From Lachnospiraceae bacterium (GTDB taxonomy: Bacteria > Bacillota > Clostridia > Lachnospirales > Lachnospiraceae), in the NCBI GenBank assembly GCA_024698885.1, contig JAILQQ010000063.1, positions 1-47,682 of the forward strand: DNA of 47,682 bases. The letters are read 5' to 3'. How positions within the stretch are numbered: the first letter of the stretch is position 1; the number at the start of each line of letters is the position of its first letter. Positions 1-47,682 of the stretch are shown one piece after another. The translations under genes and the position numbers were made by a program. The notes under the pieces were generated by a model, which had not been told where the DNA came from, made no database searches, and saw only the letters and a program-made list of their open reading frames with translations.

Positions 1-333
1 TGAATTTATTACGCTGTCATAACCACAGGATCTGATTAGTTCATAAACGAAATACGAATCGCCAAAGTCCAGGCAAACCTTAGGACGCTTACGCTGATCG
101 TCAGGGATGTTTGTTACATAGGTTTCGTCAGCTGTGCTAAAGGTGTTGTTAGCAGGATCGTAGGTAAAGATTCCACGCTCTGATGAATAGAAGACATTTT
201 TCGATTCATCTATAACGCGGCCAAGATATATTCCGTCGTTACGTTTCTTTACCTTTCCATCCTCTCTGTAGGATGTAGCAGGCACTTTGGCATAAAGCTG
301 ACCCCGGCTTTTATAGAATTTGATTCTTCTCAT
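1..333 (-). CDS. IS1634-like transposase, N-terminal part, runs off the window
   Basis: The reading frame is open from an ATG at 333 to the window edge, giving 111 residues that begin MRRIKFYKSRGQLYAKVP. This start resembles DDE transposases of the IS1634/IS4 type, whose catalytic domain would lie outside the window. An AAGGAG ribosome binding site precedes the ATG, and a good promoter lies further upstream. The C-terminal transposase remnant at 543-890 is on the same strand but lies upstream of this start, so it is the end of a different copy. The family call is by eye, without a database search. Confidence 0.7.
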   Translation of the reverse strand, partial: MRRIKFYKSRGQLYAKVPATSYREDGKVKKRNDGIYLGRVIDESKNVFYSSERGIFTYDPANNTFSTADETYVTNIPDDQRKRPKVCLDFGDSYFVYELIRSCGYDSVINS

Positions 334-375
334 GAAATGCTCCTTGTAGAAACAACGTTTTAATGTTATATCTAC

Positions 376-404
376 ATTATAGCAAATCATATATGATAAA
401 TCAA
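376..404 (-). promoter_or_regulatory. Promoter of the left-edge IS transposase
   Basis: On the minus strand there is a -35 box TTGATT (399-404), a 17-nt spacer and a -10 box TATAAT (376-381) preceded by TGC, an extended -10. The spacer contains the palindrome ATCATATATGAT. It points at the transposase start at 333. Confidence 0.7.
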
Positions 405-406
405 GC

Positions 407-431
407 AAAAACCGCTAAATTACTGGTTTTT
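407..431. terminator. Small AAAAACC/GGTTTTT hairpin at the IS end
   Basis: AAAAACC (407-413) pairs with GGTTTTT (425-431) across an 11-nt loop. It is T-rich on the plus strand and lies just upstream of the IS promoter. It may shield the element from read-through. The stem is short. Confidence 0.35.
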
Positions 432-542
432 CAAGGTACATATGTATGTTGTAAACTATGTGTAGTAACAACATGCGATAGGGAATTCAAGGTAACTCGC
501 GTAATCATTATAGCCTAAAGTCCCGTCATTTTATACCAAGGG

Positions 543-890
543 TTATGTCGGGGCATATACATCCATAAGCTCATAGAGCTCGCGTTGTTTCTCTGTTATC
601 TCGGACAGATGATGCGATTTGCCTGGTTGCTGGTAGTATTCGATGACATCGAGTTCATCGAGCAGTGATTGCATGGTGTAATCGTTGAACAGACCATTTA
701 CATCCATCTGTCGTTTGATATATGACATTAACTGTAAGGCTACGAACTGCACAAACAGCTTGCCTTCGAAGTTCCTCACTGCGTCCGCTTCCCGACAAGC
801 CCGGCATAGGTGCTGCGTATTCTTCGCTCCCCGGTTCACAGCGATGATGATCTGGAAAGGAAGATTTTTGTTTTGCCATTCTCAGTGAAC
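543..890 (-). pseudogene. IS1634-like transposase, C-terminal remnant
   Basis: The frame ending at 543 encodes about 98 residues including GKLFVQFVALQLMSYIK and ending ELYELMDVYAPT. This matches the C-terminal tail style of IS1634-family transposases (FVQFVAL followed by an ELD/ELY region). The frame stays open upstream to about 890 but has no proper start and no catalytic DDE region, so only the tail is left. It sits between the other IS fragment and the toxin-antitoxin pair. Confidence 0.6.
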
Positions 891-897
891 CGATGTA

Positions 898-1302
898 CTA
901 GATCATCATAACGCATGGTTCATCATAGTCAGCAATAAGGCTGTCATGGGTCATAAATCTGAAGCCTTCTGATTTCGCTTGTGCCAATAGCAGCCTGTCA
1001 AATGGATCGTTATGGTGAGGAGCATTCTCCTGTCTTGTCAATTCCTTCAATGTAAAGATATGAGACAGTCTAATACCAAGCTTTTCAAGCCCGGCTTCCT
1101 CGCACAAGGAAACAAATACCTCTTCGTCCATCGGCATCTGCTCCGGATGTATTTTTCTTTTAATTGCCACCTCCCACACAGAGACCATGCTGTAATAAAC
1201 CGCGTTTGCTTCGTTTTCAAGGAGCTCCCGCACAGCTTCATTTAAGCGTTTCGAATCAGAAATTGCCCACAAGGCAATATGCGTATCCAGTAAAAGCCTC
1301 AT
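898..1302 (-). CDS. VapC-like PIN-domain toxin ribonuclease
   Basis: This 134-residue protein has the PIN-domain acidic residues: Asp6 in LLLDTH, Glu44 in SVWEVAIK, Asp99 and Asp102 in NDPFDRLLLAQA, and Asp120 in THDS. PIN toxins are Mg-dependent ribonucleases that cut tRNA or other RNA when their antitoxin is lost. Its ATG overlaps the stop of the upstream small gene by ATGA, the classic translational coupling of antitoxin then toxin. It belongs to the Sll0205-like VapC group by appearance. It lies next to IS debris, common for mobile toxin-antitoxin pairs. The RNA target cannot be read from the sequence. Confidence 0.88.
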   Translation of the reverse strand: MRLLLDTHIALWAISDSKRLNEAVRELLENEANAVYYSMVSVWEVAIKRKIHPEQMPMDEEVFVSLCEEAGLEKLGIRLSHIFTLKELTRQENAPHHNDPFDRLLLAQAKSEGFRFMTHDSLIADYDEPCVMMI

Positions 1303-1547
1303 TCATACACCCCAAACATTTGCGCTATTTCCTCATTACAAATATCTATATTGTCAGGAATGCTGTACATTCCATCCGCTATTCCCAATTTTATCCTGGG
1401 CGACTTTACCCGCACATCTCCTGCAGTCTGTAGATCACCGGAATGACGGTCATTTTCCATCATTCGCTTCAGAAGCTCTACAAGAATAACAACAGTGTCA
1501 TCCGGCATATTGTTAATCATACGAATCGCTTCCTGTTGAACCGTCAT
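1299..1547 (-). CDS. Antitoxin partner of the PIN toxin (DUF2281/VapB-like)
   Basis: The chosen ATG at 1547 has a strong AGGAGG ribosome binding site and gives 82 residues starting MTVQQEAIRMINNMPDD; a longer frame exists upstream but lacks such a site. The N-terminal helix-rich segment with PDDTV...LVELLKRM resembles DUF2281-type antitoxins. The C-terminal YSIPDNIDICNEEIAQMF is typical of antitoxin tails that wrap the toxin. The stop overlaps the toxin start by 4 nt. Such antitoxins usually repress their own operon, but no clear operator was identified here. Confidence 0.82.
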   Translation of the reverse strand: MTVQQEAIRMINNMPDDTVVILVELLKRMMENDRHSGDLQTAGDVRVKSPRIKLGIADGMYSIPDNIDICNEEIAQMFGVYE

Positions 1548-1873
1548 AGTTGGCCTCCTTTTAAATATAGGTTCCCCACTACCCTGCCAAACCTGACAAA
1601 GAGTACCGATTGCCCTCATCAGACTCAGCGGTTATCCATAGAGTCAATGGGGACGGCCCCTCCCAAATAGCATACTTATACATATAAATTCTAGCAAAAT
1701 CCCGGCTCGATTTCAACGAAAATCTCGGCCTGCTGCCAACTCAGCCTATATAATCCGGGGCGCAGAACTGCCGCCCGTCTTTTTCCCTCAAATCCCGACC
1801 TCCACGGTCTCAACGACCTTGAAGACCACCTCGTAGCTGTCCTCAAAAATAACCACTGTCTCCAGGTACCATC
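1548..1873. other. Intergenic region between the antitoxin and the DUF3237-like gene
   Basis: The stretch has no convincing gene. It should hold the antitoxin promoter: on the minus strand TATGCT and TATAAG-like boxes occur around 1660-1690, but no -35 stands out. Its right part contains the short recombinase-like tail described separately. Confidence 0.4.
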
Positions 1874-1887
1874 TCACACAGAAGCAG
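1789..1887 (-). pseudogene. Possible C-terminal scrap of a serine recombinase
   Basis: One minus-strand frame ending at 1789 reads VRWYLETVVIFEDSYEVVF and then a Val/Glu-rich end. This resembles the last strand-rich segment of large serine recombinases and resolvase-like transposon proteins (a T-V-x-x-E-D-x-x-E-V-x-F pattern). It has no start, overlaps the end of the DUF3237-like gene in another frame, and is only about 33 residues long. The call is weak. Confidence 0.25.
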
Positions 1888-2302
1888 ACAATTCCGAAAA
1901 GACACTGATGACGATCCTTAAGCCCTTGTCATCCTGGATCATGCGCCCCCTGAGGGCAGCATCCTTGAGAAAGGCAAGCTCCTTACTGTCCGAAAAACAG
2001 TGCGGTTCCGTCAGATCCTCGCCCAGCCCGGCGCGATTGTCGATATACATATGACAGAAATTCCCCGCCCGGTCGGTTCCTTCGAGCATATAGCGCGCCG
2101 AAAGGCTTCCCGTCCCATCCGGGTACTCAATCTGCGTATCAACGCCGCCCGGAAGGATCTTCCCAGTAAAAGCCTCTCCTTCCGCGGTTCCGTCAAATAG
2201 GATCTGCCTGTATTTTATCCCGTCGCAGCAGACCTCATGCACATCATAGCAGTTGATGAAAAGCGTGAACAGTTCCCGCCATCCCGCATCCGTATCCTTC
2301 AT
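1874..2302 (-). CDS. DUF3237-like protein
   Basis: The protein has 142 residues with no signal peptide or membrane segment. The central region with LSARYMLEGTDRAG followed by HMYIDNRAG resembles DUF3237 proteins, small beta-barrel proteins with a similar G-T-D and I-x-N-x-G core. Their function is not established. An AAGGAGAGAT ribosome binding site precedes the ATG. It is the last gene of a leftward operon, 34 nt downstream of mntP. Confidence 0.55.
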   Translation of the reverse strand: MKDTDAGWRELFTLFINCYDVHEVCCDGIKYRQILFDGTAEGEAFTGKILPGGVDTQIEYPDGTGSLSARYMLEGTDRAGNFCHMYIDNRAGLGEDLTEPHCFSDSKELAFLKDAALRGRMIQDDKGLRIVISVFSELSASV

Positions 2303-2336
2303 ATCTCTCCTTTTCCGCTCCCCTTAAGGAACTGTA

Positions 2337-2921
2337 TCAGAACACTCCACTGATAAAAATTTCTATCCCGATCCCGATCAGTATGATACCGCCAAGGATC
2401 GACGCCTTTCCGGCAAGCTTTGTTCCGGCCTTCTTTCCGATCACGAGTCCGGCCAGGCAGATCACGAACGTGACGATCCCGATGATGATCGCCGAAGCAA
2501 AGGCCATGAAGAAGTCGTATTCCGCTATGGCAAAACCGACCGAAAGCGCGTCAATGGAGGTAGCTATCCCCTGAACGAGCAAAGCCATAGTACTCACACC
2601 GATCTGCCCGGTATCCTCTTCTTTCCCCCGGATCCCTTCCCAGACCATCTTTCCGCCGATAAGCAGAAGCAGGATGAGCGCGATCCATGGGATCCATTTT
2701 TCAAAAGCGCTGAAGAACCGGATGATCGTATGAACGCAGATCCAGCCGATCATCGGCATCAGCCACTGGAAAAAAGAGAAGACGCCGGCGATCCCAAACG
2801 TCTTCTTTCTGGTCATCCCGGATTCGTTCAATCCATTTGCGAGAGAAACGGAAAACGCATCCATGGCAAGCCCGGCGCCAAGCAGTATGCTGTTAAAAAC
2901 AAACAAAAGAATCCCACTCAT
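2337..2921 (-). CDS. mntP: MntP manganese efflux pump
   Basis: The 194-residue integral membrane protein has six hydrophobic segments and the family's two paired motifs: AMDAFSVSL near residues 19-27 (Asp21) and SIDALSVGF near residue 125. The two Asp-containing helices form the Mn-binding path in MntP. It exports Mn(II) across the cytoplasmic membrane and protects against manganese excess. Length matches the family. No yybP-ykoY riboswitch is seen; the gene starts only 18 nt after the phosphatase gene and has a weak ribosome binding site, so it is probably translated from the operon message. Confidence 0.93.
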   Translation of the reverse strand: MSGILLFVFNSILLGAGLAMDAFSVSLANGLNESGMTRKKTFGIAGVFSFFQWLMPMIGWICVHTIIRFFSAFEKWIPWIALILLLLIGGKMVWEGIRGKEEDTGQIGVSTMALLVQGIATSIDALSVGFAIAEYDFFMAFASAIIIGIVTFVICLAGLVIGKKAGTKLAGKASILGGIILIGIGIEIFISGVF

Positions 2922-2939
2922 TTCTCAGGTTTCAGCTTC

Positions 2940-4262
2940 TTACGGCTCATACAGCTCCACTTCACGGTCGTAATCCTCTATGGCCTCCCGGATCCTGTCC
3001 ATGACGTCCCCGGCCGGATACAGGCCATCCGCATTTTTGTCCATTCCCTGCAAGGCAATGGAAAAAGCATTCGGCTGGTTATCAAGATCAAGGAGCGTCA
3101 TTCTCCTTAGCTGCTCCGGGCTCTGGTATACGAGATCCAGCGAAATAAATTCCTCGCCGCTATTGTTCACCCATCGTCCGAAAACCAGCTTGGAGCCGAT
3201 CGGCGTCTTTTTTTCGATCGCGTCCGGCAGTTCATATTCTTCTGCCGATAATGCCGCCAGCACGCTTCCGATATTGGAATCGTGGCCGCAGAGAAAGCTG
3301 AAGCGTCTGCCGTCGTTGTTTAATTCCGATTCGATCTCCTCAAGCAGCGGGTGCGCGACGTTTATCGCAACAAGAGGCGCCGTAAACAGGACATCCCCAT
3401 AGACATCCTTTATTTCCGCGATGTTCTCCCACTGGTTCTGTGTCAGCCGGTGTCCGAAGCCCGCCTTTATTTTGCTCGGTTCCTCATAATACTGCAGCAC
3501 GAGTGCGTCGCTGACCGAGCAGGCGGTCTTTAACGATCCCGTGACGGCGGGTTCATTATTTTCTTCCAGTATGAATGCCGAGTCATCCGTCTGAAAGGCT
3601 GTGACTGTACCATCCGCAAAGCCTTCGGAATCCTCCATGTCGATCACATCGGAAAGCAGTTCGTAATTATCGGAAAGATCCTCGATCTCGTCCGTAAACA
3701 GGTCCCTGATCTGTTCTTCCGCGTCCGCCTGATACGCCTCTGTCACAATGGTAAGCTGCGGCGTGAAAACCGGATCCATCGTATCAAAATCAACATGATA
3801 TTCTACCGGTGTGTCCTCTGCCGGCAGAAGCCCCGCGGAGAAAAACCGCGCCGTTGCTATCGTCCTTTGCTTGGAATTGGCATATACGCGGACTTCACCC
3901 GGTTCCGGCCGGTAATTCTTCGGAAAGAAGCCTTCCGCTTCCAGCCATTTCCGGAAATACTGCCCCATTTCTGTCTCCAATGTCCCGCCCCGCAGGGAAA
4001 GATCGCTCGGATCGGAAGACCACGCAAACCACTCATGCGGCGTGATCATATCAAGCAGGGAATTTCCGCCGCTTAAAGGGGATCGGATATTATGTCTGCT
4101 CAGAACGACAACCTGTTCAAGGGTATAGCCTTCATGGGAAAGGATACCCGTATTCTCTTCTTCCCCGCTTATAGCGCCCGCGTAGGTAGCCGGATAACTG
4201 CAGCCCGTAAACGAGAGGAGCAATACACAGACCATGCAGATCATTAACGTTTTTTTCATCAT
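2940..4262 (-). CDS. Exported histidine acid phosphatase family lipoprotein
   Basis: The 440-residue protein starts with a signal peptide and lipobox ending in Cys21 (SFTGC), so it should be anchored outside the membrane. It carries the histidine acid phosphatase signature RHNIRSP at residues 56-62 (His57 would be the phosphorylated nucleophile) and the distal GHDSN at 326-330 (proton donor Asp328). Family members include phytases and glucose-1-phosphatases; the substrate here is unknown. The start overlaps the stop of the upstream oxidoreductase by ATGA, so translation is coupled. This branch is best known from Gram-negative periplasm and eukaryotes. Confidence 0.85.
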   Translation of the reverse strand: MMKKTLMICMVCVLLLSFTGCSYPATYAGAISGEEENTGILSHEGYTLEQVVVLSRHNIRSPLSGGNSLLDMITPHEWFAWSSDPSDLSLRGGTLETEMGQYFRKWLEAEGFFPKNYRPEPGEVRVYANSKQRTIATARFFSAGLLPAEDTPVEYHVDFDTMDPVFTPQLTIVTEAYQADAEEQIRDLFTDEIEDLSDNYELLSDVIDMEDSEGFADGTVTAFQTDDSAFILEENNEPAVTGSLKTACSVSDALVLQYYEEPSKIKAGFGHRLTQNQWENIAEIKDVYGDVLFTAPLVAINVAHPLLEEIESELNNDGRRFSFLCGHDSNIGSVLAALSAEEYELPDAIEKKTPIGSKLVFGRWVNNSGEEFISLDLVYQSPEQLRRMTLLDLDNQPNAFSIALQGMDKNADGLYPAGDVMDRIREAIEDYDREVELYEP

Positions 4263-4810
4263 GAAATCTCCTTTATCGCATCCTGAAGGATCGCCTCGGC
4301 ATCCGCTCCGTAAATATCAAGCCCCGTTGCCTTGATCAGACGGACATCCTTTATTCCGTAGAAATTCTCAGAGAGCGACCGGATATATCCGTATCCGAAC
4401 TCTTCCGGAACAAAATTTCCGCCTGCCGTCATCACATAATACAGTTTATCCGCTTTACACAAGCCCCTGGGAAAGCCGTCCTCCGTATATTCAAATGTGA
4501 TCCCGAGCACATTGATCGCTTCGATATACTGCTTCAGTACGGCAGGAAAAGACAGATCCCAGTACGGCGCCGCGATCACCACGGTATCCGCCTGCGCAAA
4601 CTGTCTCGCCGGCGCGAACATATCATCATCGAAAAGGCCCTCCGCGATCAGGGCATCTCTCTTTCTGAGATAATTCTCATCCGTCACTTCCCAATTCATG
4701 TTAAAAAGCCGGATATGACTTACCTCATCCTGAAGCCTGGTTAAAAGAGCTTCCGCCAGTCTTCTGGTCCTTGAATTTTCCCGCGCGCACGCGTCAATAT
4801 ATAAGATCAT
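4259..4810 (-). CDS. NAD(P)H-dependent FMN reductase / azoreductase-like flavodoxin-fold protein
   Basis: The 183-residue protein begins MILYIDACARENSRT, the phosphate-binding start of flavodoxin-2-fold quinone or azo reductases, followed by VVIAAPYWDLSFPAVLKQYI, the family's FMN-binding loop and helix. VMTAGG near residue 125 forms the second FMN loop. Such enzymes pass two electrons from NAD(P)H to quinones or azo compounds through FMN. The physiological substrate is unknown. A GGAGAGG ribosome binding site lies before the ATG. It sits inside the five-gene leftward operon. Confidence 0.85.
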   Translation of the reverse strand: MILYIDACARENSRTRRLAEALLTRLQDEVSHIRLFNMNWEVTDENYLRKRDALIAEGLFDDDMFAPARQFAQADTVVIAAPYWDLSFPAVLKQYIEAINVLGITFEYTEDGFPRGLCKADKLYYVMTAGGNFVPEEFGYGYIRSLSENFYGIKDVRLIKATGLDIYGADAEAILQDAIKEIS

Positions 4811-4858
4811 CTATCCTCTCCGATATGTTCATCATCATTTTTGTTTCATGCTATAGAG

Positions 4859-5914
4859 CTACACTATCTCTTCCAGCGTAAACTGCGGCATCTTGGACAG
4901 GTCGATGACGGTGCCGTCCTCCATCTGGATGATCGGCTTTGAGAAATAGTGTCGGTTCGTCATAATGACAACGCTTACATCCCCGGTATTTAAACGGACA
5001 TGGTTCCCGATCATCTCGTCCGAGAGATTCTGCATAAAGGTGTGTATGTATTTGATGTCGTATTTCTGATATACATCCTGCTCGAGAATGGCGATGGCCT
5101 TGAAGGGGCACATGGGAGAACGATAGGTGCGCGGGGCCGTCATGGCTTCGTACACATCCACGATCGCGATCACCTTGGCAAAATCGTCTATCTCAGGTCC
5201 CTTAAGCCCCTGGGGATAGCCAGAGCCGTCACAGCGCTCATGATGCTGCAGTACGCAGTTTAAGATACGCTTATCCAGGTTTGTTTTGGATAAGAGGTGA
5301 TAGGCATGGAAAGCATGGGTCTTGATCAGGTCATATTCCATACTGCTCAGCTTTCCGGGTTTCCAGATGATATCCTGGGGCAGGAAATGCTTGCCGACAT
5401 CATAGATGAAGCCGGCCAGGGTAAGCCAGTCCACGTCAGGCGCAGACCATTTCAGCCATCTGCCGAAGAGCTTTGACATGAGGGCTACATTGAGCCCGTG
5501 GACATAGGAAAGATCATCCTCCCTGGGCGTCATGAGATTGATATAGGTCATTAACCGCTTTCCGGTCATTTTGTCCGTGAAAAGCGTCGATGATATATTT
5601 AAAAGGTCAGACTCCCGGAAGGGGATCTTTTTTATGACAAAGGAATCAACCGCCACCTTATAGGCGACAAGCATGGTTTCATAATCGGTCTTCCACTTCG
5701 AAAACTCCTTGGAAAGACGGATCTTTTCGTAATAACTCGTAGCAAAATCACTGGGCTCGTAGCACATAACGCCCATGATGCTGTAATCATTTAATCTCTC
5801 GATAACCTTGGGGGTTACCTTGGTATCCTTCTCAACGATCACCCTGCCGAGAGCTATGACATCCTCGGCGATCGTATGACTGTCGTTTAAGACATAAGTA
5901 GCGACCATTTCCAT
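4859..5914 (-). CDS. HD-GYP domain protein with an altered HD motif
   Basis: The 351-residue cytoplasmic protein has an N-terminal regulatory region of about 130 residues, then an HD-GYP domain: His139, the motif position YDVGK (171-175) where HDxGK is expected, His200, HHE at 224-226, SGYP at 231-234 and Asp253 in DVYEAMT. HD-GYP domains hydrolyse c-di-GMP at a metal centre. Replacement of the HD histidine by Tyr171 removes one metal ligand, so activity may be lost or changed and the protein may act as a binder. It is the first gene of the operon and has its own near-consensus promoter. Confidence 0.85.
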   Translation of the reverse strand: MEMVATYVLNDSHTIAEDVIALGRVIVEKDTKVTPKVIERLNDYSIMGVMCYEPSDFATSYYEKIRLSKEFSKWKTDYETMLVAYKVAVDSFVIKKIPFRESDLLNISSTLFTDKMTGKRLMTYINLMTPREDDLSYVHGLNVALMSKLFGRWLKWSAPDVDWLTLAGFIYDVGKHFLPQDIIWKPGKLSSMEYDLIKTHAFHAYHLLSKTNLDKRILNCVLQHHERCDGSGYPQGLKGPEIDDFAKVIAIVDVYEAMTAPRTYRSPMCPFKAIAILEQDVYQKYDIKYIHTFMQNLSDEMIGNHVRLNTGDVSVVIMTNRHYFSKPIIQMEDGTVIDLSKMPQFTLEEIV

Positions 5915-5974
5915 AAAGCATATCCCCGTATCCGCCCTGCCTTGCTACCTTCTTAAGTGAAGCATTTCCCCTAC

Positions 5975-6004
5975 AGTATAAAGAAAACAGGGGTTTATTG
6001 TCAA
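5975..6004 (-). promoter_or_regulatory. Promoter of the HD-GYP/mntP operon
   Basis: On the minus strand a perfect -35 TTGACA (5999-6004), an 18-nt spacer and -10 TATACT (5975-5980) point to the ATG at 5914, leaving a leader of about 55 nt. Confidence 0.8.
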
Positions 6005-6051
6005 GATTCCCTTCCTGTCTCAAACCCATGGTAGAATGGCCGCGCCATATC

Positions 6052-6060
6052 TGGTATAAT
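6052..6060 (+). promoter_or_regulatory. Extended -10 promoter of the AAA-ATPase/nuclease gene
   Basis: TGG followed directly by TATAAT (6055-6060) is an ideal extended -10 box. The -35 position holds only TAGAAT. The predicted start of transcription is about 24 nt before the ATG at 6091. Confidence 0.6.
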
Positions 6061-6090
6061 CAGATAAAAGAAAAGACGCGGGGTAAAGCC

Positions 6091-7677
6091 ATGGGGTTTT
6101 ATATCAATCCGGGAAACGGAAACTTCAGAGAAATCCGAAACGATGATTATATTGATAAAAGCGGACTGATCGCGGTGATCAATCAAACGATCGGCAGGAA
6201 GAACCGGCTTTCCTGCGTAAGCAGGCCCAGACGTTTCGGGAAATCCTATGCGGCAAACATGCTGGAAGCCTATTATGACTGCAGCTGTGATTCGCATGCT
6301 CTCTTTGACGACCTGGAGATCGCAAAGGATCCGGACTATGAGAACCACCTGAACCGGTATCATGTGCTTTATCTGGATATTACAGGGTTTATGTCAGATA
6401 CAACATTGACCGGACTTCCCGATTATATAAGCAAAGAGATCATAGAAGATACCGGGCGGGTATTTCCTGAGATAACACAGGAGGATTCGGTCAGAAAATG
6501 CCTTTCCCGTATTGTCACAGAGACCGGTCGGAAATTCATCGCCATTATTGATGAATGGGATGCACCGATTCGCGACCAGGAAAGCACCTCGAAAACACAG
6601 ACGGATTTTCTGGAATTTCTCCGTTCCCTTTTTAAAAGTGAGATCACGAAAGATGTCTTTGCCGCCGCGTACATGACCGGTATCCTTCCGATCAAGAAGG
6701 ATGGAACGCAATCGGCCATCTCGGAATTCCGGGAATACTCTATCCTCAAACCGGAAAGATTCGCTCCCTTCGTCGGTTTTCTTGAAGAGGATGTGAAGAG
6801 GATCTGCGATACGTACCATGTGTCAATTGATGAAATGAAGGCGTGGTACAACGGATATAATGTTGAAACGCCGGACAAAAAACGGCTCTCCGTCTATAAT
6901 CCCAATTCGGTGATCCGTGCTTCGGAGAGTGGGGACTTCGAATCCTACTGGGTGCAATCCTCGGCTGTTTACGGAGCGCTCGACTATATCAATCTGGACT
7001 TTGACGGACTTGGGGAGGCTGCCGAACAGCTGACCGCCGGTCTGGAGGTATCATTTCAGACGCAGTCTTTCAGAAACGATCTTACCTCCTTTGAATCAGC
7101 GGATGATGTCCTGACACTGCTCACTCATTTCGGTTATCTGACCTACGATAGTGAAAAGCAGGCGGCCCGTATTCCAAACCATGAGATCATGACCGAATTC
7201 GGAAGGATGATCCATAAGGTTACCCACCGGGAAACCATGCTCCGCCTCAGGGAGAGCGAACAGCTTCTTTCCGACATCATTGCAGGCCGCGCGGATGCCG
7301 TAGCGGCAAATATCCAAAAGGTGCATATGAAGGAAAGCGCCCCGCTCTGGTACAACGATGAGCAGGCTCTCCGCGCCATAATAAAGCTTGCCTTTTTCAC
7401 GTATCGGGATCACTATATCAAGCTGGAGGAGCTTCCCTCCGGGACCGGCTACGTGGATATGGCTTATATCCCGAAGAAATACGACCCATCCCCTGCCCTG
7501 ATCATAGAACTTAAAGCAGGCGGAACCCCGGAGGAAGCGATGGAGCAGATCCGCTCCCGGAACTATGCCTCTTCCATCGAAGGGCTCGGCGAAAGTCCTC
7601 TTCTTGTAGCGATCACCTACGAAAAAGACGACAAGGCCAAGCCGCATCACTGTCTGATCGATCACAGCAATCATTAG
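6091..7677 (+). CDS. AAA-ATPase-like plus PD-(D/E)XK nuclease protein (DUF1703 type)
   Basis: The ATG at 6091 is chosen because family members start close to the YIDKSGLIAVI motif and because it follows the promoter; an upstream in-frame extension would overlap the promoter. The 528-residue protein has the AAA-ATPase-like domain (Walker A-like RRFGKS 47-52, Walker B-like IIDEWDAP 152-159) and a C-terminal nuclease domain with Asp456 in YVDMAY and ELK (473-475), the D...ExK pattern. Such proteins are abundant, often multicopy, in Lachnospiraceae and Bacteroidetes; a role in DNA metabolism or mobile-element defence is suspected but unproven. The next gene starts 13 nt downstream. Confidence 0.85.
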   Translation: MGFYINPGNGNFREIRNDDYIDKSGLIAVINQTIGRKNRLSCVSRPRRFGKSYAANMLEAYYDCSCDSHALFDDLEIAKDPDYENHLNRYHVLYLDITGFMSDTTLTGLPDYISKEIIEDTGRVFPEITQEDSVRKCLSRIVTETGRKFIAIIDEWDAPIRDQESTSKTQTDFLEFLRSLFKSEITKDVFAAAYMTGILPIKKDGTQSAISEFREYSILKPERFAPFVGFLEEDVKRICDTYHVSIDEMKAWYNGYNVETPDKKRLSVYNPNSVIRASESGDFESYWVQSSAVYGALDYINLDFDGLGEAAEQLTAGLEVSFQTQSFRNDLTSFESADDVLTLLTHFGYLTYDSEKQAARIPNHEIMTEFGRMIHKVTHRETMLRLRESEQLLSDIIAGRADAVAANIQKVHMKESAPLWYNDEQALRAIIKLAFFTYRDHYIKLEELPSGTGYVDMAYIPKKYDPSPALIIELKAGGTPEEAMEQIRSRNYASSIEGLGESPLLVAITYEKDDKAKPHHCLIDHSNH

Positions 7678-7690
7678 GAGGTAACAGATT

Positions 7691-8671
7691 ATGAAAATGG
7701 CAATTCTCGGAGCGGGCGGTATCGCCGCGACAATGGCGGAAACGATCCTGCCGATGAAAGATGTGGAAAGCTATGCGATCGCATCAAGGAACATGGAAAA
7801 AGCGCAGGCCTTTGCGGATAAATGGAGCTTTGAAAAGGCTTATGGTTCCTATGAGGATATGCTGAATGATGAAAACGTGGAGCTTGTTTATATCGCCGTG
7901 CCGCACTCCCATCACCATGAATGGACGATCAAGGCGCTTAATGCAGGAAAACATGTCCTCTGTGAGAAGGCTTTTGCCGCAAATGAAAAGCAGGCGCGGG
8001 AGATGATCGAGCTTGCGGAAAAGAAAAAGCTGCTGTTAACCGAAGCGATCTGGACGCGGTATATGCCGTCCCGGAAGCTGATCAACGATATCATTGCAAG
8101 CGGTGACATCGGGGAGGTAATGAACGTTGCTTCCAATCTCGGATATCGGATTGATATGAATGAGCGCATGGTAAAGCCGGAGCTCGCCGGCGGATGTCTG
8201 CTGGATCTGACCGTGTATACCCTTAATTTTTCCAGTATGATCATGGGGGACAATATCAAACGGATCGAAGCCTCCATGGTTCCGACCGCAACCGGTGTGG
8301 ACGGTCAGGATACCGTTATGCTGGAATACGAGGACGGCAAAATGGCCAGTATGTTTACCACCATGTACGCTTTAACGGACAGGCGCGGGCTGATCTGCGG
8401 ACGGGAAGGCTTTATCTGCGTCCAGAATATCAACAATCCCATGAAGATCACCGTCTATGCGCCGGATCGGACGCAGTACACAGTCAAAAAGGAGATCACG
8501 GTCCCTGAGCAGATCACGGGATACGAGTACGAAGTCTTAGCCTGCAAAAAGGCTATCGAAGAAGGCCGGATCGAATGTGAGGAAATGCCGCACAGCGAAA
8601 CCATCGAGATCATGCGCCAGATGGACGAGATCCGAAAGCAGTTCGGCATTGTGTTCCCTTTTGAGAAATAG
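7691..8671 (+). CDS. Gfo/Idh/MocA family NAD(P)-dependent dehydrogenase
   Basis: The 326-residue protein has an N-terminal Rossmann fold with GAGGIA at residues 7-12 and the family hallmark CEKAF at 91-95, whose Glu-Lys pair contacts cofactor and substrate. The C-terminal half is the mixed beta-sheet substrate domain. Members oxidise or reduce sugars, inositols or dihydrodiols; the TEAIWTRYMPS segment is like the dihydrodiol-dehydrogenase subgroup, but the substrate is not known. AGGAGG lies 9 nt before the ATG. It is probably co-transcribed with the upstream nuclease gene and ends before a strong hairpin. A 32-bp piece of its 3' end recurs at 12400. Confidence 0.87.
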   Translation: MKMAILGAGGIAATMAETILPMKDVESYAIASRNMEKAQAFADKWSFEKAYGSYEDMLNDENVELVYIAVPHSHHHEWTIKALNAGKHVLCEKAFAANEKQAREMIELAEKKKLLLTEAIWTRYMPSRKLINDIIASGDIGEVMNVASNLGYRIDMNERMVKPELAGGCLLDLTVYTLNFSSMIMGDNIKRIEASMVPTATGVDGQDTVMLEYEDGKMASMFTTMYALTDRRGLICGREGFICVQNINNPMKITVYAPDRTQYTVKKEITVPEQITGYEYEVLACKKAIEEGRIECEEMPHSETIEIMRQMDEIRKQFGIVFPFEK

Positions 8672-8742
8672 CTCATGATTTTCAAGGCTTGTGATGTCCC
8701 CGTTTTTTCCTTGAAAATTTTCCCCAAATATAATCAATTAAC

Positions 8743-8804
8743 ATGCGTATAAATGGGGAAAGTTGTGTTCTATTCGCAACTTCCCCCATTTATACGCATT
8801 TTTT
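8743..8804. terminator. Strong bidirectional terminator hairpin
   Basis: A 23-bp stem with one mismatch (8743-8765 with 8777-8799) encloses an 11-nt loop and is followed on the plus strand by a T run (8799-8804). It separates the dehydrogenase gene from the convergent histidine kinase gene and can serve both. A weaker TTTTCAAGG/CCTTGAAAA inverted repeat lies just before it. Confidence 0.85.
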
Positions 8805-11800
8805 AGTTTAATCCGTTTTCAATTATATCCTCAATATCCTCGTATCTTATTTCATCAGCCGCTTTTATCAAGGCGTTACGGCGTTCTTTTTCATTATCGG
8901 GAACCCGGTAATCCTTCAGCGAATCTATCAGATCTATAACGCTGTCATAGTCGCTTACAGATATGAATTCCCTGATCGCCGTGTACATCTGCCCAAGTTC
9001 ATCCTCGCTTATCGGCGTCAGGCCGCTTTCATCAGGCTCATCAACACCTGTAAGCGGCGAAAGCGCTTCCCCGATCTTTCTGTATCTCTCAAGCAGTTCA
9101 TCTATGTGCTCTCCAAGCTTTTTGGTATCATTCTCATTTCCCGCGTTTTCAAGCTCCTGGGCAAGTTCCCCGAGATCGGCAGCGCCGATGATACGCGATG
9201 AACTCTTAAGAGCATGAATCTTGATCGTCGTATTTTTGATGTCTCCGGACTTCCAGAACTGTTCTGTTTCATCCGCATGATCCTTTACCGCTTTTGCGTA
9301 TATCTCCACTGTCTTCATGTATTCTTCAATACCGCCGCAGTTTTTGATCCCTGTATCAGTATCTATCTCACTGATACCCGTAATATAGTCCGGTATCCGC
9401 ATATCATCCCCGGGCTCGTCAGTTTCAGTATCCTCATCCGACCCTGCCGGAATGATCTTTTCCTCGGGCAGATAATCGATCAGCATTTCTTCGAGTTTTC
9501 CCGAATCGATCGGTTTTGTAAGATAATTGTCAAATCCTTCTGCAAGATACTTCTCTCTTGCGCCGGATATGGCATTTGCGGTAAGGCAGATCACCGGTGT
9601 CTCAAGATTGGGATCATCCTTGCGCGCACGCATCTCATGAAGAGTCTCAATGCCGTCTTTGTCCGGCATCATATGGTCAAGGAATATGACATCATACTTT
9701 TTATTAAACGCAAAAGACAGGGCTTCCTCGCCTGAGGCGGCCGTCTCGATCTTTATTTCTGTCTTTTTGAGCAGGCTTATGAACACTTCAAGATTCATTG
9801 GCGTGTCATCAACTACCAGTATCTCCGCTTTTGGAGCATGGAATTTTTCATGGTATTTCCTGCGACCTTCCAAAGCTGCTTTATATGCAGCCTCATAATC
9901 GCCGAGTGCTTCCCATTTTACCACAGTCTGTCTAAGGCTGAACGAGAACTTGGAACCAAGTCCATAGATACTCTCCACCTGCAGCGATGATCCCATCATC
10001 TCAAGCAGACGCTTCGTTATGCTCATTCCAAGACCGGTGCCTTCGACATTACGGTTGCGCTTCTCCTCTATCCGGTCGAATTCTGAGAAGAGCTTCTTCA
10101 TATCCTCCTTCTTAATTCCTATACCGGTATCCTTAACGGCGACATCAAGCATTATGCTGCCCTCTTCACCTGGTATCTTTTCATAATCAACGCAGAGTGT
10201 GACGATACCTTTTTCCGTATACTTGACTGCATTTGTCAGGATATTTGTGACGATCTGTTTGATCCTTACTTCATCACCGTGAAGTAGTTTGGGCACCTCC
10301 CTGCTTATCTCGAATTCAAGCTCGAGTCCTTTAGCGTCGGCTTTCGCCCGGATCATGTTCACGAGATCGTTGATGACGGAGGAAAGATCGTAATCGACGG
10401 GAATGATCTCCATTTTCCCCGCCTCGATCTTTGAGAAGTCGAGAATGTCGTTAACAAGCCCCAGAAGTGTTGAGCCTGCCGTTCTTATACTCTCGGAATA
10501 TCCGAGTATATTCTTGTCATCGCATTCGCGCAGGATCATCTCGTTCATTCCAAGTACCGCATTGATCGGTGTTCTGATCTCATGCGACATGTTGGACAGG
10601 AATGAGGATTTTGCCTCGCTGGCGGCAAGGGCACGCTCGGATGTATCTATCAGTCTGTCACGCTCCGCTTTTTCTTCCGTGATATCCTCGGTCAAATACA
10701 ATACATGGGTGATATTCCCGTTTTCGTCGCGTTTTGATACAATAAACCTTCCGCGCCCCCACAGGCCATTCTTTTTATCACGAAACTCTATAGCAATAGT
10801 ATTATTGTTTTTCATGCGTTGTGAAAGCGTCGAAAAATCAAAGAATTTCTTACATTCTTCAACAAAATCCGGATCGACCAGATCTTCTGCAATCTTATGG
10901 AACATTTCTTTTGCGTGAGGCTGAGGCGCCTGCCCGATATCATCAACAAACTGGTTGTCGAGTTTTATCATGGACACCGTATTTTCTACGATATCAAACT
11001 CATGAACGGACATATAGATGTTGGCAATGGATGTGATACGCTCGGTCAGTTTCTCGCGTTCTTCCCTTTCAGCGGTGACGTACTCCGTAAGATACAACAG
11101 TTTTGTGGGTTCCCCGGCTTCGTTACGCTTAGATACGATAAACCTTGCGCGAAGCCAGGAATTATCCTTATTCCGAAACTCCGATGTGATCGTGTCAGCG
11201 TCTTTGAGTCTCTGCGGTAAAGTTGAAAACTCAAAGAACCTGTTTACTTCCTCAAACATATCAGGATCACATATGATCTTGCCTAAAGATTTGAGTGTTT
11301 CCTGTGCATGAGGTGAGGCCTCTTTGCCGATATCCTGGGCATATTTTGAACCGTTCTTGATCTCGACGAAGGTGTCGGCGGAAAGATCGAGTTCATGTAC
11401 TGTATGGAATATGTCGGCGATGGACATGATCCGTTCGTTGAGCTTGTCGCGTTCCCTCCGCTCGGCATCAATGACCTCCATCTGCTCCCTGTTCTTCTGC
11501 TCTATCTCCTCTTTTAACACTTTTGCGCGATTAAGATCGATCAGCACAAAAACATACAGCATGATACATGTGGCGACGATAAAAATGTCGGTTATGGACA
11601 GTCCATATATAAAAAACTGTATAAAAGAACCAACAAAAGGAGCTATCGTAAACAGAAGAAGTGATATCCTGATATCTTTGTTGATCTTCTTATAGTACTG
11701 GCATATTACTGTCAAAAGTATTACGAGAACAACCAAAGGGGTAACATAGCAGACTGCGAAAGCCCATGAGCGATGATACAGATTCTGCTCATCGATCACA

Positions 11801-12207
11801 TAATAGTATTTGCCGAAGATGTTGCCGACTATAAGGATCTCACTGATACCGACAAGAACATAGATCCAGTTCAAGCGCCTGGGAGTCTCTTTTAATCCGA
11901 CGTCGTTCTTCAGAATATCATGGATATAATATGTAAGTCCGCCCATGAGGACCGGCATCATCGCAAAGGTCATGAAATTGCCGACTCGAACCATCCAGTA
12001 GCCGAGTTCGCTCATATCCCCTCGGTACATATACGAAAACATCTCGAATATGAGCAGGATCATCCCCCCGATTTCCAATATCATAAGTGCGATTTTTCTG
12101 TTTTTTTTCAACGAATCAGTCAGAAAGACAAAAAAAGCCGTCATAGCGCAGATGCTGCTGAGCGAAAGCATTGCATCTGTCTGATGTCTAATAAGAAAAT
12201 CATACAT
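8803..12207 (-). CDS. Hybrid sensor histidine kinase with receiver and Hpt domains
   Basis: The ATG at 12207 is preferred because GGGAGA precedes it; the protein is then 1134 residues. About seven membrane helices fill residues 1-230. Two PAS-like modules of about 125 residues follow (256-379 and 386-509) and are clear duplicates of each other. Then come HisKA (His542 in SNMSHEIRTP), HATPase (N-box near 659, DTGIG near 693, GTGLGM near 725), a receiver (VVDD near 800, Asp844 in FLDHMMPDKDG) and an Hpt domain (His998 in KIHALKSS). It should run an internal His-Asp-His phosphorelay and pass phosphate to a receiver elsewhere, since no partner is adjacent. A run of eight A occurs in the membrane region. 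Confidence 0.93.
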   Translation of the reverse strand: MYDFLIRHQTDAMLSLSSICAMTAFFVFLTDSLKKNRKIALMILEIGGMILLIFEMFSYMYRGDMSELGYWMVRVGNFMTFAMMPVLMGGLTYYIHDILKNDVGLKETPRRLNWIYVLVGISEILIVGNIFGKYYYVIDEQNLYHRSWAFAVCYVTPLVVLVILLTVICQYYKKINKDIRISLLLFTIAPFVGSFIQFFIYGLSITDIFIVATCIMLYVFVLIDLNRAKVLKEEIEQKNREQMEVIDAERRERDKLNERIMSIADIFHTVHELDLSADTFVEIKNGSKYAQDIGKEASPHAQETLKSLGKIICDPDMFEEVNRFFEFSTLPQRLKDADTITSEFRNKDNSWLRARFIVSKRNEAGEPTKLLYLTEYVTAEREEREKLTERITSIANIYMSVHEFDIVENTVSMIKLDNQFVDDIGQAPQPHAKEMFHKIAEDLVDPDFVEECKKFFDFSTLSQRMKNNNTIAIEFRDKKNGLWGRGRFIVSKRDENGNITHVLYLTEDITEEKAERDRLIDTSERALAASEAKSSFLSNMSHEIRTPINAVLGMNEMILRECDDKNILGYSESIRTAGSTLLGLVNDILDFSKIEAGKMEIIPVDYDLSSVINDLVNMIRAKADAKGLELEFEISREVPKLLHGDEVRIKQIVTNILTNAVKYTEKGIVTLCVDYEKIPGEEGSIMLDVAVKDTGIGIKKEDMKKLFSEFDRIEEKRNRNVEGTGLGMSITKRLLEMMGSSLQVESIYGLGSKFSFSLRQTVVKWEALGDYEAAYKAALEGRRKYHEKFHAPKAEILVVDDTPMNLEVFISLLKKTEIKIETAASGEEALSFAFNKKYDVIFLDHMMPDKDGIETLHEMRARKDDPNLETPVICLTANAISGAREKYLAEGFDNYLTKPIDSGKLEEMLIDYLPEEKIIPAGSDEDTETDEPGDDMRIPDYITGISEIDTDTGIKNCGGIEEYMKTVEIYAKAVKDHADETEQFWKSGDIKNTTIKIHALKSSSRIIGAADLGELAQELENAGNENDTKKLGEHIDELLERYRKIGEALSPLTGVDEPDESGLTPISEDELGQMYTAIREFISVSDYDSVIDLIDSLKDYRVPDNEKERRNALIKAADEIRYEDIEDIIENGLN

Positions 12208-12456
12208 TATCCTATCTCCCTTCCGATAATGCCTACCCATGTATTATTGCGTGAATAATCATCTCCCTCAATCACGTTCTGTACCGCGCCGGAGTATTTG
12301 TTTGGTTTATAACCATTTCCACGTACAAGAGTAATATGAATTGATATACTGGTTCCACGAATCAAACTTCTTATCATGTCTTTTGTGTATGCATATTATA
12401 GAAGGCCGGATCGAATGCGAGGAAATGCCGCGTCACAGATACTTTATGGTAACCTA
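12208..12456. other. Intergenic region with a duplicated dehydrogenase fragment
   Basis: The 249 bases hold the histidine kinase leader and no supported gene. Positions 12400-12431 copy 32 bases of the Gfo/Idh/MocA gene. Confidence 0.5.
12400..12431 (+). repeat. 32-bp copy of the dehydrogenase gene 3' end
   Basis: These 32 bases match 8560-8591 with a single C/T difference. The copy has no flanking coding context and is probably a relic of duplication or gene conversion. Confidence 0.9.
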
Positions 12457-12930
12457 TTATATTATGTCCGCCACCGTGCATCCGACCACATTGATCAGGT
12501 CCCCCGGTGCCAGCTCGATCTGAAGTCCGACCTTCCCGGCACTTACAAACACCTTGTCAAAGTTCTCTGCCGTTTCGTGTATAAAAGTATGAAACGGCTT
12601 TTTCATGCCGATCGGAGAACAGCCTCCATGGACATACCCTGTCAAAGGCAATAGCTCCTTCTGCCTGATCATATTGACCGCCTTTTCACCGGCAGCCTTT
12701 GCCGCTTTCTTCAGATCAAGCTCTGCCTCTACCGGTACTATGAATACGTAATATGCACCTGACTTTCCCTGCGTGACAAGAGTCTTAAAGACCTTCTCCG
12801 GTTCCTCTCCCAGGATACCCGCGATCTCTGTCCCGCTCATGGCCGCATCCGGCTTATAGGAATGGCTCGCATAGGAAATCTTCTTCCCGTCGAGAACCCT
12901 CATAACATTTGTTCTTTCCTTTGTTGACAT
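12457..12930 (-). CDS. ybaK: YbaK/EbsC-type aminoacyl-tRNA deacylase
   Basis: From the ATG at 12930, preceded by GGGAGG, the protein has 157 residues and fits the YbaK family: YASHSYKPDA near the start, VFKTLV with the essential Lys, and the GGCSPIGMKKP loop that shapes the active site. YbaK hydrolyses Cys-tRNA(Pro) made in error by prolyl-tRNA synthetase. Start codons further upstream lie in a hairpin and are unlikely. It forms a single-gene unit or follows whatever reads through from the acetolactate decarboxylase region. Confidence 0.9.
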   Translation of the reverse strand: MSTKERTNVMRVLDGKKISYASHSYKPDAAMSGTEIAGILGEEPEKVFKTLVTQGKSGAYYVFIVPVEAELDLKKAAKAAGEKAVNMIRQKELLPLTGYVHGGCSPIGMKKPFHTFIHETAENFDKVFVSAGKVGLQIELAPGDLINVVGCTVADII

Positions 12931-12946
12931 TCTATCCTCCCGGAAG

Positions 12947-12985
12947 CGTATCTGTTCAGAACCCTCTGACTTCTGAACAGATACG
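12947..12985. promoter_or_regulatory. 15-bp perfect hairpin upstream of ybaK
   Basis: CGTATCTGTTCAGAA (12947-12961) pairs perfectly with 12971-12985 around a 9-nt loop. It lies 17 nt before the ybaK start, where it could act as an operator or leader hairpin. Its left arm plus loop (TATCTGTTCAGAACCCT) also occurs at 19938-19954. Confidence 0.6.
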
Positions 12986-13091
12986 CGGAAAAACATCACG
13001 GACGATCCCGTTTCTCTTCTTCAAGGATCCTCCGGACAGTCTCATAATACTGACCACGAAGACCTGAAGAAGGAAAGATTTATCTGACTCT

Positions 13092-13805
13092 TCACTCTAC
13101 GGACTTGATCTCTTCCTGCATATCCTGTTTGAGGGAATAAGTGTCAAAAGCCGCTTCTTTGGGAAGATTAATATATATATTAGAAATCTTGTCTACTTTG
13201 GCCGTTCCTTCCCGTATACTTACATCAAAAACATGTCCCCCTTTTGATCTGTCTTCAGAAAGAAAATGAAGATGCCACCCCGGCATGTTGATCCCGTCCA
13301 TATAATCCGGGAAATATACGCCTACCAGAGAGCCACGGATATTTTCAAAAATGAATGCCTCCTGATTCCGGTCAAGAACCTCTTTCAGTGTCACATGATG
13401 CGACCGGTAGGGAGCCTCGGATCTGGCATCCACCTTTTCAAACGCCCCATCGATCCTCACAATATGCATACTGTTTAAGCCAAATCTTTCTTCGATCTTT
13501 TTCGTCAGCTCTGTTCGTATTGATGCGATATTCGGCATTTTCCCAAGAGGAAACTGCTGCTCTCCGTATAGCTTTGCCACCGCGGCAAAGGGAACACCGG
13601 TCTCCGCGGCAACTTCCGTTACACATCCGCTATGGTCAGCCCTGTAGCAATGACCCTCCATGACGATCATTTCCCCGTTTACATCTTCAAAGGTTCCAAG
13701 TCCTGTGTCGCCTCCCTTAAGAAGCTCCGAAACACTGATCACCGCCCGGCTGTATCCCAGAGCAAGTGCCTGCAGTGTCGAAACCTGATACATCTTGTTT
13801 TCCAT
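13092..13805 (-). CDS. budA: Alpha-acetolactate decarboxylase
   Basis: This 237-residue protein converts 2-acetolactate to acetoin in the cytoplasm, draining pyruvate and regulating branched-chain amino acid flux. The zinc-binding histidines are visible: His178 and His180 in GWHLHF and His191 in KGGHVFD. The EGHCYRAD, SHHVTL and GVYFPDYM blocks also fit the family. The ATG at 13805 follows GGAGGG by 4 nt; a longer frame to 14024 is rejected because it crosses the transporter terminator at 13977-14003. No acetolactate synthase gene is adjacent. Confidence 0.93.
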   Translation of the reverse strand: MENKMYQVSTLQALALGYSRAVISVSELLKGGDTGLGTFEDVNGEMIVMEGHCYRADHSGCVTEVAAETGVPFAAVAKLYGEQQFPLGKMPNIASIRTELTKKIEERFGLNSMHIVRIDGAFEKVDARSEAPYRSHHVTLKEVLDRNQEAFIFENIRGSLVGVYFPDYMDGINMPGWHLHFLSEDRSKGGHVFDVSIREGTAKVDKISNIYINLPKEAAFDTYSLKQDMQEEIKSVE

Positions 13806-13976
13806 CTTACCCTCCATCTTATCCCTTTTCACGGATGTCCCGTTCTGAAAAACAGACATACTTGATCCGATCATCCTTGTAATTGCATTATAAATCGCCG
13901 GAATGGAAATCTCAAGCCATGCCCTTTTGTCTGCGAAAAGGCCTTCTGTTATGGCAATGGCTGTTAAAGCATATAC

Positions 13977-14003
13977 AAAAAGGAGACGCCCTCGGGCATC
14001 TCC
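13977..14003 (-). terminator. Rho-independent terminator of the sugar transporter operon
   Basis: On the minus strand a 9-bp GC-rich stem (13982-13990 with 13995-14003, one G-T pair) is closed by the tetraloop CGAG and followed by five T (13977-13981). It lies 57 nt past the last permease stop. Confidence 0.9.
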
Positions 14004-14059
14004 CTTTAGTATTTTATTACCCATAGAAACAATCGTCCGTCCGGCAGTGACCCGCGATA

Positions 14060-14947
14060 TCAGCCCTTCACCGCGCCGGCGACCATTCCCTTGATGATCT
14101 GCTTGCTGAAAACAAAGTAGAAGATCACAACAGGCGACATGGTAAGCAGCATCGCCGCCATCATCTTCGGGAAGTCGGAATTGAACTGCCCCGTGAAGTT
14201 CTTTAACGCAAGCGGAACCGTCTGATAAGCCTTGCTCTGCAGAATGAGAGCAAAGGAGAACTCATTCCAGCAGCCGAATACGTTGATGATCGCAACGGTT
14301 GTCAAGATCGGCTTGCAGATCGGAAGGATGATCGAAAACATCGATCTTGTGAAGGAGCATCCGTCTATGGCGGCCGCCTCTTCAAGCGCGGTCGGTATCC
14401 CTTTCACATAGCCCTCCACCAAAAACAGCGAAACCGGCAGGTTAAAGCACAGATACGGAAGCAGCAGCGTAAACCACCTGTTCAAAAGCCCGACCCGCGA
14501 AAAGATGATATAGATGGGAACCATCAGCGAGTGGACCGGGATCAGCATACCCATCAGGAACATCACGTAAAGAGGCCTGTTCATCTTAAACCGGCATCTG
14601 GCAAGGATATATCCGACTATGAAAGCAAAGAACACGATCAGGCATACCGAAATGATCGTCGTCCTCGTACTGTTCCACATGGAGGAGGCGATATTGTAAT
14701 CAGGATTGGATAAGATCCTCTGGTAATTGCTCAGGCTCGGCTCCTTGGGCAGCGAGAAGATGTCCTTGTTGAAATCCCTCTTCTGCTTCAGGGAGGAATA
14801 ACCCATCCAGATTAACGGAAAGATACAGCTTAAGGAAAATATCCACATGAAAATATTCAGGATAACGCCAAGGACAGTGCTTCCGACCTTGCCGCCGGCA
14901 GTCGTCTTTTTAACCGCCTGTGTCTCAAGAATTCTTTCAGAAGCCAT
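14060..14947 (-). CDS. Carbohydrate ABC transporter permease (MalG/LacG type)
   Basis: The 295-residue membrane protein has six hydrophobic segments and the conserved cytoplasmic EAA loop LEEAAAIDGCSFTRSMF, which docks on the ATPase. It pairs with the upstream permease to form the translocation channel. Its start shares one base with the stop of the first permease gene, so translation is coupled. No ATPase gene follows; Gram-positive CUT1 systems commonly share one MsmK-type ATPase encoded elsewhere. Given the GH42 gene in the cluster, galactosides are the likely cargo (inference). Confidence 0.92.
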   Translation of the reverse strand: MASERILETQAVKKTTAGGKVGSTVLGVILNIFMWIFSLSCIFPLIWMGYSSLKQKRDFNKDIFSLPKEPSLSNYQRILSNPDYNIASSMWNSTRTTIISVCLIVFFAFIVGYILARCRFKMNRPLYVMFLMGMLIPVHSLMVPIYIIFSRVGLLNRWFTLLLPYLCFNLPVSLFLVEGYVKGIPTALEEAAAIDGCSFTRSMFSIILPICKPILTTVAIINVFGCWNEFSFALILQSKAYQTVPLALKNFTGQFNSDFPKMMAAMLLTMSPVVIFYFVFSKQIIKGMVAGAVKG

Positions 14948-15933
14948 TACTTAAGCCCTCCCTTCCCGTATTTTGCCTTCGCGGCCGAGATCATCTCCTT
15001 CTCGCGCAGCTTCGCCTGCTTCGCCTCGTTCCTGTCATACTCGTCGGTCGTCAGGCGGGTGAGCAGAGCCTGGGAACCGCCTATGACGGCGAGGGAAAGC
15101 ACAAAGATCGCAACGGAAATGCAGGAGCCATATCCGAGGTATCCGGTTTCAAAGGAGGTCTTGTACCCGTACATCGCCATAACCATCGATGAATATCCGG
15201 GACCGCCCTTGGTCATAACAAATATATTATCAAAAGCTTTCATATTACCCGCGATGCAGAGCGTAATACAGACAAGCAGAGTACTCTTTATCAAAGGCAG
15301 CACGATATAGCGCGCTCTCTGGAAACCGTTCGCCCCGTCGATCTCAGCCGATTCCAGAACCTCTGTATCGATAGAAGCCACAGCAGAAAGGATTATCACC
15401 ATGTAATAACCGATATACTGCCAGACTAACGGGATCGATACGAGCAGCATGATAATGGACGGGTCATTCAGCCATACAGGCCCCGATTTCATATTGGGGA
15501 TCTTTCCGATCTGGACTAAAAACCAGTTTAAAAGACCCTTTCTCTGGTCATAGATCATAAGCCAGATAAAACCGATGCAGACAGCGGAAATCGTGCTCGG
15601 AAAGAAGCCGAAGGTCCTGTGGATCCCCTTGGTCTTAACAAGCTTCGAGCTCACGATCATGACAAGGATGAACGCTATTCCTACCTGTCCCACGATACAG
15701 AAAACAACGAGGAAGATATTATGCCGGAAGGAAGCCCAGAATACCTCATCATTCAAAAGCTTCACATAGTTTTCAAGACCGTTGAAGGTCCTGTTCGGAC
15801 CTACCTTCCAATCATAGAAGCTGTAGAAAAGAGCCGCCACAAGCGGCACAAATACCGTAAAAATAAAAAGAGCCACCGGAACCACCAGATATCCGAATAT
15901 GACTTTGTTTTTAGGTCGTATTGAATTAAGCAT
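14947..15933 (-). CDS. Sugar ABC transporter permease (MalF/LacF type)
   Basis: The 328-residue protein has six main membrane segments and the EAA-type loop LESAEIDGANGFQRARYIVL. It starts MLNSIRPKNK, a short cytoplasmic tail before the first helix, and ends with a charged tail. It forms the channel heterodimer with the next gene product. A perfect 14-bp hairpin lies between it and the upstream binding-protein gene, probably lowering expression relative to the binding protein. Confidence 0.92.
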   Translation of the reverse strand: MLNSIRPKNKVIFGYLVVPVALFIFTVFVPLVAALFYSFYDWKVGPNRTFNGLENYVKLLNDEVFWASFRHNIFLVVFCIVGQVGIAFILVMIVSSKLVKTKGIHRTFGFFPSTISAVCIGFIWLMIYDQRKGLLNWFLVQIGKIPNMKSGPVWLNDPSIIMLLVSIPLVWQYIGYYMVIILSAVASIDTEVLESAEIDGANGFQRARYIVLPLIKSTLLVCITLCIAGNMKAFDNIFVMTKGGPGYSSMVMAMYGYKTSFETGYLGYGSCISVAIFVLSLAVIGGSQALLTRLTTDEYDRNEAKQAKLREKEMISAAKAKYGKGGLK

Positions 15934-15976
15934 ATTCCGCCCCCAAACAATGATAGTAAAACTTTCTTTTATTCAT

Positions 15977-16008
15977 GCTTTGGGACAGTCCTAAGACTGT
16001 CCCAAAGC
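15977..16008. promoter_or_regulatory. 14-bp hairpin between the binding-protein and permease genes
   Basis: GCTTTGGGACAGTC (15977-15990) pairs perfectly with 15995-16008 around a CTAA loop. No T run follows on the minus strand, so it is more likely an mRNA-stabilising or partial termination site than a full terminator. Such intercistronic stem-loops often favour the binding-protein transcript. Confidence 0.75.
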
Positions 16009-16048
16009 GTGTAGCCTTTATAAGCTTCAGATTCCAGACAGTATATTC

Positions 16049-17557
16049 TTACTGGCCAAGATATGCCTCGTAAGCAGCCTGCGTATCTTCAGCAACCTTT
16101 TCGGGATCAATGTCTCCGTTAACCATTTCCTGCATCTCCGTGTTAAGCACAGACCATACGGAACCGTCTACGTAAGAGTCATAAATCTCGCAGCCCTTTG
16201 TATCATTATAAGAGAAGTTGTAGAAATCCTGTACGAACTGATCCTGTGAAGAAAGATCAACATCAGCCTTGCAGAATCCGCCAAGAGCGTAATACTTTCC
16301 TACATACTCTGCAAAAGAGGGGCCCGTCAGATACTGTCCGAGGTCGACGCAGGCAGCAAGCTTGTCGGGATCCTCGGCAACCTTTGCGTTAATAGCGAAG
16401 GAATAGCCAAGACCGATATTCTGGAACTTCTCATACTTGGTAGCGTCTGCTGCCTTCGGAAGAACTGCGAACTTGGTAGCCGCATACTTCTCAGGATCTT
16501 CATTTCTGAGGGTTTCCTTGATGTAGTCGATATCCCAGTTACCGCCGATGTAAGCAGCGCAGTCGCCTGCGATGTAAAGCTCACGAGCGTCTTCGTTTGT
16601 CTTCATGTTGAAATCGCTGTTGAAAAGTCCGGAATCCTTGAAGAGGTACTGGGTCTCCTTAAGAGCGCTCACGAACTCAGGATCCGTGAAAGCAGCCTTG
16701 CCGTCGCCTGCGATGATGCTTGCGAACCAGTCAGTTCCTGTATACTGATATCCGAGACAGGATAAGAAGCAGGAGTTAAGGTTCCACTGTCCCTGGTTAC
16801 CAAAGCCGATCGTATCAATGCCCTGCTCGTCGAAATAAGCCTTAGCCTTTTCAACTTCGTCCCAGGTCTCAGGGAACTCGTCGTAGCCGGCCTCTGCCCA
16901 AAGGTCAGAATCATAGGCAATAACGGTGCAGGTTCCGCCCGTAAGGATCGGGAATCCATAGTAATGTCCGTCTACCGTATGAGGTACGAGATAGTCCATA
17001 TTGTACTTGTCAGCATAAGGGGAGCCTGTTATATAATCTGTCAGATCAACAAGAAGTCCCTGGTTAACCCAGCTGATGGTATTCATGCCCTGAAGCAGGA
17101 ATACGTCCGGAAGCTCATCGGAAGAAGCATAGGTAGCAATCTGAACCTTGTAATCGCCGTTTGCCAGAACTTCTTCGTTTAAGGTGATGTCAGGATGTCC
17201 TGCCTGCCATGCCTTGATCGCTGTTCTGTGTCCGTCGGAGCCGCCGTTACCGTCAGCTTCCTCGGAAGTTGAGAAATGCATGTAGCTGATCTCGCCCTTA
17301 TAAGCGAGCTCATTCGTTGCGCCTTCGGTGGAGATGGGGCCCTTTAAGCCGTCGATCTCTAATTCTCCGCTTGCCTCAGCCGCATCAGCCGCATCAGCCG
17401 CATCAGCCGCATCAGCAGGAGCCTCGCCTTCATCCGCAGTATCTTCCACTGCCGGTTCGGTATCGGGAAGAGCAATATCTGCCGATCCGCCGCAGCCTGC
17501 CAGGATACCTGCTGCCATCGAAGCTGCTAACAAAGTTGCCAACAATTTCTTTTTCAT
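16049..17557 (-). CDS. Extracellular sugar-binding lipoprotein of the ABC transporter
   Basis: The 502-residue protein has a lipoprotein signal peptide ending LAGCGG (Cys22), an acidic, Ala-rich linker with DAA repeats (about residues 45-65), and a family-1 solute-binding fold ([23 protein letters not shown]). It should be anchored outside the membrane and hand sugar to the two permeases. An AAGGAGG site precedes the ATG. It has its own strong promoter and a leader inverted repeat, so it can be expressed apart from the GH42 gene upstream. Confidence 0.93.
17374..17419 (-). repeat. 9-bp tandem repeat in the lipoprotein linker
   Basis: About five copies of CATCAGCCG (plus-strand reading) encode the Asp-Ala-Ala linker of the binding protein. 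The array is in frame, so copy-number change would only lengthen or shorten the linker. Confidence 0.85.
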
Positions 17558-17578
17558 TTTTTCCCTCCTTAATTATAC

Positions 17579-17605
17579 ATTCGACATTGCTTTTCAATAT
17601 CGAAT
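17579..17605 (-). promoter_or_regulatory. Operator-like inverted repeat in the binding-protein leader
   Basis: The arms 17579-17589 and 17595-17605 (ATTCGAYATTG type) match at 10 of 11 positions with a 5-nt centre. They lie between the -10 box and the ribosome binding site, a typical repressor position. No adjacent regulator gene is present to assign it to. Confidence 0.55.
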
Positions 17606-17643
17606 TTTCATATATGACAGTCAATCGCCGACCGCCATTGACA

Positions 17644-17672
17644 ATCATACAACACATTTCATAACTTGTCTA
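17644..17672 (-). promoter_or_regulatory. Promoter of the sugar-binding lipoprotein gene
   Basis: Minus strand -35 TAGACA (17667-17672), 17-nt spacer, -10 TATGAT (17644-17649). It lies about 90 nt upstream of the ATG at 17557. Confidence 0.75.
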
Positions 17673-17710
17673 CAGACATTTAGAGGAATTTTATACAGAT
17701 TGCACAGAGT

Positions 17711-17739
17711 CTGCGCCGATCTGCTTTTCAGACCGGATC
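17711..17739 (-). repeat. Partial copy of the CTGCGCC palindromic element
   Basis: CTGCGCC (17711-17717) is followed by an imperfect GATC...GGATC arm to 17739. It lies just past the GH42 stop and, unlike the other copies, is not next to a ribosome binding site. Confidence 0.6.
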
Positions 17740-17740
17740 A

Positions 17741-19771
17741 TTACCCTATACAGGTTCTAAGCACCAGCACATCCCTTGCCGCAAGCCGGATCGTTCCCTG
17801 CAGCTTCTTGCCCGACAGAAGGTCTTCGTAAACAGCAGCCGAAAGGTCTATACTGCCGCCGTCCCGGTCATGGCAGATCACAAACCATATCTGTTCACCG
17901 TTCCTGATCCGCTCAGAAACCTCCACCTCTCCCTCCGTGGAAAAAGGCGGCCTTATCTTATTTTCACTGAGGATCTGCCCTGACAGATCGTCGAGGAACG
18001 GATCCTCCGGTCTCGTTGCCAGATAATATGCCTTTCCTCTGCCATAATGATTCACGGTAAAACAGGGCTCCCCCGCGTAGAAATCCTCTCCGTAAAACCC
18101 AAGCGGCTCCGCGCCCTCAAGCCGGATCCTGTCGCAGAGGAAATCGCAGGAATACTCCCGTTTTGCTGTATGTATCGTATTCTTCTCTCCCGGAAGCAGC
18201 GCATCCGTCTCCTCGACCCACAGCCCGAAGACCTTTCTTAAAAGCCCGGGATATGCCTCATAGACGCAGCGATCGTCTTCGTCCGCATATCCTGTCAGAT
18301 AAGTTGCGATCAAGGTACCTCCGTTTTCAACAAATCGCTCAAGCCTTTCCGCTGTCTCGGGGGCAAGCATATATAACAGGGGAAGAAGGATTATTTTATA
18401 TTTTGAAAGATCCGAGCCAGGCTTCAGGAAATCCACCGGAATATTCCGTCTGTAAAGCGGGGCATAGTATTTATGTACTTCTGCCAGATAATCAAGCGAC
18501 TCGGAAGGCCCTGAGCTGTTCTCAAGAGCCCACCAGCTCTCCCAGTCCATGATGATCCCTGTTTCCGAACAGGTCTCTGCCCCGACAATGTATTTTCCAA
18601 GGTTCTTAAGCTCCCCGCCAAGCTGCTTCATCTCCCGGAATATTCTGGTATCGCTGCTCCCGCTGTGTGAAATGAGCGCCCCATGGAACTTCTCAACCCC
18701 GGAAACAGACTGCCGCATCTGGAAATACATCGAGCTGTCCGCGCCGCGGCCTAACCCCTGATAAGCAAGCTCCCTTACCTCGCCGGGCCGCTTCAGTTTA
18801 TTATAAGGCTGCCAGTTCTGCTGGTTCGGCGACTGTTCCATAACATAAAATGAACGCCCGTCCTTGAGACCCCTCATGATATCATGCGTCATGGCGGTAA
18901 ATGACGGGGGCGAGCCGGGATCCGGATAATTGTCCCACCCGATGACATCCATGGCCTCAGCCATGCGGCTCAGATCGAGAGGTTTCAGATTACTGGAGAA
19001 ATTGGTAAAGACCGGAAGCTCAGGCGTCGCCTTCTTTAAGATACGCGCCTCGTTTTGAAAGCATTCCAGGGTAGAATCCGTCATGAAACGCTGATAGGCG
19101 AGCATGACGGCAGGATCACAGACATTGTCGTCATTTAATTCCGACGGAACCATGATCTCGTCAAAAGATGTGTATGTCCGGTTCCAGAACGCCGTATTCA
19201 GGCGCCTGTTGAGCGCATCGATGGAACCGTATCTGTTTTTAAGCCACCCCGCAAACTTCGTCCGGCAGGTACCGCAGTAGCAGTAATGCCCGTATTCATT
19301 GGCGACATGCCAGCCGGCGAGACCCTTTCTTTTTCCGTATCGTCCGGCCAGCTGCTCTGCCATCAAAGCGGCGCGCTCCCTGTACTTTTCACTGTTTAAG
19401 CAAAACAGCGTCCTTGAGCCGTGAACCTTTCTTCTTCCCTGCACGTCGACCAGATGCACCTCGGGATATTGTAAGGACATCCAGGCCGGAGGTGCCGCGG
19501 CAGGCGTCGCAAGAAAGAAATGAAAGTCGTTATCCTCGATCAAGTCGATGATCTCATCAAGCCACGCAAAGCAGTACCGTCCTTCCACCGGCTCGAGTTT
19601 TGTCCACGCAAATACCGGGAAGGTCAGGATATTGATCCCGGCCTCCCGGAACAGCGCCATGTCCTTTTGGATCGTCTCCCTGTCCCATTGGTCAGGATTA
19701 TAATCTCCTCCAAAAAGAACCGTATTTTTCAAGAACAGAGAGTCATTATTCATCAAGTATAACTGTGTCAT
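17741..19771 (-). CDS. GH42 beta-galactosidase
   Basis: The enzyme cleaves terminal beta-galactosides. The GH42 start FGGDYNPDQW is followed by the acid/base Glu159 in WHVANEYG, the nucleophile Glu312 in YVMEQSPNQQNW, and the cysteine cluster Cys124, Cys164, Cys166, Cys169 that binds zinc in GH42 enzymes. There is no signal peptide, so it acts in the cytoplasm on imported oligosaccharides, matching the adjacent ABC transporter. The start is uncertain: ATGs at 19834, 19771 and 19753 all lack strong ribosome binding sites; 19771 (676 residues) is a compromise. A TATACT -10 lies upstream at about 19880. Confidence 0.92.
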   Translation of the reverse strand: MTQLYLMNNDSLFLKNTVLFGGDYNPDQWDRETIQKDMALFREAGINILTFPVFAWTKLEPVEGRYCFAWLDEIIDLIEDNDFHFFLATPAAAPPAWMSLQYPEVHLVDVQGRRKVHGSRTLFCLNSEKYRERAALMAEQLAGRYGKRKGLAGWHVANEYGHYCYCGTCRTKFAGWLKNRYGSIDALNRRLNTAFWNRTYTSFDEIMVPSELNDDNVCDPAVMLAYQRFMTDSTLECFQNEARILKKATPELPVFTNFSSNLKPLDLSRMAEAMDVIGWDNYPDPGSPPSFTAMTHDIMRGLKDGRSFYVMEQSPNQQNWQPYNKLKRPGEVRELAYQGLGRGADSSMYFQMRQSVSGVEKFHGALISHSGSSDTRIFREMKQLGGELKNLGKYIVGAETCSETGIIMDWESWWALENSSGPSESLDYLAEVHKYYAPLYRRNIPVDFLKPGSDLSKYKIILLPLLYMLAPETAERLERFVENGGTLIATYLTGYADEDDRCVYEAYPGLLRKVFGLWVEETDALLPGEKNTIHTAKREYSCDFLCDRIRLEGAEPLGFYGEDFYAGEPCFTVNHYGRGKAYYLATRPEDPFLDDLSGQILSENKIRPPFSTEGEVEVSERIRNGEQIWFVICHDRDGGSIDLSAAVYEDLLSGKKLQGTIRLAARDVLVLRTCIG

Positions 19772-19954
19772 ATTGCCCACAACAGACGCAGCGATCCGGC
19801 GTCGACCTGAAATAAAATTTGTACCCGCATCCAAAATATGGAGGATCGGGATTGCTACCTTCTTTACTTCCTATGACAGTATATCACTTCCTTTTATTTA
19901 TACGCAGTAATTTTCCGGATGGCAATTTTTCCAGTCTTATCTGTTCAGAACCCT

Positions 19955-22723
19955 TTAGCCATATATCTTCACGTAGGTGATCTTCGTGACAATGCCGTCC
20001 TTTGCATCATAGCTGACATAATACTTATCGAAATCGTCGGAATAGTTACCGGTCCCTCCGTCGTCCTGTTTCGAAAGGTTATTGGCTTTCAGGTTTGCGA
20101 TCGCGTTTTCCTCCGACATCCCGACCGAAATACCATACACGGAAAAGCGGTCCACGGGCTCGTAAACCCAGAGGAAGAATCCAGATCCGTCGTAGGCAGG
20201 ATAGAATTCGATCGCCCCGTCGCAGATCACCGTTGAGTCTCCGTCTTCGCCTGTCTCAATTTCGGTGTTCAGACGTTCCGCCAGCTTTTCCTCGAGATTG
20301 CCGCCATATTCCCTGATCCACTCATCCTCGTACTCGCTCAGGTCGAACACATCGCCGTAAGGATCATCATTTCCGGATGTACCGGCCTTTCCTTCGATGA
20401 TCTCGCCGCGAAGCTCCGCAAACCCCATATTGTCCGAGTCCGCATTGCAGCTCCAGGTTTCCTCGTCAGAATCGATCACTTCATACTCTCCCGGTTCCAG
20501 GATAATATCCGTATAAGCGATCCAGTTGGCGTCCGCCACATTGTACATACCGTCCGTACCCACGCTCTGCCACTCTGCAAAGCTCTCTCCGTCCTTTAGC
20601 AGGGTGATGGTTCCCGGCGTCGCGCCTCCCGCGTTGTTCCAGTGATAGGTCATGACCGAGTAGACCTGCCAGGCTTCACCCTCCTCAACCGTAAAGACAG
20701 TCGGCTTTGAGGGGCCGTTTTTTACGCCGGCCGTATTGAACGAGGTCCACAGGATCGGATAGTCGTCAAGCTCGTGCACTTCTCCGGCGCCTTTCTCCTT
20801 CTTTTCCGTCTTTTCGGTATTTTCCTTTTTCTCTGTTGTTTCTTCCCCTTCTTTTCCGGTATTTTCCTTTTCTTCTCCGCCACCGGCCGTATAAGCCCCG
20901 TCTTCTCTGACCATGCAGACCAGCAGCGATTCCCCGGACGGGTAGGTCAGCTTTCCGGCCGCGTAAAGGCGGTCATCCAGCTTAAAGATCCGGGATATTT
21001 CAATCTGAACGGAGCCGTCAAAGGTTACGGCCTCATCCCCGTCATCCGATAAGGAGCCTTTGTCCGCCGTCAGGGTTTCGCCGATATCCTCCGTATATAT
21101 TTCCCCGGTATCGCAGTCGAGCATCTCATAGGAATCGATCGTCATCCGGTATTCCGCGCCGGTTTCAGTCACATCAGCCTTCATATGCTCGGCAAGCAGC
21201 GGATAATAGGATTCCTTCGTATCCATATCATAGAATTCATTAGCAGGATTATCAAAATCCGTTTGTGTGAAAACCAGCCATTTGCCGGGCAGCGTTTCCG
21301 CCATATCCGCGATTTCGATCCGGTCTGTCACTCTTTTATTGAAATCCTCCACATCCAGGTGGTTAATAAACCATTCCGCGGACATATACAAGATTCCGTC
21401 ACTGTACTTTCCGGTCTTTTCTGTAGCCGTATCTTCTTTATTCGTTTCCTGTCTTTCCGGTTCTTCCTTCTCTTCCGGATCTGCTTTCTCCTCCGGTTCT
21501 GCCTTCTCTTCCGGTTCTCCCCTCTCTTCCGGCTTTTCCGTTTCCTCCTGCTCCTTTATCTCTTCCTCATCGTTCCGTTCCTGCGGATCCGATACATCAT
21601 ATCCGTCGGGAGTAAGAGCAAGCCTGCCCTCATAAACATAATCCTCGGAAGCCTTCTCGAGATCCATCCACAGCGCCGGACGGACGCCGATTCCCGTCAT
21701 ATCCTTAGCGGCAAACCCGCCCTCGCCCGGATAATCCACAATGCCCGCTTCCGTATCGCTTATGCTCGAACGTGTCCACCAGCTGATCAGGGCACTGTCC
21801 GTTTCGGCCTGCCAGGATCCCCTGTCACCCATCTCCGCGGCAAGCGCAAATCGGGTCGCCTTTGCCTGTCTTGCTATATCCTCAACGGAACCGGCCCAGG
21901 TATTATCCCTGCTCGGTATAAACCCGTATTCCTCTGACTCCTCGCCGAAAAGCTCCGATCCGGAAAGCACGAATGCATCATCCGCAGAATTCTTCTCGTC
22001 TCCGTAAGCCTCAAAGCTTCCGTCCGAGGCCTCCGTCTCCACGATCGCGATGTCATTCCAGTATTCATCATCGGTAAAAGCCGTATGGACAAAGCTTTCG
22101 TTCAGCCAGTTTCTCAGCGACGAATCCTCCCAGGCCCCCTCACCCTTTTCATCAAAGGGAAGGATATCCAGTACCTGATCGGAAAGCAGAAGCGCACATT
22201 CCGCCGTCCTGTCCGTGTACTCGATGTCCTGGACGCAGAGCACTCTCCAGCAGACAGGATCATAGCGGAAATAACGCCACTCCGCTTCGGAAGAAGCCGT
22301 TACGGAGGCAATACGCCTGTACCGCACACCGTCAAGGACCGTTTCATCCGCCCCGTCGTATTCCGCTGTTTCAAGCTCCCCGTAAAGCGCGTCATCGACG
22401 ACCACCTCCGAGGTTATATACATAAACCAGTCTGCCGCGCCGGCCTCCTCTCTGGCCATTTCATTCGTCAGGACCTCGGACTGGGGATATTCCCCGAAAT
22501 GAATGGTATCATAGGTGACCTCATAGTTCCCGTCATCCGTTTCGCCTTCTATCGTGGGCGCATTCAGGTAAGCCTCCCCGGCACCGCTCTCCGAAACCTC
22601 CGTATCCGTCTCCGTTTCTGCCCTGGCTACCATCGAAAACGGGTTGATCCCGGTAAACAGGACCGCCAAAGCAAGCATGACTGCCAACAAGTCTCTTCTC
22701 TTCCCCATCCGCGTTTTTCTCAT
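19955..22723 (-). CDS. Large secreted protein with DUF6273-like domain and acidic linkers
   Basis: From the ATG at 22723, preceded by AAAGGAG, the protein has 922 residues with a signal peptide cleaved near VARAETET. Residues about 50-370 resemble the DUF6273 fold seen in many Firmicute surface proteins (IHFGEYPQSEV, WRVL, LLLSDQVLDILPF, SLRNWLN, GVRPALW). A Glu/Pro/Lys linker follows, then a domain with GKWLVFTQTDFDNP, a second Glu/Lys linker, a beta-sandwich-like domain and a short C-terminal domain (VGMSEENAIANLKANNL). No LPXTG motif or catalytic site is evident. It is probably a secreted or loosely attached surface protein of unknown role. Its promoter carries the dyad element and its leader carries a palindrome. 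Confidence 0.8.
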   Translation of the reverse strand: MRKTRMGKRRDLLAVMLALAVLFTGINPFSMVARAETETDTEVSESGAGEAYLNAPTIEGETDDGNYEVTYDTIHFGEYPQSEVLTNEMAREEAGAADWFMYITSEVVVDDALYGELETAEYDGADETVLDGVRYRRIASVTASSEAEWRYFRYDPVCWRVLCVQDIEYTDRTAECALLLSDQVLDILPFDEKGEGAWEDSSLRNWLNESFVHTAFTDDEYWNDIAIVETEASDGSFEAYGDEKNSADDAFVLSGSELFGEESEEYGFIPSRDNTWAGSVEDIARQAKATRFALAAEMGDRGSWQAETDSALISWWTRSSISDTEAGIVDYPGEGGFAAKDMTGIGVRPALWMDLEKASEDYVYEGRLALTPDGYDVSDPQERNDEEEIKEQEETEKPEERGEPEEKAEPEEKADPEEKEEPERQETNKEDTATEKTGKYSDGILYMSAEWFINHLDVEDFNKRVTDRIEIADMAETLPGKWLVFTQTDFDNPANEFYDMDTKESYYPLLAEHMKADVTETGAEYRMTIDSYEMLDCDTGEIYTEDIGETLTADKGSLSDDGDEAVTFDGSVQIEISRIFKLDDRLYAAGKLTYPSGESLLVCMVREDGAYTAGGGEEKENTGKEGEETTEKKENTEKTEKKEKGAGEVHELDDYPILWTSFNTAGVKNGPSKPTVFTVEEGEAWQVYSVMTYHWNNAGGATPGTITLLKDGESFAEWQSVGTDGMYNVADANWIAYTDIILEPGEYEVIDSDEETWSCNADSDNMGFAELRGEIIEGKAGTSGNDDPYGDVFDLSEYEDEWIREYGGNLEEKLAERLNTEIETGEDGDSTVICDGAIEFYPAYDGSGFFLWVYEPVDRFSVYGISVGMSEENAIANLKANNLSKQDDGGTGNYSDDFDKYYVSYDAKDGIVTKITYVKIYG

Positions 22724-22745
22724 TTTTTCTTCGCTCCTTTCATCA

Positions 22746-22778
22746 CTGCGCCGATTCGGTCTGCCGGCAGACCGAATC
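22746..22778 (-). repeat. CTGCGCC element with a perfect 26-bp palindrome in the leader
   Basis: CTGCGCC (22746-22752) is followed by a perfect 26-bp palindrome (22753-22778, half-site GATTCGGTCTGCC). On the minus strand GGCGCAG then leads straight into the ribosome binding site of the 922-residue protein. It is a copy of the leader element described at 30019. Confidence 0.8.
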
Positions 22779-22849
22779 ATTTCCTTATCCGGCGTTTATC
22801 GTTTATCCTGTCAACTGCCAAACTGTCAGGTTCTGTCCATACTAATGTC

Positions 22850-22858
22850 ATTATAGCA
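22850..22858 (-). promoter_or_regulatory. Extended -10 promoter of the DUF6273-like protein gene
   Basis: Minus strand TGC-TATAAT with TATAAT at 22850-22855. It lies 25 nt from the TTGGCA arm of the dyad at 22871-22925. No separate -35 consensus is present. Confidence 0.65.
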
Positions 22859-22870
22859 TCAAGCATATTC

Positions 22871-22925
22871 AAAAAAAACTTGCCAAACATATTTTTCATT
22901 GAAAAATGAAATTTGGCAAGTTTTT
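22871..22925. promoter_or_regulatory. Nested dyad element, copy 1, between divergent genes
   Basis: Outer arms AAAAACTTGCCAA and TTGGCAAGTTTTT match over 13 bp, and an inner ATTTTTCA/TGAAAAAT pair surrounds the centre. Promoter-like boxes flank it on both sides. Near-identical elements lie at 25779-25832 and 40157-40208. Confidence 0.8.
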
Positions 22926-22946
22926 CCGCATATGTTATGCTATGCT
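22913..22946 (+). promoter_or_regulatory. Rightward promoter at dyad copy 1
   Basis: TTGGCA (22913-22918), which is the right arm of the dyad, is followed after 17 nt by TATGCT (22936-22941) and then by a second TGC-TATGCT box. It reads toward the ATG at 23002. A 7-bp ACGACAA/TTGTCGT hairpin lies in the leader (22954-22974). Confidence 0.6.
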
Positions 22947-23001
22947 ATAGGGAACGACAAAATAGAGTTGTCGTATATATGTTAATGAAGGCAGAACAGA
23001 A

Positions 23002-23577
23002 ATGATATCATCGGAAAAGTCGATCATCCGCAATTCCATAGCCGTAACCGTGCTGACGCTCATCTTTACGGTTGTATGTCTGCTGTTTAAGCTTTCCCTG
23101 CGTCCGTATCAGGTTTTTTCCTTCTTTTATCTGGTCGCGGCCTTTGTGTTCGGGAGGCTGACACTTTTGGACGCATACGAGCGAAGCGGCAGCATACGCA
23201 TTGTTCTCTTATATCTGTCGGTATATCTCTGGTTTGTCCTGTTCGGATATTTCGATCTGTTCTTTATCGGCTTTGGCCCCGCCGCAGGCTTTCGGTCGGT
23301 CATGATCTCCCTGGTTCTCTTCCCGGTCATGCTGTTTGTCTATGCAGGGCTGACCGCGGGGCTTCTTGAGCATATTGTCAGCCGTTTTCCCGGGAACATA
23401 AGCACCGCCTTTGCCGTCGGTCTTCCGGCAACGTTAGTATCGATCGTCATCGTATGGTATTTTTCCCAGTCTGCCTTTCATGCGGTAGAGAGCTGGATCG
23501 GCCTGACCGAAGAGCTCTGTCGGGAAGAATACGGCGTTTTTTCACTGTTCTGGATATTCACGGGTTTTTTGGGCTAG
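23002..23577 (+). CDS. Membrane protein, N-terminal half (probably frameshifted)
   Basis: This frame encodes 191 residues with about five hydrophobic helices, starting MISSEKSIIRNSIAVTVL after a GAAGG ribosome binding site. No known family was recognised. It ends at a TAG just after a run of six T (23565-23570). With one more T the frame would read IFTGFFGLAMEKETG and continue into the next gene. The two halves are therefore probably one polytopic protein of about 385 residues. Confidence 0.7.
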   Translation: MISSEKSIIRNSIAVTVLTLIFTVVCLLFKLSLRPYQVFSFFYLVAAFVFGRLTLLDAYERSGSIRIVLLYLSVYLWFVLFGYFDLFFIGFGPAAGFRSVMISLVLFPVMLFVYAGLTAGLLEHIVSRFPGNISTAFAVGLPATLVSIVIVWYFSQSAFHAVESWIGLTEELCREEYGVFSLFWIFTGFLG

Positions 23578-23579
23578 CT

Positions 23580-24155
23580 ATGGAAAAAGAAACGGGCATC
23601 AACCTTCAAAACATCTGCATTTCCGTAGGATTTCTGTGTGTCGGCGGCGTTACGGCCCCCTATGTGGAAAACCGTCTGGCCGGCATGAAGGGACTCTCGT
23701 CCCCGGTGACGCTCTGGCTGCACCTTCTGTTTGTCCTGCTGTTTACCGGCATCGCCGTGAAAAGGCTGCGTCCCGAAAACGCCCCGGAGGACAGGCATAC
23801 GCTTGAAAACGGTTACCGCCTGATCATCGCACTGGCGCTTCTTACCGTCGTCGGCTCCATGACGCCCTCTCCCGTCGGCTTTCTCCTTTCCATCGTCGTC
23901 TGGCTGTTCTTCGGACTGCCTTACCGGATAGGCGCCTGGTTCTGGCAGCTTGATATTCCGCTGATCGTCCGGGTCTGCCTGTGCATCGCGGATGCCGCCG
24001 CCTTCCTCTGCGCTTTCTGCTTCACGGAAAACGCTCTGTTTAAAGCACTCCTTCTTCGACATAAGAAACCGGCAGAACCGCCTGTCTATGTCCCGTCTGA
24101 CGGGTCGCAGGCAAATGCTCTGCCGGATCCCGATATACCCGAGGAAGATGATTGA
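23580..24155 (+). CDS. Membrane protein, C-terminal half (probably frameshifted)
   Basis: The frame gives 191 residues from an ATG 2 nt after the previous stop, with about five more hydrophobic helices and an acidic, Pro-rich tail (DPDIPEEDD). There is no ribosome binding site before the ATG, which supports the view that this is the continuation of the upstream frame. No family was recognised. Its 3' end is 13 nt from the convergent lipoprotein gene. Confidence 0.65.
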   Translation: MEKETGINLQNICISVGFLCVGGVTAPYVENRLAGMKGLSSPVTLWLHLLFVLLFTGIAVKRLRPENAPEDRHTLENGYRLIIALALLTVVGSMTPSPVGFLLSIVVWLFFGLPYRIGAWFWQLDIPLIVRVCLCIADAAAFLCAFCFTENALFKALLLRHKKPAEPPVYVPSDGSQANALPDPDIPEEDD

Positions 24156-24168
24156 CCCCGCAGATCCC

Positions 24169-25704
24169 TTAATCCGGCATCGGCGGGTTATATACCCACT
24201 CCGTGATCGGTCCCATTTGATACTCATATTCATAGACGTTATACATCCGCACCTTACCGGTCGCATCATCCATAACACCGTAAACCAGATACGTGATCTC
24301 CCCGTCCTCATGTCCCTCGGGGTAGCTGCATTTGATCCTCAGAAGCGCCCGGGAAAGATCGTCTCTCCAGCTCATGGTATCATCATGAGGGATCGGGCCG
24401 AAGGTCTTAAGCGGCTTTTCGGGCCAGCCGGCCGTAAAATACTGCTTCGGTTCCATTTTGATCCCATATTCTCCCGTGCCGAATTCCACATCGCAGAAAC
24501 CGAAAGCGCAGATCACGCTCCCGGGAGGATCCGTCTCGTTGGAATTACAGCTGATCGTGAGCGCCGGCTCCGTGTAGTCCCCGTCATACATCGTACCAAA
24601 ATAAAGCTCCGGGATCTCTACGGTATAGGGTTCCCCGCTTTTTTCATTCGCGAAACGATACTCTATCTTCTGACCGTCCACGCCGTAGCGTTTTGCCTCC
24701 ACGCTGATCCCGTCCTGCTCCGCGCTCCCGTTGACGGGTCCGATGTATTGAATATCCTTAAGCGTCCACTTCCCGGCATACTCGTAACCCGTCCAGTCAG
24801 GCTCTCCGGCATGATCTCCTTTCTCCGTCCGCTCTTCGAAGACATCTTCGTCCTCTTCCTCTTGAATGCTTCCCTCAACCCAGGTATATTCCCAACAGTT
24901 CCGGATGACCGGGTCTCCCTCCGCCTCACGGAAAAGATCCAGCACAAGGAAGATCTTATCCCCGTCTTCCCGGATCATTTTCGGGAAGTTTCCCGTCATT
25001 TCAAAATAACCGTTATTCAGCTCGTTGTTATACGGCACCCCCTTCGGATCGCAGAGTTCGTTCTTTATTGAGAAATACTTCATTGGCAGCGCGCGCTCTC
25101 TCCCCGGGTATTTATAGCAGTAATCGCGTATCGTCACCGACTGCCCGAAAGGAGCGTTCCCGTCCTCCTTCATATCCGCAAAATATACGGAGCCGAAGAG
25201 ATCCCAGAAGGCATTCTCCTCATCCTCCCGCGGATATTGGAAGGTGATCCTCGGCCTGCATTGTCCCCCCGAACGATAATAGTCCTCCAGGCCGCCGGCC
25301 TTCACGATGACCTCAGAACTTCGGCTCCCGGCATCAAAATCAAAATATATATCCTGTCTTTCAACTTCGCTGCTCCGGCGCACGTTTCCACTGTAACCAT
25401 CCGCCTCCCAGCTGTCCGTGAGCGCCTCGCATTCCGTATGGCCCGTAAGCGCCCAATATCCCTCGTCGGAATCAGGAGAAACAAAGTGCTTTCCTTCTGC
25501 GGACCAGGGTTCCAGGTCTGAAACATCGGCGCGCACCTTCCCTTCGTAACGTCCTTCCGAATAAATACCCTCCGTGCTCCCGCCGGTCTCTCCCGTATCC
25601 GGATCACCGCTCCCGTTTCCTTTTCCTTCTCCGCCGCCGCAGGCCGTAAACAGCAGAGCCAAAGTCACACTCAGTATTATTCCCGTCAGTTTTTTCCCGT
25701 TCAT
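24169..25704 (-). CDS. Exported acidic lipoprotein of unknown function
   Basis: The 511-residue protein has a lipoprotein signal ending LLFTACGGG, then a Gly/Asp/Thr-rich linker and a soluble domain rich in Tyr, Asp and Glu with no motif I recognise. The C-terminal part has beta-rich segments such as SVICAFGFCDVEFGTGEYG and ITYLVYGVMDD. It likely sits on the outer face of the membrane. Its upstream region has the dyad element, an extended -10 box and a palindromic leader, the same order as the genes starting at 22723 and 40047, suggesting shared control. Confidence 0.75.
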   Translation of the reverse strand: MNGKKLTGIILSVTLALLFTACGGGEGKGNGSGDPDTGETGGSTEGIYSEGRYEGKVRADVSDLEPWSAEGKHFVSPDSDEGYWALTGHTECEALTDSWEADGYSGNVRRSSEVERQDIYFDFDAGSRSSEVIVKAGGLEDYYRSGGQCRPRITFQYPREDEENAFWDLFGSVYFADMKEDGNAPFGQSVTIRDYCYKYPGRERALPMKYFSIKNELCDPKGVPYNNELNNGYFEMTGNFPKMIREDGDKIFLVLDLFREAEGDPVIRNCWEYTWVEGSIQEEEDEDVFEERTEKGDHAGEPDWTGYEYAGKWTLKDIQYIGPVNGSAEQDGISVEAKRYGVDGQKIEYRFANEKSGEPYTVEIPELYFGTMYDGDYTEPALTISCNSNETDPPGSVICAFGFCDVEFGTGEYGIKMEPKQYFTAGWPEKPLKTFGPIPHDDTMSWRDDLSRALLRIKCSYPEGHEDGEITYLVYGVMDDATGKVRMYNVYEYEYQMGPITEWVYNPPMPD

Positions 25705-25718
25705 GATTCTTTCCTCCC

Positions 25719-25745
25719 GATCCGGTCCGCCTTGTTTACCGGATC
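25719..25745 (-). repeat. Palindromic leader element, variant copy
   Basis: GATCCGGT (25719-25726) pairs with ACCGGATC (25738-25745) around an 11-nt loop. It lies in the leader of the lipoprotein gene directly upstream of GGGAGGA, matching the position of the other copies. The CTGCGCC part is degenerate here. Confidence 0.6.
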
Positions 25746-25757
25746 ATTTCCATACCA

Positions 25758-25766
25758 ATTCTAACA
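25758..25766 (-). promoter_or_regulatory. Extended -10 promoter of the lipoprotein gene
   Basis: Minus strand TGT-TAGAAT with TAGAAT at 25758-25763, located 25 nt from the GTGGCA arm of dyad copy 2. This is the same spacing as at 22850. Confidence 0.55.
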
Positions 25767-25778
25767 CGATATATACAT

Positions 25779-25832
25779 AAAAAAAACTTGCCACGCTGAT
25801 TTTTCAATGAAAAATAAGGTTGGCAAGTTTTT
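25779..25832. promoter_or_regulatory. Nested dyad element, copy 2
   Basis: AAAAACTTGCCA and TTGGCAAGTTTTT arms flank a perfect inner ATTTTTCA-A-TGAAAAAT dyad. Only the leftward side has promoter-like boxes; no -10 is seen to the right. Confidence 0.75.
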
Positions 25833-25839
25833 CCTAAAC

Positions 25840-25877
25840 CGCCCCGGATCCTCAAAGCATCGTGAAGACCCGGGGCG
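25840..25877 (-). terminator. GC-rich hairpin after the small zinc-ribbon gene
   Basis: CGCCCCGG (25840-25847) pairs with CCGGGGCG (25870-25877) with a 22-nt loop. It follows the stop at 25935 on the minus strand. No T run follows, so termination efficiency is uncertain. Confidence 0.4.
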
Positions 25878-25934
25878 ATACAGCGCATCATCTATTATGA
25901 TGAAACAAATTATTTTTGTCCACTATACTGTGTT

Positions 25935-26246
25935 TCAGTGGTTGACCTGAGGCCACCAGACAGGATAGCCGATATCGGGAATCCCCATCTGCTCCATATA
26001 TCTGATCAGCTGGATCGTCTCCGCATCCGACATATCCGTGCTGATCTTGCAGGCCTCGCAGGTCCAGCCGTTTCCGATCTCCGGAATAAAGCCCGCCTTC
26101 ATCGGCTTCCCGCAGGTCGGGCAGGTCGCTTCGTTCGGACCGCCGACCCCGCCGACCGCGTTTGCCATGTCCGCATCGGGCAGCTCGCTGTTCTTTGCCT
26201 GTTCCCTGAATTTCCTTTTGATCTCATTGAATTCGTTCTCTTTCAT
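25935..26246 (-). CDS. Small protein with GG-leader-like N-terminus and four-Cys zinc ribbon
   Basis: The ATG at 26246 follows GAAGGAG; the protein has 103 residues. Residues 1-36 form a charged amphipathic helix followed by NSELPDADMANAVGGVGG, which looks like the ELSDEEL...GG leader of class II bacteriocins and other RiPP precursors. The rest carries CPTCGKPM (Cys42, Cys45) and CEAC (Cys63, Cys66), a likely zinc ribbon, and a Trp/Pro-rich tail (GYPVWWPQVNH). A TATAAT -10 lies at 26331-26336. No transporter or modification enzyme is next to it, so it could equally be a small zinc protein with a chance GG site. Confidence 0.7.
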   Translation of the reverse strand: MKENEFNEIKRKFREQAKNSELPDADMANAVGGVGGPNEATCPTCGKPMKAGFIPEIGNGWTCEACKISTDMSDAETIQLIRYMEQMGIPDIGYPVWWPQVNH

Positions 26247-26406
26247 CGCGCTTCTCCTTCCTTTTTCAGCATGAACCATTTGTCATTTTCATTTTCGCTC
26301 GCCTTGAGCTGTGTTTCTGTTCTTTGTCTTATTATACGAAAGAACTTTCTTTTATGGCAGTGGTTTTGCGTATCCGGTCGTTTTAAGCGCGTATCCGGTA
26401 AAAGGA

Positions 26407-27033
26407 TCAGTCGAGCATTCTCTTTGCTTCTCCCAGGAATGACAAATACAGGAAATACTGGATCACCATCATCGCGGAGCCGATGATCTCTAAAATCGCG
26501 GCCAGGGTTCCTTCCATAACAAAGCTTCCCAGAACGGTAGCTAAGATCGAGCAGCCGAATGCGATAAAGATCAGCAGCTTAATGCGTTTGCCCTTCTCAA
26601 TGATCAGCATATTCCCAAGCTTCCTGCCCAGAATGATAACGGCGGATATGACATAGAGCGAAATGATCACCGAAACGATCGAATCAAAGCCTCTGGCGAT
26701 ATCCTGTACAACATCCACCGGAACAGCCGTAAGGATGCCCGCAATGATACCGGCAATGGCAAATTTGTAAGCCGTCCCGAACTTCTCCTCATCCTTTGAC
26801 GCCGTCTTCAGCCCGGTCAGATTCATGATAAACGAAACAATGAGTAACAGTCCCCCCACCAGGGCAACCACCAAAGCCCCCGAACCGACGGACGCAAGAG
26901 CTTCCTCTTCCTCTTCAGCCGCTGAAGCCAGGGCTACGATACCCCCTATCAGCAGGGCGATCGTGCCGATAATTGCCATGATCTCGGCAGTATAGATCCT
27001 TTTTACTCCATGATACGCGTTTTTGAATTTCAT
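26407..27033 (-). CDS. Polytopic membrane protein of unknown function
   Basis: The 208-residue protein has about six hydrophobic helices (first at IMAIIGTIALLIGGIVALA) and an acidic EEEEE loop after the first. No family was recognised. An AAAGGAGG site precedes the ATG, and the CTGCGCC half-element lies between it and the upstream channel gene. It starts 37 nt after the MscS-type gene and is probably in the same transcript. Confidence 0.7.
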   Translation of the reverse strand: MKFKNAYHGVKRIYTAEIMAIIGTIALLIGGIVALASAAEEEEEALASVGSGALVVALVGGLLLIVSFIMNLTGLKTASKDEEKFGTAYKFAIAGIIAGILTAVPVDVVQDIARGFDSIVSVIISLYVISAVIILGRKLGNMLIIEKGKRIKLLIFIAFGCSILATVLGSFVMEGTLAAILEIIGSAMMVIQYFLYLSFLGEAKRMLD

Positions 27034-27047
27034 ATAGTCCTCCTTTT

Positions 27048-27062
27048 CTGCGCCGATCTGCT
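27048..27062 (-). repeat. Half copy of the CTGCGCC leader element
   Basis: CTGCGCCGATCTGCT lies directly upstream of the AAAGGAGG site of the 208-residue membrane protein gene. Only the conserved end is left. Confidence 0.55.
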
Positions 27063-27070
27063 AAACTTTT

Positions 27071-28798
27071 TTATGGTTCCGTGGAATCCTTTGCCTCATG
27101 CACAACGATCTGATTGAACGGGATCTCCACGTTACGGCGGTCGAAGATGATCTTGAGCTCGCGGTTAAGGGCCCTGGTAGCAGGAAATCTTGAAGTGCGC
27201 TCCACAAACATAACGATCAATATCATGACGCTGCTGTCCTCGAAGGAACTGACACCGTCGCATCTTGGGGCCTTTACCAGACCGGGGATCCGGTCATTCC
27301 CGATCAAAGGCAGTTCTTCCGCAAGGATAGCCTCAATCTCCGGAATATCAGCATCATAGGAAATCGGCATTTTCACCGCAATGCGGATCACATCCTCGCA
27401 GTTGATGATGTCGCGCATGGATGAGTTGTTGAAGATCTTTATGTCGGTATCCTTTTTTACCTTGGTCGTACGAAGTCCGATCTCCGTAACCGTACCTGAC
27501 CAGCTGCCTACATTAATGTAATCACCCACCTTATAGGTACTCTCAAAAATGATGAAAAATCCCGCCAGAATATCGCTGACCATGTCCTTTGCGCCCAAGC
27601 TGATCATTAACGACAGGATTCCGGCCGACGCAAGCAGCGTCTGCGTGTTCACGCCAAACTGTGCCAGCCCGTAATATACAAAGATGATCACACAGATATA
27701 TTTCATGGCGTTTTTCAGAAGAAGGCATACCGTCTCAACCCGCATATCAGAAGCCCGCGCGATGTGATACAGGATCAGGTCGAGTAAAACCGACACGACA
27801 TACATGGCGCACAGCAGGAAAATACAGGCCGTAAACGCAAAGATATTCACCCCCTTCTCCCACTTTCCGGAGATCACATAGGCGAGATTATTCAGATTTC
27901 CAATGCCGGAATCACTGTTCCATCCCACATAAAGAGTCGGCAGCAGAATAAACAGGCAAAGCAGAAGCAGCAGACGGTAGACGATCCGCACGATGCGCAT
28001 TTCCGGCGTCTGATTCGCGCCGAGCACGGTATTGACCTGCCAGCGTTCCTCAAAGCCCCTTTTGTTCCTCGCTCTGGTCCGTTCCAGAAAACTGGATATG
28101 ATACTCTCCGCCTTAACCTCTTCTTCCTCATCATCGATATTGGCAAACTCAAGATCCCGGTCGGGATCCGCCTCACCGGAAGGAACGGCATCGAGCACAT
28201 CCTTCTGATACCGAAACAGCGTCATCAGCGTAATGATACACAAAATGATCGCCGCCGCCAGGGCAAGCTTGCAGGAACTGGTAAACGCCCCTTTATTGCT
28301 GCTTTTACGCATGATGGGTACCAGGTACTGATCCTCGGAGGCGCTGACCCCGGCATAATAAGTCAGGTCGTTGATCTCGATAAAACCGCTGAAATTCTGC
28401 TCAAGGTTCTCCTTGGAAAGTCCCAGCTCATCTACGCTTTCGCCTACATATCCAAGGCCCGTAGTGGCAGAGACCGTCAGCGTTTCCTTATCGATAGCGA
28501 TCGCATAATCGGGAAGTCCGATGATCAGATTGTTTAAGACCGTATCTATGGTAAGCGCGTCTAAGAGCTCATCGCGCAGCGTCGGATCCACGCCGATCAT
28601 CACAAAGCCGTCACACAGATCCTCTTCGTTGCGCATGCTCACGCCGATATACTGGATGTATTCATGATATCTTTCATCCTTCATCGGCGGCTCGATCACG
28701 ATATCCGCACCCTCTAACAGTACATGGAACTCATAAAGCGGATCCCCCGGTTGATTTCCCACCTTCAGATGGTCATAATTTGAGTTGGTGACGATCAC
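27071..28798 (-). CDS. Sensor-MscS mechanosensitive channel, C-terminal part of a frameshifted gene
   Basis: The 575-residue frame starts at a GTG with no ribosome binding site, in the middle of an extracellular sensor domain. It then has a membrane helix, an acidic cytoplasmic stretch, further helices and the MscS pore and beta-domain: LLASAGILSLMISLGAKDMVSD, VGDYINVGSWSGTVTEIGLRTT, FNNSSMRDIIN. MscS channels open under membrane tension. Dropping one A from the A5 run at 28829-28833 (minus strand) joins this frame to the upstream one, reading NVKYLFLFDEEGKVIVTN. Confidence 0.85.
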   Translation of the reverse strand: MIVTNSNYDHLKVGNQPGDPLYEFHVLLEGADIVIEPPMKDERYHEYIQYIGVSMRNEEDLCDGFVMIGVDPTLRDELLDALTIDTVLNNLIIGLPDYAIAIDKETLTVSATTGLGYVGESVDELGLSKENLEQNFSGFIEINDLTYYAGVSASEDQYLVPIMRKSSNKGAFTSSCKLALAAAIILCIITLMTLFRYQKDVLDAVPSGEADPDRDLEFANIDDEEEEVKAESIISSFLERTRARNKRGFEERWQVNTVLGANQTPEMRIVRIVYRLLLLLCLFILLPTLYVGWNSDSGIGNLNNLAYVISGKWEKGVNIFAFTACIFLLCAMYVVSVLLDLILYHIARASDMRVETVCLLLKNAMKYICVIIFVYYGLAQFGVNTQTLLASAGILSLMISLGAKDMVSDILAGFFIIFESTYKVGDYINVGSWSGTVTEIGLRTTKVKKDTDIKIFNNSSMRDIINCEDVIRIAVKMPISYDADIPEIEAILAEELPLIGNDRIPGLVKAPRCDGVSSFEDSSVMILIVMFVERTSRFPATRALNRELKIIFDRRNVEIPFNQIVVHEAKDSTEP

Positions 28799-28808
28799 TT
28801 TTCCTTCT

Positions 28809-29864
28809 TCATCGAACAGGAAGAGGTATTTTTACGTTCAGATAGTCCGCATAGATCTGCATAGCGGCCCGGTTGGGAGGCTGAATTTCTTCATCAGGAG
28901 GCGCGTCCTTGCTCCGGCCCTTTATGATCAGGGAAGCTAACCGGCACTGAACCTCATAAAATGAGTCCATCCACTCCCCTAACAGCTCGCTCTGCTTTTC
29001 ATAGGTATTCAGTGTCTCTACCGCCACCTCGGCGTGGTGCGTCATGGTCTTCAGTTCGTCAGCCACACCGTTCAGTGACTGGAAATACCAGGAGATCGCG
29101 AAGGTGATCAGGCAGACGATCAGGGAATAGGACACTAACTTGTTCCGAAGCGACCTGGCCGTCTCGCAGCGTTCATCCAGTATAAGACTGATCCATCTGA
29201 TGAGCAGCCAGATCAGCAGAAAGAGGATCACCGTGGCGATGATCGCGCTCGAAAAGAACGAAAGCAGTTCATACAGGGAGATGCCGCAGATGATATAATA
29301 GTCTTCATATTCTATCAGGCAGCCATACAATGACTGACTCATATAGGCGTCAAAGTCGGCAAAGCTGCTGATATCATTTTCTACGGTACTTTTGAGGTCA
29401 AAAAAATTAAATTCGGTGTCCAGGTCCTCCGGCTTCGTCCCGGACGTAACGGATTTCAGATCCAGTACATTGTCCGCAGAAAGCGGATCGTCCGGAACCA
29501 GCTGAATGCCGATCAGGTCCTCATCCGGATGTGCTAGCACCGTCATGGTATCCTTTGATAAAACCACGACCGAGCCGTCCCGGCCCACCTTCAGTTTGGT
29601 CACCCGGTCCATCCAGGACAGCGTCGCGCTGACAAACATTTCGAGCTTTGCCTCGGTATCCGGGATATAATAATCCTCTTCGTCCAGAAGGCCGTCGGCG
29701 GACATCCTGTCCCAGCTGTTCTTCATCTGATCACAGACCTTGCGAAGAGCCGCTTCGCTTTCCTCAAGCTGCGGGATGATCTGCGCGACCTGGATCACAG
29801 CCCTGCGGATCTGCGGCATGAGGCGTTCCTTATAGTTGGCCTTGTAAATACCGAAATTTTTCAC
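28809..29864 (-). CDS. Sensor-MscS channel gene, middle part (dCACHE-like sensor)
   Basis: This 351-residue frame carries an extracellular sensor of dCACHE type (AKLEMFVSATLSWMD, GRDGSVVVLSKDTMTVLAHP, DYYIICGISLYELLSFF), two membrane helices (about 205-230 and 247-263), a coiled stretch and the start of a second sensor domain. It ends at a TGA created by a +1 shift in an A5 run. Its GTG start overlaps the previous stop by GTGA, and it lacks its own N-terminal membrane anchor, which is encoded in the upstream frame. Together the three frames would make a protein of about 975 residues. Confidence 0.75.
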   Translation of the reverse strand: MKNFGIYKANYKERLMPQIRRAVIQVAQIIPQLEESEAALRKVCDQMKNSWDRMSADGLLDEEDYYIPDTEAKLEMFVSATLSWMDRVTKLKVGRDGSVVVLSKDTMTVLAHPDEDLIGIQLVPDDPLSADNVLDLKSVTSGTKPEDLDTEFNFFDLKSTVENDISSFADFDAYMSQSLYGCLIEYEDYYIICGISLYELLSFFSSAIIATVILFLLIWLLIRWISLILDERCETARSLRNKLVSYSLIVCLITFAISWYFQSLNGVADELKTMTHHAEVAVETLNTYEKQSELLGEWMDSFYEVQCRLASLIIKGRSKDAPPDEEIQPPNRAAMQIYADYLNVKIPLPVR

Positions 29865-30001
29865 GAGTACAACAAAAAGGACACGACAAGGACGATATAC
29901 AGCAAATCCTTCCGCAGGCGAATGCCGTGCCTGTATTTCTTCTGCTCCGGGGTTGCCGGAGCGTCTGATCTCTTTTTTCTGCTCTTAATCCTTTTGAACA
30001 T
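29861..30001 (-). CDS. Sensor-MscS channel gene, N-terminal anchor part
   Basis: From an ATG at 30001, after AAGGAG, a 46-residue frame encodes a basic cytoplasmic tail and a membrane helix (DLLYIVLVVSFLLYS). If the T5 run in TCCTTTTTG had six T, it would read VVSFFVVLVKNFGIYK and run straight into the middle part. It is most likely the true N-terminus of the sensor-channel gene. Confidence 0.6.
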   Translation of the reverse strand: MFKRIKSRKKRSDAPATPEQKKYRHGIRLRKDLLYIVLVVSFLLYS

Positions 30002-30018
30002 CCGCCCTGAATCTCCTT

Positions 30019-30106
30019 AACTGCGCCGATTTGCTTGCAAATCGTGCGCTTAGGCACGAACCTGTTCGTGCCCAAGCGCACGATCCGCAAGCGGATCGGC
30101 ACAGTT
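30019..30106 (-). repeat. Gap-free cloverleaf leader element (fullest copy)
   Basis: An outer stem (30019-30027 with 30098-30106, 8 of 9 pairs) encloses three hairpins with no unpaired base between them. Arm one is 30028-30043 (GATTTGC/GCAAATC), arm two 30044-30061 with 30064-30081 (18 bp, one mismatch), and arm three 30082-30097 (GATCCGC/GCGGATC). On the minus strand it ends immediately before the ribosome binding site of the sensor-channel gene. Partial copies occur at 17711, 22746, 25719, 27048 and 40066. It is not a tRNA: arm lengths and invariant bases do not fit. Confidence 0.85.
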
Positions 30107-30108
30107 CA

Positions 30109-30127
30109 GGGGGCGCAATGCGCCCCC
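30109..30127. terminator. GC-rich hairpin beside the cloverleaf
   Basis: GGGGGCGC and GCGCCCCC are joined by AAT. It lies just after the S41 peptidase gene on the minus strand and may end its transcript, though no T run follows. Confidence 0.45.
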
Positions 30128-30143
30128 GTCATCTCATATCATC

Positions 30144-31931
30144 TTACTTTCCCATCAGCTCGTTTACATAGCCTGTCATGTATTCCCTGTCAAAGAGAAG
30201 CGCGGGATTTGTAATGAAGAAGTCCGGCTCAGCGCCCTGATCGATATCATAGAAGCTGCCGTTCTTCATATATGCCAGATGCTTCATGCCGGACATCTGG
30301 AACAGGCAGCCGTCGGCACTGGTCATGTGATGAACGACGCAGGCGCCGCCGCCGGATTGCTGGCCAATCAGAGTCACTCTTCTTGAATTCTTAAAGACGC
30401 TGGGTACCAGGTTTCCGCAGGAGAAGCTTCTGTCCGATATCAGGCAGAACAGATTATAATCCTTCAGAGAGTCTTTTTCGTCAAACTGGCGATCCAGATT
30501 CAGATCCACCTTAAAGTTTTCGGATACAAGAGCACCGCTCAGTGGATTCATCATGGTGATGGAGCCGTCGCCAAGGAACGCGCCGATCACAAAGGCCGCG
30601 GCATCTGCCATGCCTCCGCCGTTGTTGGAAAGATCCAGAACCACGTTTTCAACGGGGCTGTCCTCCCTGGTGATCTGATCATACGCATAAAGCATCAGAC
30701 CGACGGTATCTGCCGCGATATAATCCTCCGGCTTCTCTCCTCCGTAATAATCGATATCCGCGTATACAAAATCGTCAAAGGTAATATATGCCGTATTTCC
30801 AACCTCTTCATAGGGCACAAAGCCATCCGGATAAAACTTTTCCCTTGCTTCCGTGTATCTCACTTTCTCGTCCAAGCTCTGCAGGGACGTGGGTCCGGGA
30901 TTTCGTGTGATCTCTTCCTCCATCATGTAGGAACGGTTCGTCATACCGCTGTGCTTATCATCAAAATAAATGAACATCAGATCGGCAAGTGCCTGACCCG
31001 CCACTTGCGGATCCTTGCTCATCATCGGAACGATCAGTCCCGTTTCCTTGAAGAGCAGATCAAAATCCGTGATCCTGTGTTCTTCCTTTAAGCCGTAAAG
31101 CGCGTCCATGGCAAAGCAAAGCTCTTTATAGTTAAAATCGATCAGGGCATCGCTTCTCTCCTTCGGCGCATCCTCGATATAGTACTGATCCTCCAGCGGT
31201 TCTATCAGACCGCCGCCGACAAGGCATACGCATTCCCCATTATACAGGGTATTGCAGGAATACTGTGAAAAAATGATATCGCTGACCAGCTGAAGCGGAA
31301 GATAATATTCTCCGTCCTGGCTGATCAGATCGATGCCGTATTCTCCGGGCCGTAAGGTAACCATATCCCCATACCGTTCATAGGAGGTATCGTTTAAACT
31401 GAAGTACTCCGGTTCTCCGGCATCATTAAAGCCGGTAACGGTGATCACATCCATAAGGGGCTGTGCTTCCTCCTCTTTGAGGAAAGCATCATAATCCATA
31501 AATGTAAGGGTATCCTCGGCAAAATCAATGACCATGGGATAGCCTGACTCTCTGGTCATCGTGACCGTTTCCCCGTCCTTCTCTATGGTCAGATCCGCGG
31601 CAGGATGTCCCAGACCCGTTAACAGCATGACATACATATCCCGGAAGACATCCACGGAAACATAGGGAATATCCTCCGCTCCGTCCATAAAGGCCAGCTC
31701 ATACTCGTTTACATCCTCGGCATCCCCGAAATACAGGGTCGTCGTCTTCTTTTCTACCTGATGGGTATGCTCCTCAACCTTCGTTTCATACCCCCCAGAA
31801 GCGATCCGTTCGTCGATCCGCTCGTTAAGCATCTGTTCGGCTTCCGCAAGCTCTGCCTCCGAACATCCGGCCAGAAGAAGCATACTGCCCGCTAACAGTG
31901 CGGAAACCACCTTCATAAAACGTCTTTTCAT
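30144..31931 (-). CDS. S41-family peptidase-like lipoprotein
   Basis: The 595-residue protein has a lipoprotein signal ending LLLAGC (Cys23), a long N-terminal region, and a C-terminal tail-specific-protease-like domain: VVLDLSNNGGGMADAA followed by ISDRSFSCGNLVPS (the Ser in the S-C-G-N motif is the likely nucleophile) and VTLIGQQSGGGACVV. Family members cleave proteins outside the membrane. A PDZ domain is not obvious. It is 29 nt downstream of the C11 peptidase gene, so the two exported peptidases are probably made together. Confidence 0.85.
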   Translation of the reverse strand: MKRRFMKVVSALLAGSMLLLAGCSEAELAEAEQMLNERIDERIASGGYETKVEEHTHQVEKKTTTLYFGDAEDVNEYELAFMDGAEDIPYVSVDVFRDMYVMLLTGLGHPAADLTIEKDGETVTMTRESGYPMVIDFAEDTLTFMDYDAFLKEEEAQPLMDVITVTGFNDAGEPEYFSLNDTSYERYGDMVTLRPGEYGIDLISQDGEYYLPLQLVSDIIFSQYSCNTLYNGECVCLVGGGLIEPLEDQYYIEDAPKERSDALIDFNYKELCFAMDALYGLKEEHRITDFDLLFKETGLIVPMMSKDPQVAGQALADLMFIYFDDKHSGMTNRSYMMEEEITRNPGPTSLQSLDEKVRYTEAREKFYPDGFVPYEEVGNTAYITFDDFVYADIDYYGGEKPEDYIAADTVGLMLYAYDQITREDSPVENVVLDLSNNGGGMADAAAFVIGAFLGDGSITMMNPLSGALVSENFKVDLNLDRQFDEKDSLKDYNLFCLISDRSFSCGNLVPSVFKNSRRVTLIGQQSGGGACVVHHMTSADGCLFQMSGMKHLAYMKNGSFYDIDQGAEPDFFITNPALLFDREYMTGYVNELMGK

Positions 31932-31960
31932 TTCTCTCTCCTTTCAAGTGCGAGTATTTC

Positions 31961-34225
31961 TTAATATCCTCTTAAGTACCTGAGAATGTATTTACTGTAC
32001 TGAAAAACCTTTCCGGCTATATCATCTGCGCTCGCGGCAGCATCCTCTGCCCCGGCGCCATCGGCTTCCTCAGCTGCCTCAGTGCCGGCAGCATCCGCGT
32101 CTGCTGTATCAGCGGCATCCGCGTCCTCAGCTGCTTCCACCGCTTCCTCCTCGGGCGCCGCTTCAAATGCTGCTTTCTCCCCGTCCCAGGTGATATAGAC
32201 AAACTCGGAATTATACTTTCTGCCAAGCATATCCGTGATCGAATAGCGGAGTCTGTACTGTCCTTCAGGAAGCACCTTTTCCTCGACCGCAAGATCGAGG
32301 TCCACGGTGATCGGATCGTAAAATCTCACATCCGCTTCCTTCTTGTAAAAGTCACTGAATACAGGCTTTGCGATCAGCAGATCCAGGCCGATGATCTCCT
32401 CCATGGAAAAAGTATTGCGGTCGGCAAGTCCCGTGGAGGAATCATAGCCGTCCCAGAGACCCTCCAGCTCATATTCCACTACATGTTCTTCCGGCTCTTC
32501 CGAAGGAGCGGCGTCATCTCCTTCTTCATCCGCGTAATCCATGCTCTCCGGGTACTCGGCGAGGATCCTGAGCTTCTTGAGCCTGTCCTCACTGAACTCC
32601 GGGGCAAGAACCGATGCCTGCATTAACACTGTGTGTCCTGTCACGTCCTTTGTGGTCACATGCAGGAACTGGTCTTTAATAGCCGGCCATTTCCCGGTGA
32701 AGTCCGCCGCAAACGCAAGCGAGCCGTCGTCTTTTTGCTCGATCAGATTGACGTCCTCACTCTCGCCAAGGGTCTGCCATTCCTCATGCTGGTCGTCATA
32801 ACGCTGCAGCTCGTAGCGGATATCGCCTCCGCTTTCGATGCCGGAATAAATATTGAGCGTTTCACGATCCGTACCTTCCGCGATATCGATATCATACTTT
32901 ACTGTGTAAAGTTCAGGCCGAAGCTGCGGGATCTCCCCGGCAACCTCCACAGCCCATTCCGGTGCGTCCCACCTAAGGCTTACCGCATCCAGGAAAGCCA
33001 TCTGCCAGGGATTCTTACAGGTACGGGCAAAGCGGTCAAGCTTACCCACATCGCCGTTATAGCTGATAAACGCGGACAACCCATGGGAATATGGATGATA
33101 AGCGCCGCGGACGTCAGCTACGACCGCTTCGTCCACCGCATTTTCCAGGTTCAGGACGGCTTCCTTCGAAATGCCACCTTTAAGTCCCCTGCGGGCCATA
33201 TCATAAATATCCCACATCTCTGTCTCTTCATAACGATCCGTGGTGCTGACAGCTTCCAGATACTTTCCGAATGCCTTCGGATCCGGGATCAGTCCGACAA
33301 CTTCCTTCATATAGTCGTTAAAAGCTTCTGCCACATCATCGACCTTGCTCAGATCGATCACGGAAAAGGTCAGGCCTTTCAGGTAGCCGGTATAAGTTTG
33401 CTCCGCATACATGAGCTCCGTCGCATCCACGATGTTCTTGCCGAGGCGCTTAGGCCCGCATTCCGGCTCATCATACAGATCCTGCAGCCATTCCTCATAA
33501 TTGCTTCCGAGTCCCGGCAGGACTTCTTCCGAAGCAAGCAGATAATCCGCATAAGGCGCTACAGCCTGGGCTGTCTCTATGCTTGCCATCAGACAGGTAT
33601 CTGTCATGAAGAGGTCAAAATGGACGCCGCCGTTTTTCAGGGCGCGCTCGAGTCCCTCCACGCTCATGATCGCCTGGTCGTGCAGTTCATCCATGATCAG
33701 TCCTCTGGCGCTGCCGCAGCCGTGATCCCATACGATCAGGAGATTCTTCTCTGCCGGATAGTTCTCCGCGCCAAAACGGATAAAATCAGAGAGCGTGGTA
33801 TGCTTTGCCATGCTGGCATTTTCCAGCTCCTCCACAAGAGTAAAACCATCCTTGCCATAGCTCCAGCGCTGAAGCTTGTCCTCGTCGATATCGATACCGA
33901 CCGTTTCCTCTGCGTTCCACGCTTTCGTGCCGCCGGTCTGGATCACTACATTGACGTTGCTGTCAGGCACGGTCTTGGAGATCATCTCTAAGTTTGCCGT
34001 AGCCATCGCGCCATCGGACTCAAGGTCCGTACCGCACAGATAGATCATCACGGTCCACATGGCCTTATCGCCGGGTGCCGTTTCCGCGTTCTCTTCTTCG
34101 GCAGCCGTTTCTTCTGTCAGCGCCGGTGTTTCTGCTGTTTCATCCTCCGCATATACCAAGACCGTATAGCTGCAAAGCATACACGTAAGCAATGCGAAGC
34201 ATATCCATTTTGAAAGCTTTTTCAT
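31961..34225 (-). CDS. Clostripain-like C11 cysteine peptidase, secreted
   Basis: From the ATG at 34225 (GAGAGGAGG site) the protein has 754 residues with a signal peptide (to about VYAEDE). The caspase-like C11 core shows MWTVMIYLCGTDLES, the catalytic His168 in WDHGCGS and Cys211 in MTDTCLMAS. A long beta-rich region and an acidic Ala/Asp/Glu linker follow, then a short C-terminus (QYSKYILRYLRGY). C11 enzymes cleave after Arg or Lys. An alternative in-frame ATG at 34288 also has a good ribosome binding site but would bury the signal peptide. The upstream promoter has a G8 tract in its spacer. Confidence 0.9.
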   Translation of the reverse strand: MKKLSKWICFALLTCMLCSYTVLVYAEDETAETPALTEETAAEEENAETAPGDKAMWTVMIYLCGTDLESDGAMATANLEMISKTVPDSNVNVVIQTGGTKAWNAEETVGIDIDEDKLQRWSYGKDGFTLVEELENASMAKHTTLSDFIRFGAENYPAEKNLLIVWDHGCGSARGLIMDELHDQAIMSVEGLERALKNGGVHFDLFMTDTCLMASIETAQAVAPYADYLLASEEVLPGLGSNYEEWLQDLYDEPECGPKRLGKNIVDATELMYAEQTYTGYLKGLTFSVIDLSKVDDVAEAFNDYMKEVVGLIPDPKAFGKYLEAVSTTDRYEETEMWDIYDMARRGLKGGISKEAVLNLENAVDEAVVADVRGAYHPYSHGLSAFISYNGDVGKLDRFARTCKNPWQMAFLDAVSLRWDAPEWAVEVAGEIPQLRPELYTVKYDIDIAEGTDRETLNIYSGIESGGDIRYELQRYDDQHEEWQTLGESEDVNLIEQKDDGSLAFAADFTGKWPAIKDQFLHVTTKDVTGHTVLMQASVLAPEFSEDRLKKLRILAEYPESMDYADEEGDDAAPSEEPEEHVVEYELEGLWDGYDSSTGLADRNTFSMEEIIGLDLLIAKPVFSDFYKKEADVRFYDPITVDLDLAVEEKVLPEGQYRLRYSITDMLGRKYNSEFVYITWDGEKAAFEAAPEEEAVEAAEDADAADTADADAAGTEAAEEADGAGAEDAAASADDIAGKVFQYSKYILRYLRGY

Positions 34226-34289
34226 GTTATTCCTCCTCTCATCTGCTTTCGTTGACATGATGACCGGATGAAAAGATGTGATCTTCATA

Positions 34290-34358
34290 CCTTAGCCTCC
34301 CTTTGATTGTTTTTTAAGCATAAAATCGCCAGAAAGAGGCTGCCCCCTTCCTGACGAT
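34290..34358 (-). other. Possible 22-codon leader ORF in the C11 peptidase leader
   Basis: A minus-strand ATG after AGAGGTAA opens a 22-codon frame (MRSSGRGQPLSGDF...) that spans the hairpin at 34326-34357 and stops just before the alternative peptidase start. It could be a leader peptide or chance. Confidence 0.25.
34326..34357 (-). terminator. Terminator or attenuator hairpin upstream of the C11 gene
   Basis: On the minus strand TCGTCAGGAAGG pairs imperfectly with CCTCTTTCTGGCGA and is followed by TTTTAT. It lies after the GGDEF-EAL stop but also downstream of the C11 promoter, so it can end the upstream transcript and attenuate the C11 transcript. Confidence 0.55.
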
Positions 34359-34419
34359 CTCATTTACCTCTATTATTTCTAAAATGTATAAACGGCATTC
34401 CGGCATGACTCATGGAAGT

Positions 34420-34451
34420 ATTATATCATGCCCCCCCCATGGACATGTCAA
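34420..34451 (-). promoter_or_regulatory. C11 peptidase promoter with G8 tract in a 20-nt spacer
   Basis: Minus strand -35 TTGACA (34446-34451) and -10 TATAAT (34420-34425), both perfect, with TGA before the -10. The spacer is 20 nt and contains eight G in a row (34431-34438 on the plus strand as C). Loss of three G would give the ideal 17 nt. Confidence 0.75.
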
Positions 34452-34468
34452 GCAGACAAAAGGACGGG

Positions 34469-36160
34469 TTAACTGCCTTTCCTATAATACCCCTGGCTTA
34501 ACCGGAGCTCAAAGTCTTCCACGGCGAGCGGCTTGTCATACAAAAAGCCCTGCGCGAGCCGGCATTGGTTTTTCCTGAGGATTTCCACCTGTTTCGGCGT
34601 TTCCACGCCTTCCGATATGCATTCAAGACCAATATCACGCGCCATTGCGATAACATGTCCGTACATCAGGCTGGTAGTGCTGCCTTCCGGCTCGTCATCT
34701 GTCGGCAGGAAGCACCGGTCGATCTTCAGCACATTCCAGGGGATCTCACGGATCAGGTTCAGCGAGGAATACCCCATACCAAAATCATCGACGGAGATAC
34801 AGAATCCGCTCTTTTGAAGCTCCTCCGCCACTCTTTTCAATGACTGGAAACCGACTTCGGTAGCTGTCTCCGTTAATTCGATCTCAATGCTTTCATGCGG
34901 AACCTGATATCTGTCGACGATCTCAAGGATATGCTCCCGAAGATCCACATCCGACAAATGCTTCCGCGACAGATTGACGGAAACTCTTACCAGCTGCCTG
35001 CCCTCGTCAAGCCACCTGCGGATATCCCGGCAGACAAGCTCGAGCATATGAAAATCCAGGCGGCATATTTCCGAGGTCCGCTCCAGAACGGGGATGAATT
35101 CCCCCGGAGGCACCATATGCCCGTCACGGAACCATCTGCAGAGGGCCTCCGCCCCGACAATCTTTCCGGTATCGATATCTACCTTCGGCTGATAGAATAC
35201 TTTGAATTCATTGTTTTCCAGCGCCTTGGGAAAAAGCAGATGTATCTGCACCGTCTTTTTACGCTCGGAAATCATTTCTTTATCATAATATACCACCGGC
35301 GTTTCCTTATTCTGCTTTGCTGCCAGCATGGCCGCGAATGCACGGCCCATGATATCCCCCGGCTCCGGAGCAGGCTCCTCTGCGGGAATATTCAGGATCC
35401 CCGCGCTTGCCGAGACAAGCAGACGCTGACCACTCTTAGGATCGCAGATAACGGGAGTACCCGAGAGGAGCCCGAGCACCTTCTCGGTAAGCGCCTTTTT
35501 AAAGGCCATCACAAAATTATCCCCGCCCATGCGGCAGACCACGCCGTCGTCTCCGGCAGCGGCTTGAAGGGCATCAAAATAGTTCCTGAAAACAAGATCT
35601 CCGGTCTTTCTCCCGAATTCCTGGTTGACAGCGGAAAAGCTGCGCAGATTGAAGCAGGCTGCCGTATACGCAGGGAGCGAACCCTGTTCGATCAGCGAGT
35701 CCAAAAAACGCAGGTAGAAACGGGTATTCGGATAGCCATCGTCATCATAATAGCCAAGCTTCTCCACGGAGTCTTCAAACCGGTTCCGCGCTATGAAATG
35801 AACCAGTACCCTGAGGATCAGGTCTAACTTTTCCCGCTCCTCCTCTTCCAGGGGGTTCTCATCATCGGCCATATACAGCGTGGAGATTATGACGGATTTC
35901 GACCTTGACAAAATGCGGTGACGCAGCACGGGATGATCCTTCTTCCCGGTATCATAGTCGATCATGACCTCGCCTTCACCGTCCTTTTCGGCCCTTACCG
36001 TCTGGTAGAATTCCGTAACGCCCTTTGAGAGGCGGAAAAGAGCAGCAAGCTCCCGCAGGACCCGGACAAATTCCTCCCGGTCAAAATGCTCAAAATCCGC
36101 CATACATCTGAGCATCCGTTCAAAAAGGATCTGATATTGGTTTCTAGCGGACTGATCCAT
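34469..36160 (-). CDS. GGDEF-EAL protein with degenerate GGDEF
   Basis: From the ATG at 36160, after GGAGGG, the protein has 563 residues. A GAF-like N-terminal region is followed by a GGDEF domain whose signature reads GGDNF (212-216), then an EAL domain with intact signatures: EAL 338-340, NLS 396-398, the Glu in IEIELTE, DDFG 458-461 and SEGVE 516-520. It should hydrolyse c-di-GMP, while the altered GGDEF is probably a regulatory GTP-binding or inactive cyclase domain. It is cytoplasmic, without membrane helices. It lies 53 nt downstream of the giant repeat protein, suggesting c-di-GMP control of that surface protein's cells. Confidence 0.9.
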   Translation of the reverse strand: MDQSARNQYQILFERMLRCMADFEHFDREEFVRVLRELAALFRLSKGVTEFYQTVRAEKDGEGEVMIDYDTGKKDHPVLRHRILSRSKSVIISTLYMADDENPLEEEEREKLDLILRVLVHFIARNRFEDSVEKLGYYDDDGYPNTRFYLRFLDSLIEQGSLPAYTAACFNLRSFSAVNQEFGRKTGDLVFRNYFDALQAAAGDDGVVCRMGGDNFVMAFKKALTEKVLGLLSGTPVICDPKSGQRLLVSASAGILNIPAEEPAPEPGDIMGRAFAAMLAAKQNKETPVVYYDKEMISERKKTVQIHLLFPKALENNEFKVFYQPKVDIDTGKIVGAEALCRWFRDGHMVPPGEFIPVLERTSEICRLDFHMLELVCRDIRRWLDEGRQLVRVSVNLSRKHLSDVDLREHILEIVDRYQVPHESIEIELTETATEVGFQSLKRVAEELQKSGFCISVDDFGMGYSSLNLIREIPWNVLKIDRCFLPTDDEPEGSTTSLMYGHVIAMARDIGLECISEGVETPKQVEILRKNQCRLAQGFLYDKPLAVEDFELRLSQGYYRKGS

Positions 36161-36213
36161 AATACCCTCCTGTTTTCCCGAATGGGCGCTGTTTTGTCCG
36201 TCTCCGCTGATCA

Positions 36214-39200
36214 TCAGTCATAGATCGTATATACGTCTCCCATCATGTTGCTCCAGTTACTGTAATAATCCTGCCCGTTCACGGTCAGGTAATACCTGTA
36301 TCTGTACCAGTAGGTCTCACCCTGCTTAAGCGAGCCGAACTGACTGGACATAGTTGCCTCATCAGAGGTATTCTTAACTGTTTTCCAGCTGCCGTTTTCG
36401 CCTTCCTTTACCGCGTATTCATAGCCTGTGATCTTAACGCCGTCCGTGGGCTTATAGGCCTTGAATTTAATGCGGCCTCCTTTGATGATCCCCGGCGGAA
36501 GCGTATTCGGCGTGGTCTTCTCGATCGCCGCGATATCCTTTTCCTGCCGGGGCGTCAGGGTAGGCTCCGGCTTAGGGGTAGGCGTCGGCTTGGGCGTCGG
36601 TGTCGGCTTGGGCGTCGGTGTCGGCTTAGGCGTCGGTGTCGGCTTGGGCGTCGTTGTCGGGTCTGCAACGATCACATTAAAGATACCGCCATCCTCCCAG
36701 GTCGACGTATAGGACGTTCCCTCATAGGTACAGCCAACGGTCACATAAGGGCCGTCATATTCGGCAAACGGATTAATGGTCTCATGTCCGCTCCCGGTCT
36801 TCACCGTCAGCTTGCAGCCGCCGTCAGAAGTGTTTTTCAGTGACGCGGAGTCCACCATGCCGGAATCCAGGATCTTCCAGTTGGTCACCTTTACCTTCGT
36901 GGCATTTTTCGAATCCGCATTGACCATCCTGTACAGATAGAAGGTCTTATCAGACTGCTTAATATAATAGATTACCGAATCCTCTTCCTGTTTCTTCTTC
37001 TTATCCTTATCCTCCTCGATCCTGATCACGGTATTCTCCGGCGGTTCCTCCCCGTTCCCTCCCGGAGTGATCGAGATGGGCTTCTCGTCGTCAAACCCGG
37101 ATTTTTTGCCGCCTGTGGAGCCGTTATCCGATTCCTTGCCGGAATCAGGTTTGGGAGCATCCGTAGGAGTCGGCGTCGGCGTTTCCGTGGGTTTCGGTGC
37201 TTCCGTGGGTTTCGGTGCTTCTGTAGGCTTGGGCTCCTCCGCAGGCTTGTTTGAACCGGAAGGCTCTGTCCCGTTATTTATCGTATTGGTCTTAACAACC
37301 ACATCGCCGGAGGGTTTCATCGTATTTCCCTTGATATCATTGATATCACCTCCCACCGATATGGAACCCGCGCTCATGACCGAGGAATTAAAGCTCTTTG
37401 CCGTAAAGGAGCCGCCTACCGACAGGGTATCTGCCGGATCCTCCATCTTCACCCAGCCATATACAGCTTTCCCGTTTCCGTCGCTGTCCTTCTCCGCGCT
37501 TTCAAGAAGATAATCTCCGCTGATGAAAAGCTTGCCCTTGTTGAAATAGATCGCCGGATCCAGATGCCTGAAATTGCCGTTTACCTTCATGGTCCCGCCG
37601 TTTAAGTTCAGATCCGCCATAAGGCCGTCCACGTTTCCGTTTATGGTCATGGTTTTGCCGTTTAAGTCAAGCTTGTTCCAGATCTTCTCAACAGGCCCGG
37701 CTATCGTAACGTCCTCCGTAAGCCTGTTAACGCCCAGAGTCTTAAACTGTACGTTCTTATTGAGCGTCTTGATGGTCTCAAAGCAGGCGGAGCTGCCTGC
37801 GAATTCCACTACCTGTTTCTTTGCCCTTCCGTTGAATTTCGCGACGTGCCTGTCGCTGCAGCGTATGGTATTGCCCTTGTAGTCATTGACATTCCCCTGA
37901 AATTCCATGGTGCCCGCGGAAAGAACGGAGGAATTGTAGCTCCTTGCGCTGAAGTTCCCAAGAAGGACAAAACGATCCGCGTCGTTTTCCATCTTGATCC
38001 AGCCGTAGGAAGTCTTCGGCGTACCGTCTGCTTCTTTGTCCGGGCTTTCAATATAAAAGCTGCCGTCTACCCACAGCTCACCGCCGTTAAAATAGATCGC
38101 CGGATCCACCAGCCGTAAATCCTTCTTTACAAAGAGCTTTCCCTTGTTTAAGTCGATATCCGAACTTACCTTCTTTATATTTCCGTTGACCGTCATCCAT
38201 TGTCCGTTCAGATCCAGCTTGTTCCAGACATCCTCCACATCTCCGTAGAGCGTGATGCCCTGCGTCAGCCTGTGAACCCCGAGCTGCTTGAAGGTAACCC
38301 TCATGTTCGGCGTGGCTATACTCTCAAAGCAGGCAGAGCTTGACTGAAGGTCTACGATCTGCGGGCTCAGCCCGGAAAAGACACCGATATGATCCTTGCT
38401 GCCTTTTATCGTATTTCCCTTGTAATCGGTCACGTTCCCCTTAAACTCAGCGGTTCCCGCGCTCATAACGGAGGAATTATAGCTTCTTGCGTGGAAGTCC
38501 TTCCCGACGACCAGCTTATCCTTGGGATCCTCCATCTTCAGCCAGCCGTAAACGGTCTTCGGGGTTTTTCCGTCGCTGTCCTTTTCGGCGCTTTCAATAT
38601 AATAATTCCCCTGCACCTCAAGCTTGCCCTTTGTAAAGTAGATGGCCGGGTCATACTGCCTGAAATCCCCGGTAACGGTCAGCGTGCCGCCGTTTAAGGT
38701 AATATCTGACGAGACCTTGTTAACGCTGCCCTTAATGGTCATCTGCTTGCCGTTCAGATCCAGCTTATTCCAGATATCCTCCACATTTCCCGTAAGGATG
38801 ACCGACTCCGTCAGGGTATTGATGCCCATCTGCTTAAAGGTAACGTTCTGGTTCCTTGTGCTGATCGTCTGGAAGCATGCCGAGCTGCTCTGAAGGTCTA
38901 CGATCTGGTTTCCTCTGCCGGAGAACACGGCCTTATGATCCTTGCTGCCCTTTATGGTATTTCCCTTATAGTCGGTCACATTCTTCTTAAACTCTATGGT
39001 TCCGGCACTCATGACCGAGGAATTATAGCTTCTTGCGGAGAAATTGCCGCTCACAAGAAGGTAATCCGCGGTATTTTCCATCTTAAGCCAGCCGTAGGAT
39101 GGTTTCGGTGTCTTCCCGTCGGTATCCTTATCGGGGCTTTCGATCGTATAATTGCCGCCCACCTCAAGTCTTCCCTTATTGAAATAAATGGCGGGATCCA

Positions 39201-40047
39201 CCTGGCAGAAGTTCCCGTTTACAATAAGCTTTCCGCCGTTTAAGTCAATATCCGCGCTTACTTTTTTTACGTTTCCGTTGATCTTTAAGGTCTGGCCTTT
39301 CAGATCCAGCTTGTCGCTGATCTCTTCCACATCGCCCGTAATGACGGCTCCCGTCCTCATGCTCTTTAAGCCCAGCCTTTTAAATTTCACAGGCGCCCCA
39401 CCGGTGACGATGCTCTGGAAGGAGGCTCCGTTTGCCAGGTCCACTACAACGGACTTTTGCGCCAGCCCGAAATTCGCGAAGTTGGTCCCGCTGCAGCGGA
39501 TCGTATTTCCCTTATAGTCAGTAACGTTTCCGCAAAACTGCAGCTCGCCGGCTGAAATGACGGAGCTGTTATAGCTTCTGGCCCAAAAATCGCCTCCCAC
39601 ATACAGCCTGTCCTTGTCGCTTTCCATCTTGATCCAGCCGTAGGAGGTTTTCATAACCCCGTTTTCCTTTTCCGTACCCTCGATGGAATAATTCTTTCCG
39701 ACCGAGACATAGCCTCCGTTTACATACAGGGCGCTGTCTACCTGGTGGAGATTTCCGCTGACCCTGAAGTCTCCCCCCTCCACATCGATATCCGACTCCA
39801 TGAGCAGATCGCCGGAAACCTGGAGATAATACCCGTTAAGCTTTAAGGGTCCCTTAACGATCAGATCGCCGTCAACGCTCGTTCCCGCGCTTAACGTCAT
39901 GCCCTTGCTTATGGTCGTGGTCTTCCTTCCGTTTATGGTCTCCGTTTTCGTCCCGGAGACATCAAGCGCCACCACCTTCTGCGGCGCCGCAAAGAACAGC
40001 ACCACTGCCGTAAGGGCTATCAGCAGCCCTCTGAATCTCTTTTCCAT
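36214..40047 (-). CDS. Giant surface protein with five beta-rich repeats and Pro-Thr linkers
   Basis: The 1277-residue protein has a signal peptide (to about VVALDV). Residues about 60-930 hold five near-identical units of about 182 residues, each with SYGW/VYGW-KME, ARSYNSSVMSAG, VTDYKGNTI and WNKLDLNG blocks. The short regular Gly/Asn-rich strands suggest a beta-solenoid or polymer-forming fold. Two linkers rich in Pro-Thr-Lys (one PTEAPKP type, one PTPTPKP type) separate a middle domain and a C-terminal Fn3-like domain (YWYRYRYYLTVNGQDYYSNW). No LPXTG sorting signal is seen. It is probably a filament or adhesin-like surface protein. The promoter has dyad copy 3; the GGDEF-EAL gene follows. 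Confidence 0.82.
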   Translation of the reverse strand: MEKRFRGLLIALTAVVLFFAAPQKVVALDVSGTKTETINGRKTTTISKGMTLSAGTSVDGDLIVKGPLKLNGYYLQVSGDLLMESDIDVEGGDFRVSGNLHQVDSALYVNGGYVSVGKNYSIEGTEKENGVMKTSYGWIKMESDKDRLYVGGDFWARSYNSSVISAGELQFCGNVTDYKGNTIRCSGTNFANFGLAQKSVVVDLANGASFQSIVTGGAPVKFKRLGLKSMRTGAVITGDVEEISDKLDLKGQTLKINGNVKKVSADIDLNGGKLIVNGNFCQVDPAIYFNKGRLEVGGNYTIESPDKDTDGKTPKPSYGWLKMENTADYLLVSGNFSARSYNSSVMSAGTIEFKKNVTDYKGNTIKGSKDHKAVFSGRGNQIVDLQSSSACFQTISTRNQNVTFKQMGINTLTESVILTGNVEDIWNKLDLNGKQMTIKGSVNKVSSDITLNGGTLTVTGDFRQYDPAIYFTKGKLEVQGNYYIESAEKDSDGKTPKTVYGWLKMEDPKDKLVVGKDFHARSYNSSVMSAGTAEFKGNVTDYKGNTIKGSKDHIGVFSGLSPQIVDLQSSSACFESIATPNMRVTFKQLGVHRLTQGITLYGDVEDVWNKLDLNGQWMTVNGNIKKVSSDIDLNKGKLFVKKDLRLVDPAIYFNGGELWVDGSFYIESPDKEADGTPKTSYGWIKMENDADRFVLLGNFSARSYNSSVLSAGTMEFQGNVNDYKGNTIRCSDRHVAKFNGRAKKQVVEFAGSSACFETIKTLNKNVQFKTLGVNRLTEDVTIAGPVEKIWNKLDLNGKTMTINGNVDGLMADLNLNGGTMKVNGNFRHLDPAIYFNKGKLFISGDYLLESAEKDSDGNGKAVYGWVKMEDPADTLSVGGSFTAKSFNSSVMSAGSISVGGDINDIKGNTMKPSGDVVVKTNTINNGTEPSGSNKPAEEPKPTEAPKPTEAPKPTETPTPTPTDAPKPDSGKESDNGSTGGKKSGFDDEKPISITPGGNGEEPPENTVIRIEEDKDKKKKQEEDSVIYYIKQSDKTFYLYRMVNADSKNATKVKVTNWKILDSGMVDSASLKNTSDGGCKLTVKTGSGHETINPFAEYDGPYVTVGCTYEGTSYTSTWEDGGIFNVIVADPTTTPKPTPTPKPTPTPKPTPTPKPTPTPKPEPTLTPRQEKDIAAIEKTTPNTLPPGIIKGGRIKFKAYKPTDGVKITGYEYAVKEGENGSWKTVKNTSDEATMSSQFGSLKQGETYWYRYRYYLTVNGQDYYSNWSNMMGDVYTIYD
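36555..36660 (-). repeat. 18-bp tandem repeat encoding the Pro-Thr linker
   Basis: About five copies of an 18-bp unit encode PKPTPT repeats of the surface protein. Being a multiple of three, length changes keep the frame. Confidence 0.85.
37310..39850 (-). repeat. Five tandem coding repeats of about 545 bp
   Basis: The YGW motif recurs at roughly 39640, 39098, 38555, 38006 and 37460, giving a period of about 545 bp. Long near-identical DNA blocks within units could recombine and change repeat number in frame. Boundaries are approximate. Confidence 0.85.
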
Positions 40048-40065
40048 CGTCTTCCTCCTTCCCTG

Positions 40066-40116
40066 CTGCGCCGGCTTCTTTGCAAGCCGTGCGCTTAGGC
40101 ATGAACGGGTTCATGC
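40066..40116 (-). repeat. Leader element copy before the giant surface protein
   Basis: CTGCGCC (40066-40072), a 16-nt arm (40073-40088) and a GCATGAAC/GTTCATGC hairpin match arms one and two of the cloverleaf at 30019; the third arm is missing. Stem changes relative to that copy keep base pairing. It lies just upstream of GAAGGAGG. Confidence 0.75.
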
Positions 40117-40134
40117 GACAATTACAGCGTGTAC

Positions 40135-40143
40135 ATTATACCA
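40135..40143 (-). promoter_or_regulatory. Extended -10 promoter of the giant surface protein
   Basis: Minus strand TGG-TATAAT with TATAAT at 40135-40140, located 24 nt from the TTGGCA arm of dyad copy 3. Confidence 0.65.
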
Positions 40144-40156
40144 TAAGTCATGTCCC

Positions 40157-40208
40157 AAAAAACTTGCCAAACATATTTTTCAATGAAAATTAAATTTGGC
40201 AAGTTTTT
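40157..40208. promoter_or_regulatory. Nested dyad element, copy 3, between divergent genes
   Basis: The 13-bp outer arms AAAAACTTGCCAA/TTGGCAAGTTTTT and inner ATTTTTCA/TGAAAAT pair are almost identical to copy 1. It lies between the surface protein gene and the two-HTH regulator gene. Confidence 0.8.
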
Positions 40209-40229
40209 GTTCTTGTGCTATGCTATATT
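40196..40229 (+). promoter_or_regulatory. Rightward promoter of the two-HTH regulator
   Basis: TTGGCA (40196-40201), the right arm of the dyad, is followed after 17 nt by TATGCT (40219-40224) and by TGC-TATATT (40224-40229). A GGAGG site and the ATG at 40259 follow. Confidence 0.6.
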
Positions 40230-40258
40230 GTATTAGGATTTTGGAGGATATTACCCGG

Positions 40259-42055
40259 ATGTTTACGGAACGCTTCAATGAGATCATGACAATGACCGGG
40301 GCACGCAACCGAAAGATCGCGGGCCTCGCCGGAATGGACGCCTCGTCCTTCAGCAGACTCCGGAGCGGCCACAGGATCCCGCCGAAAACCTCGCCGACCA
40401 TACGAAAGATCTCCACCGGGATCTATCTCTATATGGATGACCGGAGCAGGTTGGATGACCTTTGCGTTCTGATCGGCGCCCCTAAGGACGCCTCTGCGGA
40501 ATCGATTAAATCAGCGCTGATCGACTGGCTCTACGACGGGCAGGAGCTGCCGGCTAAGACGCCTCCAAAAAGAACCCGTTCGAGACGCCGGCAGACACCC
40601 GACTGCAAAACCTTCGGTATGCGGCTTGACTCCGCCATGCAACTTGCGGAATTATCCAATATCCAGTTCAGCCATCTTGTCAACGTCGACACCTCTCTCA
40701 TCAGCCGCTTCCGCTCCGGCGTGCGCACGCCGAATTCGAATCCGGTCATTGCAAGAAGGATCACTTCGGTCCTCTGGGAGCGTCTGAAAAGCTTAAGGAA
40801 GACAGAGGAGCTTGCCAACCTGATGCACGTTCCCGCTGACAAGCCTGACCGTGAAGCCTTCCATCAATGGCTCTGCGGTTTTGACGAACTGTATACAGTA
40901 GAAGCCTATGCCGCGGAACGGCTGTCAGAGAGCTTCGACAGCTTTTCGACGGAAAACAATGTCCTGCTGCCCGCCCCCGACGAGGTGGTTCCTGCGCATA
41001 TCTTAAACGACACGCGAGATCTTTATGAAGGCTATGAGGGGCTACGCACCGCCGTGCTGTGCTTTCTCGGAAACGCCGCAAAGAGCCGGGCAAAAGAGCT
41101 TCTGCTTTACTCCGACCAGGCCATGGACTGGATGGTCGAAGACCCGGCGTTTCGGTTGAAATGGGCCGCTCTGATGGCCGCCTGCATAAAAAACGGTACG
41201 AAAATACGCATCATACATAATATCGACCGCAGCCTTGATCAGATGAACGAGGCGATCATCTCCTGGCTCCCGCTTTATATGACGGGCATGATCGAGTCCT
41301 ATTATCATCCGCTGCCTGCCGGCAGCCGCTTTTCTTATACGCTTTTTCTGAACCCGGGGCAGGCCTGTATCCTGGCAAGTCATGTGACCGGCACGGAGCA
41401 GGGCGGCCGTTACCGCTATCTCACTACGCCTGACTTTCTTTCGGAAAGTCTTGAAACCTTCCGTTCACTGTCAGAGCAATGCCTGCCGTTAATGCAGATC
41501 ACACAGCCCTACAGCGTGCCCGCGTGTTCCAAAGGTCTGACAGCCATCCTCCCGTCTCTTTCCATATCGACAATGCCGCGGGAATTAGCGGAGGAATTAG
41601 GCGGCCCCCTGCTTGTTCGGGAAAGGGATCGCCGCCGGAAAACGATTGACAGGGTGCTGAAGACCGGGATCTATTATGAATGCGTGCCTCTGGCAGACAG
41701 CGAAACGCTCAGCGCCTCAAACGTCACGGTACAGGCGCTTCAGGATGCGCCGCCGCTGCATTACACAAAGGAACAGTATGCGGCGCATATCAGACAGCTG
41801 ATCACGCTGACAGAGCAGTGCCCGAATTACCGGCTGATACCGCTCCCGGATACAGCCTTTGCGAATATGGAGCTTCTGATCACAGGCGAATCCGGGCAGA
41901 TCATCCATACCTGCCCGCCCTTTATCTGCATCGAGTTCACGCATCCGCTCATATGCCGGTCCTTTACGGAATACGCCGGGCGTCTGATCGGGCAGTATAA
42001 AATGGACCGCAGATCCCTGGTACAGCTGCTGAAGGATCAGTATATTATAGAGTAA
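40259..42055 (+). CDS. Large regulator with two Cro/C1-like HTH motifs
   Basis: The ATG at 40259 (GGAGG upstream) gives 598 residues. Two similar DNA-binding motifs are visible: residues about 14-45 (KIAGLAGMDASSFSRLRSG) and about 130-160 (FSHLVNVDTSLISRFRSG), separated by a basic, Pro-rich linker (TPPKRTRSRRRQ). The remaining 400 residues form a soluble domain without a motif I recognise, containing YSDQAMDWMVEDPAFRLKW and IRIIHNIDRSLDQMNEAI. No membrane helix is present. It is transcribed away from the giant surface protein across dyad copy 3, so it is the best candidate for the factor that binds that element (inference). Confidence 0.75.
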   Translation: MFTERFNEIMTMTGARNRKIAGLAGMDASSFSRLRSGHRIPPKTSPTIRKISTGIYLYMDDRSRLDDLCVLIGAPKDASAESIKSALIDWLYDGQELPAKTPPKRTRSRRRQTPDCKTFGMRLDSAMQLAELSNIQFSHLVNVDTSLISRFRSGVRTPNSNPVIARRITSVLWERLKSLRKTEELANLMHVPADKPDREAFHQWLCGFDELYTVEAYAAERLSESFDSFSTENNVLLPAPDEVVPAHILNDTRDLYEGYEGLRTAVLCFLGNAAKSRAKELLLYSDQAMDWMVEDPAFRLKWAALMAACIKNGTKIRIIHNIDRSLDQMNEAIISWLPLYMTGMIESYYHPLPAGSRFSYTLFLNPGQACILASHVTGTEQGGRYRYLTTPDFLSESLETFRSLSEQCLPLMQITQPYSVPACSKGLTAILPSLSISTMPRELAEELGGPLLVRERDRRRKTIDRVLKTGIYYECVPLADSETLSASNVTVQALQDAPPLHYTKEQYAAHIRQLITLTEQCPNYRLIPLPDTAFANMELLITGESGQIIHTCPPFICIEFTHPLICRSFTEYAGRLIGQYKMDRRSLVQLLKDQYIIE

Positions 42056-42109
42056 TATTGATACCTCTGCGTTATAATATGAATCGTCCCTTTTGGCTTA
42101 CCTTTTGAC

Positions 42110-42450
42110 TCACGGGGCAGTTAGTTCGATCAGAGTCTTCATGGCGCCGTTATGATCATTATCCTCTTTTGTGATACGACCTGCTTTCTGCCTTATATCT
42201 GACGGTGCATTCCGCATCGCAAAAGAGTAAGCGGTCAGTTCAAACATCGGAATATCATTTGAGCTGTCCCCGAAAACGGCAATTTCATCATCATTTACAT
42301 TCAGGTACTTTTGGAAGAAGGAAACCGCGGCAGCTTTGTTGGAATCCTTTTCCATGATCCCGATCCATCCGAAGCCGGTTTCCCGCACATCTGCGTGATC
42401 ACGCACCTTGGCAAAAACAGATGAGACCGCAGATCATCCGGATCTACAAG
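42110..42450 (-). pseudogene. Cof-type HAD hydrolase, C-terminal remnant
   Basis: The frame encodes about 98-110 residues with DEIAVFGDSSNDIPMF, the motif III/IV of Cof-type HAD-IIB phosphatases, followed by YSFAMRNAPSDI and a C-terminal helix. The first two thirds, including the nucleophile Asp motif, are missing. It is joined out of frame to the truncated acyltransferase-like gene at about 42430-42445, as if a deletion removed the middle of a two-gene stretch. Confidence 0.75.
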
Positions 42451-42927
42451 AAGCTTTTTCCTGATATCTGCCGGATCGCCTTCTGCAACATTAAAATAAA
42501 AATACAGGATACACTTCAGAAACTCATGGGCCCCGGCAAAATCTGAAAGCATATGATCTACTGACAGTAAAATCCTGTTTTCCGCATAATATACCCGGAA
42601 AAGATATCCGTTGCTTTCCGTTAAAAAGGCATGCGGTTCTCCGTCATAGGGATAAACAGCAACCTCGCGGGAATTGATCATATAGGCAGGGATCTGTGCC
42701 GGTTCGGAGAGGGTCAGCGTCATTTTAAAGGACCGGAAGATACTGAGGGCCTTTTCAGCCGCGTCCCGCAGTTTTTCCCTGTCGACGGGTTCCTTTGTCC
42801 TGTATTCGATCAGAAAAACCGGCGTTTGCTCCTTAATTCCGGTCAGGAACTGTGTCAGCCCTCCTGCATCAACAGGATACAGCTCGGCAGATTCTTCTTT
42901 CTTTTCATTTCTTTCTGTATATTTCAT
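42301..42927 (-). CDS. Truncated condensation/acyltransferase-like protein
   Basis: From the ATG at 42927, 4 nt after the previous stop, the frame encodes 208 residues. The first about 165 look like the N-terminal half of a condensation or alcohol acyltransferase domain: EYRTKEPVDREKLRDAAEKA and SVDHMLSDFAGAHEFLK, where HMLSD stands in for the HHxxxD active site with the first His replaced by Asp. The last about 40 residues are the HAD remnant read in the wrong frame. The enzyme is therefore cut short and probably inactive. Confidence 0.65.
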   Translation of the reverse strand: MKYTERNEKKEESAELYPVDAGGLTQFLTGIKEQTPVFLIEYRTKEPVDREKLRDAAEKALSIFRSFKMTLTLSEPAQIPAYMINSREVAVYPYDGEPHAFLTESNGYLFRVYYAENRILLSVDHMLSDFAGAHEFLKCILYFYFNVAEGDPADIRKKLLVDPDDLRSHLFLPRCVITQMCGKPASDGSGSWKRIPTKLPRFPSSKST

Positions 42928-42931
42928 CTGT

Positions 42932-44242
42932 TTACTGTCTGTGCGGCTCTCTGAACAGCAGCTGATCCGCATTATTAAACCACTCTGCTGCCCCGTCGTC
43001 TGTTCTCCGCAGTTCCCACAGGCCGTCCTCTCTCTGTTCCCACACCACCTCGCGGTCGATATAGCGGCCGCCGACGTAAGTATGGCTTCCCGGGATAGCG
43101 GCCTGGTCATAGCGGCAGGTGTATTCGTGTTGGAACAGTTCCGAATTTTCATCCGAAAGGATCAGGAAATTAAACCAATTCTCAGGATCCGTAAAGCTGA
43201 AGCCGTAGCCCTCCTCCGTGCGTTCCATGCACAGGTTCTTCACATCATATTCGTCGTGCTCCTTCTCCGTGATCGTTCCGTTTCGGCATTCCTCTACGAT
43301 ACGCTCCTCCGTATATTCGATGAAAAAGTCCTCAAAGGGCTGCCTGGTCCTGCGTGTATATGTCGTATACCATCCGGCGGCACATACGTCCACATACGGC
43401 TGTTCCAGATAAACATAGCTGAAATACAGGCCGGCCGAGCTTCGGAGACCCTCGAAAAAGGCCATGTCGTACAGCTTCAGGTCGATGTCCTCCGGGACAT
43501 CCAGATACCCGTTCAGGGTAAGCTCCGGTCTGCTTGCGGGATCCCTGATAAAAGCATCCAGGATGGCGTGAGCCTCCGGACTCCATATGATCCGCGGGAC
43601 ATTTTCCGCCGTGTCCGCCGTGTCCTCCGTGCTCTCCGGTGTGTCCTCGCCCGTCTCCGCTGCCTCTTCCGGAACAGTCGTCAGATCTTCCGTACCGGCA
43701 GCAGAAACTATCTCATAGCCTGCCTCTTCCAGATTAAGGACCAGTTCTCCCGGCAGGAAGCAGGTATTATCCATATACACCTCATGCACCTCCGGCTGGC
43801 TCCAGTCATTTTCAACCGGAAGCAGAATGCCGGCGGTGAAGTCGGTGAAGTTTATTTCATCCGCCCGTTCTGACAGGTTCAGGGCCTCCAGGGTATAAGG
43901 CATCATCTCTTCGATCAGAAAGGACTGGTCGCAGGTCAGGTATACCTCGTTCTCCTCCACCTCGATCTCATAAGGCCGTGCTTCTTCCCCATCCTGTATC
44001 GTGCCGTAAACGCTGTCTGTCAGATATTCCGGTCCGCTTGGGATCATATTGATATAAGCGGTCGCCGTCGCTACCGTGGCCCCGGGGATATGCTCGTCTA
44101 ACCACGCCTGCATCTGCGACCTGCCGCGTGCCTCCATATCCTCCAATTCTGACTCCTCATACTGCGGCCCGTGGCAGCCGGAATAACCGGACAATACAAC
44201 AAGCATCAACAGCATCATGGATACCGTCATCCATTTCTTCAT
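42932..44242 (-). CDS. Exported protein of unknown function
   Basis: From the ATG at 44242 (AGAGGAGG site) the protein has 436 residues with a signal peptide, possibly a lipoprotein (LSGYSGC). An N-terminal helical part is followed by a Glu/Thr-rich acidic linker (about 195-225) and a C-terminal domain with many Tyr/Trp residues (YTTYTRRTRQPFEDFF, RYIDREVVWEQREDGLWELR). No family was recognised. The truncated acyltransferase gene follows directly. Confidence 0.7.
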   Translation of the reverse strand: MKKWMTVSMMLLMLVVLSGYSGCHGPQYEESELEDMEARGRSQMQAWLDEHIPGATVATATAYINMIPSGPEYLTDSVYGTIQDGEEARPYEIEVEENEVYLTCDQSFLIEEMMPYTLEALNLSERADEINFTDFTAGILLPVENDWSQPEVHEVYMDNTCFLPGELVLNLEEAGYEIVSAAGTEDLTTVPEEAAETGEDTPESTEDTADTAENVPRIIWSPEAHAILDAFIRDPASRPELTLNGYLDVPEDIDLKLYDMAFFEGLRSSAGLYFSYVYLEQPYVDVCAAGWYTTYTRRTRQPFEDFFIEYTEERIVEECRNGTITEKEHDEYDVKNLCMERTEEGYGFSFTDPENWFNFLILSDENSELFQHEYTCRYDQAAIPGSHTYVGGRYIDREVVWEQREDGLWELRRTDDGAAEWFNNADQLLFREPHRQ

Positions 44243-44438
44243 CTCTATACCTCCTCTGTTCGATACAGTCGGAAAGCGCAAACCCTTTGTCGGCCGCCTC
44301 CAATGAAATAAGTTTATCACATTTCAAAAGGAAAAGAAACTTGAGTGGCGTGTACCCGCCTATATGTGGTATCCTTATCGTATGGATAGCAAAACAGCTC
44401 CCGAAGAGGAGCGGGATTTCAAAGGGAGGAGAAATGCC

Positions 44439-44783
44439 ATGCCGTTTATTGATTCAAAAGTAAGTGTAAAGATCTCGAAGGATCAGGAAAAGGAGTTAAA
44501 GACAAGGTTAGGGCAGGCGATATCCATTATCCCCGGAAAAAGCGAGAACTGGCTGATGACGGGATTCCAGGATGATTATCACCTGTATTTCCGGGGAGAT
44601 GACAGCGAACCGACAGCGTATATTGAGGTCAGGATATTCGGCGGGCCGGACAAGGCAGCGTTTTCCAAAATGACCGCTGAGATCACAAAGATCTTCGGAG
44701 AGGTTCTGGGCATCGCTCCGGATCATATGTATATCAAATATTCCGCAACGCCTGATTGGGGCTGGAATGGAAGCAACTTTTAA
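44439..44783 (+). CDS. MIF/4-oxalocrotonate tautomerase-like protein
   Basis: The ATG at 44439, after GGGAGGAG, gives 114 residues starting MPFIDSKVSVKIS, so Pro would be N-terminal after Met removal as in tautomerases of the MIF group. The rest (ISIIPGKSENWLMTGFQDDYHLYFRG, then IFGGPDKAAFSKMTAEITKIFGEVLGI, DHMYIKYS) follows the MIF fold and length. Such enzymes tautomerise phenylpyruvate-like substrates; the bacterial role is unclear. It overlaps the rightward unit with the kinase-like gene 2 nt downstream. Confidence 0.82.
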   Translation: MPFIDSKVSVKISKDQEKELKTRLGQAISIIPGKSENWLMTGFQDDYHLYFRGDDSEPTAYIEVRIFGGPDKAAFSKMTAEITKIFGEVLGIAPDHMYIKYSATPDWGWNGSNF

Positions 44784-44785
44784 TT

Positions 44786-45685
44786 ATGGGGATCAGAAGC
44801 TGCGCATCGCTTGAGGAGGCTGTAAGAGCCTGCTTCGGTGAAGATATTCGCATTACAGGGAGATCGTTCGTCGGAGGCGGCGATATCAATGATTCTTTCT
44901 GTTTAAGCCTGAGCAGCGGGGAAAGGGTATTCGTTAAATCCAATTCTTCCGATAAGACGGGGTTTTTTGATGCGGAGGAACAGGGCCTGAACGCCATTGC
45001 TTCCGCAGGCGTGATCAAAACCCCGACGCTTTTATGTAAGGGAACGGACCGGAAACAGGGCCGTTCCTTCCTTATGATGGAAATGATCGAAAGCTCCGGC
45101 AGGATCAAGGATTTCTGGGAGGTTTTCGGAAGGGAGCTTGCGATGCTCCACCTTGCTGATACGGCAGACTATGTACCGGATGGCGTATACGGGTTTTATG
45201 CGGATAATTATATCGGAGCAGGCGTCCAGAAGAATTCGCCAAGGAACAGCTGGGTCGATTTTTTCAGGGAATGCAGACTGGAACCGCAGATAAAAAGGGC
45301 GGAAGGATATTTTGAAAAAAGCACCCTCCGGGAATTGATACATCTTGTCGAGAAGCTGGACAGCCTGATGCCGGAACCCGCAAAGCCTTCCCTGCTTCAC
45401 GGGGACCTGTGGGCAGGCAATTATATCGTAGGGGAGGACGGGAAAGCGTGGCTCATTGACCCTGCGGTCTATGTTGGCCATGCAGAAGCCGACCTCGCCA
45501 TGACGGAATTGTTCGGGCGGTTTCATGATGCTTTTTACAGAGCCTATGAATCCGTATTCCCTCTGCAGGATGGCTACAGGGACCGGAAGGATCTGTATAA
45601 TCTCTATCATCTGCTCAATCACCTGAACCTTTTCGGCAGATCATATCTGTCCGCCGTGCTGGGTATCGTACGGCGCTATGGTTAA
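44786..45685 (+). CDS. Fructosamine kinase family protein
   Basis: The ATG at 44786 follows the tautomerase stop by 2 nt and gives 299 residues. Motifs of the fructosamine/ketosamine-3-kinase family are clear: SFVGGGDINDSF near the start, VFVKSN, FLMMEMIE, the catalytic LLHGDLWAGN and the metal-binding LIDPAVYVGHAEADLAM. These enzymes phosphorylate sugar adducts on amines and proteins so that they fall off. It is cytoplasmic. The 309-residue alternative start at 44756 would overlap the tautomerase gene and lacks a clear ribosome binding site. Confidence 0.88.
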   Translation: MGIRSCASLEEAVRACFGEDIRITGRSFVGGGDINDSFCLSLSSGERVFVKSNSSDKTGFFDAEEQGLNAIASAGVIKTPTLLCKGTDRKQGRSFLMMEMIESSGRIKDFWEVFGRELAMLHLADTADYVPDGVYGFYADNYIGAGVQKNSPRNSWVDFFRECRLEPQIKRAEGYFEKSTLRELIHLVEKLDSLMPEPAKPSLLHGDLWAGNYIVGEDGKAWLIDPAVYVGHAEADLAMTELFGRFHDAFYRAYESVFPLQDGYRDRKDLYNLYHLLNHLNLFGRSYLSAVLGIVRRYG

Positions 45686-45854
45686 TCTTGAGTCAGAAAG
45701 AACCATCTGTGATCACTGATTAATTCTCTTCTGTCTCCGCAGTGATATTGACATGATTTTAATGATATGTCATACTTTTTATGGAAAATATTGAGAGTGC
45801 CGGAGTTTATCAGACCAGCATCGGGATGTCTACGGCGAGCAGAGTATAAAAGAG

Positions 45855-46484
45855 CAGAACTATCAGGCTGATTAGGTAGATACAGTTTTATCGGTCAGAT
45901 ACTTGGGGATATCAAAACCGACTTTTGCAACTACCTCACGAACACTTTTAATTTTGTTTTGCACCACCCACTTATTCCCTTCGAGTGATATTTTGAGTTT
46001 TTTCATCTCCCGCATGATTTCTTTTACCGACAGCTTTGAAGCATCAGCAACCTTTTTTACATCATGATAGATCATGCCGGAGACAGTTACTATAAAACTA
46101 AGACCCTGCATGCAGAAATAATCCTGCTGATAAAGGGCGTTAAAATCTGCATCGTTTCGAACATAGTTGTAATATGTTTCGATGCTCCAGCGATCCTTGT
46201 AATGACAGAACACTTCTTCGGCAGATAAGTCGAAGTCGTTAGTCTCGAGCATGAACAGCCCGAAGTACAGCTCGTTTTCAAGCAGCCCCTCTTCGGTGTA
46301 TCCGCTCCGACCAGCAGCCATTGCTTTGATGTAGTCCTGGCGTTCCGCCCCGGCCCGGGTGGTGTCCTGAAAGGCAAGATATCTGCAGCTATCATCGCCT
46401 GAGACAAACTCCGCATAGTAAACCATGCTTGCGTAACTGTCTTTGTTGAAGACAAAATATCTACGCTTGTCAAACTTTAATATC
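45855..46484 (-). mobile_element. IS copy A: 3' half with transposase C-terminus
   Basis: The element end CAGAACTATCAG at 45855 is followed by the transposase stop (45872-45874). The open frame runs back to 46484, encoding about 203 residues (KFDKRRYFVFNKDSYAS, then HYKDRWSIETYYNYVRND, a DDE-transposase C-terminal block). At 46484 it is cut at GATAT by the left end of copy B. Its N-terminal half is absent from the window. Confidence 0.85.
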
Positions 46485-47544
46485 CACCACTATCAGTTCG
46501 ATTAGGTAGTTAAGACATAAACCTTGAACCTTGGCAACAGAACAAACTGCTGATTTCCCTTGATTTTTAGCCATTTTCCAGTTGCAATTCCATCTACTAT
46601 CTGATATAATTATTAGGCAGGGATAGGTAGATAAATTGTACTGGAGGTGTTGATTATGGGTGACTATAGTGTTCCAGAGAGTATTCGCAAACACAAACCC
46701 AAAGGAACCATGGTTAAAAAGATTAAAGCGGGCTTCTATGTTTACAATTACTCGTCAAAGCAGATTCCGATTTATGATGCCGATGGCAACAAACGCTGGA
46801 AGACAAAAACCGAGATGGGAGATTGTATCGGCCTCATTACCGAGACAGAGGGATTTATTCCCAATGAGGGTTATGTCTCAAAGGATGAAATTACCGGAAG
46901 GAACTTTGGAAACTATGCATTCGCCATAGACAGTTCCGGTGAGACTTATTCCAAGCTTTGTGCGGTTTTTCATCCTGATGACGTAAAACAGATATACTCT
47001 GCCGCCATCATTTTCTTTGTTGATGGCTTTACATATATGGCAAGCATGAAAGACATTTTTGACATTTCATACCTGCCTATTAAGTATGAAAAAGTACACC
47101 TTGGATATGATGCCCTTCATACCCTGTATAAAAACCTGGGCACGCGCGGCACCAGGGTGCATAAGTTTGAATCAATGATGATTGACAATTCATCAAAGCG
47201 GATCGCTGTTGATGGTCATGTCATTGCATGCACTTCCGAATGCAACGATCTTTCCGAGTTCGGATACAAGGCATCCAAGCCAGGAACAGAACAGATCAAC
47301 TGGCTTACGGCATACGATGTTGATGACGGGATGCCGTTGCTGAGTCATATATACAGCGGCGCGGATCCCGACAAAATATCTGTAAAGGCATTGTTTGAGC
47401 GGTATGAGTTCTCAAACACTGAGTTCCTTGTGGACAGGGGATTCAACACCGATCCGGACAAAAAACTTATGTCGGTCGATGGCAACACCTACATCATCCC
47501 TATGATCTCGAATCGGAAAGACTACGCTTCCGTCATCAAGATAT
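46485..47544 (+). mobile_element. IS copy B: 5' half with transposase N-terminus
   Basis: The left end CACCACTATCAG (46485-46496) is followed by GATTAGGTAG, matching the ends of copies A and C, so these are terminal inverted repeats. A transposase starts at 46656 after GGAGGTG and runs 296 codons (MGDYSVPESIRKHKPKG... to MISNRKDYASVIKI). It stops at AAGATAT (47544), where copy C begins. Joining this half to the copy A half restores one frame of about 498 residues. Confidence 0.85.
46656..47544 (+). pseudogene. IS transposase (DDE type), N-terminal 296 codons, interrupted
   Basis: The frame includes an N-terminal DNA-binding region and parts of the catalytic core (FLVDRGFNTDPDKK, IAVDGHVIACTSECND). 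It lacks the C-terminal YKDRWSIE block, which sits in inverted orientation in copy A. Reading continues past 47544 only into antisense of copy C, so no functional protein is expected. Confidence 0.8.
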
Positions 47545-47682
47545 CACAACTATCAGGTCATTTAGGTAGATACCGGGTTTTCAGGCAGGTACTTTGGAAT
47601 ATCAAAGCCTACCTTTGCAGCAACATCACGAACGCTTTTGATTTTGTTTTCTACCACCCACTTGTTACCGTTGAGTGTGATT
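47545..47682 (-). mobile_element. IS copy C: 3' end with transposase C-terminus, runs off the window
   Basis: The end CACAACTATCAG (47545-47556) precedes a transposase stop at 47562-47564. The open frame to the window edge encodes NKWVVENKIKSVRDVAAKV and FDIPKYLPENPVST, homologous to but diverged from copy A (FDIPKYLTDKTVST). It lies in opposite orientation to copy B. Confidence 0.85.

Follow-up and report, generated by a model that had tools for sequence, protein, structure and literature searches.

The sequence at 30019–30106 of the window (the whole 47,682-nt stretch of DNA analysed here, which is all of contig 59 of the source genome, G000; 3.71 Mb, 266 contigs) is probably one copy of a mobile repeat that is dispersed through the genome, built of hairpins, non-autonomous, and placed by preference at Shine-Dalgarno sites. 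The repeat lies in a fixed orientation, its 3′ end usually 0–5 nt before a purine-rich Shine-Dalgarno-like stretch, and its architecture is kept between species while the stems change in compensated pairs. An earlier note on this DNA had described a gap-free cloverleaf and had left two options for it, a structured leader RNA controlling translation or a mobile palindromic element that favours such sites. The second option is the one supported, by the dispersed copies and their patchy occurrence, the oriented association with Shine-Dalgarno sequences, the units found between def and fmt, and the compensatory changes.

The canonical unit is ~84 nt long and has the form GGAAAT-hp1-hp2-TAAGCGCAC-hp3-GGCGCAG, where the hairpins are GATYCGGTC...GACCGRATC (hp1), GGCAYGAAC..GTTCRTGCC (hp2) and GATYYGCAAGCRRATC (hp3).

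The element at 30019–30106 and its relatives in the window

Read directly, the sequence contains the outer stem and the three arms that had been described, with no unpaired base at the junctions (Table 1). The outer stem and arm 2 each carry one A·C mismatch on the plus strand, which is G·U on the minus strand. Compared with shuffled sequences, the fold had z scores of −12.6 as RNA and −10.9 as DNA, with 0 of 200 shuffles as good in each case, confirming that the element is real and far beyond chance. The cloverleaf itself is not the fold of lowest energy. As minus-strand RNA it reaches −58.5 kcal/mol against −73.2 kcal/mol for a single long hairpin, and as DNA −32.6 against −44.6; the long hairpin is thus favoured by ~15 kcal/mol (RNA) or ~12 (DNA), because arms 1 and 3 can pair with each other and not just each within itself. 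The energies, and the fact that canonical units are three hairpins in a row, rule out the cloverleaf as the true fold, and it is also atypical of the repeat family.

The covariance model of the family (R1, described below) matches the element on both strands, with 78.9 bits on the minus strand and 65.8 bits on the plus strand. The order of hairpins is hp3-hp2-hp3 instead of hp1-hp2-hp3, and two compensated pairs distinguish its hp3 arms from one another. Judged by this order, the window copy appears to be a rearranged member of the dispersed family, and the cloverleaf would be a by-product of an inverted fusion. Such a copy could have arisen when two opposed units were joined at the palindromic hp2, or when one unit was copied back at hp2 by template switching in an old fold-back event; either would give the arrangement seen. 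A separate GC-rich hairpin without a U run (GGGGGCGCATTGCGCCCCC on the minus strand, 30109–30127) lies between the S41-peptidase gene and the element.

Table 1. Positions in the window of the parts of the 30019–30106 element and of the other family members
Feature	Sequence or form	Position	Strand	Remarks
Outer stem	AACTGCGCC / GGCACAGTT	30019–30027 / 30098–30106		nine bases
Arm 1	GATTTGCTTGCAAATC	30028–30043		direct sequence reading
Arm 2	GTGCGCTTAGGCACGAACCTGTTCGTGCCCAAGCGCAC	30044–30081		direct sequence reading
Arm 3	GATCCGCAAGCGGATC	30082–30097		direct sequence reading
Window copy	hp3′-hp2-hp3, putative inverted fusion	30019–30106	minus	two 3′ halves around one common hp2; ends at AAGGAG
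hp3 hairpin of the minus-strand half	GATTTGCAAGCAAATC on minus strand, then GGCGCAG	30028–30043	minus	matches canonical hp3
hp2 palindrome	GGCACGAACAGGTTCGTGCC on minus strand	30053–30072	minus	centre common to both halves
hp3 hairpin of the inverted half	GATCCGCAAGCGGATC on plus strand	30082–30097	plus	
Shine-Dalgarno sequence	AAGGAG (CTCCTT on plus strand)	30013–30018	minus	directly after the element; ATG starts at 30001
5′-truncated copy	hp2-TAAGCGCAC-hp3-GGCGCAG	40066–40117	minus	just before Shine-Dalgarno of gene 36214–40047; R1 44.4 bits, model match extends to 40154
Short form	GGAAAT-hp1-GGCGCAG	22746–22784	minus	before AAAGGAG and in-frame ATG 22723–22721; R1 26.3 bits
hp1-only remnant	GGAAAT-hp1	25719–25751	minus	before GGGAGG and ATG (25704) of gene 24169–25704; edges counted from the printed sequence
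3′-end remnant	AGCAGATCGGCGCAG	27048–27062	minus	before Shine-Dalgarno of gene 26407–27033
Internally deleted form	GGTAATGATCCGGTCTGAAAAGCAGATCGGCGCAG	17711–17745	minus	no gene start seen beside it

On the minus strand the element ends immediately before AAGGAG, as the earlier note had it. That note assigned this site to a sensor-channel gene; the AAGGAG and an ATG are indeed present, but the ATG opens a frame of just 46 codons, and the gene for the mechanosensitive channel (PF00924) lies one gene further on, at 27071–28798. The 46-codon frame (MFKRIKSRKKRSD..., a likely membrane segment; 29860–30001) is continued out of frame by a 351-aa frame without a Pfam match at 28809–29864, which points to a frameshift, either real or an assembly error.

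Altogether the window holds six members of the family, all on the minus strand (the 30019 copy on both), and five of them adjoin a gene start. A second repeated palindrome, AAAAAACTTGCCA...TGGCAAGTTTTT, of 52 nt, occurs three times (22873–22924, 25781–25832 and 40157–40208, with 75% and 87% identity to the reference copy). Three minus-strand genes each have a copy not far upstream, near hairpin-family members, and the palindrome may be an operator or promoter common to a regulon.

Copy number, position and distribution of the repeat

With the window element as query, the source genome gave 99 matches, often on both strands of one place and most covering half the query. The hp3 pattern with its neighbouring sequence (up to three mismatches) gave 104 forward and 87 reverse matches, against none for a reversed-pattern control. 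R1 was built from 42 units (of 44 found, two with an unrelated 5′ part were left out, and one was trimmed) and gave at least 155 matches in G000, where 150 of 3,824 first-look candidates were scored. Regional statistics for this genome come from 92 merged stretches, 324 kb of the 3.71 Mb, chosen around element matches plus the window. No two of the 114 distinct full units are identical (the median identity to the nearest neighbour is 94%), so nothing shows recent movement. In 14 pairs of neighbouring full units the resemblance is closer (92%) than in random pairs (83%), which indicates that part of the copy number is local duplication.

The position of the units relative to genes was measured on the 100 3′-most full units, from which two near a region end were left out for the start-site count. 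A Shine-Dalgarno-like stretch and the start codon of an open frame were found within 45 nt 3′ of the unit in 64 of these 98 copies, at a distance of 10–18 nt in 45 of the 64. The same criteria applied leftward from the 5′ end gave 2 of 84, and random places gave 1177 of 20000. The Shine-Dalgarno-like stretch begins 0–5 nt from the 3′ end in 72 of the 100 units. Among the 34 copies without a gene start by these criteria, a few stand before real genes that the criteria missed, and others before terminator-like hairpins. Two further genomes of the genus bear the repeat and show the preference less strongly, with 12 of 24 in G019 (mirror test 0 of 25) and 2 of 7 in G024 (mirror test 0 of 7).

When 28 of the 114 units that overlapped an open frame in a rough gene call were set aside, 50 of the 86 units that could be placed lay between two genes on the unit's own strand, 16 between divergent and 6 between convergent genes; 4 faced the other way, and 10 had no neighbour on one side. 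The downstream genes, read by eye, are a cross-section of seemingly unrelated housekeeping functions. Pfam confirmed fmt, def and dtd among the downstream or neighbouring genes, and others are presumably truA, murD and ruvB, names that we read from the N-termini. The downstream genes of G000 (65) and those of G019 and G024 (14) had no orthologues in common, a comparison of low power given the small sample; the sole match between the two sets was one ABC-ATPase at 27%.

The distribution of the repeat is narrow. R1 matched 3 of 41 genomes in a first set and 3 of 37 genomes of the genus, these being G000, G019 (66 matches) and G024 (8 matches). Among 299 genomes drawn from the family, G000 was the sole match when 15 candidates from each genome were passed to scoring with tighter filters, in a set that held just one genome of the genus besides G000. 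An exact-pattern scan of named genomes found three Lachnospiraceae MAGs, UBA3814, RUI134 and RUI154, with 68, 1 and 4 R1 matches respectively. The places matched in UBA3814 coincide with those of G019, and on this ground the genus is assigned to Lachnospiraceae. At least two of the matches in RUI134 (one, L110) and RUI154 (four, L111) are near contig ends; these may be genuine, or may sit on stray contigs from a near relative of G000. A tree of Fmt from 30 genomes puts all three bearers on the same side of one branch (support 78/77; 83% of bootstrap trees). One 101-base copy with its flanks gave no match in plasmids or phages, and the exact pattern was not found in viral contigs. Among the open-licence PMC papers found by literature search, none described the repeat in its title or the start of its abstract.

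Paired changes and the level of the structural constraint

In the A1 alignment, 14 of 31 base pairs had changes on both sides, compared with 5.9 ± 1.3 in shuffled alignments (0 of 500 as high) and 1–5 in slid controls, and 96.6% of the cells were paired. Single transitions turn a Watson-Crick pair into G·U or A·C, of which a structured RNA should keep G·U and lose A·C. The 114 distinct units of G000 gave 2501 Watson-Crick cells, 20 G·U, 21 A·C and 20 other, with hp3 cells counted just for the 16-base hp3 (85 of 114 units). The near equality of G·U and A·C suggests that the two strands are equivalent, as in a DNA palindrome, and that the structural constraint acts at the DNA level rather than on a sense RNA. 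The same pair of counts is a simple test, usable elsewhere, for separating folded-DNA repeats from structured RNAs.

The relatives were searched with the unit pattern, allowing up to three mismatches. The 26 units of G019 keep GGAAAT, TAAGCGCAC and GGCGCAG but have other stems (GATTCGTTCGG..., GGCACAATC..., GGCCTGC...), which are still paired: 578 Watson-Crick cells, 4 G·U, 13 A·C and 3 other. Ten of these 13 A·C cells come from a single position in hp2 and so are not independent. In the 7 units of G024 the skeleton is again kept and the stems differ, with 155 Watson-Crick cells, 2 G·U, 2 A·C and 2 other. Units with poorly paired arms were left out of both sets, which inflates the Watson-Crick share but not the comparison of G·U with A·C.

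A structured leader RNA acting in cis, whose hairpins in the mRNA would control translation of the next gene in the manner of a riboswitch or as a protein-bound site, would fit the sense-oriented position just before a start site (64 of 98 copies), the placement between two genes on the unit's strand (50 of 86) and the stable hairpins with compensatory change. We consider it unlikely. G·U is not preferred in G000 (20 against 21 A·C) or in G019 (4 against 13, with 10 of the 13 at a single hp2 position), Rfam at gathering thresholds gave no match anywhere in the window, the downstream genes look functionally unrelated by eye, and the low-powered comparison of 65 with 14 downstream genes gave no shared orthologue. 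Nor does the element hide the start site. At 30019 the ribosome-binding stretch lies outside the predicted long hairpin and partly in a small weak one, and over 52 copies the predicted unpaired fraction of the start region was 0.568 with the element, 0.545 with the element removed (p 0.015) and 0.538 with the element shuffled (p 0.076), so that the region is slightly freer with the element in place. Given that G·U is not favoured over A·C, and that the ribosome-binding stretch is outside the predicted hairpins and not less open, neither a leader RNA as the cause of the structure nor a function as leader has support. Translational regulation is at most a by-product; an effect on translation, if there is any, would be secondary.

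Paired changes can also come about without selection. Between neighbouring sister units we counted 12 double Watson-Crick changes, 11 one-sided changes and 1 other, which makes paired changes common. Switching of template during replication, from one arm of a quasi-palindrome to the other, would keep the arms perfect; this process, described for E. coli (PMC7202029), would produce such changes in repeats that are otherwise inert debris, and it would also leave mismatches without strand preference, as observed. As the whole explanation it is rather improbable, since it leaves the spread of the repeat, the linker motifs shared across species and the Shine-Dalgarno preference unexplained; it may, however, act together with the mobile-repeat explanation.

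Insertion, mobilisation and comparison with known repeats

The gap between def and fmt in G000 is 151 nt and holds two units, the first of which overlaps the end of def. Of 30 relatives found for the fmt locus, 23 were examined, and their def–fmt gap is −4 to 21 nt in 21 and 83 and 112 nt in the other two; in G019 and G024, which carry the family elsewhere in the genome, it is 0 and −4. These gap lengths show that the repeat was gained between two genes that are otherwise nearly adjacent. The exact insertion junction is not given by this locus, because Fmt is ~50–61% identical among the genomes. At locus L019 of G000 the element overlaps the Glu-rich tail of def, and the def stop codon is now inside hp1. 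A flank from RUI154, searched as an empty site, had no match in G000. The dtd locus was rejected as a second empty site, since the frame upstream of it in G000 (gap 347) probably does not correspond to the gene found before dtd in the relatives.

Where units are stacked, the spacers carry a further signal. Of 43 units that follow the GGCGCAG-like end of another unit, 10 have a spacer in which 5–12 nt of the gene-side flank recur; the summed match is 94 against 30.8, with 0 of 2000 shuffles as high; the Shine-Dalgarno stretch is apparently repeated between stacked units. For isolated copies the tendency to target-site duplication is at most weak (in two tests, 29 of 500 shuffles and 67 of 2000 reached the observed value), and part of that signal came from copies with an undetected piece of the element on the 3′ side. 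Terminal inverted repeats were not seen when the 5′ end (GGAAATGAT) and the reverse complement of the 3′ end (CTGCGCCGAT) were compared by eye on the alignment, without a score; the part they have in common is the inner GAT.

The spacer repeats, and an excess of stray 3′ ends (56 of 154 outside full units) over stray 5′ ends (28 of 120), are what target-primed reverse transcription of an element RNA, as in a bacterial counterpart of a SINE, might leave. The stray ends include a recurring short form, hp1-GGCGCAG. The excess may have other sources: the regions were picked with queries favouring the 3′ half or 3′ ends, several of the 56 match by chance within coding sequence, and truncation could be later deletion. 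Reverse transcriptase (RVT_1) had 4 matches in G000, 2 in G024 and 0 in G019 (85% complete), and was present in 8 of 22 other genomes; with its presence inconsistent and G019 without a match, it was rejected as the common mobiliser. We regard this SINE-like route as extremely unlikely.

A REP/REPIN-type element moved by a Y1 transposase (RAYT/TnpA-REP) would share the dispersed palindromic hairpins and their compensatory changes. REPINs are described as palindromic hairpins with compensatory change, forming an inverted doublet that can fold as a hairpin or as a clover (PMC3116915), and the window copy is likewise an inverted doublet, for which both a clover and a hairpin can be drawn. The canonical unit (114 places) is not such an inverted palindrome pair; its three hairpins differ from one another, run in a single direction and are joined by conserved linkers, and it sits at Shine-Dalgarno sites. 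The Y1 transposase family (PF01797) had no match in G000, G019 or G024 (drafts, 85–98% complete), yet 13 of the 22 genomes of the genus that were searched and lack the element have one. Mobilisation of the REP/REPIN type is thus very unlikely.

For the mobile repeat at Shine-Dalgarno sites that we favour, the hairpins could be read as folded DNA by a recombinase or transposase acting in trans. Joining at Shine-Dalgarno-like purine tracts would then fix the orientation of the unit and leave the start site of the gene intact. We suggest tentatively, as a possibility short of a probable one, that the repeat represents a class of mobile repeats integrated by a machinery that reads the signals for translation start. 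Such a repeat would be a DNA element of three hairpins, with neither terminal inverted repeats nor a detectable Y1 transposase, whose fixed 3′ end is joined a few bases before a Shine-Dalgarno sequence that is apparently repeated when units stack, and which colonises gene junctions, even that of def and fmt, with translation unbroken. If the preference for start sites is a targeting rule, the element would use ribosome-binding sites as safe harbours; if it is the result of selection, the copies would amount to natural experiments that show which sequences are tolerated in front of a start site.

In style and history, as far as their published description goes, the BOX, RUP and SPRITE repeats of pneumococcus are the nearest. 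They too are modular hairpin repeats in the chromosome of a Gram-positive, confined to few species, old rather than freshly moving, and thought to be parasitic, but they are over-represented between convergent genes (PMC3049150). The repeat described here has no terminal inverted repeats that could be seen and differs in gene context: whereas the pneumococcal repeats, the best described comparison, favour convergent genes, it favours gene starts in a fixed direction, at a large part of well over 100 places. With MITEs it shares small size, lack of coding capacity and high copy number, but not terminal inverted repeats, of which none were seen, and target-site duplication is not convincing at isolated copies. 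The TAACTGA repeats of Beggiatoaceae resemble it in standing at start sites in one main orientation; they form 169 repeat sets in one genome, generally near start codons and mostly in one orientation, as direct repeats of 7 nt lying across the position where a ribosome-binding site would be expected, with a Shine-Dalgarno sequence also present in ~10% of such regions (PMC4679880). The unit described here, in contrast, stops before a Shine-Dalgarno sequence.

Two further sets of repeats were seen in the window. Direct repeats every 543–546 nt (37360–39657, four to five copies) lie inside the gene at 36214–40047, which encodes 1277 aa, and correspond to protein repeats of ~182 residues. Towards the contig end, 45848–47682 contains repeats with ACTATCAG...TAGGTAGATA, in which 145 nt occur twice at 77% and a 24-nt core occurs three times.
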